Assembly: GCA_902608115.1 (NCBI GenBank)
Contig: CACLMT010000009.1
Span: forward strand, 1 to 54,198
From: an uncultured SAR86 cluster bacterium
GTDB lineage: Bacteria > Pseudomonadota > Gammaproteobacteria > Magnimaribacterales > D2472
Direction: 5' to 3'
DNA length: 54,198 nt
In this document: positions 1 through 54,198 of the stretch, piece after piece
Numbering within the stretch: the first letter of the stretch is position 1
How the letters are laid out: every line of letters begins with the position of its first letter
Made by a program: the position numbers and the translations under genes
The notes under the pieces: generated by a model
What the model was told of the DNA's origin: nothing
What the model saw: only the letters and a program-made list of their open reading frames with translations
Database searches by the model: none

Positions 1-1568
1 ATTTTCCTCAAGTTAATAATAGACCCATCATTTAATCTTTGTTGATAATCAATTAACTCCCTTTTGATGATGGGAGCCAAAATATATAAGCCTAATATAT
101 TTGGCAAAGCAACCACAAAAATTAATGCATCAGAAAAATCTAATACTGAACTTAAATTAATTGTGCATCCAAGCGCAACAAATACACAAAAGAAAATTTT
201 AAAAATTATTTCTTTGCTTCTTGATTCCCCAAATAAATAAGTCCAGCCTTTCAATCCATAATAAGACCAAGATAGCATGGTAGAAAAAGCAAATAAAATT
301 GCTATAAATGATAGTGGTAAAACTGACCACCCTATTGAACTACTAAAAGCCTGAGAAGTTAATGCTATACCCTGAATTCCTGCGCCAGCCATTCCTGGTT
401 CATATACAGTAGTCAGGATAACTAGTGCGGTAAGGGTGCAAATAACTACAGTATCAATAAAGGGCTCCATCAAACCAACAAAGCCTTCTGTGACCGGTTC
501 TTTAGTTTTTACAGTTGAATGTGCTATGGCTGCTGATCCAATACCTGCTTCATTTGAAAATGCTGCTCGCTGAAACCCAAGAATCATGACGCCTAACATT
601 CCGCCGCTAATGGCAGAAGGATTAAATGCTTCAAGAAAAATTGAAGAAAGAGCCCAGAAAATCTTATCTGCATTTAATAAAATCACTGCAGTGGCTCCAA
701 CTACATAAGTTAAAGTCATAAATGGGACTAGCTTGGTTGTCACCCTTGCTATGCTTTTAATTCCTCCAATAATTACAATCGCAACCATAAGAGCTAGAAA
801 AGATCCAAATAACCAGCCTTTGTCTGAAAAGAAACTTACTTCGCCACCGGTGATAAAAACAAATTGCTGGAATGCTTGGTTAGATTGAAACATATTCCCG
901 ATTCCTAAACAGCCTATTACAATTGAAAGAGCATAAAAATAACCCATTGGTTTTCCAAGCCATCCTAAATTTCTAATGCGAAGACCCTCTTCAATGTAAT
1001 ACATAGGACCACCGGAAATACTCCCATCAGGATTAACCTTTCTATACATTACACCAGCAACACACTCGGCAAATTTTGTTGACATACCTAAGAAACCAGC
1101 AACTATTAACCAAAATGTAGCTCCTGGTCCCCCAATGGAGATTACAATTGCAACTCCTGCAATATTACCTATGCCGACTGTACCAGAAACAGCAGTGGAC
1201 AAAGCTTGAAAATGAGTTAATTCACCTTCATTTTCAGGCCTTGAATAATCTCCTCTTAATAAATGAAATGCATGTCTAAAACCTCTCAAATTTAAGAAAT
1301 TAAAATAAATAGTAAAAAATAAAGCTGCTCCTATTAACCATAAAACAATTAAAGGAAGAGAATTACCTAAAATTTCAATTTCATAAAAAATGAATTTAGA
1401 AATTGCTAAAGTTAGGGGCTGAATAGCATTATTTATAACTTGATCTATATTAGATGCATATAAAGGAAGGCTTATAAAATTAAGAGCAAAGATTTTGAAT
1501 AGAAAGAATTTCCTTGTCCTTTGAAGTAGTCTAATATAATGAACTGATTTAGATAAGATTTTTATCAT
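1..1568 (-). CDS. Sodium:alanine symporter (AGCS family), C-terminus cut off by window edge
   Basis: The reverse strand stays open from an ATG at 1568 to base 1 with no stop, so about 522 residues are present and the C-terminus is outside the window. Reading the strand gives a signal-like hydrophobic N-terminus ending near LPLYAS, then the AGCS core: FQALSTAVSGTVGIGNIAGV, GGPGATFWLIVAGFLGMSTK, SISGGPMYYIEEG, and FQRAAFSNEAGIGSAAIAHS further on. Family members are inner-membrane transporters that import small amino acids (alanine, glycine) with Na+. The frame was checked at both ends and shows no net shift. No Shine-Dalgarno sequence precedes the start, and the start codon overlaps that of the divergent amidotransferase gene. 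Family is secure; substrate is inferred from the family. Confidence 0.9.
   Translation of the reverse strand, partial: MIKILSKSVHYIRLLQRTRKFFLFKIFALNFISLPLYASNIDQVINNAIQPLTLAISKFIFYEIEILGNSLPLIVLWLIGAALFFTIYFNFLNLRGFRHAFHLLRGDYSRPENEGELTHFQALSTAVSGTVGIGNIAGVAIVISIGGPGATFWLIVAGFLGMSTKFAECVAGVMYRKVNPDGSISGGPMYYIEEGLRIRNLGWLGKPMGYFYALSIVIGCLGIGNMFQSNQAFQQFVFITGGEVSFFSDKGWLFGSFLALMVAIVIIGGIKSIARVTTKLVPFMTLTYVVGATAVILLNADKIFWALSSIFLEAFNPSAISGGMLGVMILGFQRAAFSNEAGIGSAAIAHSTVKTKEPVTEGFVGLMEPFIDTVVICTLTALVILTTVYEPGMAGAGIQGIALTSQAFSSSIGWSVLPLSFIAILFAFSTMLSWSYYGLKGWTYLFGESRSKEIIFKIFFCVFVALGCTINLSSVLDFSDALIFVVALPNILGLYILAPIIKRELIDYQQRLNDGSIINLRK
1535..1540 (+). promoter_or_regulatory. Candidate -10 box for the amidotransferase gene
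   Basis: A consensus TATAAT lies 26 nt upstream of the ATG at 1567. A partial -35 (TTGTCC, 1514-1519) sits 15 nt upstream of it, which is short spacing. The site lies inside the first codons of the oppositely oriented symporter gene. AT-rich DNA makes chance TATAAT common, so this is only suggestive. Confidence 0.35.
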
Positions 1569-2265
1569 GCAAATTGGAATTTTAAATACAGATACTATTA
1601 AACCTGAATTTGCCACAAAGTACGGCCAATATCCAGCAATGTTTAAAAGGATGCTTCAAGAGGTTGATCCAAGCATCTTAACAAAAGTATATGAAGTCCA
1701 ACTTGAAGAATATCCAAAAGATGAAAATGAGTGTGATGCCTTTCTTGTTACAGGAAGTAAAGTAAGCGCATATGATGACCTACCATGGATTAATAAATTA
1801 AAAGAATTTATCCAGTCTTTACATGCAAATAAGAAAAAAATCATTGGTATATGCTTTGGGCATCAACTGATAGCTGAAGCGCTTGGGGGGGTTGTAATTA
1901 AATCAAATAGAGGTTGGCATGTTGGGGTTGATTCAGTCAAAGTAAATGATGAAGCAAAGATCTTTGGCATCCCTAACGATGTATTTAATCTAATCTATAA
2001 CCATCAAGATGAAGTTCATACATTACCTGAAAATGCTAAATTACTAGCTTCTTCAGAAAATTGTCCAATTGGAATGATGTCTATTGATAATCATATTCTA
2101 TCTTTTCAAGGGCACATTGAATTTAAAAAAAATTATGCAAAAGATTTACTAGATATGAGAAAAGATATATTAGGAGAAACTATTTATAAAACAGCATGCA
2201 ACTCGCTAAATAAAGAAACAGATGATTTAAAAGTAACAGGGTGGATTTTAAACTTTCTTAAATAA
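1567..2265 (+). CDS. Class I glutamine amidotransferase-like protein
   Basis: The 232-residue product resembles stand-alone class I glutamine amidotransferase domains related to the N-terminal part of GMP synthase. The nucleophile elbow reads IIGICFGHQ with Cys96, and the catalytic His-Glu pair appears as GHIEF (His183, Glu185), a variant of the usual GHPEF. No synthetase domain follows, so the acceptor substrate is unknown; family members release ammonia from glutamine or act on gamma-glutamyl compounds. The start codon overlaps that of the divergent symporter by two bases. The stop lies 12 nt from the stop of the convergent cupin gene. The fold is secure, the specific reaction is not. Confidence 0.82.
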   Translation: MQIGILNTDTIKPEFATKYGQYPAMFKRMLQEVDPSILTKVYEVQLEEYPKDENECDAFLVTGSKVSAYDDLPWINKLKEFIQSLHANKKKIIGICFGHQLIAEALGGVVIKSNRGWHVGVDSVKVNDEAKIFGIPNDVFNLIYNHQDEVHTLPENAKLLASSENCPIGMMSIDNHILSFQGHIEFKKNYAKDLLDMRKDILGETIYKTACNSLNKETDDLKVTGWILNFLK

Positions 2266-2277
2266 CTTTAGTAAGGC

Positions 2278-2802
2278 TTATTCCTTTAAATCGCTATCAA
2301 TCAACACCGCGATTAATAAAGCAGGTTCCTCTCCAAGGTTAACCCATGCATGATTGGTTCCTCTTTGAACAACCACGTCAAAAGGTTTCAGCTTAACCTC
2401 ATCCTCGTCTAACAATAAGGAAACATCACCTTTGAGTAAAATAATATAATCAATGGTATTAGTTTTATGCATTGCTGGGTGCTTAGATGTATCCACACGA
2501 TGTTGTGCAGCTCCCATTCTTTCAAATGCTTCTGCTGCAGCATCTTGTAAGACTTCCCAAGGAATTCCTTCAGGTATTGGGTTGATTTGAAAATATCTAA
2601 ATTTTGTACCTCCATCAGGCGGAGATAATAGAATTTCAGAATCAGCTCTATCAATACTATCAGTTGTATCAATCTGCTGCCCATCAGTATTCCACAATTC
2701 AAAAAGACCCCCTGCCTCCTCTCCAATTGAACAAGCAGGCGGACCATCTATGGTTACAATAGATTTTCCATCTTCATTATGTCCCGTAACTATTCTTCTC
2801 AT
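2278..2802 (-). CDS. Cupin-domain protein
   Basis: The 174-residue protein has a C-terminal cupin barrel (about residues 105-165). Motif 1 reads HPAMHKTNTIDYIILLKG and motif 2 reads FDVVVQRGTNHAWVN, with a histidine near the end of each; the usual second motif-1 histidine is not obvious, so metal binding may be reduced or absent. The first 100 residues carry an acidic segment seen in single-domain cupins of unknown function. It may bind a small ligand or act as a simple dioxygenase or isomerase; the sequence does not decide. It lies 30 nt downstream of the DUF1543 gene on the same strand and may be cotranscribed with it. Confidence 0.78.
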   Translation of the reverse strand: MRRIVTGHNEDGKSIVTIDGPPACSIGEEAGGLFELWNTDGQQIDTTDSIDRADSEILLSPPDGGTKFRYFQINPIPEGIPWEVLQDAAAEAFERMGAAQHRVDTSKHPAMHKTNTIDYIILLKGDVSLLLDEDEVKLKPFDVVVQRGTNHAWVNLGEEPALLIAVLIDSDLKE

Positions 2803-2832
2803 CTAATTTTCTCCAATAATTTCAACAAATAA

Positions 2833-3102
2833 TTATAATTTTTTTGATTCATCATAAGTAAAAGTTCTTGATTTCTTGTGTTTATAATTTTTGACAAGAG
2901 ACACCTCATATCCATCAACACTAGAAATCTCTTTAATACCATCAATATGCATTTTTTTATTCTTAAATTTTTCCATTTGAAAAGTTTTTTTCTTAGCAGA
3001 TTTTACATTTCCAGCAGCAACAAAAAAATTTACGTGAGATTCATAAATCCCTTCCCCTATTTCTTCGTCATAAAAACCTACGTGCACCATAAATAGTTTC
3101 AT
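2833..3102 (-). CDS. DUF1543-type small protein
   Basis: An 89-residue soluble protein beginning MKLFMVHVGFYDEEIGEGIYESHVN, the pattern I associate with DUF1543, whose function is unknown. The C-terminus is very lysine-rich (NYKHKKSRTFTYDESKKL). It lies 28 nt downstream of the RND pump gene and 30 nt upstream of the cupin gene, all on the minus strand, so it could be transcribed with the pump operon. No catalytic motif or membrane segment is visible. The family assignment is from memory of the motif. Confidence 0.7.
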   Translation of the reverse strand: MKLFMVHVGFYDEEIGEGIYESHVNFFVAAGNVKSAKKKTFQMEKFKNKKMHIDGIKEISSVDGYEVSLVKNYKHKKSRTFTYDESKKL

Positions 3103-3130
3103 GCTTTACTCCAATTATTAAAAACCTAGT

Positions 3131-6100
3131 TTATAGCTTTTCAGAAATAGCATACCAAGCTGGAATATAAAATAAAGCAATAATGGCAGACCCTATAACT
3201 CCACCGGCCATTGCCCAAGCAAGAGGTTGAAAAAATATACTAGTTATAAGAAGTGGTAAAAAACCACCAATAGTAGTTGCAGACGTAGTAATAACATGGC
3301 GCGTTGATCGAATTACTACATCCACCAATCCTTCTTTATCTAGGGGAGAATTAGCATTAGCTTCCTTTATGTGAGAGAGAACTACAATAGAATCATTAAT
3401 CGATAAACCAGCCAAACCAATTGCACCCACTAAACCAATAAACCCAAAATTTGCCTGACCAATTGTAAGCCCCATGAATGCCAAACCGGTACACCAAAAT
3501 GCAACGCTTAAAATCAATCCAGCTTGTCTAAAAGAATTTAAAGCTGAAACTAGAGCAATAACAATAAGAATAAAAAATAAGATTACTGAGTTAAACATTT
3601 GGGATTGAGATCTAGCTCTTGATTCAGCTTCGCCACCAGTCTCTAATATATAACCTGGAGGGAGCTGATCTTCAAATACTTTTACCTTATCTTTAAGATA
3701 ATTTTCTGTATCCGAAGGCAATGAACCTGACCAAATCCAGGCCTTCACCTGATTTTGTCTTTTGCCTGCATCTCTTGAAACCATATTTGATTGAGTGGTA
3801 ACTTCAAAATCTCCATAACTTGAAGAATAATCAAAACCATCTTTGGCAGGAATAGATAAAAATTGTGTTGATTCAATTAGATCCTGGGAGAATCCCCTCA
3901 ATCTAATTGGCACTTCCTTATTTCCATCTAACATCATGCCTATAACTGCTCCCTCGCTTGCAATAGCCAATTCATTAATAAAAAATTCACCTGACACTGA
4001 ATTCATAACAAGATTTGGTTCATTAAATCTAAATTCAAGATTTGTTGCTGGAGTTGAGAGTTCGCTATTTGTTAAAGATACATCTGGAGCTCCTCTAATA
4101 ATTAACTCAAGTTTTTTACCTAATGCTCTTAGAATCGATATATCTGGTCCAATAATACTATATTCAATCGCTGCATTCACCGGTGGCCCTGAATCAAACT
4201 TATCAACAATGATTTTTATATCTGGATTATCACTTGTGATTTTTCTTGCAAACATTGGAAGAACTTCAATCATTTCTTGATAAGAATTAGCTATATAAAC
4301 ACCCTGAGCAATATTATTTTGTCCTGTCTTAGTTTCAGATCCTATAACGTTGTAAAGTAGATGAGGCAAACTCCTGCCCACAAACCAAAAATCACTCTGA
4401 ACAATCCCACTTTTGTTAATTGATTCTCTTAATTCATGAACCTTTTTCTCAGTTGTTGTAAGAGAAGAGTTTGGGGGTAATTCAATAAAAACCTTAAACA
4501 TATTCCTATCTAACTCAGGAAAAAAATCAGCTTTTAAAAATGGAAACATTAAAAAACCAAGCAATGGTAATATCATAGCTATCATGATGCCGCGCTTTGG
4601 AACTTCATAAGACCAGATAAGTAATGCTCTATATCTTTTTAAAAGTTTTTCATTTGAATAGCCTGTACCAGACAGCATTTCTTTATCAAAAAACTTAATA
4701 TTTTCCATGTAATTTAGAAAAACAGGCACGACATATAAAGCTAAAAATAAAGATGAGGTAATGGATAAAATGACTGTCTTAGCCATCCCGCCAACAAATT
4801 CTGAACTTGGGCCTTCTCCTGCAGCAATTGGAAAAAATGCTAAAGCAGTGGTTGCGGTTGCTGCAGAAAGTGGTATCCAGAGATGATGAAAACTTTCAAA
4901 TGAAGCTTCTCTTTGGGAAAATCCTAACCTCCGCCTGTATCGAAAATCTTCTACAACAATGATTGCATTATCTATCAATAAGCCTAGAGCAATAATAATT
5001 CCTGTCATGGATGTTTGATGAAGGGGAAGGTCTAATAACCTACAACCATACAGAACTAAAAAGATAGTTAATGGAATGACTGACCCAACAATTAAAGCCG
5101 ATCTAAATCCTAGAAGAAAATAGCTAATTGCAGTGACAATAAGAGTTGCAAAGAGAATACTAGAATATAAATTATTAAATTTCTGATTAAAATAATAGGA
5201 TTCGTCATAAATTTTATTAATTGAAATTTCAGGAGGAAGTTGAGATTTAAATTTATCAACTAATGTAGAAATTTCACCTGCATATAAATCAACTCTTTGA
5301 CCAAAAACTCCTCTTACATCTACTAAAACTGCTCTTTGCCCATTTAATAGAGTAATTGCTTCAGGGGGATCACGCGGGGTTTTTGTAACGCTTGCTATAT
5401 CTCCAATTCGTATAATTTCAAAATCATTAATTGCCTTGATTGGTAAATCTGCTACTTCAACAACGCTTGTAAGATTGTCTTTAGATTTAATTAACACCTC
5501 TTTTCCACCTTGGGTAATCTGTCCTATCGGTTTCTTTGTATCAAGCTGAGATAAAACCTTGGTTACTTCTTGAAAACTCAACCCAAGAGCAGAAAGTTTC
5601 GCATTATCTATTTCTATTAGAACTTCTTCATCTGCAGCGCCAAAAACAAAACTTCTATCTGATCCATCAATATATGCTAGGGTTTGTCTCAAATCTTCAG
5701 CTATTCGCGACAACATTATCAAAGGCATGTCTCCCTCGCCATTCCAGGTTAATGCATACATTAAAGTTGTTGGCGGGCCACTGCTCCTTACCATACGCGG
5801 TTTAACTCCTACAGGAAGGAGGAAGATTGATTCATCTAATTTATCTTGAACCTGAGACCATACTTGCTCAATTAACCTTGGAGAAACTTCAGATTTTAAT
5901 TCTATTATTGTAGAACCATATCCTTGAGAGGCAAAAGAATCTATTTCATCAACCTCATAGACTTCTCTAAGTTTAGCTTCCATAGGTTCTAAAACTTGAG
6001 TCTCTAATCTAGCTGGAGATGCCCCAGGGTAAACAGTTTGAATAACGGACCATCTCTGTGCTATTTCTGGATTCTCTTGCCTTGATACAGTTCCTAAGGC

Positions 6101-6181
6101 AAAAATTCCAGATAAAAAGATAAATATTAATAATAGAGCAAATACTCTTTGTCTCTGAAACAGGATTTTTAGTAACAGCAT
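3131..6181 (-). CDS. RND-type efflux pump, inner-membrane transporter subunit (AcrB/HAE family)
   Basis: The 1016-residue length and architecture match a full RND pump: an N-terminal membrane helix, a large periplasmic loop, a central membrane bundle beginning near SSILFATLIVTAISYFLLGF, a second periplasmic loop, and a C-terminal bundle. The TM4 motif reads GLLIDNAIIVVED, keeping the first relay aspartate but with Asn in place of the second. The TM10-like motif is GLSINDSIVV. This D-N/N-D pattern occurs in a branch of HAE pumps, so it is not evidence of inactivity. The adaptor gene ends 4 nt upstream. No outer-membrane channel gene is next to it; tolC at 44408 probably supplies it. Substrates cannot be told from sequence. 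Confidence 0.94.
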   Translation of the reverse strand: MLLLKILFQRQRVFALLLIFIFLSGIFALGTVSRQENPEIAQRWSVIQTVYPGASPARLETQVLEPMEAKLREVYEVDEIDSFASQGYGSTIIELKSEVSPRLIEQVWSQVQDKLDESIFLLPVGVKPRMVRSSGPPTTLMYALTWNGEGDMPLIMLSRIAEDLRQTLAYIDGSDRSFVFGAADEEVLIEIDNAKLSALGLSFQEVTKVLSQLDTKKPIGQITQGGKEVLIKSKDNLTSVVEVADLPIKAINDFEIIRIGDIASVTKTPRDPPEAITLLNGQRAVLVDVRGVFGQRVDLYAGEISTLVDKFKSQLPPEISINKIYDESYYFNQKFNNLYSSILFATLIVTAISYFLLGFRSALIVGSVIPLTIFLVLYGCRLLDLPLHQTSMTGIIIALGLLIDNAIIVVEDFRYRRRLGFSQREASFESFHHLWIPLSAATATTALAFFPIAAGEGPSSEFVGGMAKTVILSITSSLFLALYVVPVFLNYMENIKFFDKEMLSGTGYSNEKLLKRYRALLIWSYEVPKRGIMIAMILPLLGFLMFPFLKADFFPELDRNMFKVFIELPPNSSLTTTEKKVHELRESINKSGIVQSDFWFVGRSLPHLLYNVIGSETKTGQNNIAQGVYIANSYQEMIEVLPMFARKITSDNPDIKIIVDKFDSGPPVNAAIEYSIIGPDISILRALGKKLELIIRGAPDVSLTNSELSTPATNLEFRFNEPNLVMNSVSGEFFINELAIASEGAVIGMMLDGNKEVPIRLRGFSQDLIESTQFLSIPAKDGFDYSSSYGDFEVTTQSNMVSRDAGKRQNQVKAWIWSGSLPSDTENYLKDKVKVFEDQLPPGYILETGGEAESRARSQSQMFNSVILFFILIVIALVSALNSFRQAGLILSVAFWCTGLAFMGLTIGQANFGFIGLVGAIGLAGLSINDSIVVLSHIKEANANSPLDKEGLVDVVIRSTRHVITTSATTIGGFLPLLITSIFFQPLAWAMAGGVIGSAIIALFYIPAWYAISEKL

Positions 6182-6185
6182 AAAT

Positions 6186-7181
6186 CTAATTAGCTCTTAA
6201 GATTTCATTCTCTATTACCTTGGTGGCTCCCCCAGCAACTACCATGTCACCATTTTCAATGGTTCCGGTGATAAATGCGCTATCTTTCCCAGCATGAATC
6301 AATTCAACAATTTCTTTTGAAACTTGATACTGATTATTTGAATCCCTATTCAAGGTATATATATTCCATAAGCCTTGCGTTCCTTGTGATAATGCAGTTG
6401 ATGGGACCCAAGCACCTCGTTTATTAATTGTTTGTTTTAATTCAAGATAAGAAATCGATCCTGGATTGATAAATGAATCAAATTCAAAAATACACAATCT
6501 ATTGTCTGAGCCTTGGGCACTCATCTGTGCAAAGCGTTTAAATTTTGCAGGATATTGTTTTTTATTAATTAAAAAATTATATGAATCTCCGATATTCAAA
6601 TTCTCTATAGTATTTACTGGGATAGAAACATGGGCTTCAACACTTGTTGAGTCAATAATTTCTAAAATTGGAACTCCAGGGCTTACAACCGTACCGGAAT
6701 CTAAAAACCGATTCTGAATGAAGCCTGAGAAAGGTGCACGTATTTTTGTTTGCTCTAATTTAACTGTATAAAGATCAACTTGAGCTTGTGCAATCAAATA
6801 TTCTGAATTAGCTTTATCTAATTCTTGATTTGAAATAAAACCCTTTGCTTTTAAGTCCTTAAATCTAGTTAATGCTTGAGAAGCCAAATCAAACCTTGCC
6901 AATGATTGATTTAAATTTGCTTGCATTTCTGCTGGGTCTAAAAAAGCAAGAATTTGATTCTTTATAACTTGATCTCCAATATCAACAGTTACTTGAGAAA
7001 TCTTTCCCGGTATTTCAAATGCTAATTTTGAAAAATTAAGAGGTAATATTTTCCCAGGAAACCTCTGCATAGAATTATAAGAGGGCTGAATTTCAAGAGT
7101 TGCAATTTCTAGAGACGAATAAGCCCCATATAAATCTGATAAATAAAATGATAGAACTAAAAAAAATATCGATTTTTTCAT
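6186..7181 (-). CDS. RND efflux periplasmic adaptor (membrane fusion protein)
   Basis: The 331-residue protein opens with a signal peptide (MKKSIFFLVLSFYLSDLYGA). It then shows the adaptor pattern: a split lipoyl/barrel-sandwich domain (GKISQVTVDIGDQVIKNQIL and KLEQTKIRAPFSGFIQ), a short helical hairpin between them (about residues 85-135), a beta-barrel, and a membrane-proximal C-terminus. Adaptors of this kind bridge an RND pump to TolC. The gene is first in the pump operon. Its start is about 30 nt from two tandem operator copies shared with the divergent tetR-type gene, so repression by that regulator is likely. No lipobox is seen. Confidence 0.92.
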   Translation of the reverse strand: MKKSIFFLVLSFYLSDLYGAYSSLEIATLEIQPSYNSMQRFPGKILPLNFSKLAFEIPGKISQVTVDIGDQVIKNQILAFLDPAEMQANLNQSLARFDLASQALTRFKDLKAKGFISNQELDKANSEYLIAQAQVDLYTVKLEQTKIRAPFSGFIQNRFLDSGTVVSPGVPILEIIDSTSVEAHVSIPVNTIENLNIGDSYNFLINKKQYPAKFKRFAQMSAQGSDNRLCIFEFDSFINPGSISYLELKQTINKRGAWVPSTALSQGTQGLWNIYTLNRDSNNQYQVSKEIVELIHAGKDSAFITGTIENGDMVVAGGATKVIENEILRAN

Positions 7182-7210
7182 ATATTTGACTTAATTATAA
7201 AAATTATCTA

Positions 7211-7229
7211 ATGTTAACAGTGTCAACAT
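7211..7229. promoter_or_regulatory. Operator copy 1 in the adaptor/TetR divergent promoter
   Basis: ATGTTAACAGTGTCAACAT is a near-perfect 19-bp inverted repeat (arms ATGTTxACA and TGTxAACAT around one central base, one mismatched pair). It is repeated identically 28 bp downstream. Read on the minus strand it contains TTGACA, a consensus -35 element, so a bound repressor would block the pump promoter. TetR-family regulators typically bind such palindromes between themselves and a divergent target. Confidence 0.8.
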
Positions 7230-7238
7230 ACAACAATA

Positions 7239-7257
7239 ATGTTAACAGTGTCAACAT
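7239..7257. promoter_or_regulatory. Operator copy 2 in the adaptor/TetR divergent promoter
   Basis: A second identical 19-bp copy of ATGTTAACAGTGTCAACAT lies 28 bp from the first and 10 nt before the preferred TetR start codon. On the minus strand its TTGACA is followed after 18 nt by TATGTT, a plausible pump promoter. The copies differ only in flanking bases. A related sequence occurs in the tolC promoter at 44381. Confidence 0.8.
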
Positions 7258-7267
7258 TTTTTATGAT

Positions 7268-7864
7268 ATGAAATATCACCACGGAGATCTTAAAGGAGCG
7301 CTTGTCAAAAGTGCTTGTATAGTTTGTGAGAAATCAGGCTATGAGAAATTAAGCTTAAGATCAATTGCGAAAGAGGCCAATGTCTCACAAACTGCTCCAT
7401 ATCGACACTTTAAAACAAAACAAGATTTATTAGCTGAAGTTGCCAAGTGTGGCTTTGAAGAGCTGAGACAAAATATGAAAAAATCTCTTCAGAAAAATAA
7501 AGACCTTAATGCGAAGGAGAAATTTATTGAAATGGGGATGGAGTATCTTAACTTTGGATTAAATAAACAAAAAACTTTCGATTTAATGAATCACGCTGAC
7601 CTCTACTTCCCTGATTTCCCTGAGTTAGAAAAAAGTGCAAATGCTACTTTTGCCTTATTGGTTGATGGAATGTTAAATCTTATGCCCAATCTTTCAGAAG
7701 ATGAGTTGAAATCTGAGTGCATTAAAAATTGGGCAATGATAACTGGGTTAGTCTCAATCTTAAGAAAGGAAACCGATGAGGCTTCAGAAACACCCGCAGG
7801 CATAGCAATTGATTTTGTTAAAAAAGATGTCAAAAAATTTCTAGAAACTGTTATATCTAGTTAG
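7268..7864 (+). CDS. TetR-family transcriptional repressor
   Basis: From the ATG at 7268 the product is 198 residues and begins MKYHHGDLKGALVKSACIV, the standard start of this TetR subgroup. The helix-turn-helix reads LSLRSIAKEANVSQTAPYRH with FKTKQDLLAEV after it. The C-terminal part (about 75-190) is the variable ligand-binding and dimer domain. An in-frame ATG at 7211 would add 19 residues but lies in the operator itself and gives a non-family extension, so I rejected it. The gene is divergent from the RND operon, which it probably represses along with itself. Its stop overlaps the end of the convergent DUF4399 gene by 4 nt. Confidence 0.92.
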   Translation: MKYHHGDLKGALVKSACIVCEKSGYEKLSLRSIAKEANVSQTAPYRHFKTKQDLLAEVAKCGFEELRQNMKKSLQKNKDLNAKEKFIEMGMEYLNFGLNKQKTFDLMNHADLYFPDFPELEKSANATFALLVDGMLNLMPNLSEDELKSECIKNWAMITGLVSILRKETDEASETPAGIAIDFVKKDVKKFLETVISS

Positions 7865-8277
7865 TTTGACTGAACATTAACAGAAATTCTTTTTGAGAAA
7901 ATTGGTGGGTCATGAGGAATATGACGATAATCACCTAGCAAGAGCTGTAATGTATGAACGCCTGGAGTTAATACAACCTGTGTTTCTGTTTGCCCCTTTC
8001 CAAAATGAACATGATTCTTATCCGCAGGAATAGGTAAATTAAATGCAGGTAATTTAGAATCTATAATAAGGTGATGATGACCAGTTCCATCTAGAGCTAT
8101 CCCAGCAGGAGCAACTCCAAAATCTTTTAACCCAAATTTAACTACAAACTTATTTTCTACTACTTGATTATTTAATGGCGAAATGAAATAAACAGAAGCA
8201 TTAGATAAACCTGGACTAAGTTCGAGTGAAAATATTTGCAATGAAAAGAGCGCTAAGCTCAATAAAATCTTTTGCAT
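7861..8277 (-). CDS. DUF4399 domain periplasmic protein
   Basis: The 138-residue protein has a signal peptide (MQKILLSLALFSLQIFSLEL), then a domain with VYFISPLNNQVV, GVAPAGIALDGTGHHHLIID, NHVHFGKGQTETQ and LLLGDYRHIPHDPP. These match DUF4399, whose function is unknown. The many histidines (GHHHLI, HVHF, YRHIPHDP) suggest a metal site, which is inference. Its start codon directly follows the stop codon of the flavin reductase gene with no gap, so the two are cotranscribed. Export to the periplasm is inferred from the signal peptide. Confidence 0.82.
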   Translation of the reverse strand: MQKILLSLALFSLQIFSLELSPGLSNASVYFISPLNNQVVENKFVVKFGLKDFGVAPAGIALDGTGHHHLIIDSKLPAFNLPIPADKNHVHFGKGQTETQVVLTPGVHTLQLLLGDYRHIPHDPPIFSKRISVNVQSN

Positions 8278-8742
8278 CTAATCTAAATATCCGCCATCGG
8301 CATACATAAGAGTATTAAAAGAATTAACACTGATAGCTTTCACAACCTTTGTAATGACAATTGAATGAGTGTGATATTCAATTATTTGATCTATTTTACA
8401 AAATATATTTGATTGAGCCTCTTTTAAAAATGGTAATTCAGAATTATCCCAATCATTGTTTTCAAATCTAGCATTTTCTTGATCCTTTGAACTACATAAG
8501 TTTGCGATATCAACTTGATGCTTTGAGAGAATATTAATACATAAGCCTCCCCCTAAACTCAAAGCCTTATGAATGCCTGCACTTTTATTTACACACACCA
8601 ATATAGATGGTGGTTCCATAGAAAGAGAAGTAACTGATGAGGCGGTCATAGCATATGGCTTCCCACCAGAATCTTTTGCAGAAATAATACTTACCGATGC
8701 AGCTAAATGCCTCATAGATGTTAAAAATTCTTCTCTTTGCAT
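8278..8742 (-). CDS. Flavin reductase-like domain protein (FMN-binding)
   Basis: The 154-residue protein matches the short flavin reductase domain family: MRHLAASVSIISAKDSGGKP, then YAMTASSVTSLSMEPPSILV, CVNKSAGIH, and CINILSKHQVDIANLCSSKD. Such proteins bind FMN or FAD and use NAD(P)H, often supplying reduced flavin to a monooxygenase. No obvious partner monooxygenase is adjacent; a luciferase-like oxidoreductase lies 41 kb away and need not be related. The usual C-terminal GDHxIFIG-type motif is replaced by YHTHSIVITKVV. It is the first gene of a two-gene operon and is divergent from rsmD across 37 nt. Confidence 0.82.
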   Translation of the reverse strand: MQREEFLTSMRHLAASVSIISAKDSGGKPYAMTASSVTSLSMEPPSILVCVNKSAGIHKALSLGGGLCINILSKHQVDIANLCSSKDQENARFENNDWDNSELPFLKEAQSNIFCKIDQIIEYHTHSIVITKVVKAISVNSFNTLMYADGGYLD

Positions 8743-8779
8743 TGGAGTTATAATTTATACTCTTTAAAAATTTTATAAA

Positions 8780-9328
8780 TTGAAAACATCAAGCATAAGA
8801 ATAATTGGAGGTAGAAACAAGGGCTATCGTATAGTTTTTAAAGCTTCACCAAGTCTCAGACCAACAACTGATAGAGCAAAAGAAACACTTTTTAGCTGGC
8901 TTCAATTTGAAATACAAAATAAATCTTGTTTAGACTTATTTTCAGGCACGGGGGGGTTGGGTTTTGAAGCTCTATCTAGAGGGGCAAAACATGTAACATT
9001 TATAGAGAAAGATAAAATGTTATTTAAGAATATTATAAAAAATGTTAAGAATTTGAAATATCAAGATCAAACTGATTCTTTCTGTGGCAATGCATTAGAA
9101 TGGATTAAAAAAAGTAAACATAAATTTGATTTTATTTTCTTGGATCCTCCATTTGATCAAGTAAAGTACCTAAACCTTCTTGCTACCATAAACAATAAAG
9201 ACTTACTAAACGAAAATGGAAAAATATATTTAGAAATAAGCAAGCATACTGAAGTTGAAGTGAGAAGAAATCAAAAAATTATCAAGGATAAGACCGTTGG
9301 GGATGTGAGGTTAATGATTTTACAATGA
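8780..9328 (+). CDS. rsmD: 16S rRNA (guanine966-N2)-methyltransferase
   Basis: The 182-residue product is a Rossmann-fold methyltransferase of RsmD type. It has the N-terminal IRIIGGRNKGYRI and LRPTTDRAKETLFSWL, the SAM-binding motif CLDLFSGTGGLGFEALSRGA, and the catalytic DPPF motif (FIFLDPPFDQ). RsmD methylates G966 of 16S rRNA during small-subunit assembly. The start is a TTG at 8780; no ATG fits and the family N-terminus begins right after it. The stop overlaps the hemC start by 4 nt (ATGA), so rsmD, hemC and hemD form one transcriptional unit. Confidence 0.94.
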   Translation: MKTSSIRIIGGRNKGYRIVFKASPSLRPTTDRAKETLFSWLQFEIQNKSCLDLFSGTGGLGFEALSRGAKHVTFIEKDKMLFKNIIKNVKNLKYQDQTDSFCGNALEWIKKSKHKFDFIFLDPPFDQVKYLNLLATINNKDLLNENGKIYLEISKHTEVEVRRNQKIIKDKTVGDVRLMILQ

Positions 9329-10239
9329 AAATTAGAATTGCATCAAGAGCCTCTCCATTAGCTATTTTTCAAACTAAAGAAGTTATTAGATCTATTGAAT
9401 CTCTAAATGAAGGGCATGAATGTGAAATAATTAAAATTGAGTCTGATGGAGATCTTACTGATAAACCACTGTTTGAAATTGGTGGAAAGGGTCTATTTGT
9501 TTCAAAGCTTGAAAAAAGTCTCTCCAAAAACGAAGCAGATATTGCTGTTCATAGCTTAAAAGATGTACCTGCTGAACTAGGTCCACCTGATATGCATAAA
9601 TTTCCAATTATAGCTATGCTTCCAAGGGAAGATTTTAGAGACGTCATTCTTCTTAAAGAAAATATTAAATTTCATGATCTTAAAGATGGCTCAAAAATTG
9701 CAACCTCTGGACCTCGAAGGAAAGCTCAACTCCTTGCAATTAACCCTAAATTTGAAATTATCCCAATCAGAGGCAATATTGAAACTAGAATTAATAAATT
9801 AATTAATGAAAATTTGGATGGGCTAATTGTTGCCAAAGCAGCAATGAATAGATTGAAGATTGAATATCCTAATGTTTATATTTTCTCAGAAGAGGAAATG
9901 TTACCAGCTGCATCTCAGGGGGTCATTGGTATTCAAATATTTATGGGAGACCCCAGACGAAAAGAATTAATAAATATTTTTACCAAGATAAATCATGGAG
10001 ATACTTTTCAAACTGCTTACAAAGAGCGACAAATAGTTAGTTTACTTGAAGGTGATTGTCTTTCACCTATTTCAGTTTTATGTAAAAAATTAGATAATGA
10101 TCTTAATCTAAAAGTCAGAGTATCCAATCATAGTGGAACAGAAATTATCAATGAAGAGATTATTGTTAATACAGGTCTTAATGATTTAATTCAAAGGCTT
10201 GTGCATGGAAGAGCCAAGGAACTTATTAGAGAAAAATGA
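9325..10239 (+). CDS. hemC: Porphobilinogen deaminase (hydroxymethylbilane synthase)
   Basis: The 304-residue enzyme joins four porphobilinogen units into hydroxymethylbilane. It opens with IRIASRASPLAIFQTKEV and carries KSLSKNEADIAVHSLKDVPA with the catalytic aspartate in HSLKDVP, plus IATSGPRRKAQL and PIRGNIETR. The cofactor-attachment cysteine is in LLEGDCLSPISV, where many relatives have EGGCQVP. Length is normal for the family. The gene overlaps rsmD and hemD by 4 nt each and feeds its product directly to HemD. hemB for the preceding step is at 12640. Confidence 0.96.
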   Translation: MKIRIASRASPLAIFQTKEVIRSIESLNEGHECEIIKIESDGDLTDKPLFEIGGKGLFVSKLEKSLSKNEADIAVHSLKDVPAELGPPDMHKFPIIAMLPREDFRDVILLKENIKFHDLKDGSKIATSGPRRKAQLLAINPKFEIIPIRGNIETRINKLINENLDGLIVAKAAMNRLKIEYPNVYIFSEEEMLPAASQGVIGIQIFMGDPRRKELINIFTKINHGDTFQTAYKERQIVSLLEGDCLSPISVLCKKLDNDLNLKVRVSNHSGTEIINEEIIVNTGLNDLIQRLVHGRAKELIREK

Positions 10240-10931
10240 TAATTAATACACGACCCATTGATCTAGCTAAGAAAACAAATGCTTTACTTCAAAAAGCAAA
10301 TTTAGAATTTCTTCATATCCCTTTAACAAAAATTAAAAAGTTAACTCCTTCCTCTGAAGAACTCAGTTGGATTGAATCATTAGAAGAATTCGATTCAATA
10401 ATATTTACTAGCCAATCTGCTGTTAAATATGGTGTCTTCTATCTTGAAAGAAAAAAATTTATTCCTTCTATTATTTCAATTGGTCTTGCTACTCAAAACA
10501 CTTTAAAAAAATCTAACCTTTCCTCTCAAGTACCTTTAACTTATGATTCAGAGGGTCTTGCAGAATTAATTAAAAAAAATAACTACAAAAGATGTTTAGT
10601 ATTTTGCGGTAACAAAATTCCAAGATTGGCTCATCACACAAAAGTGAAAATTAAAAAATTTTCTTGTTATGAATCACAAGACCATGCAAACCCAAATGTT
10701 GATAAAATTAAAGGATTAATAGGTTCTGTGGTTTTAATATATAACCTTCAAAGCCTAAAAGTATTATTAGATCATTTAAAAATGAATTATTTAAAACAAT
10801 TAAATTTAGTTGTTGCATCAAAAAGAATTCAAAAAAATGCTGCAAGCATGGGAGTGGATAGCTGCCTAGTTGCTGAAGGCCCCTACGATGAAGATATGAT
10901 TAAAGCAGCTATTGGGATGCTTGGTAGATAA
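10236..10931 (+). CDS. hemD: Uroporphyrinogen-III synthase
   Basis: The 231-residue protein follows hemC with a 4-nt overlap and has the two-lobed HemD pattern: TRPIDLAKKTNALL at the N-terminus, FDSIIFTSQSAVKYGV, a middle segment KRCLVFCGNKIPRLAH, and the C-terminal VVASKRIQKNAASMGV ending with PYDEDMIKAAIGML. It cyclises hydroxymethylbilane with inversion of ring D. HemD is poorly conserved in sequence, so position after hemC is important evidence. Its stop directly abuts the stop of rho on the other strand, leaving no room for a separate terminator. Confidence 0.92.
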   Translation: MIINTRPIDLAKKTNALLQKANLEFLHIPLTKIKKLTPSSEELSWIESLEEFDSIIFTSQSAVKYGVFYLERKKFIPSIISIGLATQNTLKKSNLSSQVPLTYDSEGLAELIKKNNYKRCLVFCGNKIPRLAHHTKVKIKKFSCYESQDHANPNVDKIKGLIGSVVLIYNLQSLKVLLDHLKMNYLKQLNLVVASKRIQKNAASMGVDSCLVAEGPYDEDMIKAAIGMLGR

Positions 10932-12212
10932 TTATTTTTTCTTTCCGTTACCGTTACCTTGTTTCATAGCACTAAAGAACTCTTCATTGGTTTTAGACGA
11001 TTTTAATCTCTCTATTAGGAACTCAATAGCTTGAGAGTCTTCCATATCATCAAGAATTTTTCTAAGAATAAACATTCTTTGAAGCTCTTCTGGGCTTGTT
11101 AATAAATCCTCTCTTCGAGTTCCTGAGCGTCTAATATTAATAGCTGGATAAATACGTTTTTCTGCAATTTTTCTCTCCAGATGAATTTCCATGTTACCGG
11201 TTCCTTTAAACTCTTCGTAAATTACTTCGTCCATTTTCGATCCAGTTTCTACAAGTGCAGTTGCAATAATAGTTAAACTTCCTCCTTCTTCTAGATTTCT
11301 AGCTGCGCCAAAAAATCTTTTTGGTCTTTCAAGCGCATTTGAATCAACGCCACCAGATAAAATCTTTCCAGAGGCTGGTTGAACAGAGTTATAAGCTCGT
11401 CCCAAACGAGTTATTGAATCTAATAAAATAACCACATCTTTCTTATGTTCAACCAAGCGTTTAGCTTTCTCAATTACCATATCTGCAACTTGGACATGGC
11501 GAGATGGAGGTTCATCAAAAGTACTAGCTACGACTTCTCCTCTTACTGTTCTTGACATCTCAGTAACTTCTTCAGGTCTCTCATCAATAAGTAAAACAAT
11601 TAATTCAACTTCAGGGTTATTTTTACTAATTGAGTGAGCGATACTTTGAAGCATTAAAGTTTTACCAGCCTTAGGTGGTGATACAATTAAACCTCTCTGA
11701 CCTTTTCCAATTGGGGAAGCTAGATCAATAATCCTAGACGACAAATCCTCAGCTGAACCACTACCTTGTTCTAAAGTAAGACGAGAAGTTGGAAACAATG
11801 GTGTTAAATTCTCAAATAGAATTTTCTTCTTAGTCTTTTCAGGGGCTTCAGAGTTAATGGTATCTACATAAACTAAAGCAAAATATCTTTCTCCATCCTT
11901 TGGAGGTCTTATTTTCCCATGGATATCATCCCCTTTTCTTAAACTAAACTTACGAACTTGGCTTGGTGAAACATAAATATCATCAGGTCCTGAGCAATAT
12001 GATCCTTCTGGTGATCTCAGAAACCCAAACCCATCGTTTAAAATTTCTAAAACTCCACCGCCATAAATATCTACGCCTTCTTTAGCTTGTTTCTTAAAGA
12101 TTCTAAAGATAATCTCTTGTTTTTTAAGTCGGCCGACATCTTCAATGCCTAAGCCAGAAGCAATTTCAACCAATTCATTGATCGGTTTAGTTTTCATTTC
12201 GCTTAAATTCAT
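10932..12212 (-). CDS. rho: Transcription termination factor Rho
   Basis: The 426-residue protein has all Rho domains: an N-terminal helical domain ([19 protein letters not shown]), an RNA-binding cold-shock-like domain ([20 protein letters not shown], about residues 50-120), and a hexameric RecA-like ATPase with [18 protein letters not shown] (Walker A), [18 protein letters not shown] (Walker B region), and [12 protein letters not shown] (Q/R-loop region). Length is close to the E. coli protein (419). Rho terminates untranslated RNA. trxA lies 104 nt upstream, the conserved trxA-rho order. An AGG lies 10 nt before the ATG. The 104-nt gap could hold rho leader control, but nothing specific is visible. 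Confidence 0.98.
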
Positions 12213-12276
12213 AAATTAATACCTATAATTTGTGGAGTAAAAATCGAAGGTTTTGATGGTAGCCCTAAAGCTAAGA

Positions 12277-12302
12277 TGAGAAAATGATAATGCCTTTTCT
12301 CA
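12277..12302 (-). other. Hairpin-forming inverted repeat between trxA and rho
   Basis: TGAGAAAA and TTTTCTCA form a perfect 8-bp inverted repeat with a 10-nt loop in the 104-nt gap downstream of trxA. The stem is AT-rich and no clean T-run follows on the minus strand, so it is not a convincing intrinsic terminator. It could shape the 3' end of the trxA message or the rho leader. Confidence 0.4.
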
Positions 12303-12316
12303 AAAGATGCAAAGTT

Positions 12317-12643
12317 TTATACTTCTGATTCTATAAAATCCTCCAATTGTTGTTTACTGATAGCTCCCATTTGAGTAGCAGCAACTTCTCCGTTTTTATA
12401 TATTAACAAAGTAGGTATTGATCGTATTCCATAGTCTACAGCAATTTCTTGATTAAGATCTACATCCATTTTACAAACTTTAACTGAACCAACAACAGAA
12501 TCTGCAACCTCTGCAACTGTTGGTGCAAGCTGTTTGCATGGGCCGCACCATTCAGCCCAAAAATCAACCAAAACTGGAATATCTGACTCTAATACTTCTT
12601 GCTTGAAATTTTCAGATGTAACTTCTTTGACATTGTCACTCAT
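12317..12643 (-). CDS. trxA: Thioredoxin
   Basis: A 108-residue classic thioredoxin with the active site WAEWCGPCKQ (Cys33, Cys36) and the cis-proline loop IRSIPTLLIYKNGE. It reduces protein disulfides in the cytoplasm using electrons from thioredoxin reductase. No signal peptide is present. The start overlaps the hemB stop (ATGA), and rho lies 104 nt downstream, preserving the trxA-rho neighbourhood known from E. coli. Length and motifs are fully standard. Confidence 0.97.
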   Translation of the reverse strand: MSDNVKEVTSENFKQEVLESDIPVLVDFWAEWCGPCKQLAPTVAEVADSVVGSVKVCKMDVDLNQEIAVDYGIRSIPTLLIYKNGEVAATQMGAISKQQLEDFIESEV

Positions 12644-13632
12644 GCATTTAACTCCGAGGATATTTGTTTTGCTGCATATGTAAGAATGGCATCAGCGCCA
12701 GCTCTTTTGCAACACATTAGGGATTCTAACATAACATTTTTATCTAACCATCCCTTTTCAATAGATAATTGAAGCATAGAGTACTCACCACTAACTTGGT
12801 AAACAAATGTAGGAACTTGGAATATATTTCTAATCTTATGAACAACATCTAAATAGGCGATTCCGGGTTTTACCATGACAATATCAGCCCCTTCTTCAAG
12901 ATCCATTCTGACTTCATGAATTGCTTCATCAATATTGGCAAAATTCATTTGGTATGTTTCTTTTGACCCTGTTCCTAGACTTACAGAGGATCCAACAGCA
13001 TCCCTAAATGGACCATAAAAACTAGAAGCATATTTAGCCGCATATGACAAAATAATTGTATCTTGTAATGCGTTTGATTCTAGAGCATCTCGAATAACTC
13101 TAACTCTTCCATCCATCATGTCAGATGGAGCAATAATATCAGCACCAGCATTAGCAAGAATTAAAGCTTGTTCTGCTAACAAAGTTACTGTTTCATCATT
13201 ATTAATCTTGCCATCTATTATGAGACCATCATGACCATGATCCGTATAGGGATCCAATGCCACATCAGCAATTTTAATTAATTCTGGAAATTTTTCAGAT
13301 AATTGGTTCAAAGCTTTGCAAACAATATTATCTTTTTCAAAGGCATGGGAAGCTTTTGCATCTTTCTTTTCAGGATCTATTGCAGGAAAAATAGCAATGG
13401 ATTTAATACCTAAATTAATCAAAGATTCAACCTCGGAATACAATGATTCAAGATTGTGCCTATAGATTCCTGGCATAGACGGAATACTAACTTTAGAATC
13501 TTTCTGATCTGCTATAAAAATAGGTTGAATTAAATCATCAGTGCTCAATTTTTTTTCTGCAACCAAGTCTCGTAAAAAAGCTTTTGCGCGTGTACGCCTT
13601 AATCTTGTATGAGGATATTTTCTTTTCACCAT
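12640..13632 (-). CDS. hemB: Delta-aminolevulinic acid dehydratase (porphobilinogen synthase), Mg-type
   Basis: The 330-residue enzyme condenses two 5-aminolevulinate molecules to porphobilinogen. The two Schiff-base lysines are visible: Lys200 in LSYAAKYAS and Lys255 in IVMVKPG. The metal region reads DVALDPYTDHGHDG (about 123-136): the three zinc cysteines of E. coli-type enzymes are replaced by Ala/Asp, as in the magnesium-dependent Pseudomonas-type enzyme. The start lies 2 nt after the ilvD stop and the stop overlaps trxA, so it is mid-operon. Together with hemC and hemD, transcribed oppositely nearby, it covers ALA to uroporphyrinogen III. Confidence 0.96.
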   Translation of the reverse strand: MVKRKYPHTRLRRTRAKAFLRDLVAEKKLSTDDLIQPIFIADQKDSKVSIPSMPGIYRHNLESLYSEVESLINLGIKSIAIFPAIDPEKKDAKASHAFEKDNIVCKALNQLSEKFPELIKIADVALDPYTDHGHDGLIIDGKINNDETVTLLAEQALILANAGADIIAPSDMMDGRVRVIRDALESNALQDTIILSYAAKYASSFYGPFRDAVGSSVSLGTGSKETYQMNFANIDEAIHEVRMDLEEGADIVMVKPGIAYLDVVHKIRNIFQVPTFVYQVSGEYSMLQLSIEKGWLDKNVMLESLMCCKRAGADAILTYAAKQISSELNA

Positions 13633-13634
13633 GG

Positions 13635-15296
13635 TTAATCTGTTATAGCACCTTTAGATGCTGATTGAACTGTTCTTTTATACTTTGACAGTACTCCATT
13701 TTTTGGGGATGAATTTGGATTTTTCCAGTCATTTTTCCTTTTTTTCATTTCTTTATTAGAGATATTAAGATTTAAAATATCTTTTTCAGCATCAATAATG
13801 ATCTCATCACCATCTTCAATTAAAGCAATCGGGCCTCCTAATTCAGCCTCAGGGCTAATATGACCAACTACAAATCCATGAGTACCTCCAGAAAATCTTC
13901 CATCAGTTATAAAAGCAACATCATTGCCAAGACCTTGACCCATAATCGCAGAAGTAGGCTTTAACATTTCTCTCATTCCAGGACCTCCTTGAGGTCCTTC
14001 ATATCTAATAACAACTACATCACCAGACTTAATACTCCCAGAAATAATAGCGTTCATCCCCTCTTCCTCTGAATTAAATACCCTAGCAGATCCTATAAAT
14101 TGAGTACCTTCTTTACCTGTAATTTTTGCCACTGCTCCCTCGGGCGCTAAATTCCCATATAAAATCTTCAAATGACTTGATTCTTTGATAGGTTTATCTG
14201 GAGTTAAGATAATTTTCTGTTCACTTGGATATGGTTTAATATCAGCTAAATTTTCTTCTAGCGTTTTTCCAGTAACAGTTAAACATTCACCATGGAGAAG
14301 TTTCTTATCCAGCATTAATTTCATCATAGGTGCAATACCACCAATTGCATTAAGCTCTGACATAAAATGGCTACCAAATGGTTTAATATCGGCCAAAACA
14401 GGGACAGTCTTTCCAATTTTTGTAAAATCATCAAGATTAAGCTGAACCCTAGCTGAGTGGGCCATTGCAATTAAGTGCAAAACAGCATTTGTTGATCCGC
14501 CCAACGCAATAGTAACAGCAATGGAATTTTCAAATGCTTTTTTTGTCATGATATCTCTTGGCTTAATATCTAAATCAAGTAAATTTTTAATTGCACTACC
14601 AGCATTTTCACAATCAAGTTTTTTTTCATTTGAAGTTGCATCTTGACTGCTACTACCAGGGAGACTCATTCCAAGGGCTTCTATTGCTGAAGCCATGGTG
14701 TTTGCTGTATACATTCCTCCACAAGATCCAGGACCTTTAACTGATACCTTTTCTATAGCAATTAAATCTTTTTCAGATATTATCCCCTTAGCAAACTCTC
14801 CTACTTTCTCACAAACTGTTACATAGTCAGTATTTATTGAGCTTGGTTTGATTGAGCCGCCATAGATAAAAATAGAAGGTCGATTTAACCTAGCTAAAGC
14901 TATCAATGCCCCAGGCATATTTTTATCACAACCCCCAATGGCAACTACACCATCATATCCAAGACAACCAACTACAGTTTCAATAGAATCTGCAATAACT
15001 TCCCTTGAAACTAAAGAGTACTTCATTCCTTGTGTGCCCATAGATATTCCATCGGAAACCGTGATGGTATTAAATAAGACTCCCTTACAACCAGATTCAT
15101 CTATAGAACTCTCAACTACATTAGCTAGCTCATTTATATGCATATTACACGGAGTAACCTTGGACCAAGTTGAGGCAATACCCACCAGTGGTTTAGAAAA
15201 ATCAGAGGTTTTAAACCCTACTCCCCTAAGCATAGATCGTGAGGCAGCTTGATGAGGGCCATCAACCAAATTTTTTGAATACTTACGATTAGACAT
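13635..15296 (-). CDS. ilvD: Dihydroxy-acid dehydratase
   Basis: The 553-residue protein catalyses the dehydration step that gives the 2-keto acid precursors of valine and isoleucine. Fe-S ligand cysteines appear in [25 protein letters not shown] and [15 protein letters not shown]; other conserved blocks are [18 protein letters not shown] and [20 protein letters not shown]. It is shorter than the E. coli enzyme (616) and fits the roughly 560-residue IlvD group. It sits between the ABC ATPase gene (2-nt gap upstream) and hemB (2-nt gap downstream), an operon mixing unrelated pathways. Confidence 0.96.
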
Positions 15297-15298
15297 AA

Positions 15299-16897
15299 TT
15301 AAACCGCTGAATACTTTAATGCAGCATTAAGAAGTTTATCAGTATAATCCTCTTGAGGATTTGAGAAAACCTTATCTGAAGAACCTGACTCAACAATCAC
15401 TCCATTTTGCATAACAAAAATATAATCTGACATAGACCTTACAACCTTTAAATCATGGCTAATAAAAAGATAAGTCAATTCAAACTCCTTTTGCAAATTT
15501 TTCAACAACTCTATCACCTGAATTTGGATGGATCGATCTAAAGCTGATGTAGGCTCATCTAAAATCATAAATGCTGGATTTAAAATTAAAGATCTTGCTA
15601 TCGCTATTCTTTGTCTTTGACCTCCTGAGAATTCATGCGGATATTTAAATCTATGATCAGGATTTATCTCAACAGCCTTCAAACACTCTGCAATCTTTTC
15701 TTCTTTTTCTTCACTTTTCAATGAAAAATGAACATCTAATCCTTCTCCTACTATTTCTCCTATGGTCATACGGGGTGATAAAGATCCATATGGATCTTGA
15801 AAAACAATTTGAATATCTTTTTTAATATATTTTGATGCTCTAGAGCTTAAACCCCCAATGTTAGTGCCATCATAGATAACTGATCCTTCATAATTAATCA
15901 GTCCTGCTAAAGCCTTACCAAGGGTTGATTTACCAGAACCTGATTCTCCCACCAAGCCTATGGTTGAATTTTTTGGGATCAAAAAATTAACATTTTTTAC
16001 GGCATGAAAAAAATCTTTTTTTCTAAAGAGTTTTTTAGGTAGTTTATAAAATACATCTAAGTTTTCTACTTTAATTAAGGGAACATTCTGATCCAGAAAT
16101 TCTTGTTTCGCCGAAGGCTCAGCATTAATTAGTTTCTTTGTATATTCATGTTGTGGATTAGAGAAAACTGAAGTTGTAATTCCTTGCTCAACAACCCTGC
16201 CTTCTTGCATAACTGTAATAGTATTTGAAAATTTTTCAATTAAACCAAGGTCATGGGTTATAAATAATATAGACATTCCTACTTCATCTTTAAGCTTCGT
16301 CATAAGATCTAAAATCTGAGCTTGAATTGTTACATCTAATGCTGTTGTAGGCTCATCTGCTATTAATAATTTAGGTTTATTAGCCAATGCCATAGCTATC
16401 ATAATTCTTTGTCGCTGACCTCCTGACAATTCATGCGGATAAGCTGCGTATCTTCTTTCAATTTCATTGATCTCAACTAAATTCATTAAATTTTTTGCTT
16501 CCTGCTGGGCCTCATTTTTTGATTGGGATTTATGCAATTGAATTGCCTCTACTATCTGATCTCCAACCCTATGGAAAGGATTCAAAGAAGTCATAGGTTC
16601 TTGGAAAATCATTGAAATTTTATTTCCTCTAATTTGTCTAAGAGTATTTGGTGATGCTTTTAGGATCTCCTCCCCATCAAAAAGAATAGAAGATTCAGGA
16701 CTATACTTAGCCTTAGGTTCTGGTAACAACCTTATAATTGACATAGCTGTAACAGATTTTCCAGATCCTGATTCACCAACTAGGCCAACAATCTGATTTT
16801 GTTTAATACTTAAATTTAAATTCTTAACAGCAGAAAATTCAGATTTTCTTACTTGAAAATTAATCGACAGATTAGAGATTTCTAACAATGGTTCCAT
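15299..16897 (-). CDS. Fused double ABC ATPase of the peptide/nickel (YejF/DppDF-like) transporter family
   Basis: The 532-residue protein is two ABC ATPase domains in one chain. Domain 1 has Walker [15 protein letters not shown], signature [15 protein letters not shown] and Walker [13 protein letters not shown]. Domain 2 has [29 protein letters not shown] and [12 protein letters not shown]. Each domain is followed by the oligopeptide-type extension ([26 protein letters not shown]). This layout matches YejF and related importers of peptides or microcin-like compounds. No permease or substrate-binding protein gene lies in this window, so it is an orphan here. It is 1 nt downstream of a hydrolase gene and 2 nt upstream of ilvD. 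Family is sure; substrate is unknown. Confidence 0.93.
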
Positions 16898-16898
16898 A

Positions 16899-17858
16899 TT
16901 ATAAATAAGTCTTATAGGTATTTATTAAATCAATTGCAGCATATTTCGCTGATTTTAAGCCTGTAATATTAACAAACCCATGAATAAGATGGGGATAATG
17001 AATCTGTTGAACTTCATTGCCTGCTTTAAAGATCTTATCAGCATATGCTTCCCCCTCATCACATAAAGGATCAAACCCTGCTGTAACAATCAAAGTTCTA
17101 GGCAGTGCTCTATCATGGTCTTTTAATAAATTAAAACATGGATCATAAATATCATTTTTAGATTTTTTTAACTGACTCCAAAACCAAACCATTGCTTTAT
17201 GAGTAAGGAAATAACCTGTTTTCAACTCTTGTTGGGATACAGATCCACATGATGGATCAGTCATAGGGTATATCAAACATTGGGAGTGAGGTAACTCTAA
17301 ATTCTTTTGAGCTCTATAAGTTGAAACCGATGCAGCTAAATGAGCTCCTGCGCTATCACCACAAATACTGATAGAAGAAATAGAAAAGTCATCTTTTTTT
17401 GCAATCCATTCCAAAGCTGAGTTAGCATCCTTTAATGCACAAGGGAATTTATTTTCAGGTGCCAATCTATAATCAAGTGAAAAAATTCTAGCTCTCATCT
17501 TAGATGCAAAAAACCTCAGCCATTGATCGTGGGTTTCTATACTCCCAATAACATAACCACCTCCATGAAAATATAAAATCGGGGTGCTGATTTCTATACT
17601 TTCTGGAATATATTCTCTTATAGATAAATTAATATCCTCTTCAATATTTATTTGATGATCTATGCTCGTAACAATAGAGTCGGGTTTAGCATTTATTGGC
17701 AAGCCCATACGAGATTCTGTCATTTCTCTTCTAAATTCATCAACAGACTCGATTAATTCAAAAGATTCAAGATCTGCAGACTGAAGAGATTGAAGGCTTA
17801 GAAAAATTTGAGTTTGAAAATCTAGAATCTGATTATTTTTCATTATCTTCTTTTTCAT
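16899..17858 (-). CDS. Alpha/beta-hydrolase of the hormone-sensitive-lipase family
   Basis: About 319 residues from the ATG at 17858. The oxyanion motif PILYFHGGGYVIGSIETHD, the nucleophile elbow ISICGDSAGAHLAASV, the acid in VTAGFDPLCDEGEAYADK and the histidine in HYPHLIHGFVN give the full HSL-type catalytic set. Such enzymes are esterases acting on short or medium acyl esters. I prefer 17858 because AGGG lies at good spacing before it. An in-frame ATG at 17921 would add 21 hydrophobic residues, a possible membrane anchor, but has no ribosome site and leaves only 27 nt to the divergent gene. It heads the operon with the ABC ATPase, ilvD, hemB and trxA. Confidence 0.9.
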   Translation of the reverse strand: MKKKIMKNNQILDFQTQIFLSLQSLQSADLESFELIESVDEFRREMTESRMGLPINAKPDSIVTSIDHQINIEEDINLSIREYIPESIEISTPILYFHGGGYVIGSIETHDQWLRFFASKMRARIFSLDYRLAPENKFPCALKDANSALEWIAKKDDFSISSISICGDSAGAHLAASVSTYRAQKNLELPHSQCLIYPMTDPSCGSVSQQELKTGYFLTHKAMVWFWSQLKKSKNDIYDPCFNLLKDHDRALPRTLIVTAGFDPLCDEGEAYADKIFKAGNEVQQIHYPHLIHGFVNITGLKSAKYAAIDLINTYKTYL

Positions 17859-17948
17859 AGTTAATACCCTGAGCAACCAAATGGGGATAATGAAAAATAT
17901 TCTTAAAATAAATGAAGTCATGGAAGGATACGCTTATTAATATCTAAT

Positions 17949-18377
17949 ATGTCTTTTATACTATTTATGATGAATTTAAGAAACTTATTATACTCATTTA
18001 TGTTTTTATCTTGCGTTAGTTTTAGTCAAGAGGCATTTAATGATAAAAATGTCTTAGACCCAGACAAAGCTTTTGTCTTATATGCATTTGTTAGTAATAA
18101 CCAAATACATGCTTCATGGGATATTAAAAAAGGATATTACTTATATAAAAAATCGATTTTTCTTAAATTAAATAAATTAAATGTTGAATATACTATTACT
18201 GAAGCAAATGAATACAACCAAGAAGATAAGTTTTTTGGAGAATCTGTTGTCTTTAAAGACTTTTTAAGAATTAAAAGCATGACAAAGCAAGATTTGAATG
18301 ATGCTACAATAGAAATTAGCTATCAGGGCTGTGCAGAAGCTAAATATTGCTACCCTAAAATAATAAAAATACTCTAA
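17949..18377 (+). CDS. Stand-alone DsbD N-terminal (alpha) domain, periplasmic
   Basis: The 142-residue product has a signal peptide (SFMFLSCVSFSQ) followed by an immunoglobulin-like DsbD N-domain: AFVLYAFVSNNQIHASWDI, KKGYYLYKKSI, FGESVVFKDF, and the redox pair YQGCAEAKYCYPK, close to CAEAGFCYP of DsbD. It ends right after this motif. The eight-helix membrane domain and C-terminal thioredoxin domain of full DsbD (about 570 residues) are absent, and the 42 nt before aroQ hold no remnant. In many gammaproteobacteria full dsbD occupies this position before aroQ-accB-accC. It may shuttle electrons for another membrane reductase or be a relic. The start could also be the ATG at 17967 or 17970. 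Confidence 0.82.
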   Translation: MSFILFMMNLRNLLYSFMFLSCVSFSQEAFNDKNVLDPDKAFVLYAFVSNNQIHASWDIKKGYYLYKKSIFLKLNKLNVEYTITEANEYNQEDKFFGESVVFKDFLRIKSMTKQDLNDATIEISYQGCAEAKYCYPKIIKIL

Positions 18378-18419
18378 AATCGTTTAATTTCTTTAACAAA
18401 GCATTTAAAATCCTTAAAA

Positions 18420-18860
18420 ATGAAAATATTAGTAATTCATGGTCCGAATCTCAATCTTCTTGGTATTAGAGAGCCTGATGTCTATGGGTCTATAACCATG
18501 GAACAAATTGATAGGGGTTTAGAAAAAAAGGCTTCTAAAAATGATATAGATCTTGAGTCATTTCAAAGCAATGCGGAACATGAAATTGTTTCTAAGCTTC
18601 AAGAATCAATGGATAAAACTGATTATATTATTATTAATCCTGGTGCTTTAACTCACACAAGCATCGCTATCAGGGATGCCCTATTGGGAATTGATATTCC
18701 TTTTTATGAGATACATATTTCAAATATCTTCTCTAGAGAAGAGTTTAGGCATAAATCTTTTTTCTCTGACATAGCTGCGGGCGTAATCTGCGGCTTAGGA
18801 ACCAAAGGTTATGAGATGGCATTAAATCATATTATTGAAACATATCAGGATAAAAAATAA
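18420..18860 (+). CDS. aroQ: 3-dehydroquinate dehydratase, type II
   Basis: The 146-residue enzyme of the shikimate pathway converts 3-dehydroquinate to 3-dehydroshikimate. It begins [20 protein letters not shown], contains [30 protein letters not shown] and the catalytic-histidine segment [19 protein letters not shown]. Length is typical of the dodecameric type II enzyme. It overlaps accB by 1 nt (TAATG). The order aroQ-accB-accC is conserved widely in gammaproteobacteria. Confidence 0.97.
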
Positions 18861-19285
18861 TGGATATTAGAAAAATTAAAAAATTAATACAAATGCTTCA
18901 AGACTCTGATTTAAAAGAAATTGAAGTTAAAGAGGGAGAAGAATCCGTAAGAATAGCTAGAGGCATTGACACACCCTCGAATTCATTACAATCAACCCAA
19001 GCAAATATTAGCCCTACTTCTAATAATCAAGATATAACTTCCATTTCCTCTGAGTCTTCTATTAAATCTCCAATAGTTGGAACCTTCTATAGAAAGCCAG
19101 CTCCAGATAAACCTCCATATGTTGAATTGGGTGACCATGTAAACACCGGAGATGTTGTTTGCATTGTTGAGGCTATGAAAATGATGAATGAAATTAAGTC
19201 TGAATTTACTGGAATAGTTACTGCAATAAGTGTTGAAGATGGTGAGCCAGTTGAATTTGACCAATCCCTAATCATCATAGATTAA
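18860..19285 (+). CDS. accB: Biotin carboxyl carrier protein of acetyl-CoA carboxylase
   Basis: The 141-residue protein has an N-terminal helical segment ([20 protein letters not shown]), a serine/glutamine-rich linker (about residues 38-68), and a C-terminal biotinyl domain with VCIVEAMKMMNEIKS, where Lys107 carries biotin. It moves the carboxyl group from AccC to the carboxyltransferase AccAD, giving malonyl-CoA for fatty acid synthesis. accC starts at the last base of its stop codon (TAATG), consistent with translational coupling and matched amounts. accA and accD are not in the window. Confidence 0.97.
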   Translation: MDIRKIKKLIQMLQDSDLKEIEVKEGEESVRIARGIDTPSNSLQSTQANISPTSNNQDITSISSESSIKSPIVGTFYRKPAPDKPPYVELGDHVNTGDVVCIVEAMKMMNEIKSEFTGIVTAISVEDGEPVEFDQSLIIID

Positions 19286-20628
19286 TGTCTCACAAAATTC
19301 TTATTGCCAATCGAGGAGAGATTGCTTTGCGAGCCTTAAGAGCATGTAAAGAATTAAATTTAAAAACCGTTGCAATCTATTCAACAGGCGATAAAGAGCT
19401 TAAACACTTACGATTGGCAGATGAAACAGTATGTGTTGGACCTGCCAGCCCACTAGAAAGTTATCTAAATATTCCTGCGATCTTATCAGCAGGAGAATTA
19501 ACTGGAGCTGATGCGATTTATCCAGGGTATGGATTTTTAGCAGAAGATGCTGATTTTGCAGAAAAATGCGAAGCTAGTGGATTTAAATTTATTGGCCCAG
19601 CCTCATCAGTTATTAGAAAAATGGGGGATAAAATCACAGCTAAAAATCTTGCAGAAAAATCTGATATTCCTACAGTTCCAGGTTATACGGGTGTTTTGCC
19701 AAATGATGAAGAAGAGCTTAAAAATATTGCAAATAGTGTTGGTTATCCATTAATAATAAAAGCATCAGCTGGTGGGGGTGGAAGAGGAATGAAAGTTGTC
19801 AATGATGAGACCAGTTTGATTGCATCTATTCATTTAACTAAACAAGAAGCTAAAAATGCTTTTGGAAATGATACCTTATATTTTGAAAAATTTATCCAAA
19901 ACCCTCGTCATATTGAAATACAAATAGTGGCTGATGGAAAAGGAAGTACTATTCACCTTGGTACTAGGGACTGTAGTATGCAGCGAAGACATCAAAAAAT
20001 TATAGAAGAAGCCCCTGCAGAAGGCCTAGATAAAACTAAATTAGAAAAAACTCTTCAAGCATGTTTAAAACTCTGTAAAAATATCTCTTACTCTGGAGTA
20101 GGCACTATAGAATTTCTTTATAAGAATGGTCAATTCTATTTTATTGAAATGAATACTCGTATCCAGGTTGAGCATCCTGTATCAGAGATGATTACTGGGT
20201 TTGATATTGTTAAAGCACAATTAAAAATTGGGCTAGGAATGGATCTTGATTTAAATCAAGATGAGATAATTTTTAGAGGTCATGCTATTGAATGCAGGAT
20301 TAATGCTGAAGACCCGGAATCATTTATACCTTCTCCAGGCTTAATTCATAAGATGCATCCCCCTGGCGGTCTTGGTGTTCGATTTGATTCTCATATATAT
20401 TCCGGGTACATGGTTCCACCTCATTATGACTCATTGCTTGCAAAAATTATTACAACTGCTAATACAAGAGAATCTTGTATTAAAAGAATGCTTAGCGCAT
20501 TGGATGAATTTTTTGTAGAAGGTATAAAAACAAATCATAGCTTGCATCAGCGGTTGCTTAATGACCAAAAATTTTGTGCAAATGAGCACAATATTAATTA
20601 CTTAGAAGAAGTTTTCTTAAAAAAATGA
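19285..20628 (+). CDS. accC: Biotin carboxylase subunit of acetyl-CoA carboxylase
   Basis: The 447-residue ATP-grasp enzyme carboxylates biotin on AccB. It starts HKILIANRGEIALRALRACK, has the glycine-rich lid KASAGGGGRGMKVV, the ATP-grasp residues in FYFIEMNTRIQVEHPVSEMI, and HAIECRINAEDPE near the C-terminal part. Length equals the E. coli enzyme to within a few residues. It overlaps accB by 1 nt and leuS by 4 nt. In many relatives prmA follows accC; here leuS does, so the acc group and the leuS group have been joined. Confidence 0.98.
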   Translation: MSHKILIANRGEIALRALRACKELNLKTVAIYSTGDKELKHLRLADETVCVGPASPLESYLNIPAILSAGELTGADAIYPGYGFLAEDADFAEKCEASGFKFIGPASSVIRKMGDKITAKNLAEKSDIPTVPGYTGVLPNDEEELKNIANSVGYPLIIKASAGGGGRGMKVVNDETSLIASIHLTKQEAKNAFGNDTLYFEKFIQNPRHIEIQIVADGKGSTIHLGTRDCSMQRRHQKIIEEAPAEGLDKTKLEKTLQACLKLCKNISYSGVGTIEFLYKNGQFYFIEMNTRIQVEHPVSEMITGFDIVKAQLKIGLGMDLDLNQDEIIFRGHAIECRINAEDPESFIPSPGLIHKMHPPGGLGVRFDSHIYSGYMVPPHYDSLLAKIITTANTRESCIKRMLSALDEFFVEGIKTNHSLHQRLLNDQKFCANEHNINYLEEVFLKK

Positions 20629-23186
20629 ATGAGAAAAATTACAACCCGTCTTTAATTGAGAAAAAAATTCAAAATTTCTGGAGGTCTAACAAAACCTATA
20701 AAGCAGTCAAATCAGCTGATAAAGAAAAATTTTATTGCCTATCAATGTTCCCGTACCCATCTGGAAATCTGCATATGGGCCATGTAAGAAATTACACCAT
20801 TGGAGATGTAATTTCTCGTTTTAAAAGAATGCAAGGATACAACGTTCTTCAACCCATGGGGTGGGATGCATTTGGTCTCCCTGCAGAAAATGCAGCCATA
20901 GAAAATAAGGTCTCTCCAAGAAAATGGACAAAAGAAAACATTCAAAATATGAGGGGTCAATTTGATACTCTTGGTTTTAGTTATGACTGGAGTAGAGAAA
21001 TTAATACCTCTTCTCCAAATTATTACCGATGGGAACAATGGTTCTTTATTCAGTTATTTAAATCTGGGCTTGTTGAAAGAAAGGAGTCTGAAGTCAATTG
21101 GGATCCCGTTGATCAAACTGTCCTTGCAAATGAACAAGTCATTGATGGAAAGGGTTGGCGATCCGGGGTAGAAATTGAAAGAAAAAAGATAAATCAATAT
21201 TTTTTAAAGATTACAAAATATGCGCAAGAACTTTTAAATGGATTAGATGACTTGGAAAACTGGCCAAGCCAAGTAAAACTAATGCAAAAAAACTGGATAG
21301 GTAAGTCCAAAGGATTAAATTTTAGTTTTGAAATAGACAAACGTGATGAAATTTTAGAGGTTTTTACTACTAGACCAGATACGATATTTGGAACAACATA
21401 TTGTGCAATTGCTTCTGATCATCCCCTAGCCATTGACCTTATTGAGATTAATCCTGAGGTTAAAAAATTCATTAAGCAAAATAAAAATAAAAATAAAACT
21501 GAGGCTGCGATAGCCAAGCAAGAAAAAATTGGAATTAATACAGGTCTAAAAGCTATTCACCCTATTACAAAAGAATTGATCCCTATATGGATAGCAAATT
21601 TTGTTTTAATGGAATACGGATCAGGGGCAGTTATGTGCGTTCCAGGTCATGATCAAAGGGACTATGAGTTTGCAAAAAAATATGAAATTCCAATACTACA
21701 AGTCATAAAAACTAAAGATAATCGAACCATAGAAAAAGAAGCAATTGAAGAAAAAGGAATTTTAATCAATTCTTCATCTTATAACGATTTATCATCCGAT
21801 GAGGCTTTTGAAAAAATTGCAAAAGACTTATCTAGAACTTGTGATGCTGAAATTCAAACAAATTATCGATTGAGAGATTGGGGAATATCCAGGCAAAGAT
21901 ATTGGGGTTGCCCCATTCCTATTGTTCACTGCGATGATTGCGGCCATATTCCTGTTAATGAAAAAGATTTACCAATTGAGCTTCCTGAAATTGATGATAT
22001 TACTTCAAAAGGCTTAAGTCTTAAAGGCTTTAAAGAATGGCAAAAAACAAACTGCCCTAATTGCAGCAAACCTGCAAAAAGAGAAACTGATACTTTTGAT
22101 ACTTTCTTTGAAAGCTCATGGTACTCAGCTAGATTTGCATCTCAACCAAATAATTGCATGCTTGATGATGAAGCTGATTATTGGCTCCCAGTTGATCATT
22201 ATATTGGCGGGATAGAGCACGCAATACTTCATCTATTATATGCAAGATTTTTTAATCTTTTAATGAGAGATCAAAAACTTATTACCTCAACTGAACCCTT
22301 TAAAAAACTACTCACTCAGGGAATGGTTCTGGCTGATGCTTTTTATACTCTTGATAAAAACTCAAATCCAGAATGGGTCCATAAAGACAAAGTTATAAAA
22401 AACGGGGAGCAGTTAACTCTTAATGATGGCAGCAAAGTTATGACTGACGGTATGTCTAAAATGAGCAAATCAAAACTCAATGGCATTGATTCAAAAGTTA
22501 TAATTGATAAATATGGAGCAGATACTGTCAGGCTATACATGATGTTCACATCTCCACCTGAACAATCTCTTGAATGGTCAGATACTGCGATAGAGGGATC
22601 TTATAGATTCTTGAAAAGGATTTGGAATTTAATATCTAACCGCTCAATATACAAAGGCACAATCCCTAGTAATTTTAGTGATGCTGAATTAGCCCTAAGA
22701 CAGAAAAGCCATAAAACTCTAAAAAAAGTAACTCACGACTTTGATGAAAGAAATTCTTTTAATACTGCAATTGCTGCTGTAATGGAATTATTGAATGCTA
22801 TTCCTGATTCATTTAAAGAAAACAAAGCAACTGATGGTGAAAAACTCTGTTTAGATGAAACCATTCAATTTAGCTTAAAAATGTTGTCGCCCATTTCTCC
22901 TCACATATGTCTTTATTTGTGGAAGGAATATTCTGGGACTGATGGGAATGATTTTGAATTTTCTTGGCCAGAAACTAATGAAAAATTCCTTAAACTTGAA
23001 AATTTTCAACTTATAATCCAGGTTAATGGGAAAGTAAGAGGCAGGGAAAATGTACCCATTGATATAACCCAGGAAGAAGCTCAAGAAATTGCTTTGCAAA
23101 ATAAAAATGTTAAAAAAATATTATCCAATTCTTCTATAAAAAAGGTAATCTATGTGAAGAAAAAACTAATTAACTTTGTAATTTAA
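20625..23186 (+). CDS. leuS: Leucyl-tRNA synthetase
   Basis: The 853-residue class Ia synthetase charges tRNA-Leu. The HIGH-type motif is YPSGNLHMGHVRNYTIGD (about residue 50), the CP1 editing domain includes EVFTTRPDTIFGTTY, the zinc-like insert has NCPNCSKPAKRETDTFDTF, and the KMSKS loop is MSKMSKSKLNGIDS. The C-terminal anticodon-binding and extension domain ends with QVNGKVRGRENVPIDI. Length is slightly below E. coli (860). It overlaps accC by 4 nt and is followed after 1 nt by an unknown gene, then lptE and holA. Confidence 0.98.
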   Translation: MNEKNYNPSLIEKKIQNFWRSNKTYKAVKSADKEKFYCLSMFPYPSGNLHMGHVRNYTIGDVISRFKRMQGYNVLQPMGWDAFGLPAENAAIENKVSPRKWTKENIQNMRGQFDTLGFSYDWSREINTSSPNYYRWEQWFFIQLFKSGLVERKESEVNWDPVDQTVLANEQVIDGKGWRSGVEIERKKINQYFLKITKYAQELLNGLDDLENWPSQVKLMQKNWIGKSKGLNFSFEIDKRDEILEVFTTRPDTIFGTTYCAIASDHPLAIDLIEINPEVKKFIKQNKNKNKTEAAIAKQEKIGINTGLKAIHPITKELIPIWIANFVLMEYGSGAVMCVPGHDQRDYEFAKKYEIPILQVIKTKDNRTIEKEAIEEKGILINSSSYNDLSSDEAFEKIAKDLSRTCDAEIQTNYRLRDWGISRQRYWGCPIPIVHCDDCGHIPVNEKDLPIELPEIDDITSKGLSLKGFKEWQKTNCPNCSKPAKRETDTFDTFFESSWYSARFASQPNNCMLDDEADYWLPVDHYIGGIEHAILHLLYARFFNLLMRDQKLITSTEPFKKLLTQGMVLADAFYTLDKNSNPEWVHKDKVIKNGEQLTLNDGSKVMTDGMSKMSKSKLNGIDSKVIIDKYGADTVRLYMMFTSPPEQSLEWSDTAIEGSYRFLKRIWNLISNRSIYKGTIPSNFSDAELALRQKSHKTLKKVTHDFDERNSFNTAIAAVMELLNAIPDSFKENKATDGEKLCLDETIQFSLKMLSPISPHICLYLWKEYSGTDGNDFEFSWPETNEKFLKLENFQLIIQVNGKVRGRENVPIDITQEEAQEIALQNKNVKKILSNSSIKKVIYVKKKLINFVI

Positions 23187-23187
23187 G

Positions 23188-24312
23188 ATGAACCATATAA
23201 CCCCCTTTGATGATTATCCAATCCATCAAGCTGCGTCGCCCATAGCAGTACCAAGCTCAACTGATAGAAATTTTTACGATCGTTATTGGTTTAATGGGAT
23301 AGATCCTGATACTAACTACATTTTTGAAATCGGTATAGGGGTATATCCTAATAGGCATATTATCGATGCTCATTTCAGCATTTCATATCAAGGGAAACAG
23401 TATTCTTATCATGCCAGCCAAAGAATGAATCAAAAAAGAGTGCCAATAGAAGTTGGTCCAATTTCTCTCACAATAAATGATCCAATGAAAAAATTAACAT
23501 TCACATTAGATGATCCAGATAAAAAGTTAAATTGTAAACTTCAATTTATTGCCAACTCCTCTGCGCACCAAGAGCCAAGATCAACTTTAACAGAAGGCGT
23601 TAGAACGCTAATGGATACAATTCGATTTACTCAACTTGGTAAGTGGACTGGCACTATTAATACTGAAGCAGGAAAAATTGAATGTAAATCTATTTATGGA
23701 ACGAGAGATAGATCTTGGGGAATTAGACCTATTGGAGAAGCTGAGAGCGGGGCACCAGGTCTAGTCATTGATGAGCCAGGGGTTTACTGGTGTTGGGCGC
23801 CTATTCATTTTAAAGATTTCTGTACTCATTTTGGAACATTTGAAGATCAAGATGGAAATTCAACACAAATTTCTGGTCATAAATTACCCCTATATTCAGA
23901 CGTTTCAAATATTCCTGAAGAGCCTAAAGTTGAAAACCTTTACAACCTAAAACACTCTATACAATGGCAAAAGGGAACTAGATGGTCAACAGGAGCTATA
24001 ATCGAAGGGATTTCAGATACCAAAGAAAAAATTAAAATCAACCTAGAAACCCTAGGACCCAAATTCTTTTGTAGGGGCATTGGTTATCAACATGAAGATT
24101 GGAAACATGGAATATGGAAAGGAGAATCTGCAACCGGTTATGAAGTCTGGAATCTAGATGAAATTAATCCGGAAGATCATACATTCTTTCATACTCATCA
24201 AATTGTTAAAGCAACATTGGGTTCTAATAGTGGAATCGGAACTCTAGAGAATCTAGTAATTGGAAGGCATGATCCATCCGGATTTAAAGACTTTTTTGAT
24301 GGGGCTCCATAA
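23188..24312 (+). CDS. Uncharacterised protein, possibly AttH/CrtC-like lipocalin fold
   Basis: A 374-residue protein I cannot assign a function. No signal peptide or membrane helix is visible. Motifs: FDDYPIHQAASP at the N-terminus, NFYDRYWFNG, GIGVYPNRHIIDAHFS, SQRMNQKR, GKWTGTIN, YGTRDRSWGIRP near residue 175, YWCWAPIHFKDFC, and IGYQHEDWKHGIWKG near the C-terminus. The RDRSWG motif and beta-rich pattern recall the AttH/hydroxyneurosporene-hydratase (CrtC) superfamily of two-domain lipocalin-like proteins, which handle hydrophobic compounds; this is inference from pattern. It sits 1 nt after leuS and overlaps lptE, in a spot where leuS and lptE are normally adjacent, so it is an insertion in a conserved cluster and surely cotranscribed. 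Confidence 0.8.
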   Translation: MNHITPFDDYPIHQAASPIAVPSSTDRNFYDRYWFNGIDPDTNYIFEIGIGVYPNRHIIDAHFSISYQGKQYSYHASQRMNQKRVPIEVGPISLTINDPMKKLTFTLDDPDKKLNCKLQFIANSSAHQEPRSTLTEGVRTLMDTIRFTQLGKWTGTINTEAGKIECKSIYGTRDRSWGIRPIGEAESGAPGLVIDEPGVYWCWAPIHFKDFCTHFGTFEDQDGNSTQISGHKLPLYSDVSNIPEEPKVENLYNLKHSIQWQKGTRWSTGAIIEGISDTKEKIKINLETLGPKFFCRGIGYQHEDWKHGIWKGESATGYEVWNLDEINPEDHTFFHTHQIVKATLGSNSGIGTLENLVIGRHDPSGFKDFFDGAP

Positions 24313-24763
24313 AGTTTTAAAATTTTTATTTGCCTTTCTGATTTTTATACCTATCAGCGGATGTCAGCACCAATTAATTAATAGCAAGACCAAAGAGTTT
24401 AATGTAATTGAATTTAACCCCAAGATTTCTTCTAGTTTTAAAAGTAAATCAAAAAAATACTTGGTTCAAGTTTCTGATATGGGTCACCCAAAACTAATAA
24501 TTCACAATTTAGATTATCAAAAGAAGAACTTGTTCAGCGGATCATCTGCTAGACCTACACAAATTGAGATTTTGGGTAAGTTAAATTATGAAGTTGCTAC
24601 ATTAGAAGGAAGTCAAAGAGGAATCATCAGTGTGAATACCCAACTTCCTTCAAATGAGCCCAATCCACAAGCTGAAATTTCAGCACAAAATAAATTAATA
24701 AACGAACTTGAATTTCTTTTATTAGAGAGATTGGTTCAGGAGTTACATTTAATTGGAAATTAA
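24299..24763 (+). CDS. lptE: LPS-assembly lipoprotein LptE
   Basis: From the ATG at 24299 the product is 154 residues with a lipoprotein signal ending IFIPISGC, lipidated on Cys22. It is short and divergent in sequence, but position between leuS and holA is the conserved place of lptE (rlpB). A central stretch (VSDMGHPKLIIHNLDYQKKN, then RPTQIEILGKLNYEV) fits the LptE alpha/beta fold. LptE plugs the LptD barrel in the outer membrane for LPS export. An upstream in-frame ATG at 24260 would add 13 residues before the signal peptide and was rejected. It overlaps the preceding gene by 14 nt and holA by 11 nt. Confidence 0.82.
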   Translation: MGLHKVLKFLFAFLIFIPISGCQHQLINSKTKEFNVIEFNPKISSSFKSKSKKYLVQVSDMGHPKLIIHNLDYQKKNLFSGSSARPTQIEILGKLNYEVATLEGSQRGIISVNTQLPSNEPNPQAEISAQNKLINELEFLLLERLVQELHLIGN

Positions 24764-25742
24764 TTTCCTTAATTTTTCTGACCCCAAACAAAACAGATAT
24801 TTTTTGCTTACTGGTGGTGAAATAGCATTAAAGCAAGATGCTCTAACTAAAATTTTAGATGCGCTTAATAATCAGGGATTTATTCAAAAAATCTCTCTTA
24901 ATCAAGATGAGGTTGACCAAGCTGAAGAAATAATTTCACGCAACAGTGAAAGTTCCCTGTTTCAAGAAAATTTAATTATTTATATGAAACATACTTCTGG
25001 TAGGTTTCCAGAAAGTATTAAACGCTTACTAGAGCAAAACTTTTTATATAACTCAACCAATATAGCCATAATAATTGAATCAAGCATAGAAAAAACTCCA
25101 ACTAGCGGGACATGGATAAGGAACTTAGACAAATATGGTTTAATCATAAATTGTAAAAAACTAAAACAAGATGAGGAAAAGCTTTGGCTTAAGAGGCAAT
25201 TAGATTTTTTACCAAAAAATTTACTGCCATTATTTGGGGCTTCCATTTTTCAAAACAATGAAAAAGATCTACTTAATCAAAAAAATGAAGTGAACTTATT
25301 AAAACTATTATTTTTAAATGAAAAAGACCATGAATCAAATACAGCTGATCATATAACATTCCATTCAGGATTAAGTGCTTTTGAAATTGAAGATATGATC
25401 ATAGAAAAAGATTATAAGAAAGCTGTAGAAACTATAAATTATCTTAAAGAAAGTAGCGACCAAAACTCAGCTCCTATAATTTGGATAATAGCAAAAATTA
25501 TTAATTCCTGCCTAGAAACCCTTCAATCATCTAATAAAAGATCTACTTTAAAGAAAAATGGTGTGTGGCCATCAAAGATTAATAGCTATCTAGCCTTAAT
25601 AAAGAATTCTAAAACTACTGACTTTTTAGAATTAAATCAAGAGTTATTAAAGGTAGATCTAATGAATAAGGGAATTTTAAAACCTAACCCCTGGGAGCAA
25701 ATTGAAAAAATTATTCTGAAGCTAAAAGGTGCAACTTCATAG
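24753..25742 (+). CDS. holA: DNA polymerase III delta subunit
   Basis: The 329-residue clamp-loader subunit has the HolA pattern: YFLLTGGEIALKQDALTKIL near the start, SLFQENLIIYMKHTSGRFPE, GLIINCKKLKQDEEKLWLKR, and the C-terminal helical segments with SAPIIWIIAKIINSC. It opens the sliding clamp during replication. The start is a TTG at 24753 inside the lptE end; AGGAG at 24738-24742 gives spacing of 10 nt. Its last 32 nt overlap the 3' end of the convergent aminotransferase gene. In E. coli nadD follows holA; here it does not. Confidence 0.92.
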   Translation: MEINFLNFSDPKQNRYFLLTGGEIALKQDALTKILDALNNQGFIQKISLNQDEVDQAEEIISRNSESSLFQENLIIYMKHTSGRFPESIKRLLEQNFLYNSTNIAIIIESSIEKTPTSGTWIRNLDKYGLIINCKKLKQDEEKLWLKRQLDFLPKNLLPLFGASIFQNNEKDLLNQKNEVNLLKLLFLNEKDHESNTADHITFHSGLSAFEIEDMIIEKDYKKAVETINYLKESSDQNSAPIIWIIAKIINSCLETLQSSNKRSTLKKNGVWPSKINSYLALIKNSKTTDFLELNQELLKVDLMNKGILKPNPWEQIEKIILKLKGATS

Positions 25743-26559
25743 CAGATTCAAATAAATTTTGAATATCTTTAAATTTATTGTTGCTTTGATCTAACATATA
25801 TTTAGTTCCAAGCACACTTTTAAGTGGAAGCAAACCTTTGGTAGAGCTAGTGAGCCAAATAGATGGCGATTCATCAAAATCCTTAATAGAACATTTACCT
25901 TCTTGAACTTCAACAGAACTTTCTGATAAAGCTTCCAATAAAATCTCTCTTGTAATACCTGGTAATATATTTTCAGATAAAGCAGATGTTCTCACTATTC
26001 CATCCCTATTAAGATAAAAAACATTACTAGCCCCAGCCTCTGTTAATATTCCATTTCTATGCATCACCACTTCTCCACAACCCTTATCTTTTGCTTCATT
26101 CATCACAAGCACATTACCTAAAAGAGAAGTAGATTTAATGTTACATTTTCCCCATCTAATATCTTCACAAAGCATTGCATCCATTGGAGAAGATTGATAT
26201 TTACATGGCATAGCATAACCAAATCTCTCAGCCTCAATATCATCGTAGTAAAAATGTGAGCGCTCTAGATCATTCCCTCTAGAAATTTGGAAATACACAT
26301 AACCATCTTTATTTTTTAAAGAATCTGCAAGCTTTTTGATTTCCCCTACTATTAAACTGAAATCGACAGAAATAGACATTAAGCTTATACAATTAAATAA
26401 ACGATCCATATGTTTTTGAAAACACAAAGGTTTTCCTGAAAAGTATGGAATGACCTCATAAATGCTATCTGAAAATGTATAGGCTCTAGAAAGAGGAGAA
26501 ATTCTAATCTTATTTAAATCACTTAACTCGCCTTGATAAATAGCGGCAATCTTAGCCAT
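25711..26559 (-). CDS. Class IV (D-amino acid type) PLP aminotransferase
   Basis: The 282-residue protein is a fold-type IV aminotransferase: ISPLSRAYTFSDSIYEVIPYF, QKHMDRLFNCI, VYFQISRGNDLERSHFY, the PLP lysine in DIRWGKCNIKSTSLLGNVL, TEAGASNVFYLN and ENILPGITREILLEAL. The RGxxxR/H arrangement and RWxxCDIKS-like segment are closest to D-alanine aminotransferase; branched-chain aminotransferase or aminodeoxychorismate lyase are alternatives. A D-amino acid role fits its place immediately downstream of dacA (8-nt overlap): it could interconvert D-Ala and D-Glu for peptidoglycan. Its 3' end overlaps holA by 32 nt, tail to tail. Confidence 0.85.
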   Translation of the reverse strand: MAKIAAIYQGELSDLNKIRISPLSRAYTFSDSIYEVIPYFSGKPLCFQKHMDRLFNCISLMSISVDFSLIVGEIKKLADSLKNKDGYVYFQISRGNDLERSHFYYDDIEAERFGYAMPCKYQSSPMDAMLCEDIRWGKCNIKSTSLLGNVLVMNEAKDKGCGEVVMHRNGILTEAGASNVFYLNRDGIVRTSALSENILPGITREILLEALSESSVEVQEGKCSIKDFDESPSIWLTSSTKGLLPLKSVLGTKYMLDQSNNKFKDIQNLFESAMKLHLLASE

Positions 26560-27715
26560 CAGAATTTAGAGAAAAAAGACTCATAATCCAAAATAAAATT
26601 CTAGACCATATTCTACCAAAGAAGCCCTTGGCTTTAACCTCTTCGAGGGCAACCAGCGGAGCTGATAAAACGACTATATCATTTGAAGTAAATTCTACAG
26701 TACCAATCTTATCGCCAACTTTGATTGGTGCACGAATATTATTTTTAAACTTATAATGAGCCTTTTTATCCTTATGCTCTGCCCTTGGTAAAGTTAAGAA
26801 AATATCCTCTGATGAACCAAGAGAAACTTGATCTTTTTTACCCCCCCATACCTTGGCAGTAGTAATCTCTTCATTAGCATTAATTAATTTTTGAGTTGCA
26901 AAAAACCTAAAGCCATATTCAAGCAATCTTTGGGAAGCATTAAATCTTTTATTCTCAGATGGGCTGCCTGCAACAACTACAATAAGTCTCATATCACTTC
27001 TTTTTGCTGAAGCTATTAAACAGTACCCAGCTGACTCAGTATGACCAGTTTTGACCCCATCGACGGTATCATCTCGCCATAATAAATTATTACGATTAAG
27101 CTGCCTGATATTACTAAAAGTAAATTCTTTTTCCTTGTAGATACTATAATGTTCAGGAAAATTATTAATTAAAACTTTAGTTAAAGTTGCTAAATCTTTT
27201 GCAGAGGTGTAATGATTGGGATCAGACAAACCTGTTGAATTTTGAAACAAAGTACCACTTAAACCTAACTCAAACGAGTAGGCATTCATAAAATCTACAA
27301 AGCCCTCTTCGGAACCAGCAACATATTCAGCCATTGCGATAGTTGCATCATTACCAGACTGGATAATAATTCCTGATAATAAATCTTTAACAGAAACCCT
27401 CTTACCAGCCTCTATAAACATCTTAGATCCACCAGTTCTCCAAGCCTTCTCACTAATCAATACCTTGTCATCTAAATTTATAGTCCCGTTAGCAATTTGA
27501 TCAGCAATAACATAACTACTCATTACTTTTGTCATGCTCGCCGGAGCAATTTGTGCATCAGAATTATATTCAACTAAAACTTTATTAGTAGTAGCTTCCA
27601 TTAAGATGTAACTGGTTAAGTCTAATTTTGGAGCTTTTGGAACCAAAGACTGACCTGATAGACCCAAACATAATGGAGACAATATAAGTAAATAAAAAAA
27701 ATTTTTCATACACAT
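26552..27715 (-). CDS. dacA: D-alanyl-D-alanine carboxypeptidase (PBP5/6 family)
   Basis: The 387-residue penicillin-binding protein removes the terminal D-Ala from peptidoglycan stems. It has a signal peptide (FFYLLILSPLCLGLSG), the active-site triad APASMTKVM (SxxK), IQSGNDATIAMAEY (SxN) and VDGVKTGHTESAGYCL (KTG), and a C-terminal beta domain. The final residues (GRIWSRILFWIMSLFSLN) look like the amphipathic membrane anchor typical of PBP5. Two in-frame ATGs compete for the start (27715 and 27709); AGG sits 5 nt or 11 nt upstream. It lies 4 nt after mltB and overlaps the aminotransferase gene. Confidence 0.96.
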   Translation of the reverse strand: MCMKNFFYLLILSPLCLGLSGQSLVPKAPKLDLTSYILMEATTNKVLVEYNSDAQIAPASMTKVMSSYVIADQIANGTINLDDKVLISEKAWRTGGSKMFIEAGKRVSVKDLLSGIIIQSGNDATIAMAEYVAGSEEGFVDFMNAYSFELGLSGTLFQNSTGLSDPNHYTSAKDLATLTKVLINNFPEHYSIYKEKEFTFSNIRQLNRNNLLWRDDTVDGVKTGHTESAGYCLIASAKRSDMRLIVVVAGSPSENKRFNASQRLLEYGFRFFATQKLINANEEITTAKVWGGKKDQVSLGSSEDIFLTLPRAEHKDKKAHYKFKNNIRAPIKVGDKIGTVEFTSNDIVVLSAPLVALEEVKAKGFFGRIWSRILFWIMSLFSLNSDG

Positions 27716-27719
27716 AAAC

Positions 27720-28691
27720 CTAAAATTCTAAAGACAAATCATACACGGCTTTTGCATAAAAATGACTACGATTATACTTAGTTATTGCAATAAAATTCTT
27801 ACTGCCTAAATAAAATTCTTTCTTCATGCCCATGTCGAACTGTAGGGGCATAAAAGATTCATTTCTTACAAATTGAGAATTTTTAAAGGTTAGGAAATCC
27901 TTATCAAAATTTTCTAGTGTTGAAAGTTTTTTAACATTATTAATTAAGGCTGGGTCTTTAATGACTAAAAGGAAATTAGTAGTCTTCCATAGTACTGGTT
28001 TACCTGCCTCCCAGCCATGTTTGCTAAGATAGTTAGCAACGCTGCCAATTGCATCTTCTACAGATCCAAATAAATCAACTGAGCCATTATTATCAAAATC
28101 AACCGCATAGGCTAAATAACTTGTCGGAATAAACTGTCCAAAACCCATAGCGCCAGCATAAGAACCCTTAATCTTAAATAAATCTAGATTATTTTCTCTG
28201 CATAAAATTAATAAATGAATTAACTCATTTGAAAAGAATTTTGATCTTCTTGGGTAATCAAATGCCAATGTTGATAAGGCATCGATTACTCTATCAGTCC
28301 CCATAATTTTTCCATAACGAGTTTCGACACCAATAATTGCTGTAATAATTTCTTTCGGTACACCATATACCGCCTCTGCTCTTTCGAGGGTATTAAAATT
28401 ATTTTTAATAAATTTTTTTCCATTTCTTATTCGCTTATATTCTATAAATATTTTCCTATACCTCTGCCAAGTGTGGGTAGATTCTGCAGGAGAATTCACT
28501 CTATCAATAATCTTCTGCTGTTTGGTAGCAGACTTAAAAACGGATTCTATATATTCAGGAGAGAATTCATGCTTTTCAACTAATATTTTTGCAATCTCTT
28601 CATAACTCGGGTGGTTTAGATAATTGGCCTTGGAATCTACGCTAAATATTAAAATAGCTATAAAGATATAAAGTTTTATAGAACTTTTCAT
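27720..28691 (-). CDS. mltB: Membrane-bound lytic murein transglycosylase B
   Basis: The 323-residue protein has a cleavable signal (LYIFIAILIFSVDSKA) without a lipobox, so it may be soluble periplasmic rather than lipid-anchored. Catalytic glutamate is in AIIGVETRYGKIMG; other family blocks are LSTLAFDYPRRSKFF, GSYAGAMGFGQFIPTSYLAYAVDFD and DAIGSVANYLSKHGWE. It cleaves glycan strands with 1,6-anhydro product formation. It overlaps rodA by 4 nt (ATGA) and precedes dacA, in the elongasome operon. In E. coli rlpA occupies this position between mrdB and dacA. Confidence 0.93.
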   Translation of the reverse strand: MKSSIKLYIFIAILIFSVDSKANYLNHPSYEEIAKILVEKHEFSPEYIESVFKSATKQQKIIDRVNSPAESTHTWQRYRKIFIEYKRIRNGKKFIKNNFNTLERAEAVYGVPKEIITAIIGVETRYGKIMGTDRVIDALSTLAFDYPRRSKFFSNELIHLLILCRENNLDLFKIKGSYAGAMGFGQFIPTSYLAYAVDFDNNGSVDLFGSVEDAIGSVANYLSKHGWEAGKPVLWKTTNFLLVIKDPALINNVKKLSTLENFDKDFLTFKNSQFVRNESFMPLQFDMGMKKEFYLGSKNFIAITKYNRSHFYAKAVYDLSLEF

Positions 28692-29773
28692 TGGGGTAAG
28701 AATTTTTTATGAGTTCCCATTGATGTAATTATGCCAAATGCTAGAAATAATGATAACAAAGCAGAGCCGCCCTTGCTGATAAAGGGAAGTGGCATGCCAA
28801 CAACTGGAAGTAATCCAACAACCATACATAGGCTAATAATTAAATTAGCTGCAAATGTGAGGCTAATACCTCCAATTACCAATCTACAAAATCTATCCCT
28901 AGCATTAAGTGATAAATAAAAACATCGCATTAATATAAAAAGATAAATACTTAATAACAGCAGCACGCCAAAGAATCCAAATTCTTCTCCAATTACTGAA
29001 AAAATAAAGTCTGTTTCAGTTTCAGGCAAAAAATTTAATTGGGTTTGCGAGCCCTCACCAAAACCTTTGCCAAACAAACCACCTGAACCAATAGCAATCT
29101 TAGATTGAATAATATTCCAACCTGCTCCTAAAGGGTCTGAGTCGATGCCAAAAAATGTCGCAATTCTTTGCCTTTGAAAGGGTTGTAATAACACATTCCA
29201 TAAAAATGGAGAACTAATTATAAGTAATGCTAATGACCCACCCATAAAACCCCAACTAAGTCCTGATAAAAAAAGTACAAACAAGCCTGAAAGAGCGACA
29301 ATTAATCCCGTTCCAAGGTCGGGTTGTTTTGCAATCACGATAAATGCTGTGCCAATAATTAACAAACTAATAATCACTTCCTTTGGTTGAATTGGTAATC
29401 TTTTGCTATGAAGGAAACTAGCCAAAAAAACTGGCAACGCAAGTTTAAGAAATTCCGAAGACTGGATTGAAAAAGAACCGATTCGTACCCATCTTTTAGC
29501 TCCATTAATTTCAGGTCCAAATAAAATAGTAGCTCCAAGCAACAAAAAAGAAAATATTAAAAACAATAAAGCATATCTTCGAAATAAATCTGGATCAGGC
29601 TGACTAACTAATAACATAAGTATCAAACCTAATACAACAAAAATAAACTGCTTGAGCACAATAGAGGTATCACCATTTGATGCAGAATACAAAAAGAATA
29701 AACCTAAAAAAGAAATTAAAAAAATACTAAAAAATAGATAAGGATCAAAGAATATTTTTGATAATTTACTCAT
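28688..29773 (-). CDS. rodA: Rod-shape SEDS peptidoglycan glycosyltransferase RodA
   Basis: The 361-residue polytopic membrane protein has about ten hydrophobic segments and SEDS signatures: ALPVFLASFLHSK, KQPDLGTGLIVALSGL with the catalytic aspartate region, GAGWNIIQSKIAIGSGGLFG, FLPETETDFIFSVIGEEFGF and VGMPLPFISKGGSALLS. It polymerises lipid II during lateral wall growth with PBP2 (mrdA), whose gene overlaps it by 8 nt upstream. Downstream mltB overlaps by 4 nt. Length matches E. coli MrdB (370). Confidence 0.96.
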   Translation of the reverse strand: MSKLSKIFFDPYLFFSIFLISFLGLFFLYSASNGDTSIVLKQFIFVVLGLILMLLVSQPDPDLFRRYALLFLIFSFLLLGATILFGPEINGAKRWVRIGSFSIQSSEFLKLALPVFLASFLHSKRLPIQPKEVIISLLIIGTAFIVIAKQPDLGTGLIVALSGLFVLFLSGLSWGFMGGSLALLIISSPFLWNVLLQPFQRQRIATFFGIDSDPLGAGWNIIQSKIAIGSGGLFGKGFGEGSQTQLNFLPETETDFIFSVIGEEFGFFGVLLLLSIYLFILMRCFYLSLNARDRFCRLVIGGISLTFAANLIISLCMVVGLLPVVGMPLPFISKGGSALLSLFLAFGIITSMGTHKKFLPQ

Positions 29774-31604
29774 TATTTATCAGGCTTTTTAAAACTTCTA
29801 TGGCCACAGGCCCAGCAACAGCACCCCCACTCTCACCATTCTCAATTACAACTGAAACAGCATATTTAGGATTAGGCATTGGCCCAAAAACTACAATAAT
29901 CGAATGATCTCTAAGTAACTCCGTATCTCTAAGATCTTTATAAGCTTCCTTACTATCAAGACCTACAAGCTCTGCTGTACCAGATTTTCCAGCTACTGAA
30001 AATGTTTTAAGATCTCTTATACTCCTAGCTGTTCCAAAGTCGCTCTCAATAACATCAGTTAATGCCTGATGCATTCTCTTCCAATCAAGCTCATTATATT
30101 CATTATTCTGCCAAATCTTCGGCATGTAGCGCTCCTCAGAATTCATAACTAATGACAGCTCAAAACCTTTACCTTTATTTGCAAGGATAGATGCATAATT
30201 TGCTAGTTGAATTGGTGTAGCAACGAAATACCCCTGCCCAACTCCAAGATTAACAGTATCACCCTTAAACCATGCAGTATTTATTTTCTTATATTTCCAT
30301 TCAGGGGTTGGGACAAATGCTTGATCCTCATCAAAACAATCTTTACATACGTCCTTACCAAATCCCAAGTTGCTTAGGTGTAATGCTAATTCATTTATGT
30401 CAGCTTGATATGCAAGTGAGAAAAAATAGGTGTTTGAACTAACCAATAAGGCTTTCCTAAGATTTACTATTCCATGACCACCCTTTTTCCATCCTCTATA
30501 AACTCTGCCATCTTCTGGTAAAGTAAAAAAACCTGGATCTTTAATTTGGAAATCCCAATCAACTAATTTATTTGCAAGACCAAACATGGCAATTGCAGGT
30601 TTTATTGTTGAAGCAGGTGGGTACCTTCCTTGGAGCGCACGATTAAAAAAGGGTTTATTTTCATCATTAATTAGATTCTGTAACTCATCTACTGATAAGC
30701 CGTTTGAAAGTTTATTAATTGAGTAACTTGGTGAACTATATAAAACATTAATCCCTCCCGAACTCAAATCAATCGCTACCACCGCTCCTCTTCTGCTTCC
30801 AAGAAATTTTGCAGCACTCATTTGAGCCTCAATATCCAAGTATGTTTTTAAGCTTGATCCATTTTGGGACGGTCTGTATTCAAGAGATTTCACTAGCCTC
30901 CCTCTTGCATTAACTTCATAGACTCTCTGTCCTGGCTTCCCGATAAGTTGAGAATTATAAGTTTCTTCCAAACCAGTTTTGCCCTCTATAAACCCATTGG
31001 CATAAATTAACTCTCCATCTTTCCAATGACTGATTGGAATATTTGACAATAATTTATATGGTGATTTTGATCTTGAGGTATATCCAAGTACATGAGAAAA
31101 GATTTTTGGATAATCCGTAACTCTCCTATAACGCTTATCTATAAAAGCATTTTCAAATGCATGACTTCTGACATTAAACCTTGCAATCTCAACTTCTGTT
31201 AAATCCTTTTTAAGGACTAGCTCCTTATTTGCAAATGCTTTATCTTTAAATAGCTTTAAATATAGAAACTTTTCTGATTCAGAAAGAAAAATAACAGGCT
31301 CTATTTGATCAAGAAAAGAGTCAATATTTTTAATTGAATCAGGTCTTGTAATTAAATCAAACGTTGGTTCATTCCTGACGATGTATCTTCCATTCCTATC
31401 AAATATCTCTCCTCTAAGAGATTGAATAGGAATTATATAATTCTTATTTTTTAATGCCGCAATCTCATAATCAGAATAACTAGATACTTGCAATAAAAAA
31501 ATTTGGATGAGCGCAGCCACAAAACCAAGACCCATTAAAGCAAATAGAATAATAACCCTTGAAGAAAAGTTATTTTTTTCGATTTGACGCTCTTCAAAAA
31601 TCAT
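29766..31604 (-). CDS. mrdA: Penicillin-binding protein 2
   Basis: The 612-residue class B PBP crosslinks peptidoglycan during elongation. It has one N-terminal membrane helix (VIILFALMGLGFVAALIQIF), a pedestal domain (RGEIFDRNGRYIVRNEPTFD, about residues 55-230) and a transpeptidase domain with YPPASTIKPAIAMFGL (SxxK), SSNTYFFSLAYQ (SxN) and VAGKSGTAELVG (KSGT). It overlaps rlmH by 1 nt and rodA by 8 nt. The pairing with RodA is the standard elongasome module. Confidence 0.97.
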   Translation of the reverse strand: MIFEERQIEKNNFSSRVIILFALMGLGFVAALIQIFLLQVSSYSDYEIAALKNKNYIIPIQSLRGEIFDRNGRYIVRNEPTFDLITRPDSIKNIDSFLDQIEPVIFLSESEKFLYLKLFKDKAFANKELVLKKDLTEVEIARFNVRSHAFENAFIDKRYRRVTDYPKIFSHVLGYTSRSKSPYKLLSNIPISHWKDGELIYANGFIEGKTGLEETYNSQLIGKPGQRVYEVNARGRLVKSLEYRPSQNGSSLKTYLDIEAQMSAAKFLGSRRGAVVAIDLSSGGINVLYSSPSYSINKLSNGLSVDELQNLINDENKPFFNRALQGRYPPASTIKPAIAMFGLANKLVDWDFQIKDPGFFTLPEDGRVYRGWKKGGHGIVNLRKALLVSSNTYFFSLAYQADINELALHLSNLGFGKDVCKDCFDEDQAFVPTPEWKYKKINTAWFKGDTVNLGVGQGYFVATPIQLANYASILANKGKGFELSLVMNSEERYMPKIWQNNEYNELDWKRMHQALTDVIESDFGTARSIRDLKTFSVAGKSGTAELVGLDSKEAYKDLRDTELLRDHSIIVVFGPMPNPKYAVSVVIENGESGGAVAGPVAIEVLKSLINNE

Positions 31605-32068
31605 TATCGATGATATGGATGATTCTTAATAATTGAAGAAGCTCTAAATATTTGCTCCATAAGTAAAATTTTAAAGATTTTATGCGGAAAAGTTAATGAA
31701 GAGGCAGATAAAACTAAATCAGCTTTTCTAAAAATATCTTTGGAAACTCCCTGCGCGCCTCCAATAATAAAAGTAATATCTTCTGCTCCATTTAATTTTT
31801 TCTTAAGCAAAACTGAAAAATCTATACTTGAAATTGGCTCACCTATTCTATCCCATAGAATTATATAAGAATCATTATTGATTTGTTTAATCAATTCTTT
31901 AGATTCCTTTGACAAAACCATTTCCTCTGATGACCCTTTTGGGGTAAAAGGTTTTACCTCAACAAATGAAATCTTAATAATTTTGGGGATTTGTTTTAAA
32001 TAAAAATCTAAGGCTTTCCTCTCCCAATCAGAAGACTTATGATTGATACTTAAAATCTTGCATTTCAT
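31604..32068 (-). CDS. rlmH: 23S rRNA (pseudouridine1915-N3)-methyltransferase
   Basis: From the ATG at 32068 the product is 154 residues (MKCKILSINHKSSDWERKAL), a SPOUT methyltransferase. The knot motifs are ITFIIGGAQGVSKDIFRKA and LTFPHKIFKILLMEQIFRAS, and the C-terminus is NHPYHR as in family members. It methylates pseudouridine 1915 in helix 69 of 23S rRNA. A TTG at 32071 would add one Met-equivalent residue; I chose the ATG because it fits the family and gives TGATG coupling with the rsfS stop. mrdA starts at the last base of its stop. Confidence 0.95.
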   Translation of the reverse strand: MKCKILSINHKSSDWERKALDFYLKQIPKIIKISFVEVKPFTPKGSSEEMVLSKESKELIKQINNDSYIILWDRIGEPISSIDFSVLLKKKLNGAEDITFIIGGAQGVSKDIFRKADLVLSASSLTFPHKIFKILLMEQIFRASSIIKNHPYHR

Positions 32069-32406
32069 CAAGCAGAAATCAAAGTTGTTTCACCCCATAG
32101 ACTTTCTAAGTCATAATATTCTCTAGTTTGCTTTTGCATGACATTTATAACTACATCCCCACAATCAATTAACACCCATTCTGATTCATCTTGACCTTCA
32201 ACATTGATAATATGCTGACCTTTATCTTTTAAAAACTCTATAACTTTATTTGAAATAGCTTTTGTATTTCTTGAAGACATGGCTGTTGCAATAATCAACC
32301 AATCTGCAAAATCAGAAATACCTTTAATATCAAGAGCTAATAAATCTTGAGCTTTTAAGTCCTCAAGCGTATCGATGCAGGTTGATTTTAATTCAGTTGA
32401 ATCCAT
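32068..32406 (-). CDS. rsfS: Ribosomal silencing factor RsfS
   Basis: The 112-residue protein binds ribosomal protein uL14 and blocks subunit joining in stationary phase. Family motifs: DLLALDIKGISDFADWLIIA, AMSSRNTKAISNKV, VEGQDESEWVLIDCGDVVINVM and QTREYYDLESLWG. In E. coli nadD precedes it; here the upstream 127 nt hold no gene and a divergent membrane-protein gene follows. It is the first gene of the run rsfS-rlmH-mrdA-rodA-mltB-dacA-aminotransferase, all with overlaps or gaps under 6 nt. Confidence 0.95.
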   Translation of the reverse strand: MDSTELKSTCIDTLEDLKAQDLLALDIKGISDFADWLIIATAMSSRNTKAISNKVIEFLKDKGQHIINVEGQDESEWVLIDCGDVVINVMQKQTREYYDLESLWGETTLISA

Positions 32407-32533
32407 TAAAGATGGTAAATCTATTATTTTACAAAAGCTTATAGAATTCAGAATATATAACTTATGTTAATAAATCTATTATTAATTTCTAGTTTCACAC
32501 CCCAACTGTCATGTATTTCATTAAGATATAGAA

Positions 32534-32968
32534 ATGGAATCTAAAGATAATTTAATAGATTGGTTTAATGAAAATTTCATTACTTTGATTAGTCTTGGAG
32601 GATCTACAATATTTATTTTCTTGATTAGTGTAATAGGGTTGGGTTGGGCAGTGTCTCAAATACCAGCAGATTATTTTATTTCTGATAAAAGAAAGCCAGC
32701 TCAATGGAAGACTGAATTACCATTTATAAGAATTTTCTTTCTAGTCGGAAAGAATCTTTTTGGCGCTATTTTAATTATTGGGGGTGTGATGATGCTGGTG
32801 CTTCCTGGTCAAGGTATATTAACTATCATAATTGGTATTTTTCTTATGGATTACCCTGGAAAATATAAATTAGAACAAAAATTAGTTTCGATCCCTGCCA
32901 TTTTAAAAACATTGAACTGGATGCGTATAAAATCTAATAAACCTCCCCTAATAAAAAAAGATTCATAG
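32534..32968 (+). CDS. PGPGW-type small transmembrane protein
   Basis: A 144-residue protein with two main hydrophobic regions: LISLGGSTIFIFLISVIGLG (about 17-38) and a second pair from VGKNLFGAILIIGGVMMLVL to GILTIIIGIFLM (about 75-115). The segment VLPGQGILTIIIGIFLMDYP matches the loop of the PGPGW family of putative transmembrane proteins; Pro-Gly-Gln replaces the name-giving motif. Function is unknown. The C-terminus is basic. It is divergent from rsfS across 127 nt, and the reductase gene follows after 58 nt. Confidence 0.78.
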   Translation: MESKDNLIDWFNENFITLISLGGSTIFIFLISVIGLGWAVSQIPADYFISDKRKPAQWKTELPFIRIFFLVGKNLFGAILIIGGVMMLVLPGQGILTIIIGIFLMDYPGKYKLEQKLVSIPAILKTLNWMRIKSNKPPLIKKDS

Positions 32969-33026
32969 CTCTTGCATCCTTTTTTATGATTTAATTACAA
33001 CCCTTGCTTAAAAATAATTAAATAAT

Positions 33027-34034
33027 ATGGAAATTAAAAATAAAAAATGGATTTTAAAAGAAAGGCCTCAGGGACTTGTTAAAGATTCAGATTTTGAATT
33101 AGTAACTGAAAGCTTACCCAAACTAGAAGAAGGTGAAATACTTCTTGAAAATCTCTATTTGTCTTTTGATCCTACCCAAAGGATGTGGTTGAATGATTTA
33201 CCTGGTTATTTACCTCCTGTGCAGATTGGAGAATTAGTTAGATCGGGTGGAATGGGTCGTGTATTAGAATCAAAAAATCCAGATTACCAAATTGGTGATT
33301 TAACATTTGGTTTTGTGGGGTGGCAAACATACTGCTTAACAAAAGCAGAAGGTAACGATAGATTTAGAGTAGTTCCTGAGCTTCTCCCAATTCCAACCAT
33401 GTTAAATGTCCTTGGTACTACAGGAATCACCGCTTACTATGGTTTAGTTGAACTAGGAAAACCTCAACCCGGGGAAACCGTCCTAGTATCAGGAGCAGCT
33501 GGAGCAACTGGATCAGTTGCGGCACAGATTGCCAAGATAAAGGATTGTCATGTAATTGGTATTGCTGGCGGTAAAGAAAAATGTAACTGGCTAAAAAAAT
33601 GTGGTGTAGACGAAGTTATTGACTACAAAAATACCAACGTCCATGAAGAGCTACCAAAGATTGCAAAAAATGGTATCGATATTTATTTCGATAATGTTGG
33701 TGGAGAGCTCTTAGAAACAGTCTTATATCTTATAAACCTTAATGCAAGGGTTTTATTATGTGGGGGTATATCATCAGGTTATGATTCAAGAAATCTCCCA
33801 TCTGGTCCTAGCAATCTTTTTGCTTTAATAATTCAAAGAGCTACCATGCAGGGATTTTTAGTCCTTGATTATCTCCCGAAATCTCAAAAGGCAATGGAAG
33901 AAATTGCTACATGGATCATGGAAAATAAAATTCTACATCGAGAAGATATTCAAGAAGGAATTGAAAATTGCCCGCAAACTCTAAACAGATTATTTACTGG
34001 TGAGAATAAAGGAAAGCAAATATTAAAAATCTAA
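33027..34034 (+). CDS. NADP-dependent oxidoreductase, MDR family (CurA/leukotriene B4 dehydrogenase-like)
   Basis: The 335-residue zinc-independent medium-chain reductase starts IKNKKWILKERPQGLVKDSD. It carries LSFDPTQRMWLND, the nucleotide-binding motif LVSGAAGATGSVAAQIAKI, GIAGGKEKCNWL and GIDIYFDNVGGELLETVL. These are the marks of the CurA/YncB/prostaglandin reductase group, which reduces the double bond of enones or alkenals with NADPH. The zinc-binding cysteines of classical alcohol dehydrogenases are absent. It may detoxify reactive carbonyls. Its stop overlaps the convergent LonN gene by 4 nt. Confidence 0.92.
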   Translation: MEIKNKKWILKERPQGLVKDSDFELVTESLPKLEEGEILLENLYLSFDPTQRMWLNDLPGYLPPVQIGELVRSGGMGRVLESKNPDYQIGDLTFGFVGWQTYCLTKAEGNDRFRVVPELLPIPTMLNVLGTTGITAYYGLVELGKPQPGETVLVSGAAGATGSVAAQIAKIKDCHVIGIAGGKEKCNWLKKCGVDEVIDYKNTNVHEELPKIAKNGIDIYFDNVGGELLETVLYLINLNARVLLCGGISSGYDSRNLPSGPSNLFALIIQRATMQGFLVLDYLPKSQKAMEEIATWIMENKILHREDIQEGIENCPQTLNRLFTGENKGKQILKI

Positions 34035-34630
34035 GCAGAATTTTCAGAAATTTTATCCACTAATTTAGCAAGAATATTCATTCTTTGTGAGGCATCAAAT
34101 GCTTCTAACAATACTTGCTTTTGAATTGGAGATAATGGAATTAATCCTGCTAAATGATAACTAACGGATTCAGCAGAAAGTAAATCTATCTCAAGCGGGA
34201 GCGACTTAACCTGAGGATGCTCTTTAAGTTGACTTAAAACATTAATTAATTCTGGAAATTTTGCAAGAACTGCCTGATCATCTACAACCGGCTCTGGAAT
34301 TAGAGAAATTTTTGCATAATGAAGCCCTGATTCTGCTTGTTCTACTGATTTAATTGAAACCTTTTGAGTGCCTTTTACAGTTATCCCAAGTAAACCATTT
34401 GGCAATTGATTGAAATCAATAATCTCAACAAAAGTGCCTTGGGACATAAAACTATCACCAGATGTATTCTTCTTGCTTAATGTAATAACAAAACCTGTTT
34501 CATTACTCATACAATCCTTCACCATGGATAAATACCGGGGTTCAAAAATTTGGAGTGACTGAATCGTTCCTGGTAAGACAACAACTCCTATCGGAAAAAC
34601 AGGTAATTTATTAATGTGCAATTTGCTCAA
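34031..34630 (-). CDS. Lon protease N-terminal (LonN/PUA-like) domain protein
   Basis: The 199-residue protein consists of the Lon substrate-binding domain alone: LPVFPIGVVVLPGTIQSLQI, FEPRYLSMVKDCM, GTFVEIIDFNQLPNGLLGIT and VKGTQKVSIKSVEQ, followed by a helical bundle to the C-terminus (LAGLIPLSPIQKQVLLEAF). No ATPase or protease domain follows. Stand-alone LonN proteins are common and of uncertain role. The start is TTG at 34630 (a second in-frame TTG is at 34621), inside the 3' end of mpl, overlapping it by 20 nt, so translation is probably coupled to mpl. Confidence 0.88.
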   Translation of the reverse strand: MSKLHINKLPVFPIGVVVLPGTIQSLQIFEPRYLSMVKDCMSNETGFVITLSKKNTSGDSFMSQGTFVEIIDFNQLPNGLLGITVKGTQKVSIKSVEQAESGLHYAKISLIPEPVVDDQAVLAKFPELINVLSQLKEHPQVKSLPLEIDLLSAESVSYHLAGLIPLSPIQKQVLLEAFDASQRMNILAKLVDKISENSA

Positions 34631-35903
34631 TTATCGGTTCCGTTATTTTCTTGCTATCTTTATTGCTCATTATCAGAATAACATTATATTGATCTAATAT
34701 TTTTTTTAATTCATCTAACAAGGGCTCAATGGCATTATAAACATTCTCTTGATCAATCTCCTTTGAGAGATTTAACCACAATACTTTGTCTAACCCCTCA
34801 GCGCTTTTAAAAAGCTCTTCGCCATGATAACCACTGGACATGGTGTTAGAACCAAGCTCTATAATACCCAAAATTTTTTCCTTTCCACTAAAATCTTTGG
34901 CTGCATTTATTGTGGTTAAGATAGCCGTTGGATGATGCGCGAAATCATCTATGATTACTTTATTTTCATCCTGATAAATAATTTCAAATCGCCTTTTAAC
35001 ACCTTTAAACTGAAGAAGAGCTTCATAAGATTTTCTTGGGTGAATGCCATGCAAATAAGCAGCATAGATAGCCATAATTGCATTTTGATGATTGTGTGTC
35101 CCAAGAAAAGGTAAAACGTTTAAATCAAATTCCTCACCTTTAAATAAGATAGATGATTTATGAAATGAAATGGTATCCTCGCGCCCCAATTCATGCTTCT
35201 TAGCCCAGCAACCCATATCTAACAATTTTTTAGCATTATTGTCATTCTTGTGAATTAAAACATTGCCGTTAGCGGGCACCGTCCTAACAGCATGATGAAA
35301 TTGCTTATAAATATCATCAAGATCAGAAAAAATATCTGCATGATCAAATTCAATATTATTAATTATGAAAGTGTCTGGATGATAATGAATGAACTTTGAG
35401 CGCTTATCGAAGAAAGCTGAGTCATACTCATCAGCCTCGATAATGAAAAACTCTGAACTCCCAAGCCGTGCAGATGAATCAAAAGATTGGCTCACTCCTC
35501 CAACCAAATAACCAATATCTACCTTCTCATGCAAAAAAATCTGACAAAGCATAAATGAGGTTGAGGTTTTTCCATGGGTTCCAGAAACAGCTATAACTAT
35601 CTTGTCTTTTATGATTTCTCCCAACATTTGGGGTCCAGAGATATAAGACAACTTATTATTTAAAATATATTCAACCGATTCATTTCCTCTGCTCAAAACA
35701 TTGCCTATTACGTACAAATCTGCCTCAGGTAAATCATTAGCGCCATAACCTTTAATCATTTCCACACCTAATAAATCTAATTGATCTGACATAGGCGGAT
35801 AAAACTGATGATCTGAACCAGAAACCCTATAACCTTTTTCTACAAGAATTTGAGCCAAGCCACCCATAAAAGTCCCACAGATGCCAAGGATATGAATGTT
35901 CAT
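34611..35903 (-). CDS. mpl: UDP-N-acetylmuramate:L-Ala-gamma-D-Glu-meso-DAP ligase
   Basis: The 430-residue Mur-ligase relative recycles murein tripeptide by joining it to UDP-MurNAc. It begins MNIHILGICGTFMGGLAQIL, has the ATP loop IVIAVSGTHGKTSTSFMLCQ, IEADEYDSAFFDKRSKF, FDHADIFSDL and IIDDFAHHPTAI. The start at 35903 matches the family N-terminus; an ATG 33 nt upstream would add residues not found in relatives. With dacA, mltB and the class IV aminotransferase it serves wall turnover. It is divergent from pfp across 60 nt. Confidence 0.95.
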   Translation of the reverse strand: MNIHILGICGTFMGGLAQILVEKGYRVSGSDHQFYPPMSDQLDLLGVEMIKGYGANDLPEADLYVIGNVLSRGNESVEYILNNKLSYISGPQMLGEIIKDKIVIAVSGTHGKTSTSFMLCQIFLHEKVDIGYLVGGVSQSFDSSARLGSSEFFIIEADEYDSAFFDKRSKFIHYHPDTFIINNIEFDHADIFSDLDDIYKQFHHAVRTVPANGNVLIHKNDNNAKKLLDMGCWAKKHELGREDTISFHKSSILFKGEEFDLNVLPFLGTHNHQNAIMAIYAAYLHGIHPRKSYEALLQFKGVKRRFEIIYQDENKVIIDDFAHHPTAILTTINAAKDFSGKEKILGIIELGSNTMSSGYHGEELFKSAEGLDKVLWLNLSKEIDQENVYNAIEPLLDELKKILDQYNVILIMSNKDSKKITEPIIEQIAH

Positions 35904-35963
35904 TTTTAAATATTTTTCTCCAACATTTGTTACCATAGACTAAATTTATTAATTTATAAACCA

Positions 35964-37214
35964 ATGAAAAAAAATGCATTCTATGCTCAATCTGGAGGAG
36001 TTACTTCGGTTATAAACGCATCAGCAAGCGCTGTAATAATTGAATCAAAGAAATACCCCGAAATAGGAAAAGTATATGCTGGTAAAAATGGAATCTTGGG
36101 AGCACTAAGAGAAGAATTAATTGATACTTCAAAAGAGACAAAAAGATTTATCGAAGATTTAAAATTTCGACCAGGGGGAGCCTTTGGTTCATGTAGATAT
36201 AAATTAAAGGGTATTGATGAAAATTTAAAAGAATATCAAAGATTAATAGAGGTATTCAAAGCTCATAATATAGGATACTTTTTTTATAATGGTGGGAATG
36301 ATTCTGCTGATACTGCACTCAAAGTATCTCAAATTAGCAATAAATTAAATTATCCATTGCAGTGCATCGCTATACCAAAGACCGTTGATAATGATCTAGC
36401 CATAACAGACTGTTGCCCAGGTTTTGGTTCGGTTGCTAAATATGTTGTAACTTCAACAATTGAAGCTGCTTTGGATGTCGAATCAATGTCAGAAAGCTCT
36501 ACAAAAGTTTTTATTCTCGAGGTAATGGGACGGCATACTGGCTGGATAGCTGGCTCAAGTATCCTGGCTAAAGAGAGCCACCCAGGAGCACCACATATTA
36601 TTTTGCTTCCAGAGATAAAATTTAATCAACAAAAATTTCTAAAGAAAGTCAAAGAAACTGTAGTAAAGAATGGGTTTTGCGTAATCGTAGCCTCAGAGGG
36701 AATTAAGAATTCAAAAGGAAAATTTATAGCTGAGTCCAGCATGAAAGATGCATTTGGTCACAACCAGCTTGGGGGAGTTGCTCCAATGCTTGGAGATTTA
36801 ATTAATCAAAAACTGAAATTAAAAAACCATTGGGCCGTAGCAGACTACCTTCAACGAAGCGCAACTCATATATCTTCAGATGTTGATAGAAAACATGCTT
36901 ATGAGGTTGGTAAAAAAGCTGTCCAATATGCGCTCAAAGGAATGAACGGAACAATGCCAATTATTAAAAGGACAAATAACCACCCCTATCGATGGAAAGT
37001 AGTTCCTGCTTCTCTAACAAAAATTGCAAACGTTGAAAAAAAACTTCCTAGTAGTTTTGTTTCTAAAGATGGCTTTGGTTTAACTAACAAAGCAAAGGTT
37101 TACTTTAAACCTCTGATAGGTGGAAAAATATCTATTCCAAATAAAATAATTTATCAGTCAGGTAAGATGCAAATGGTTCCAAAAAAATTAAAACCCTGGA
37201 ACGAAAGCGTTTAA
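35964..37214 (+). CDS. pfp: Pyrophosphate-dependent 6-phosphofructokinase
   Basis: The 416-residue protein opens KKNAFYAQSGGVTSVINASA. The substrate loop reads YNGGNDSADTAL, where Asp in GGND in place of Gly (GGDG) and Lys in IPKTVDND mark the pyrophosphate-using type. VMGRHTGWIAG follows. It interconverts fructose 6-phosphate and fructose 1,6-bisphosphate using PPi, a reversible step useful in both glycolysis and gluconeogenesis. It is 9 nt upstream of argD, perhaps cotranscribed. Reaction type is inferred from these residues. Confidence 0.93.
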   Translation: MKKNAFYAQSGGVTSVINASASAVIIESKKYPEIGKVYAGKNGILGALREELIDTSKETKRFIEDLKFRPGGAFGSCRYKLKGIDENLKEYQRLIEVFKAHNIGYFFYNGGNDSADTALKVSQISNKLNYPLQCIAIPKTVDNDLAITDCCPGFGSVAKYVVTSTIEAALDVESMSESSTKVFILEVMGRHTGWIAGSSILAKESHPGAPHIILLPEIKFNQQKFLKKVKETVVKNGFCVIVASEGIKNSKGKFIAESSMKDAFGHNQLGGVAPMLGDLINQKLKLKNHWAVADYLQRSATHISSDVDRKHAYEVGKKAVQYALKGMNGTMPIIKRTNNHPYRWKVVPASLTKIANVEKKLPSSFVSKDGFGLTNKAKVYFKPLIGGKISIPNKIIYQSGKMQMVPKKLKPWNESV

Positions 37215-37223
37215 AATATTCCT

Positions 37224-38423
37224 ATGGTAACTCGTTCAGATTTTAACCAATTTATGATGCCGGTATACAAACCTGCAGAATTTATCCCATCAAAAGCTAA
37301 AGGCTCATTGTTATGGGATAAAAATAATAAAATATATATTGATTTCGCTTCAGGGATTGCAGTTTCAAGCTTGGGACATTGTCACCCATTACTTAATAAA
37401 GCTCTTACTGATCAGTCAAAAAAAATCTGGCACCTATCCAATGCCTTAACCAATGAGCCAGCTTTGAGACTTGCAAAAATTTTTTGTAAGCACACCTTTG
37501 CTGAAAAAGTATTTTTTTCAAACTCTGGAGCAGAGGCGATAGAAGGCGCAGTAAAAACTGCTCGTAAATATGCTTATTTAAATTTTAGTAAAACTAAAAA
37601 TGAAATAGTTGCTTTCTCAGATGCATTTCATGGAAGGACAATGATGGCTATTGCTCTCAATGGATCAAACAGAATGACAGAAGGTTTTGGCCCTATGCCA
37701 GGCGGAATTAAACATCACCCATTCAATGAAGAAAAAAACCTAGAAAAAGTAATCAATAAAAAAACTGCTGCGGTTGTCATGGAACTTGTCCAAGGTGAAG
37801 CTGGAATTATTAAAGCTAAAAAAAACTTTGTGCAGAAAATTAAAAAACTATGTAAACAACATAAAACTTTAATCATAGTGGATGAAGTCCAATCTGGAGC
37901 AGGAAGAACAGGATCATTGTTTGCATATAAACAATTTGGTCTAAAGCCAGATATTATGTGCTGTGCAAAAGGAATTGGTGGCGGTATTCCTATTGGAGCT
38001 ATTTTAACCTCATCTAAAATTGCTGAATCTATGCAAATTGGATCTCATGGTTCTACTTTTGGAGGAAACCCTCTTGCTTGCGCTGTATCTGAGCAAGCCA
38101 TGAAACTAATTGCTACAAAAAAAATACTTAATGGTGTAAAAAAGAAAGAAAAATTATTTGTAGATGGGCTAAAAGAAATAAACAAAAAATTTAATTGTTT
38201 TGAAAACATAAGGAGTGCTGGTCTTTGGATAGGTTGTAAATTAAAAGTCCAGGAAAACTTTAATCTAGATACCATGATGAAAACATGCTATTCAAAGGGG
38301 TTAATGATTTTAAAAGCTAACAATAATACTATGAGAATTGCTCCAAGCTTAATTATCGAAGATAAATTAATTATAAAAGGGTTAAAACTTCTACAAGAAG
38401 CTATCCAAGATCAGCTTCAGTAG
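37224..38423 (+). CDS. argD: Class III aminotransferase, acetylornithine type
   Basis: The 399-residue PLP enzyme fits acetylornithine/succinyldiaminopimelate aminotransferase. Features: [77 protein letters not shown], and the PLP lysine in [17 protein letters not shown]. It probably serves arginine and lysine/DAP synthesis. Related omega-aminotransferases (AstC, GabT) cannot be fully excluded, but length and motifs favour ArgD. The last 23 nt overlap the end of convergent parC. Confidence 0.87.
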
Positions 38424-40683
38424 CTTTTATAATTTCTTGAAGTTTAATTTGACCATTATATCCGCTCGGAAGAACTTTTCCTCTTTTAGCTCTTACAGAA
38501 AAATATCCCTCTAATTCTTTAAGGGTCCAAGATTTACCACCTGTCTTTCCTTGGTGGTGGATATGTAATTGGCTATCTTCAGCTAAACAACAAATGTCCA
38601 TCATGTATTCTTTACCTTCATTAAAGCTTTTTGTTGGGATATTAATAATTTTATTTCCCTTGCCTTTTGGAAGAAATGGAAGTTCCTCTATATTAAAAAT
38701 CAGCATTTTGTTAGATACTTTCTCTTTATTATCTCGAGCTGAAAACACTGCTGCTAAATACTTATGATCTTCATTCATTAATATTGGTGGTAATACAGAT
38801 GATCCTTCTGGAGCTTTCATAAAAGCTTTTCCCTTTTTTTGGTTTGAAATAGCATTGGATAAATTACTGATAAAACCATAGCCAGCTGAATTTGCAATTA
38901 ATATCTTTGATTCATCTCCACCGATTGCTACCCCCTCAAAAGTTACACCTGACTCAGAAGAAATTCTTCCGGTTAGGGGCTCTCCAAGACCCCTAGCAGA
39001 TGGGAGCGAATGGGCTAAAACAGAAAATGCCTTGCCTCTAGAATCAAAAAATACCGCTGTTTGATTATTCCTGCCTTTAGCAGAATGTTGAAGACTGTCA
39101 TCGCCTCTAAAAGTTAATCCAGCAGGATCTATATCATGACCTTTGGCTGATCGAATCCATCCACCTTTAGATAAAACTATTGTTACAGCTTCTGATGTAA
39201 CTACTTCTTCCTCAGAGAATGCTTTAGCATTAGAGCTTGATTCTATTGGAGAATTACGCTGATCACCAAAATTTTCTTTAATTTCTTTAAGTTCTTTTTT
39301 AATGTAAGTCTTTAGTCTCGCTTTAGACTTAATAATTTTTTCAAGCTCTCCTCTTTCTAGTTCTAAGCTTTCTTTTTCCTCTTCAAGTTTAATTTGCTCT
39401 AATTTTGCGAGTTGCCTGAGTCGAATCTCTAAAATAGCATTAGTCTGAATTTCAGAAATTTTAAATTTTTTCATTAATTCTTTTTTAGGATCATCGCTAT
39501 TTCTAATAATGTGGATTACCTTATCAAGATCTACATAAACAATAAGCAATCCTTCTAGCACATGCATCCGATCATCAACTTGATCTAATCGATGCTCCAA
39601 TTTACGCATCACGGTTTGCTGTCTAAATTTCAACCACTCTGAAATTAAATTATTTAATGCAAATACTCTTGGCGAACCTTTCAATCCAATGAGATTAATA
39701 TTGAATCTGTAATTCTTTTGAAGATCGGTTGTTGCATATAAGTGATTCATAACCTCATTTGCATCAATTCGATTGGACTTTAAAGAAATAAGCAATCGAA
39801 CTGGCTCTTTATGATCTCCCTCATCTCTTAAATCAATGACCATTGGCAATTTTTTCTTTTGCATTTGTTCAGCAATTTGCTCAAGAATTTTTGATCCAGA
39901 AGCTTGATGGGGTAAAGCGTTTACAACAACATCATTTCCCTCCTTAGCCCAATGAGCTCTGATTTTAAAGCTTCCTCTGCCTGTTTCATACATTTCAAGA
40001 AGCTCTTCTGAGGAAGCAATAATTGGAGCTTCATTGCTAAAATCTGGACCTTTAATAAATTTAAGTAACTCCTTTGTCGTTGCTTTTGGATTTTTTAAAA
40101 CATATATACAAGCATCTAAAACCTCTTCAATATTATGTGAAGGAATGTCTGTAGCCATTCCGACTGCAATTCCAGTAGTTCCATTAAGTAAAATACTAGG
40201 AATTTTTGCTGGCAAAATTGTTGGTTCCAATAAAGAGCCATCAAAGTTAGGCTGCCAATCAACAGTTCCAAATTTTAATTCAGAGAGTAGCAGATCAGCG
40301 AAGCCTGTAAGCTTTGATTCTGTATATCGCATTGCAGCAAATGATTTTGGATCATCCTGAGTTCCCCAATTACCTTGCCCATCTACCAATGGATATCTAA
40401 ATGAAAAATTCTGAGCCATCAAAACCATGGCTTCATATGCAGCACTATCTCCATGAGGATGAAATTTACCAATAACATCTCCGACTGTTCTTGCTGATTT
40501 CTTATATTGAGAACCTGCATTTAAACCTAACTCACTCATTGCATACAAAATCCTTCTTTGAACAGGCTTCATTCCATCACCAATATGGGGCAATGCGCGA
40601 TCTAAAATGACATACATTGAATAATTTAAATACGCTTCTTCTGCGTATTCTTTAAGACTTATACTATTTATATTTTTATTCAT
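38401..40683 (-). CDS. parC: DNA topoisomerase IV subunit A
   Basis: The 760-residue protein starts [20 protein letters not shown] and has the quinolone-resistance region [20 protein letters not shown], with the catalytic tyrosine in [12 protein letters not shown]. It continues through the coiled-coil segment (about 430-480) to a short C-terminal beta-pinwheel region. Length (GyrA is about 875) and pairing with a 629-residue subunit B show ParC rather than GyrA. Topoisomerase IV decatenates daughter chromosomes. It starts 2 nt after parE, in the order thiC-parE-parC. Confidence 0.95.
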
Positions 40684-40685
40684 AA

Positions 40686-42575
40686 TTAAACACTGACAAT
40701 TTTTCCACGTTTTTCAAGCCATTCTTTTCGAGCTCCTGCATTCTTTTTAGACAGTAGTAAATCCATCATACTATTTACATTTTCAGAGGGTCTCACAGTT
40801 AACTGAACTAATCTTCTTGTCTTGGGATCCATAACCGTTTCTCTTAACTGAGATGGGTTCATTTCTCCAAGCCCCTTAAATCGCTGAATCTCAATCTTTG
40901 GCTTCCCTTTTTTTAACTTTAGTTTCTTAATGATTGAGTCTTTTTCAGCCTCATCAAGAGCATAAAAAACTTCTTTTGCACAATCAATCCTAAATAATGG
41001 TGGCATAGCAACATAAATATGTCCTGCAAGAATAAGCGGTTTATAGTGTCTTAAAAAAAGAGCACATAATAAGGTTGCGATGTGTAGCCCATCAGAGTCT
41101 GCATCAGCTAATATACAAATCTTTCCATACCTAAGGGAATCAATATCTGGGCTTCCGGGATTTACACCTATAGCAGTTGCAATATCTTTAATTTCTGCTG
41201 ATTTAATAATTTCTGAACTTTCAAGATCCCAAGTATTTAGAATCTTGCCTTTCAGGGGCATAATTGCTTGAAATTTTCTTTCTCTGGATTGCTTTGCAGA
41301 ACCTCCAGCAGAATCTCCCTCAACAAAGAATAATTCTGTTTCATTTAGATCAGTACTATTACAGTCCGAAAGCTTGCCAGGCAAAGCCGGACCCTGAAAA
41401 GATTTCTTTCGATCTACAACTTTTGTTTCTTTTATTCTTGCCTGAGCAGATATAATAGCAAGTTCTGCAAGTTTTTCTCCTTCTTCAGTATGTTGATTAA
41501 ACCAAATACTCAAGACATCTTTTGTTGTTGTAGCAACAAAGGCTTGGTGATCTTTGGAATCTAGACGCTCTTTGGTCTGACCTGAGAATTGTGGGTTAGT
41601 TAACTTAGATGAAACTACGAAAGTGCTATATTGAATTACATCATCTGCTGTAATTTTTAATCCTTTGGGTATTAAATTTCTAAATTCACAAAATTCTTTA
41701 ACTGCATCTAGTAACCCCCCTTTGAACCCATTTAAATGAGATCCCCCATGAGTGGTGGGTATTAGATTTACATAAGATTCACTCATTAAGTTCTTTACAG
41801 GTTGAGTTGACCAATTCAAAACAAAATCAAGCGCATTGTCATCAACTATCTTACTGCAGGAAATAGATTCTTCTAATAACAAATCAACCCCCTCAGAGGA
41901 TTCGACTAAATAAGAAATTAATCCATTCTCGTAATTCCATGAGATTCTTTCTGCTTTTTTCTCATCAACATATTTAATAGTAAGCCCAGGACATAGAACG
42001 GCCTTAGCCTTCAAGAGATGTTTGAGACTTTCTTTGTTAATCTTGATCGTTTCAAAGTACTGTGGGTCTGGTTCGAAATGAATGGCTGTTCCAGTGTTCC
42101 TCGGTCCAACTTCACCAACTTGTTTAAGATCTGATTTCTTCTCTCCACCTTCAAAAAACATCTCAAACTGCTTGCCGTCTCTTTTAATTTCAACTGATAA
42201 ATTTTTAGATAGCGCATTCACAACAGAAACACCAACACCGTGCAAGCCACCTGAAAAATTGTAGTCCTCGCCTGAAAATTTTGCTCCTGCATGAAGTTTG
42301 CACAGAATGAGTTCTACACCAGTGAGTTTATGTTCAGGGTGTTCATCTACAGGCATGCCGCGACCATCATCAAAAATTGAAATGCTTCCTTGCTTTGATA
42401 AAATCAATTTAATTTTTGAACAAAATCCTACAATCGCCTCATCAATGGAATTATCAATAACCTCTTGGATTAGATGGTTGGGTGAAGAAATATCGGTGTA
42501 CATTCCCGGTCTTTTTCGAACAGGATCAAGACCAGATAGAACCTCTATCGATTTTGCATCGTAATCCTTGGCCAA
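40686..42575 (-). CDS. parE: DNA topoisomerase IV subunit B
   Basis: The 629-residue GHKL ATPase has [34 protein letters not shown] and [17 protein letters not shown], the QTK loop in [12 protein letters not shown], and the TOPRIM parts [20 protein letters not shown] and [14 protein letters not shown]. It lacks the insert of proteobacterial GyrB and matches ParE length. The start is TTG at 42575, supported by AGGAAGG 5 nt upstream and the family start [20 protein letters not shown]. The codon directly follows the thiC stop with no spacer. Confidence 0.96.
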
Positions 42576-44255
<1,680 letters not shown>

Positions 44256-44259
44256 TTAA

Positions 44260-44275
44260 TTAAAGTGAACTTTAA
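44260..44275. promoter_or_regulatory. 16-bp palindrome just upstream of thiC
   Basis: TTAAAGTGAACTTTAA is a perfect palindrome (7-bp arms, 2-nt centre) ending 5 nt before the thiC start codon, where a ribosome site would be expected. It could be an operator or a small RNA hairpin controlling thiC translation. No second copy was noticed. Confidence 0.35.
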
Positions 44276-44352
44276 AATAATATTCTACTCTAACTAAATT
44301 GAAAGAAATGCATAAATTTTAGAGAATTTACCTATAAACTGAAATAATTTAG

Positions 44353-44382
44353 TTGACATTAGATAGTGAAAAGAGTTCTAAT
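44353..44382 (+). promoter_or_regulatory. tolC promoter
   Basis: A consensus -35 TTGACA (44353-44358) and -10 TCTAAT (44377-44382, five of six consensus bases) are separated by 18 nt. The tolC ATG lies 25 nt downstream. The -10 overlaps the first bases of the operator at 44381. Confidence 0.6.
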
Positions 44383-44399
44383 GTTAGCACTGTAAACAT
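44381..44399. promoter_or_regulatory. Operator copy 3 (tolC promoter), related to the TetR-site pair
   Basis: ATGTTAGCACTGTAAACAT is an inverted repeat of the same form as the two sites at 7211 and 7239. Its reverse complement, ATGTTTACAGTGCTAACAT, agrees with them at 16 of 19 positions. It overlaps the -10 and start region of the tolC promoter, the usual place for repression. The conserved core is ATGTTxACAGTGxxAACAT. Confidence 0.72.
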
Positions 44400-44407
44400 T
44401 ATATATT

Positions 44408-45739
44408 ATGAAATCAAAATATTTAATCGCTCTTCTCTTATTTGTAAGTGGCAACGTAGCATCAGATAGTTTGCTCGATATATATAATGATGCCCTAGAA
44501 AATGATCCCCAGTACAGATCTGCAGAATTTTCTTATCTATCTGGAAAAGAAATCAAAGTACAAGGGCGTGCTGCCCTGCTTCCAAATGTCACTCTTAGCG
44601 CTCAAACAAATTGGAATGAATACTATCAATTGGGAGAACTTCAAAATGAATACAATAATTTTAGTGCTGCGGCTCGAATAACCCAACCATTAATTAGGTT
44701 GGATAGTTGGTTTAAATATCGTCAATCAAAATTTTTAACAGATGCTGCTGAGGCAGATTTTGCATATTCTCAACAAACATTGATTGTTAGGACGGCTGAG
44801 CTTTATTTTGGAGTTTTAAGGGCAATAGATAATCTAAATGCTGCTCGATCTGAAGAAAGAGCTATCAAAAAACAGCTTGACCAAATTCACCAAAGATATG
44901 AAGTTGGTTTATCAGCTATTACGGAGGTTCAAGAAGCTCAACTTGCATATGATCTAAGTCTAGCGGCAAAAATTAGAAGCGAAGGAGCAGTTTATACTGC
45001 GAAAGAATCCCTCAATGCGTTGGTTGGAAGGGAAATAGTTTCTTTAAATGGTCTAGTAAATGATTTAAACGTTTCAAACCCAGTACCTGATTCTAAAGAA
45101 GAATGGACTAAAAAGGCTATTGAAAATAATTTTAGATTAAAGGCTGCAACCTTAAGAAAATTTGCATCCAAAAATAATGCTCGAAGCGTTGCCTCTGATC
45201 ATCTGCCGAAGATAGATATTGTTGGAACTCAAATTGAATCAGAGACAAACCAATATACCTTTGATGGAGTAAATACTGGGGGCTTATTTAATATCACTAT
45301 TCCAGATGAAACTCAGAGAGATACCTACAGTCTGCAACTTTCAATGCCAATCTTTCAAGGCGGAGCTGTTATTTCAAGAACAAAACAAGCATATGCAGAA
45401 TCAAATAAATCTTCTGAAGATGCGCTATTTACAGAAAGAAGTGTTATTCAAGATGTCAGAAGTCAATTTTCTAGTGTTGTTACATTAGTGGCAAACCTTA
45501 AAGCTCAGAAGCAAGCTGTAATATCTGCAACCAGTGCTCTAGAAGCTACTAAAGTAGGTTATGAAGTTGGAACACGAAATATTGTTGATCTTTTACAGGC
45601 TGAAAAAAATCTTTACAGCGCGGAGAAGGACTTATCCAATGCTAAATATGACTACTTAATAACAACCCTCCGCTTACATCTAGCTGCAGGTACTCTAAGC
45701 CCAGAGAATTTAATAGAAATTAATAACTTACTAAGTTAA
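44408..45739 (+). CDS. tolC: TolC-family outer-membrane efflux channel
   Basis: The 443-residue protein has a signal peptide (YLIALLLFVSGNVASDS) and the duplicated TolC layout: SLLDIYNDALENDPQYRSAE, a long helical segment, IHQRYEVGLSAITEVQEAQL in repeat one, and TKVGYEVGTRNIVDLLQAEK in repeat two. TolC trimers form the exit duct for RND and type I systems. It is unlinked to the pump genes at 3131-7181 but has the same operator in its promoter. mutM starts at the last base of its stop. Confidence 0.96.
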   Translation: MKSKYLIALLLFVSGNVASDSLLDIYNDALENDPQYRSAEFSYLSGKEIKVQGRAALLPNVTLSAQTNWNEYYQLGELQNEYNNFSAAARITQPLIRLDSWFKYRQSKFLTDAAEADFAYSQQTLIVRTAELYFGVLRAIDNLNAARSEERAIKKQLDQIHQRYEVGLSAITEVQEAQLAYDLSLAAKIRSEGAVYTAKESLNALVGREIVSLNGLVNDLNVSNPVPDSKEEWTKKAIENNFRLKAATLRKFASKNNARSVASDHLPKIDIVGTQIESETNQYTFDGVNTGGLFNITIPDETQRDTYSLQLSMPIFQGGAVISRTKQAYAESNKSSEDALFTERSVIQDVRSQFSSVVTLVANLKAQKQAVISATSALEATKVGYEVGTRNIVDLLQAEKNLYSAEKDLSNAKYDYLITTLRLHLAAGTLSPENLIEINNLLS

Positions 45740-46551
45740 TGCCCGAACTGCCTGAGGTAGAGACCTCAGTTCAAGCAATTCAAGAATTCAACAACCAAAA
45801 ACTTCAATCTATACAGGTTTATAACCCCAATCTTAGGTGGAAAGTAGATATAGCATCTCTTCAAAAGATTAAAAATCAAATGGTTTACAAAATCAGCAGA
45901 AGAGCAAAATATATTTTATTTAATTTAGAAAAATCTCAACTACTTTTGCATCTAGGTATGAGCGGCACAATAAGAATTTCTCAAAAAAATTCAAATCTTT
46001 ACAAAAAACATGATCATATTGAATTAGTCTTTAAGAAAGAAAAAATAATTTTTAATGATCCAAGAAGATTTGGTTCAATTCATCTAATCTCCAGTCCATA
46101 TAATCATTTCTTGCTAAATAAACTCGGTCCAGAGCCTTTATCAGAAAACTTTAACGGTGAATATTTTTATCAAAAAATAAAGAACTCACTTGCCCCAATT
46201 AAATCTGCACTTATGAATCAACATAATGTTGTAGGAATAGGAAATATTTATGCTAATGAGGTACTCTTTGATGCAAGAATTCGCCCAACTAGGAAATGCC
46301 GAACCTTAACAAAAAAAGAAACAATCTCTATAGATTTTTCAATAAAAAAAATATTAAACCGAGCTATTGAATTGGGTGGTACAACCTTAAAAGACTTTCA
46401 TCAGCCTGATGGCAACAAGGGTTATTTTAAAATTGAATTATCCGTTTATGATAGAGCAGACAAAAAATGTAAAGCATGTAAAAAACAATCTATCAAAAAA
46501 ATAATTCTAGCTCAAAGAGCAACTTATTTTTGTAAAGATTGTCAGAACTAA
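45739..46551 (+). CDS. mutM: Formamidopyrimidine-DNA glycosylase
   Basis: The 270-residue repair enzyme removes oxidised guanine (8-oxoG, FapyG). It starts MPELPEVETSVQAI with Pro/Glu catalytic residues, and has LLLHLGMSGTIRIS, FNDPRRFGSI, NVVGIGNIYANEVLF and a C-terminal zinc finger of C-x2-C-x16-C-x2-C form (CKACK ... FCKDCQ). The TAATG overlap with tolC indicates coupled translation. Its stop overlaps coaD tail to tail by 4 nt. Length is standard. Confidence 0.96.
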   Translation: MPELPEVETSVQAIQEFNNQKLQSIQVYNPNLRWKVDIASLQKIKNQMVYKISRRAKYILFNLEKSQLLLHLGMSGTIRISQKNSNLYKKHDHIELVFKKEKIIFNDPRRFGSIHLISSPYNHFLLNKLGPEPLSENFNGEYFYQKIKNSLAPIKSALMNQHNVVGIGNIYANEVLFDARIRPTRKCRTLTKKETISIDFSIKKILNRAIELGGTTLKDFHQPDGNKGYFKIELSVYDRADKKCKACKKQSIKKIILAQRATYFCKDCQN

Positions 46552-47030
46552 GAAGACAGTTTTTTTGTTAAAGCCTCTTTAACATTTGGACTCACAAAAC
46601 GAGATACATCTCCTCCAAATTCTGCAATTTCCTTGACAAGGCTTGAAGAAACATAAATCAAAGTATCCTTTGGAGTAAAAAAGATACTCTCTATGTCAGG
46701 TGCTAGACTTCTATTCATGGTAGCAAGCTGAAATTCATATTCAAAATCAGCAACAGCTCTTAAACCTCTAATAATGGCAATTGCATCATTTTCTCTCGCA
46801 AGATCTACTGTTAATTTATCTGAATATCCAATAACTTCTATTTTTGAATTATCTTTAAAAATGGCTTCAATTAATTCAATCCTTTCATCAACATTAAAAA
46901 GAGGGTCCTTTAATTTACTTCCTGCGACACCAAGAATTACCTTATCAAAAAGAGCGCAGGATCTCTCAACGATATCTATATGGCCAAATGTAATGGGGTC
47001 GAATGAACCAGGATATATTGCGGTTTTCAT
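46548..47030 (-). CDS. coaD: Pantetheine-phosphate adenylyltransferase
   Basis: The 160-residue enzyme makes dephospho-CoA from 4'-phosphopantetheine and ATP. It begins KTAIYPGSFDPITFGHIDIV with the GSFDPxTxGH nucleotidyltransferase motif. It continues with IAIIRGLRAVADFEYEFQLA and TPKDTLIYVSSSLVKEIAEF, the equivalent of the ISSTxVR motif. Length equals that of the E. coli enzyme. mutM and coaD are neighbours in several gammaproteobacteria. The 52 nt up to katG show no terminator-like hairpin. Confidence 0.96.
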   Translation of the reverse strand: MKTAIYPGSFDPITFGHIDIVERSCALFDKVILGVAGSKLKDPLFNVDERIELIEAIFKDNSKIEVIGYSDKLTVDLARENDAIAIIRGLRAVADFEYEFQLATMNRSLAPDIESIFFTPKDTLIYVSSSLVKEIAEFGGDVSRFVSPNVKEALTKKLSS

Positions 47031-47082
47031 TCGCGCATCATACTAAATATTTTCCAATCATCAAAATATCTAATCTTTGAAG

Positions 47083-49230
<2,148 letters not shown>

Positions 49231-49258
49231 TCAATAAAATAAAATAAATTATTTAGAA

Positions 49259-49264
49259 ATTATA
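49259..49264 (-). promoter_or_regulatory. Candidate katG -10 box
   Basis: A perfect TATAAT on the minus strand lies about 40 nt upstream of the katG start, in the 83-nt gap after the SnoaL-like gene. No good -35 is seen at 17 nt, so an activator may be needed, or this is chance in AT-rich DNA. Confidence 0.3.
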
Positions 49265-49301
49265 AAGATAAAATACTTGAAAAAAAAATTTAATGCCTTC
49301 T

Positions 49302-49772
49302 TTATAAAGAATCTACTATTTCAGTCTTTTGCCACTGTAAATTAAAATTCCTATTTACGAATTTAACTTGATTGCCTCGGCGCTCAAGCGTATCTTCATA
49401 AATTATTCCCAAATCTAATTTTTTAGTCTTACCATTATCTTCAAAAATATGACTTGCTATGCAATATGTTTTCCCATGAAAAGTATTTCCTTCCCATGTA
49501 CCCTCAATATTACCTATAAAATGCATTGTTTTATCATATGTGGCTACAAGATAATCCATTGCTCCCATAAAACCCTCAATCCCTTTAAGGTCGTAACCCC
49601 CTGTCATAGTAAAATCAGGCCACATAATAGAATCTAACTCATCAAACCTTCTTGAATCTATTATTTGTGCATATTGATATATAACTTTTTTAGCTTCATT
49701 GTTAATTTCCATATTATTTGCTCCTAGAAAAAGTACAGGACTTAATAAAATTAACAAAATAGTTTTTTTCAT
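49302..49772 (-). CDS. Exported SnoaL/NTF2-like protein
   Basis: The 156-residue protein has a signal peptide (MKKTILLILLSPVLFLGA) and an NTF2-like fold pattern: IYQYAQIIDSRRFDELDSIM, WPDFTMTGGYDLKGIEGFMG, HFIGNIEGTWEGNTFHGKTY, and a C-terminal FVNRNFNLQWQKT strand. Related SnoaL-like proteins include polyketide cyclases, dehydratases and many of unknown role; nothing here fixes the substrate. It is 14 nt downstream of the luciferase-like gene, so the two are cotranscribed, and 83 nt upstream of katG. Confidence 0.75.
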   Translation of the reverse strand: MKKTILLILLSPVLFLGANNMEINNEAKKVIYQYAQIIDSRRFDELDSIMWPDFTMTGGYDLKGIEGFMGAMDYLVATYDKTMHFIGNIEGTWEGNTFHGKTYCIASHIFEDNGKTKKLDLGIIYEDTLERRGNQVKFVNRNFNLQWQKTEIVDSL

Positions 49773-49786
49773 AAATCTTCTCCTTT

Positions 49787-50677
49787 TTATAAATTTGTTA
49801 ATTCACTAATAGTCTTCAATACTGGAACTATGTCATCTTTAGAGCGAACAAAATTAATTGGAAAAATCTCTATCTCGGTTAACCCTGATGCAATAGATTT
49901 TTCTGCTTGTTTTAAAGTAAGCTCAAGATTTGGGATCCCAGAATCATCAAGTTGTGTGGGCAATTGACCTCTGATCCTTGGTGTTTCATCTTTATTATTT
50001 TCTTTGAAAGCTTTGCTCAATAACTCACTTCCACTAGAAATAAATTCTTCATCAGTTTTTATTGGAATCCAACCATGACCAATCTGAGCTATTTTTTGAG
50101 CATTGCTAGCAGTCATTTTTAAACCAAACAATAATGGTAAGTCTGCTCCCTGAACGGGTTGAGGTTGACACCAGATATCATCAAATTGATAGATATTTCC
50201 ATTATATGAGGCTGGGCTTTCCCTCCATAGTAATTGACAAATTTCTAATGTCTCCCAGAATATTTCTGCTCTTTTTTCAAATGGAACTCCTGCTGTAAGA
50301 TACTCCTCTTCCTGCCACCCCATACCAACTCCTAACTCCAATCTGCCTCTCGATATAGAGTCGATCGTTGCTGAAGTTTTTGCTAGTAAGGCTGGGTTTC
50401 GTAATGGCGTAATTAATACCGCTGTGGCTAAGTGTAAATGTTGAGTATGGGATGCAATCATTGTCAAAATCGTTAAAGGCTCATACCATGGGGCCTCTGA
50501 AGGCAATGGGAAAGATCCAAAAGGATACTTATGAAGATTTTTCCCCATTACTACATGATCAGTAAGACTAATTCCATGAAAGCCCATTTCTTCAATAGAC
50601 TGGGATATTTCTATATACGAATTTATATCTCCATCATGAAAATTATGAAGCCCAAATAAACCAACTATTACTTTCAT
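49787..50677 (-). CDS. Luciferase-like (LLM class) flavin- or F420-dependent oxidoreductase
   Basis: The 296-residue TIM-barrel protein has the LLM pattern: SIEEMGFHGISLTDHVVMG, LTILTMIASHTQHLHLATAV, NPALLAKTSATIDSISRGRL and ELGVGMGWQEEEYLTAGVPF. The GVGMGWQEEEY segment and total length resemble the F420-type subfamily (TIGR03619), though FMN use is possible. No F420 synthesis genes are in the window. Substrate is unknown. It heads a small minus-strand group with the SnoaL-like gene and perhaps katG, and is divergent from the GH3 gene across 176 nt. Confidence 0.87.
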   Translation of the reverse strand: MKVIVGLFGLHNFHDGDINSYIEISQSIEEMGFHGISLTDHVVMGKNLHKYPFGSFPLPSEAPWYEPLTILTMIASHTQHLHLATAVLITPLRNPALLAKTSATIDSISRGRLELGVGMGWQEEEYLTAGVPFEKRAEIFWETLEICQLLWRESPASYNGNIYQFDDIWCQPQPVQGADLPLLFGLKMTASNAQKIAQIGHGWIPIKTDEEFISSGSELLSKAFKENNKDETPRIRGQLPTQLDDSGIPNLELTLKQAEKSIASGLTEIEIFPINFVRSKDDIVPVLKTISELTNL

Positions 50678-50719
50678 ATTAATTCTCTTTTTATTAGCTT
50701 AAATTATTGTACGAAGATT

Positions 50720-50748
50720 TTGACATTAATGCACTCACACAAAATATT
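50720..50748 (+). promoter_or_regulatory. Candidate promoter for the GH3 glucosidase gene
   Basis: TTGACA (50720-50725), a 17-nt spacer and AATATT (50743-50748, four of six consensus bases) lie in the 176-nt divergent gap. They imply a leader of about 100 nt. The rest of the gap shows only AT-rich DNA. Confidence 0.4.
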
Positions 50749-50853
50749 GCAGCAAATAACAATACCAAGAAAAACAAAATTGTAAAAAATAATCAACTCA
50801 ACAGACATTTAAAAGGTATGTTTTTTTTATTTTAAAGGATTTAAGATAAACGC

Positions 50854-53292
50854 ATGTCCAATTTAGATAATATCATCGAAAATTTAACCCTAAAGGAGAA
50901 AATTACATTAGTAAGTGGTTTTAATTTTTGGTACACAAATAAAATTGATAGAGTAAATATTCCAAGCATTAAAATGTCAGATGGCCCAAATGGAGTGAGG
51001 GGTGATTCTAATTCTGGAAAATCTTCAGCATGCTTTCCATGCGCTATTTCCATCGGATCACTGTGGGATCTTGATTTAATTAAACAACTTGGAATTGCTT
51101 TGGGTGAAGAGGCTAAGGCTAAAGATGTAGATGTATTATTAGGTCCAACAATTAATATTCATAGGCACCCTCTTGGAGGCAGACATTTTGAAAGTTTTTC
51201 TGAGGATCCTTTTTTAAGCGGAAGAGTTACAGTTGAGTATGTCCATGGAGTGCAATCAACGGGCGTTGCGGCTTGCTTAAAACATTTTGTTGGAAATGAT
51301 ACAGAATATGAAAGACATTCTATAAGCTCAAACATAGACGAAAAAACTCTAAGAGAAATATATCTATTACCTTTTGAGATGGGTGTTAAAGAGGGGAACG
51401 CAAAAGTAGTTATGAGCGCATATAACAAACTAAATAATATTTATTGCAGCTCAAATCAAGACTTATTAATAAATATTCTAAAAGATGAATGGGGATTTGA
51501 TGGGTATGTAGTTAGCGATTGGGGTGCCGCATTAGAAACCGAAGAAAATGCCAATGGGGGTTTAGATCTAGAAATGCCAGGCCCCGGGAATGTATGGGGC
51601 GATAAATTATATGATGCTGTTCAAAGTGGGAAAGTTAATGAAGGCTTAATTAACGATAAGGTAAAAAGAATACTTAGTATTGCAAAATTTACAAAACGCT
51701 TTCAGCATCCGAACTTTAAACCCGAAGAAGCAAATGACCTAAAATCGCATAGACAACTTCTAAGAAAGTCCGCTGCAGATGGAATGGTACTTCTTAAAAA
51801 TGATGGGATCCTCCCCATGAATAATAAAATTAATAATCTAGCAATTATTGGTCCCAACGCAAAAAATGCTCAAATTATTGGAGGAGGAAGTGCTAGCCTA
51901 AAACCTCACTATCAAATTCATCCATTAGAAGCTTTTCAAGATAAACTAGGTACCCTGACTAATATCTCATACGCAAAAGGATGCCATACTCACAAGTATC
52001 TTCCTGCGATTAATGAAAACCTAATGAATCATAATCCAAAAGATCAAATGGGTTTTTTAGTTGAGTATTTTGAGGGATCTGATTTTAATAAAAATCCGAT
52101 CCTACAAGAACGCTTAATTGGCAATAGGTTTTGGGTATTTGAGGGTTTTGCTAAAGAGATTATTTCAAAATTAGAAAGGCCAGATATTTTGGTAAGATTT
52201 TCATGCGCGTATACACCTAATATTTCAGGAGACCATGAGTTTGAAATTTTTGGTATTGGAGGATGTAAATTGTTTATTGATGGCAAAGAACTCATTGATA
52301 ATTGGACAAATATTGAGCCCGGTGAAGCATTCTTTACTTTCGCCTCAGCTTCAAAAAAGGGTATTACTAAATTTAAAAAGGGGGACACTTACCAAATTGA
52401 AATTCAATATAAGTTTGAAGGAAGTTTTCCTGCGGTATATATAGGATGCCAACCACCCGATAAGGTTGATTTATTGGAAGAAGCAAAAAAGATTGCAAAC
52501 GATGCTGATCAAGTAATACTGATTGTGGGAACAAATTCTGACTGGGAAACAGAGGGTAGTGATAGGGTTGATTTCAATTTACCTGCAAACCAGAATCAAG
52601 TAATTGAGGAGATCTTAAAAAGCAACTCCAATACAATTGTTGTAATAAACACAGGTTCTCCAATTAATATGCCATGGGCGTCTAAGCCCAAAGCAATACT
52701 CCAAACTTGGTTTGCTGGTCAAGAGTTTGGTAACGCTTTAGTCGATGTTATAACCGGAAAAATAAATCCATCTGGAAAACTGCCCACCTCATTTCCTATA
52801 AATATTGAAGATACTCCAGCATTTAAATCATACCCTGGTAAAAATTTACAAATGGATTATGAAGAAAAACTTTTGATAGGTTATAGGTGGTATGACCGCA
52901 AGAATATTGATCTTCTTTTCCCATTTGGGCATGGCCTTTCGTATACTAAATTTAAATACAGTGATCTAAGGATTAAAATCCAAGACACTAAAAAAGTCTC
53001 TTGTAAATTTTCTATAGAGAATATTGGTAAAATAGCAGGAGCAGAAGTCGCTCAGTGTTATATCAGCCGCTTAGAAGCAGATGATCATGAACCATTCAAA
53101 ACTCTCCAAGGTTTTCAAAAAAAATTCCTTCATAGCAACGAAAAAATGGAATTTAAAATTAACTTAACTCCTAGAAATTTTTCACAATGGAATATTGAAA
53201 AAAAAGAATGGGAAATCAAACATGGGCCTTATCAGATTCTTATTGGATCCTCCTCCGCTGAAATCTTTTTAGAAGAAAAAATTACTCTTTAG
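50854..53292 (+). CDS. Glycoside hydrolase family 3 beta-glucosidase with PA14 insert
   Basis: The 812-residue protein has the GH3 (alpha/beta)8 barrel first: MSDGPNGVRG, LGPTINIHRHPLGGRHFESF, ACLKHFVGNDTEYERHSISS (Lys143-His144), and the nucleophile Asp222 in GYVVSDWGAAL. The second sandwich domain starts near KSAADGMVLLKNDGILP and is interrupted by a PA14 domain (about 385-530, IFGIGGCKLFIDGKELIDNW). A fibronectin III-like C-terminus follows LLFPFGHGLSYTKFKY. No signal peptide is present, so it acts in the cytoplasm on imported oligosaccharides or glucosides. No transporter or other sugar gene is adjacent. AAGGA lies 14 nt before the start, rather far. Confidence 0.95.
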   Translation: MSNLDNIIENLTLKEKITLVSGFNFWYTNKIDRVNIPSIKMSDGPNGVRGDSNSGKSSACFPCAISIGSLWDLDLIKQLGIALGEEAKAKDVDVLLGPTINIHRHPLGGRHFESFSEDPFLSGRVTVEYVHGVQSTGVAACLKHFVGNDTEYERHSISSNIDEKTLREIYLLPFEMGVKEGNAKVVMSAYNKLNNIYCSSNQDLLINILKDEWGFDGYVVSDWGAALETEENANGGLDLEMPGPGNVWGDKLYDAVQSGKVNEGLINDKVKRILSIAKFTKRFQHPNFKPEEANDLKSHRQLLRKSAADGMVLLKNDGILPMNNKINNLAIIGPNAKNAQIIGGGSASLKPHYQIHPLEAFQDKLGTLTNISYAKGCHTHKYLPAINENLMNHNPKDQMGFLVEYFEGSDFNKNPILQERLIGNRFWVFEGFAKEIISKLERPDILVRFSCAYTPNISGDHEFEIFGIGGCKLFIDGKELIDNWTNIEPGEAFFTFASASKKGITKFKKGDTYQIEIQYKFEGSFPAVYIGCQPPDKVDLLEEAKKIANDADQVILIVGTNSDWETEGSDRVDFNLPANQNQVIEEILKSNSNTIVVINTGSPINMPWASKPKAILQTWFAGQEFGNALVDVITGKINPSGKLPTSFPINIEDTPAFKSYPGKNLQMDYEEKLLIGYRWYDRKNIDLLFPFGHGLSYTKFKYSDLRIKIQDTKKVSCKFSIENIGKIAGAEVAQCYISRLEADDHEPFKTLQGFQKKFLHSNEKMEFKINLTPRNFSQWNIEKKEWEIKHGPYQILIGSSSAEIFLEEKITL

Positions 53293-53343
53293 TTAACCCT
53301 AATTAAATGCCTATTCTTAACAAATAAATTTTAATTAATTATT

Positions 53344-53763
53344 CTATTGCTTTATTTTTTCTAATTCGTGTTTACTAATTATTAACAGATCGCCTATTTG
53401 CATAAAGAGTGACTCTTCATAAGGATCAATATTGTCATCGGATAAGATCACACTCCAAATATTTTCAAGTATTTCAATCTTCATTTTTTTCGTGCAATTA
53501 CTATTAATAATATTAATAAAGGGGTTGAAAGATTCTTTGTGACTTGTCCAATCTTTAAGATCATTAAACACCTCAGAGAAATTTCCATCAGGGTATAAAT
53601 CAGAATAAAAACTTTTAATCTCCTCGATTTCATTCTCATCTATTTTTCCATCGAGCCTAGCAATTTCAATCATTAAACATATGACAGCAGAGACATGAGG
53701 TGGAATATCTTCCGGAGTGCCAGAAGTATCACCAAATAGCTTTTTTTTAAAAATTGATAGCAT
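53344..53763 (-). CDS. TerB-like (tellurite-resistance TerB family) protein
   Basis: The 139-residue acidic helical protein has two TerB-type repeats: VICLMIEIARLDGKIDENEIEEIKSF (about 28-53) and ENIWSVILSDDNIDPYEESLFMQIGDLL (about 96-126), with acidic clusters at matching positions that may bind metal. TerB-like domains are widespread; most are not tied to tellurite and their role is unknown. No other ter genes are near. It is convergent with the GH3 gene (51 nt) and divergent from the MORN gene (118 nt). Confidence 0.82.
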   Translation of the reverse strand: MLSIFKKKLFGDTSGTPEDIPPHVSAVICLMIEIARLDGKIDENEIEEIKSFYSDLYPDGNFSEVFNDLKDWTSHKESFNPFINIINSNCTKKMKIEILENIWSVILSDDNIDPYEESLFMQIGDLLIISKHELEKIKQ

Positions 53764-53881
53764 AATTTGAAGTGATTAATTTAAAAAATAACTATAGCAA
53801 GCTTTAAAAAAATTTTCCTGCAGTTTAAGCTTTTGGAAGTTCATACTTAATAATAACAATATCTTGGTATATTATTTAGAG

Positions 53882-54198
53882 ATGAAAAAACTAATTCTCA
53901 TCGTAGCTCTATTAGCTTCTTCATCATCTTGGGGAGCTTGTATTAGTGGCAATTGTACCAATGGTATAGGTACTTACACTTATGCTGATGGAGACAAATA
54001 CGTCGGGGAGTTCCAAGATGACAAGCCGCACGGACAAGGCACTCTCACTTGGACTGATGGAGAAAAATACGTCGGGGAGTTCCAAGATAACAAGCGGCAC
54101 GGACAAGGCACCCACATTTTTGGGCAAAATTCAAAATGGGCTGGAGACAAATACGTTGGGGAGTTCCAAGATAACAAACTGCACGGAAAAGGCACTTA
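53882..54198 (+). CDS. Exported MORN-repeat protein, C-terminus cut off by window edge
   Basis: An open frame from the ATG at 53882 to the window end, 105 complete codons, no stop reached. It begins with a signal peptide (KKLILIVALLASSSSWGACI), possibly ending at the Cys. Three MORN repeats follow, with cores GDKYVGEFQDDKPHGQGT, GEKYVGEFQDNKRHGQGT and GDKYVGEFQDNKLHGKGT. Spacing is 23 residues between the first two and 28 between the second and third. MORN repeats form beta-hairpin arrays in membrane-associated and effector-like proteins; function here is unknown. The repeat DNA is nearly identical between copies and GC-rich (35 of 60 bases at 54001-54060). Confidence 0.85.
   Translation, partial: MKKLILIVALLASSSSWGACISGNCTNGIGTYTYADGDKYVGEFQDDKPHGQGTLTWTDGEKYVGEFQDNKRHGQGTHIFGQNSKWAGDKYVGEFQDNKLHGKGT
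53990..54198 (+). repeat. Tandem MORN-coding DNA repeats
   Basis: Three copies of a unit containing AAATACGTYGGGGAGTTCCA start at 53990, 54059 and 54143 (69 and 84 bp apart). They differ at only a few bases, mostly silent or at one variable codon. The near identity at DNA level points to recent duplication or gene conversion within the gene. Confidence 0.85.

Follow-up and report, generated by a model that had tools for sequence, protein, structure and literature searches.

A predicted TetR-type regulon linking an RND efflux pump with a separate tolC gene in SAR86 bacteria

A TetR-family gene beside a pair of RND efflux genes in a SAR86 cluster genome very probably encodes a repressor that controls both this pump and a separate tolC gene about 37 kb away, with a gene for a diiron protein as a further member of the same predicted regulon. 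What has been observed is the sites that define the regulon, how rare and how conserved they are, and that they occur together with tetR. Members of SAR86 have small genomes; they are abundant and difficult to culture. The window, i.e. the whole 54,198-nucleotide stretch analysed here, is contig C9 of a 1.25 Mb genome in 37 contigs that is 78% complete (G000). Genomes in the comparison are labelled G000 to G091 and are grouped into families f1 to f4 and genera g1 to g19; the window's own genome belongs to family f1 and genus g1. The features concerned are listed below.

3131 to 6181, minus strand: RND permease, 1016 aa (PF00873, 379.6 bits, cut-off 28)
6186 to 7181, minus strand: RND periplasmic adaptor, 331 aa, divergent from tetR, start at 7181 (TIGR01730, 152.9, cut-off 94.9)
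7211 to 7229, plus strand: operator 1, in the adaptor-tetR intergenic region, ATGTTAACAGTGTCAACAT; a tandem pair is found in 32 of 34 family tetR loci
7225 to 7254, minus strand: promoter-like element toward the adaptor, TTGACA, 18 bases, TATGTT (1 found against a shuffle mean of 1.4, weak alone)
7239 to 7257, plus strand: operator 2, ATGTTAACAGTGTCAACAT, identical to operator 1 and 28 bases further on
7268 to 7864, plus strand: tetR, 198 aa, TetR_N helix-turn-helix, recognition helix VSQTAPYRHF (PF00440, 42.3 bits, cut-off 24)
44353 to 44382, plus strand: probable tolC promoter, read from the sequence as TTGACA (44353-44358), an 18-base spacer and TCTAAT (44377-44382)
44381 to 44399, plus strand: operator at tolC, ATGTTAGCACTGTAAACAT, scoring 27.5 bits with a matrix built without tolC sites
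44408 to 45739, plus strand: tolC, outer membrane channel, 443 aa (PF02321, 192.3 bits; TIGR01844, 302.8, cut-off 225.15)

The pump locus has the composition of a tripartite RND system. The adaptor and permease genes lie in tandem, and a TolC-family outer membrane channel (TIGR01844, 302.8 over 225.15) is encoded in the same genome. The palindromic operator at the regulator's own promoter is typical of a TetR-family repressor, and recurs as a tandem pair at 32 of 34 family loci, a count that is partly circular. The longest tetR reading frame opens at an ATG at 7211, inside operator 1, but relatives align from the ATG at 7268. The promoter-like element on the adaptor side has its first hexamer within operator 2, and its second overlaps operator 1. 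The protein was also compared with the named NCBIfam models for AcrR (26.5 of 271 bits) and MtrR (36.1 of 280) and, falling below both curated cut-offs, was assigned to neither.

The original prediction had placed at tolC a copy of twin sites starting at 7211 and 7239, agreeing at 16 of 19 positions. All three sites are present and this agreement is upheld, with 3 of 19 positions differing on either strand. Allowing up to three mismatches, the window contains six strand-matches (three palindromic places, each on both strands), compared with a mean of 0.01 and a maximum of 1 in 100 dinucleotide shuffles. A weight matrix was built from 27 hand-picked tetR/RND intergenic sites of family f1, two of them from the window and none from tolC; counts of tetR operators made with this matrix are therefore partly circular, but those at tolC and at the AurF-like and PAN-like genes described below are not. 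In a matrix scan of the 54 kb the best position after the three operators scores 5.4 bits, compared with 27.5 for the tolC site. A 20 Mb Markov simulation produced no window reaching 20 bits, and ~0.13 windows of at least 18 bits per 1.25 Mb. Matrix scores of 8 or above over the fetched loci, training sites included, fall into two groups, one below 16 bits and one at 20 bits or above. A search with a loosened IUPAC pattern and three mismatches allowed was barely above chance (six matches in the window against a shuffle mean of 2.09, with three shuffles reaching six; 9 and 15 matches in the genome against 3 and 6 for the control), and so the exact strict pattern and the matrix were adopted. The strict pattern misses some real sites, such as ATGTTTACAGTGTCAACTT before tolC in G037.

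The operator at tolC ends 8 bases before the start codon at 44408. It had been predicted to lie over the -10 element; it overlaps only the last two bases of the -10 and covers the start region. An automatic promoter scan of the window did not list the promoter at 44353-44382, because that scan requires A at position 2 of the second hexamer. The promoter is called here because relatives have TTGACA at the same distance: it lies 28 bases (27 in one case) before the tolC operator at 20 of 20 loci in genus g1, and at 28 and 25 bases in G033 and G032 of other genera. At the remaining 7 of the 29 site-bearing loci there is no TTGACA in the stretch searched. In g1 the -10 (TCTAAT or TTTAAT) thus falls at the edge of the operator, where a bound dimer would cover the start region.

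When the tolC upstream regions are anchored on the operator, which favours it by construction, its mean identity is 0.95 against 0.72 and 0.75 for the flanks (20 g1 loci), and 0.89 against 0.56 and 0.56 (nine loci of other genera). Because of this bias a free MAFFT alignment of the 20 g1 upstream regions was added, in which the operator columns have a mean identity of 0.95 compared with 0.64 for the other 134, and no 19-column window is more conserved than the operator, though neighbouring windows tie with it. Coincidental resemblance, or inherited sequence without function, is accordingly very improbable as an explanation. Close relatives do share DNA, and counts over related genomes are not independent. 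However, the operator is the best-conserved stretch upstream of tolC within the genus and persists at nine loci in other genera, and the matrix and simulation make a chance origin very unlikely. A second upstream stretch at about 44311-44329 (offset 53) is nearly as conserved within the genus (0.945 in the free alignment). In the stretch 42576-44407 of the window thiC is divergent from tolC; no Rfam family reached its cut-off anywhere in the window, hence there is no TPP riboswitch match.

The operator is kept while the promoter around it varies. By eye, in g2-g6 it precedes a different -10-like stretch rather than lying over the -10 and start as in g1. The same upstream placement is seen in g12 and G034, and would permit an activating or dual role, in which tolC would be turned on or merely trimmed and not induced together with the pump. 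This role seems unlikely, as the operator in g1 covers the -10 end and the start region, a repressor's position, and TetR proteins beside divergent pumps are mostly repressors. Repression by the pump-side TetR remains the favoured reading of the tolC site.

Within family f1 the strict pattern gives at least 127 forward and at least 132 reverse matches in the 36 genomes, compared with 2 and 4 for the reversed-pattern control, and matches occur in at least 35 of these genomes. tetR was found in 34 of the 36 (the G031 orthologue at 34% identity), with tandem operators in 32; G032 has a single operator and G023 cannot be read because its upstream sequence is N. tolC was found in 30, and 29 of these, spanning nine of ten genera, have the site upstream. 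The single f1 locus lacking it among the 30 is that of G031 (best score 7.3 bits), where the tandem operators at tetR are kept. Only the regulator's own promoter is a more constant target in the family than tolC. In a tree of TolC proteins (25 of the 30 f1 loci and five outgroups, one of which, G037, carries the tolC site) G031 falls within the site-bearing f1 group, although its row is long and its placement unsure. tetR and tolC share a contig in 20 of the 25 f1 genomes compared, 31.9-37.1 kb apart and in the same orientation, and the neighbourhood is therefore old. In public sequence the TetR protein finds nine loci, the closest from 'Proteobacteria bacterium UBA7420' (62% identity), followed by two from SAR86 cluster bacteria (47%); tandem operators precede tetR in all three.

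Outside f1, in 24 order-level genomes, the strict pattern is no commoner than its control (forward matches, 2 against 4; reverse, 2 against 3), and G037 alone has matches in both orientations, located at its tetR promoter. Confinement of the tolC site to f1 was nevertheless ruled out, as the matrix found the site before tolC in G037 that the strict pattern had missed. In family f3 tetR relatives (E <= 1e-12) occur in 9 of 40 genomes, namely 5 of 7 in g12 and 4 of 8 in g19, with none in g15 and g16. tolC was sought in 30 of the 40 and found in 28, of which 27 upstream regions were read (one fragment lacks the start). All seven g12 regions carry ATGTTTACAGTGTCAACTT (23.5 bits), but the matrix finds no site in seven from g19, eight from g15 or five from g16; the 13 regions without a site in g15 and g16 belong to genera that also lack this tetR. 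The four f2 regions examined (G036, G039, G048 and G057) are likewise without the site.

The two f3 genera that do have tetR show opposite arrangements. In g19 tetR has tandem operators, the adaptor and pump adjoin it in 4 of 4 cases, and the recognition helix is the usual one, yet the tolC site is absent. The five g12 genomes with tetR have no relative of the window's adaptor or pump next to that gene (~1.5 kb examined in four, ~9 kb in G037), and tetR has its own operator in G037 only, lacking it in the other four; what this genus conserves is the site at tolC. Control of the pump and control of tolC therefore occur separately. In G037 tetR and tolC are 572 kb apart, and any control there must be in trans. 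By eye, the stretches around the operator in g12 and in g2-g6 look alike. This favours a single ancient origin of the tolC site, later lost in g19 and G031, although the site may instead have been gained more than once. The original prediction had described the site as an unusual local rewiring of tolC. Instead it is family-wide and old, and the comparison with relatives, offered as a check of that prediction, gave a divided answer: the site is kept in f1 and g12, but is missing in G031, in G048 and at all seven g19 loci read, four of those genomes having tetR. These lineages provide natural presences and absences with which the predicted regulon can be tested. It is conceivable, if rather doubtful, that TolC is the central or oldest target of a TetR sensor adjusting how much of the main outer membrane export channel a streamlined SAR86 cell has, and that the pump, the diiron protein and a small secreted protein are lineage-specific additions. 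The living example in that case would be g12, because its tetR has no adjoining pump and mostly no operator of its own while the tolC site is present in all seven genomes.

The recognition helix VSQTAPYRHF is exact in 40 of 44 TetR proteins, with SQSAP and SQAAP variants in two more. The two real departures, VSATAIYRHY in G031 and VSTTAFYRHF in G048, are both in genomes without the tolC site. In G048, where no pump lies within the 5 kb fetched around the tetR relative, the tetR promoter (L171:2249-2297) contains a tandem of palindromes, ATGTTAACTTAGTCAACAT and ATGTTTACTAAGATAACAT, whose core differs from the usual one; the altered helix and altered core together suggest a possible switch of specificity. 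The absence of the tolC site where the helix is altered, with the changed core in G048, ties this TetR to the motif, on two cases only, and g19 lacks the site despite its usual helix. These observations bear on whether a different TetR paralogue, rather than the pump-side protein, binds at tolC. Weak paralogues (about 19-33% identity) exist in many of the 60 genomes searched, and three genomes have the tolC site with no detected tetR orthologue (G011, G060 and G061, which are 59, 70 and 93% complete), the most complete of them, G061, counting in favour of a paralogue. However, weak paralogues are also present in the order-level genomes G040, G043, G046, G049 and G055, which lack this tetR and in which the strict pattern is no commoner than in the control. 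The motif moreover forms a tandem pair at the promoter of this very tetR (32 of 34 family loci), and it is changes in this protein's helix that accompany absence of the tolC site. Binding by a paralogue is thus improbable, and the pump-side TetR is retained as the regulator of tolC.

The search for further copies across the genome, also proposed with the original prediction, returned by the strict pattern one further place in 1.25 Mb (78% complete), and that place is a plausible target. With the search pattern at up to one mismatch four places are found, the three in the window and C1:191919-191937; two to three mismatches give further places, but many in the control too. Among the matches listed for the strict pattern in this genome there are 4 forward, compared with 0 for the reversed-pattern control. 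The additional site is perfectly palindromic and lies 24 bases upstream of the start of a gene for a 371-aa AurF/R2-like diiron protein (C1:190782-191894), which matches the AurF family (PF11583, 40.1 bits, cut-off 29.6) and falls below the cut-off of R2-like oxidase models. cobT is next to this gene, on the other side of the palindrome. The AurF-like target is present at 20 of the 30 f1 loci examined and absent in G003, G004, G007, G016, G017, G021, G026, G031, G032 and G033. G032 has most of the AurF-like gene twice, one copy directly after the other (C1:1156616 and C1:1157735).

Relatives add further candidates. A rhodanese gene has as its neighbour a gene for a small secreted protein of PAN-like type in 24 of 36 f1 genomes (25 loci); the latter gene was not found in G000. 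Of the 25 loci, 19 have a site of at least 12 bits, that of G010 scoring only 15.8. The PAN-like loci (L105-L120 and L125-L149) often have one or two operators, and those of g3 and g4 have genes for a patatin-like phospholipase and a GMC oxidoreductase nearby. In G023 and G027 an operator also accompanies a second RND adaptor. A match at C3:82655 (three mismatches, 7.3 bits), close to the second RND pump of G000, was set aside as chance. The predicted regulon is thus larger than the single tripartite pump originally envisaged, taking in the AurF/R2-like protein, the PAN-like protein in relatives and, in two genomes, the second RND adaptor.

That one regulator serves the pump and the separate tolC, as first proposed, is supported as the best reading by the matching sites and their presence at 29 of 30 f1 tolC loci. 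The 198-residue TetR would be an autoregulated repressor whose dimers bind 19-bp palindromes of the form ATGTnnnCAnTGnnnACAT. The tandem operators between tetR and the adaptor gene would shut two divergent promoters, the single operator over the start region would shut tolC, and the single operator before the AurF/R2-like gene would shut that gene. On binding a ligand TetR would be released, inducing the pump and the diiron protein together with TolC, the only full channel of its type that was found. We infer binding, repression and release alike: repression from the position of the sites over promoters, and release by analogy with the TetR family.

Local repressors of the AcrR, MtrR and TtgR type have tetR divergent from the adaptor and permease genes with the operator between, and are known chiefly as regulators of the pump operon beside them. 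Unlike these, the SAR86 operator also occurs at a gene for a diiron protein and at a tolC gene elsewhere in the genome. In Escherichia coli the AraC-type global activators MarA, SoxS and Rob induce acrAB and the unlinked tolC together. The predicted co-induction in SAR86 is alike, but the proposed regulator is the pump's own TetR neighbour and not an AraC-type activator. Among the open-licence papers listed there is no report of this regulon, nor of tolC in SAR86; the two that contain both terms name SAR86 once each. A functional precedent is AtrR of Vibrio cholerae (VCA0767), according to PMC10805010 a TetR-family negative regulator acting on an RND pump and an unlinked tolC, whose deletion raises vexRAB and tolC more than tenfold. 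The model given there has AtrR regulating tolC directly; the words operator, binding, EMSA and motif are absent from that main text (PMC10805010). The vexRAB operon as described there comes with a regulator of its own, VexR, AtrR being a distinct and global one (PMC10805010), whereas in SAR86 the TetR neighbouring the pump has matching sites at both pump and tolC. The predicted regulon, if real, would illustrate clearly how a conserved repressor gains and loses targets.

In each of 23 f1 genomes searched TolC is the sole protein with two OEP stretches. A weak additional single-stretch OEP-like match occurs in 13 of the 23, nine of them above the cut-off and mostly in a frame of ~400 aa, and tolC may accordingly not encode the only channel. 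The match in G000 (C8:15079-15285) lies below the cut-off within a frame of 398 aa; other genomes have counterparts, and it is possibly a distant second channel. Because no other full channel was found, the window's pump is predicted to assemble with the window's TolC. Two RND permeases were found in each of ten f1 genomes searched (fragments counted as one). With one full channel and two permeases per genome, repression of tolC, unless partial, would probably affect most of the export that runs through TolC. If so, one chemical sensor would switch the whole export capacity and not just one pump. The second RND permease gene of G010 (C2:33440-36494) looks broken, with stop codons in one piece, and the tolC match in G061 (C27:6044-7390), of which the upstream region alone was used, has one in-frame stop.
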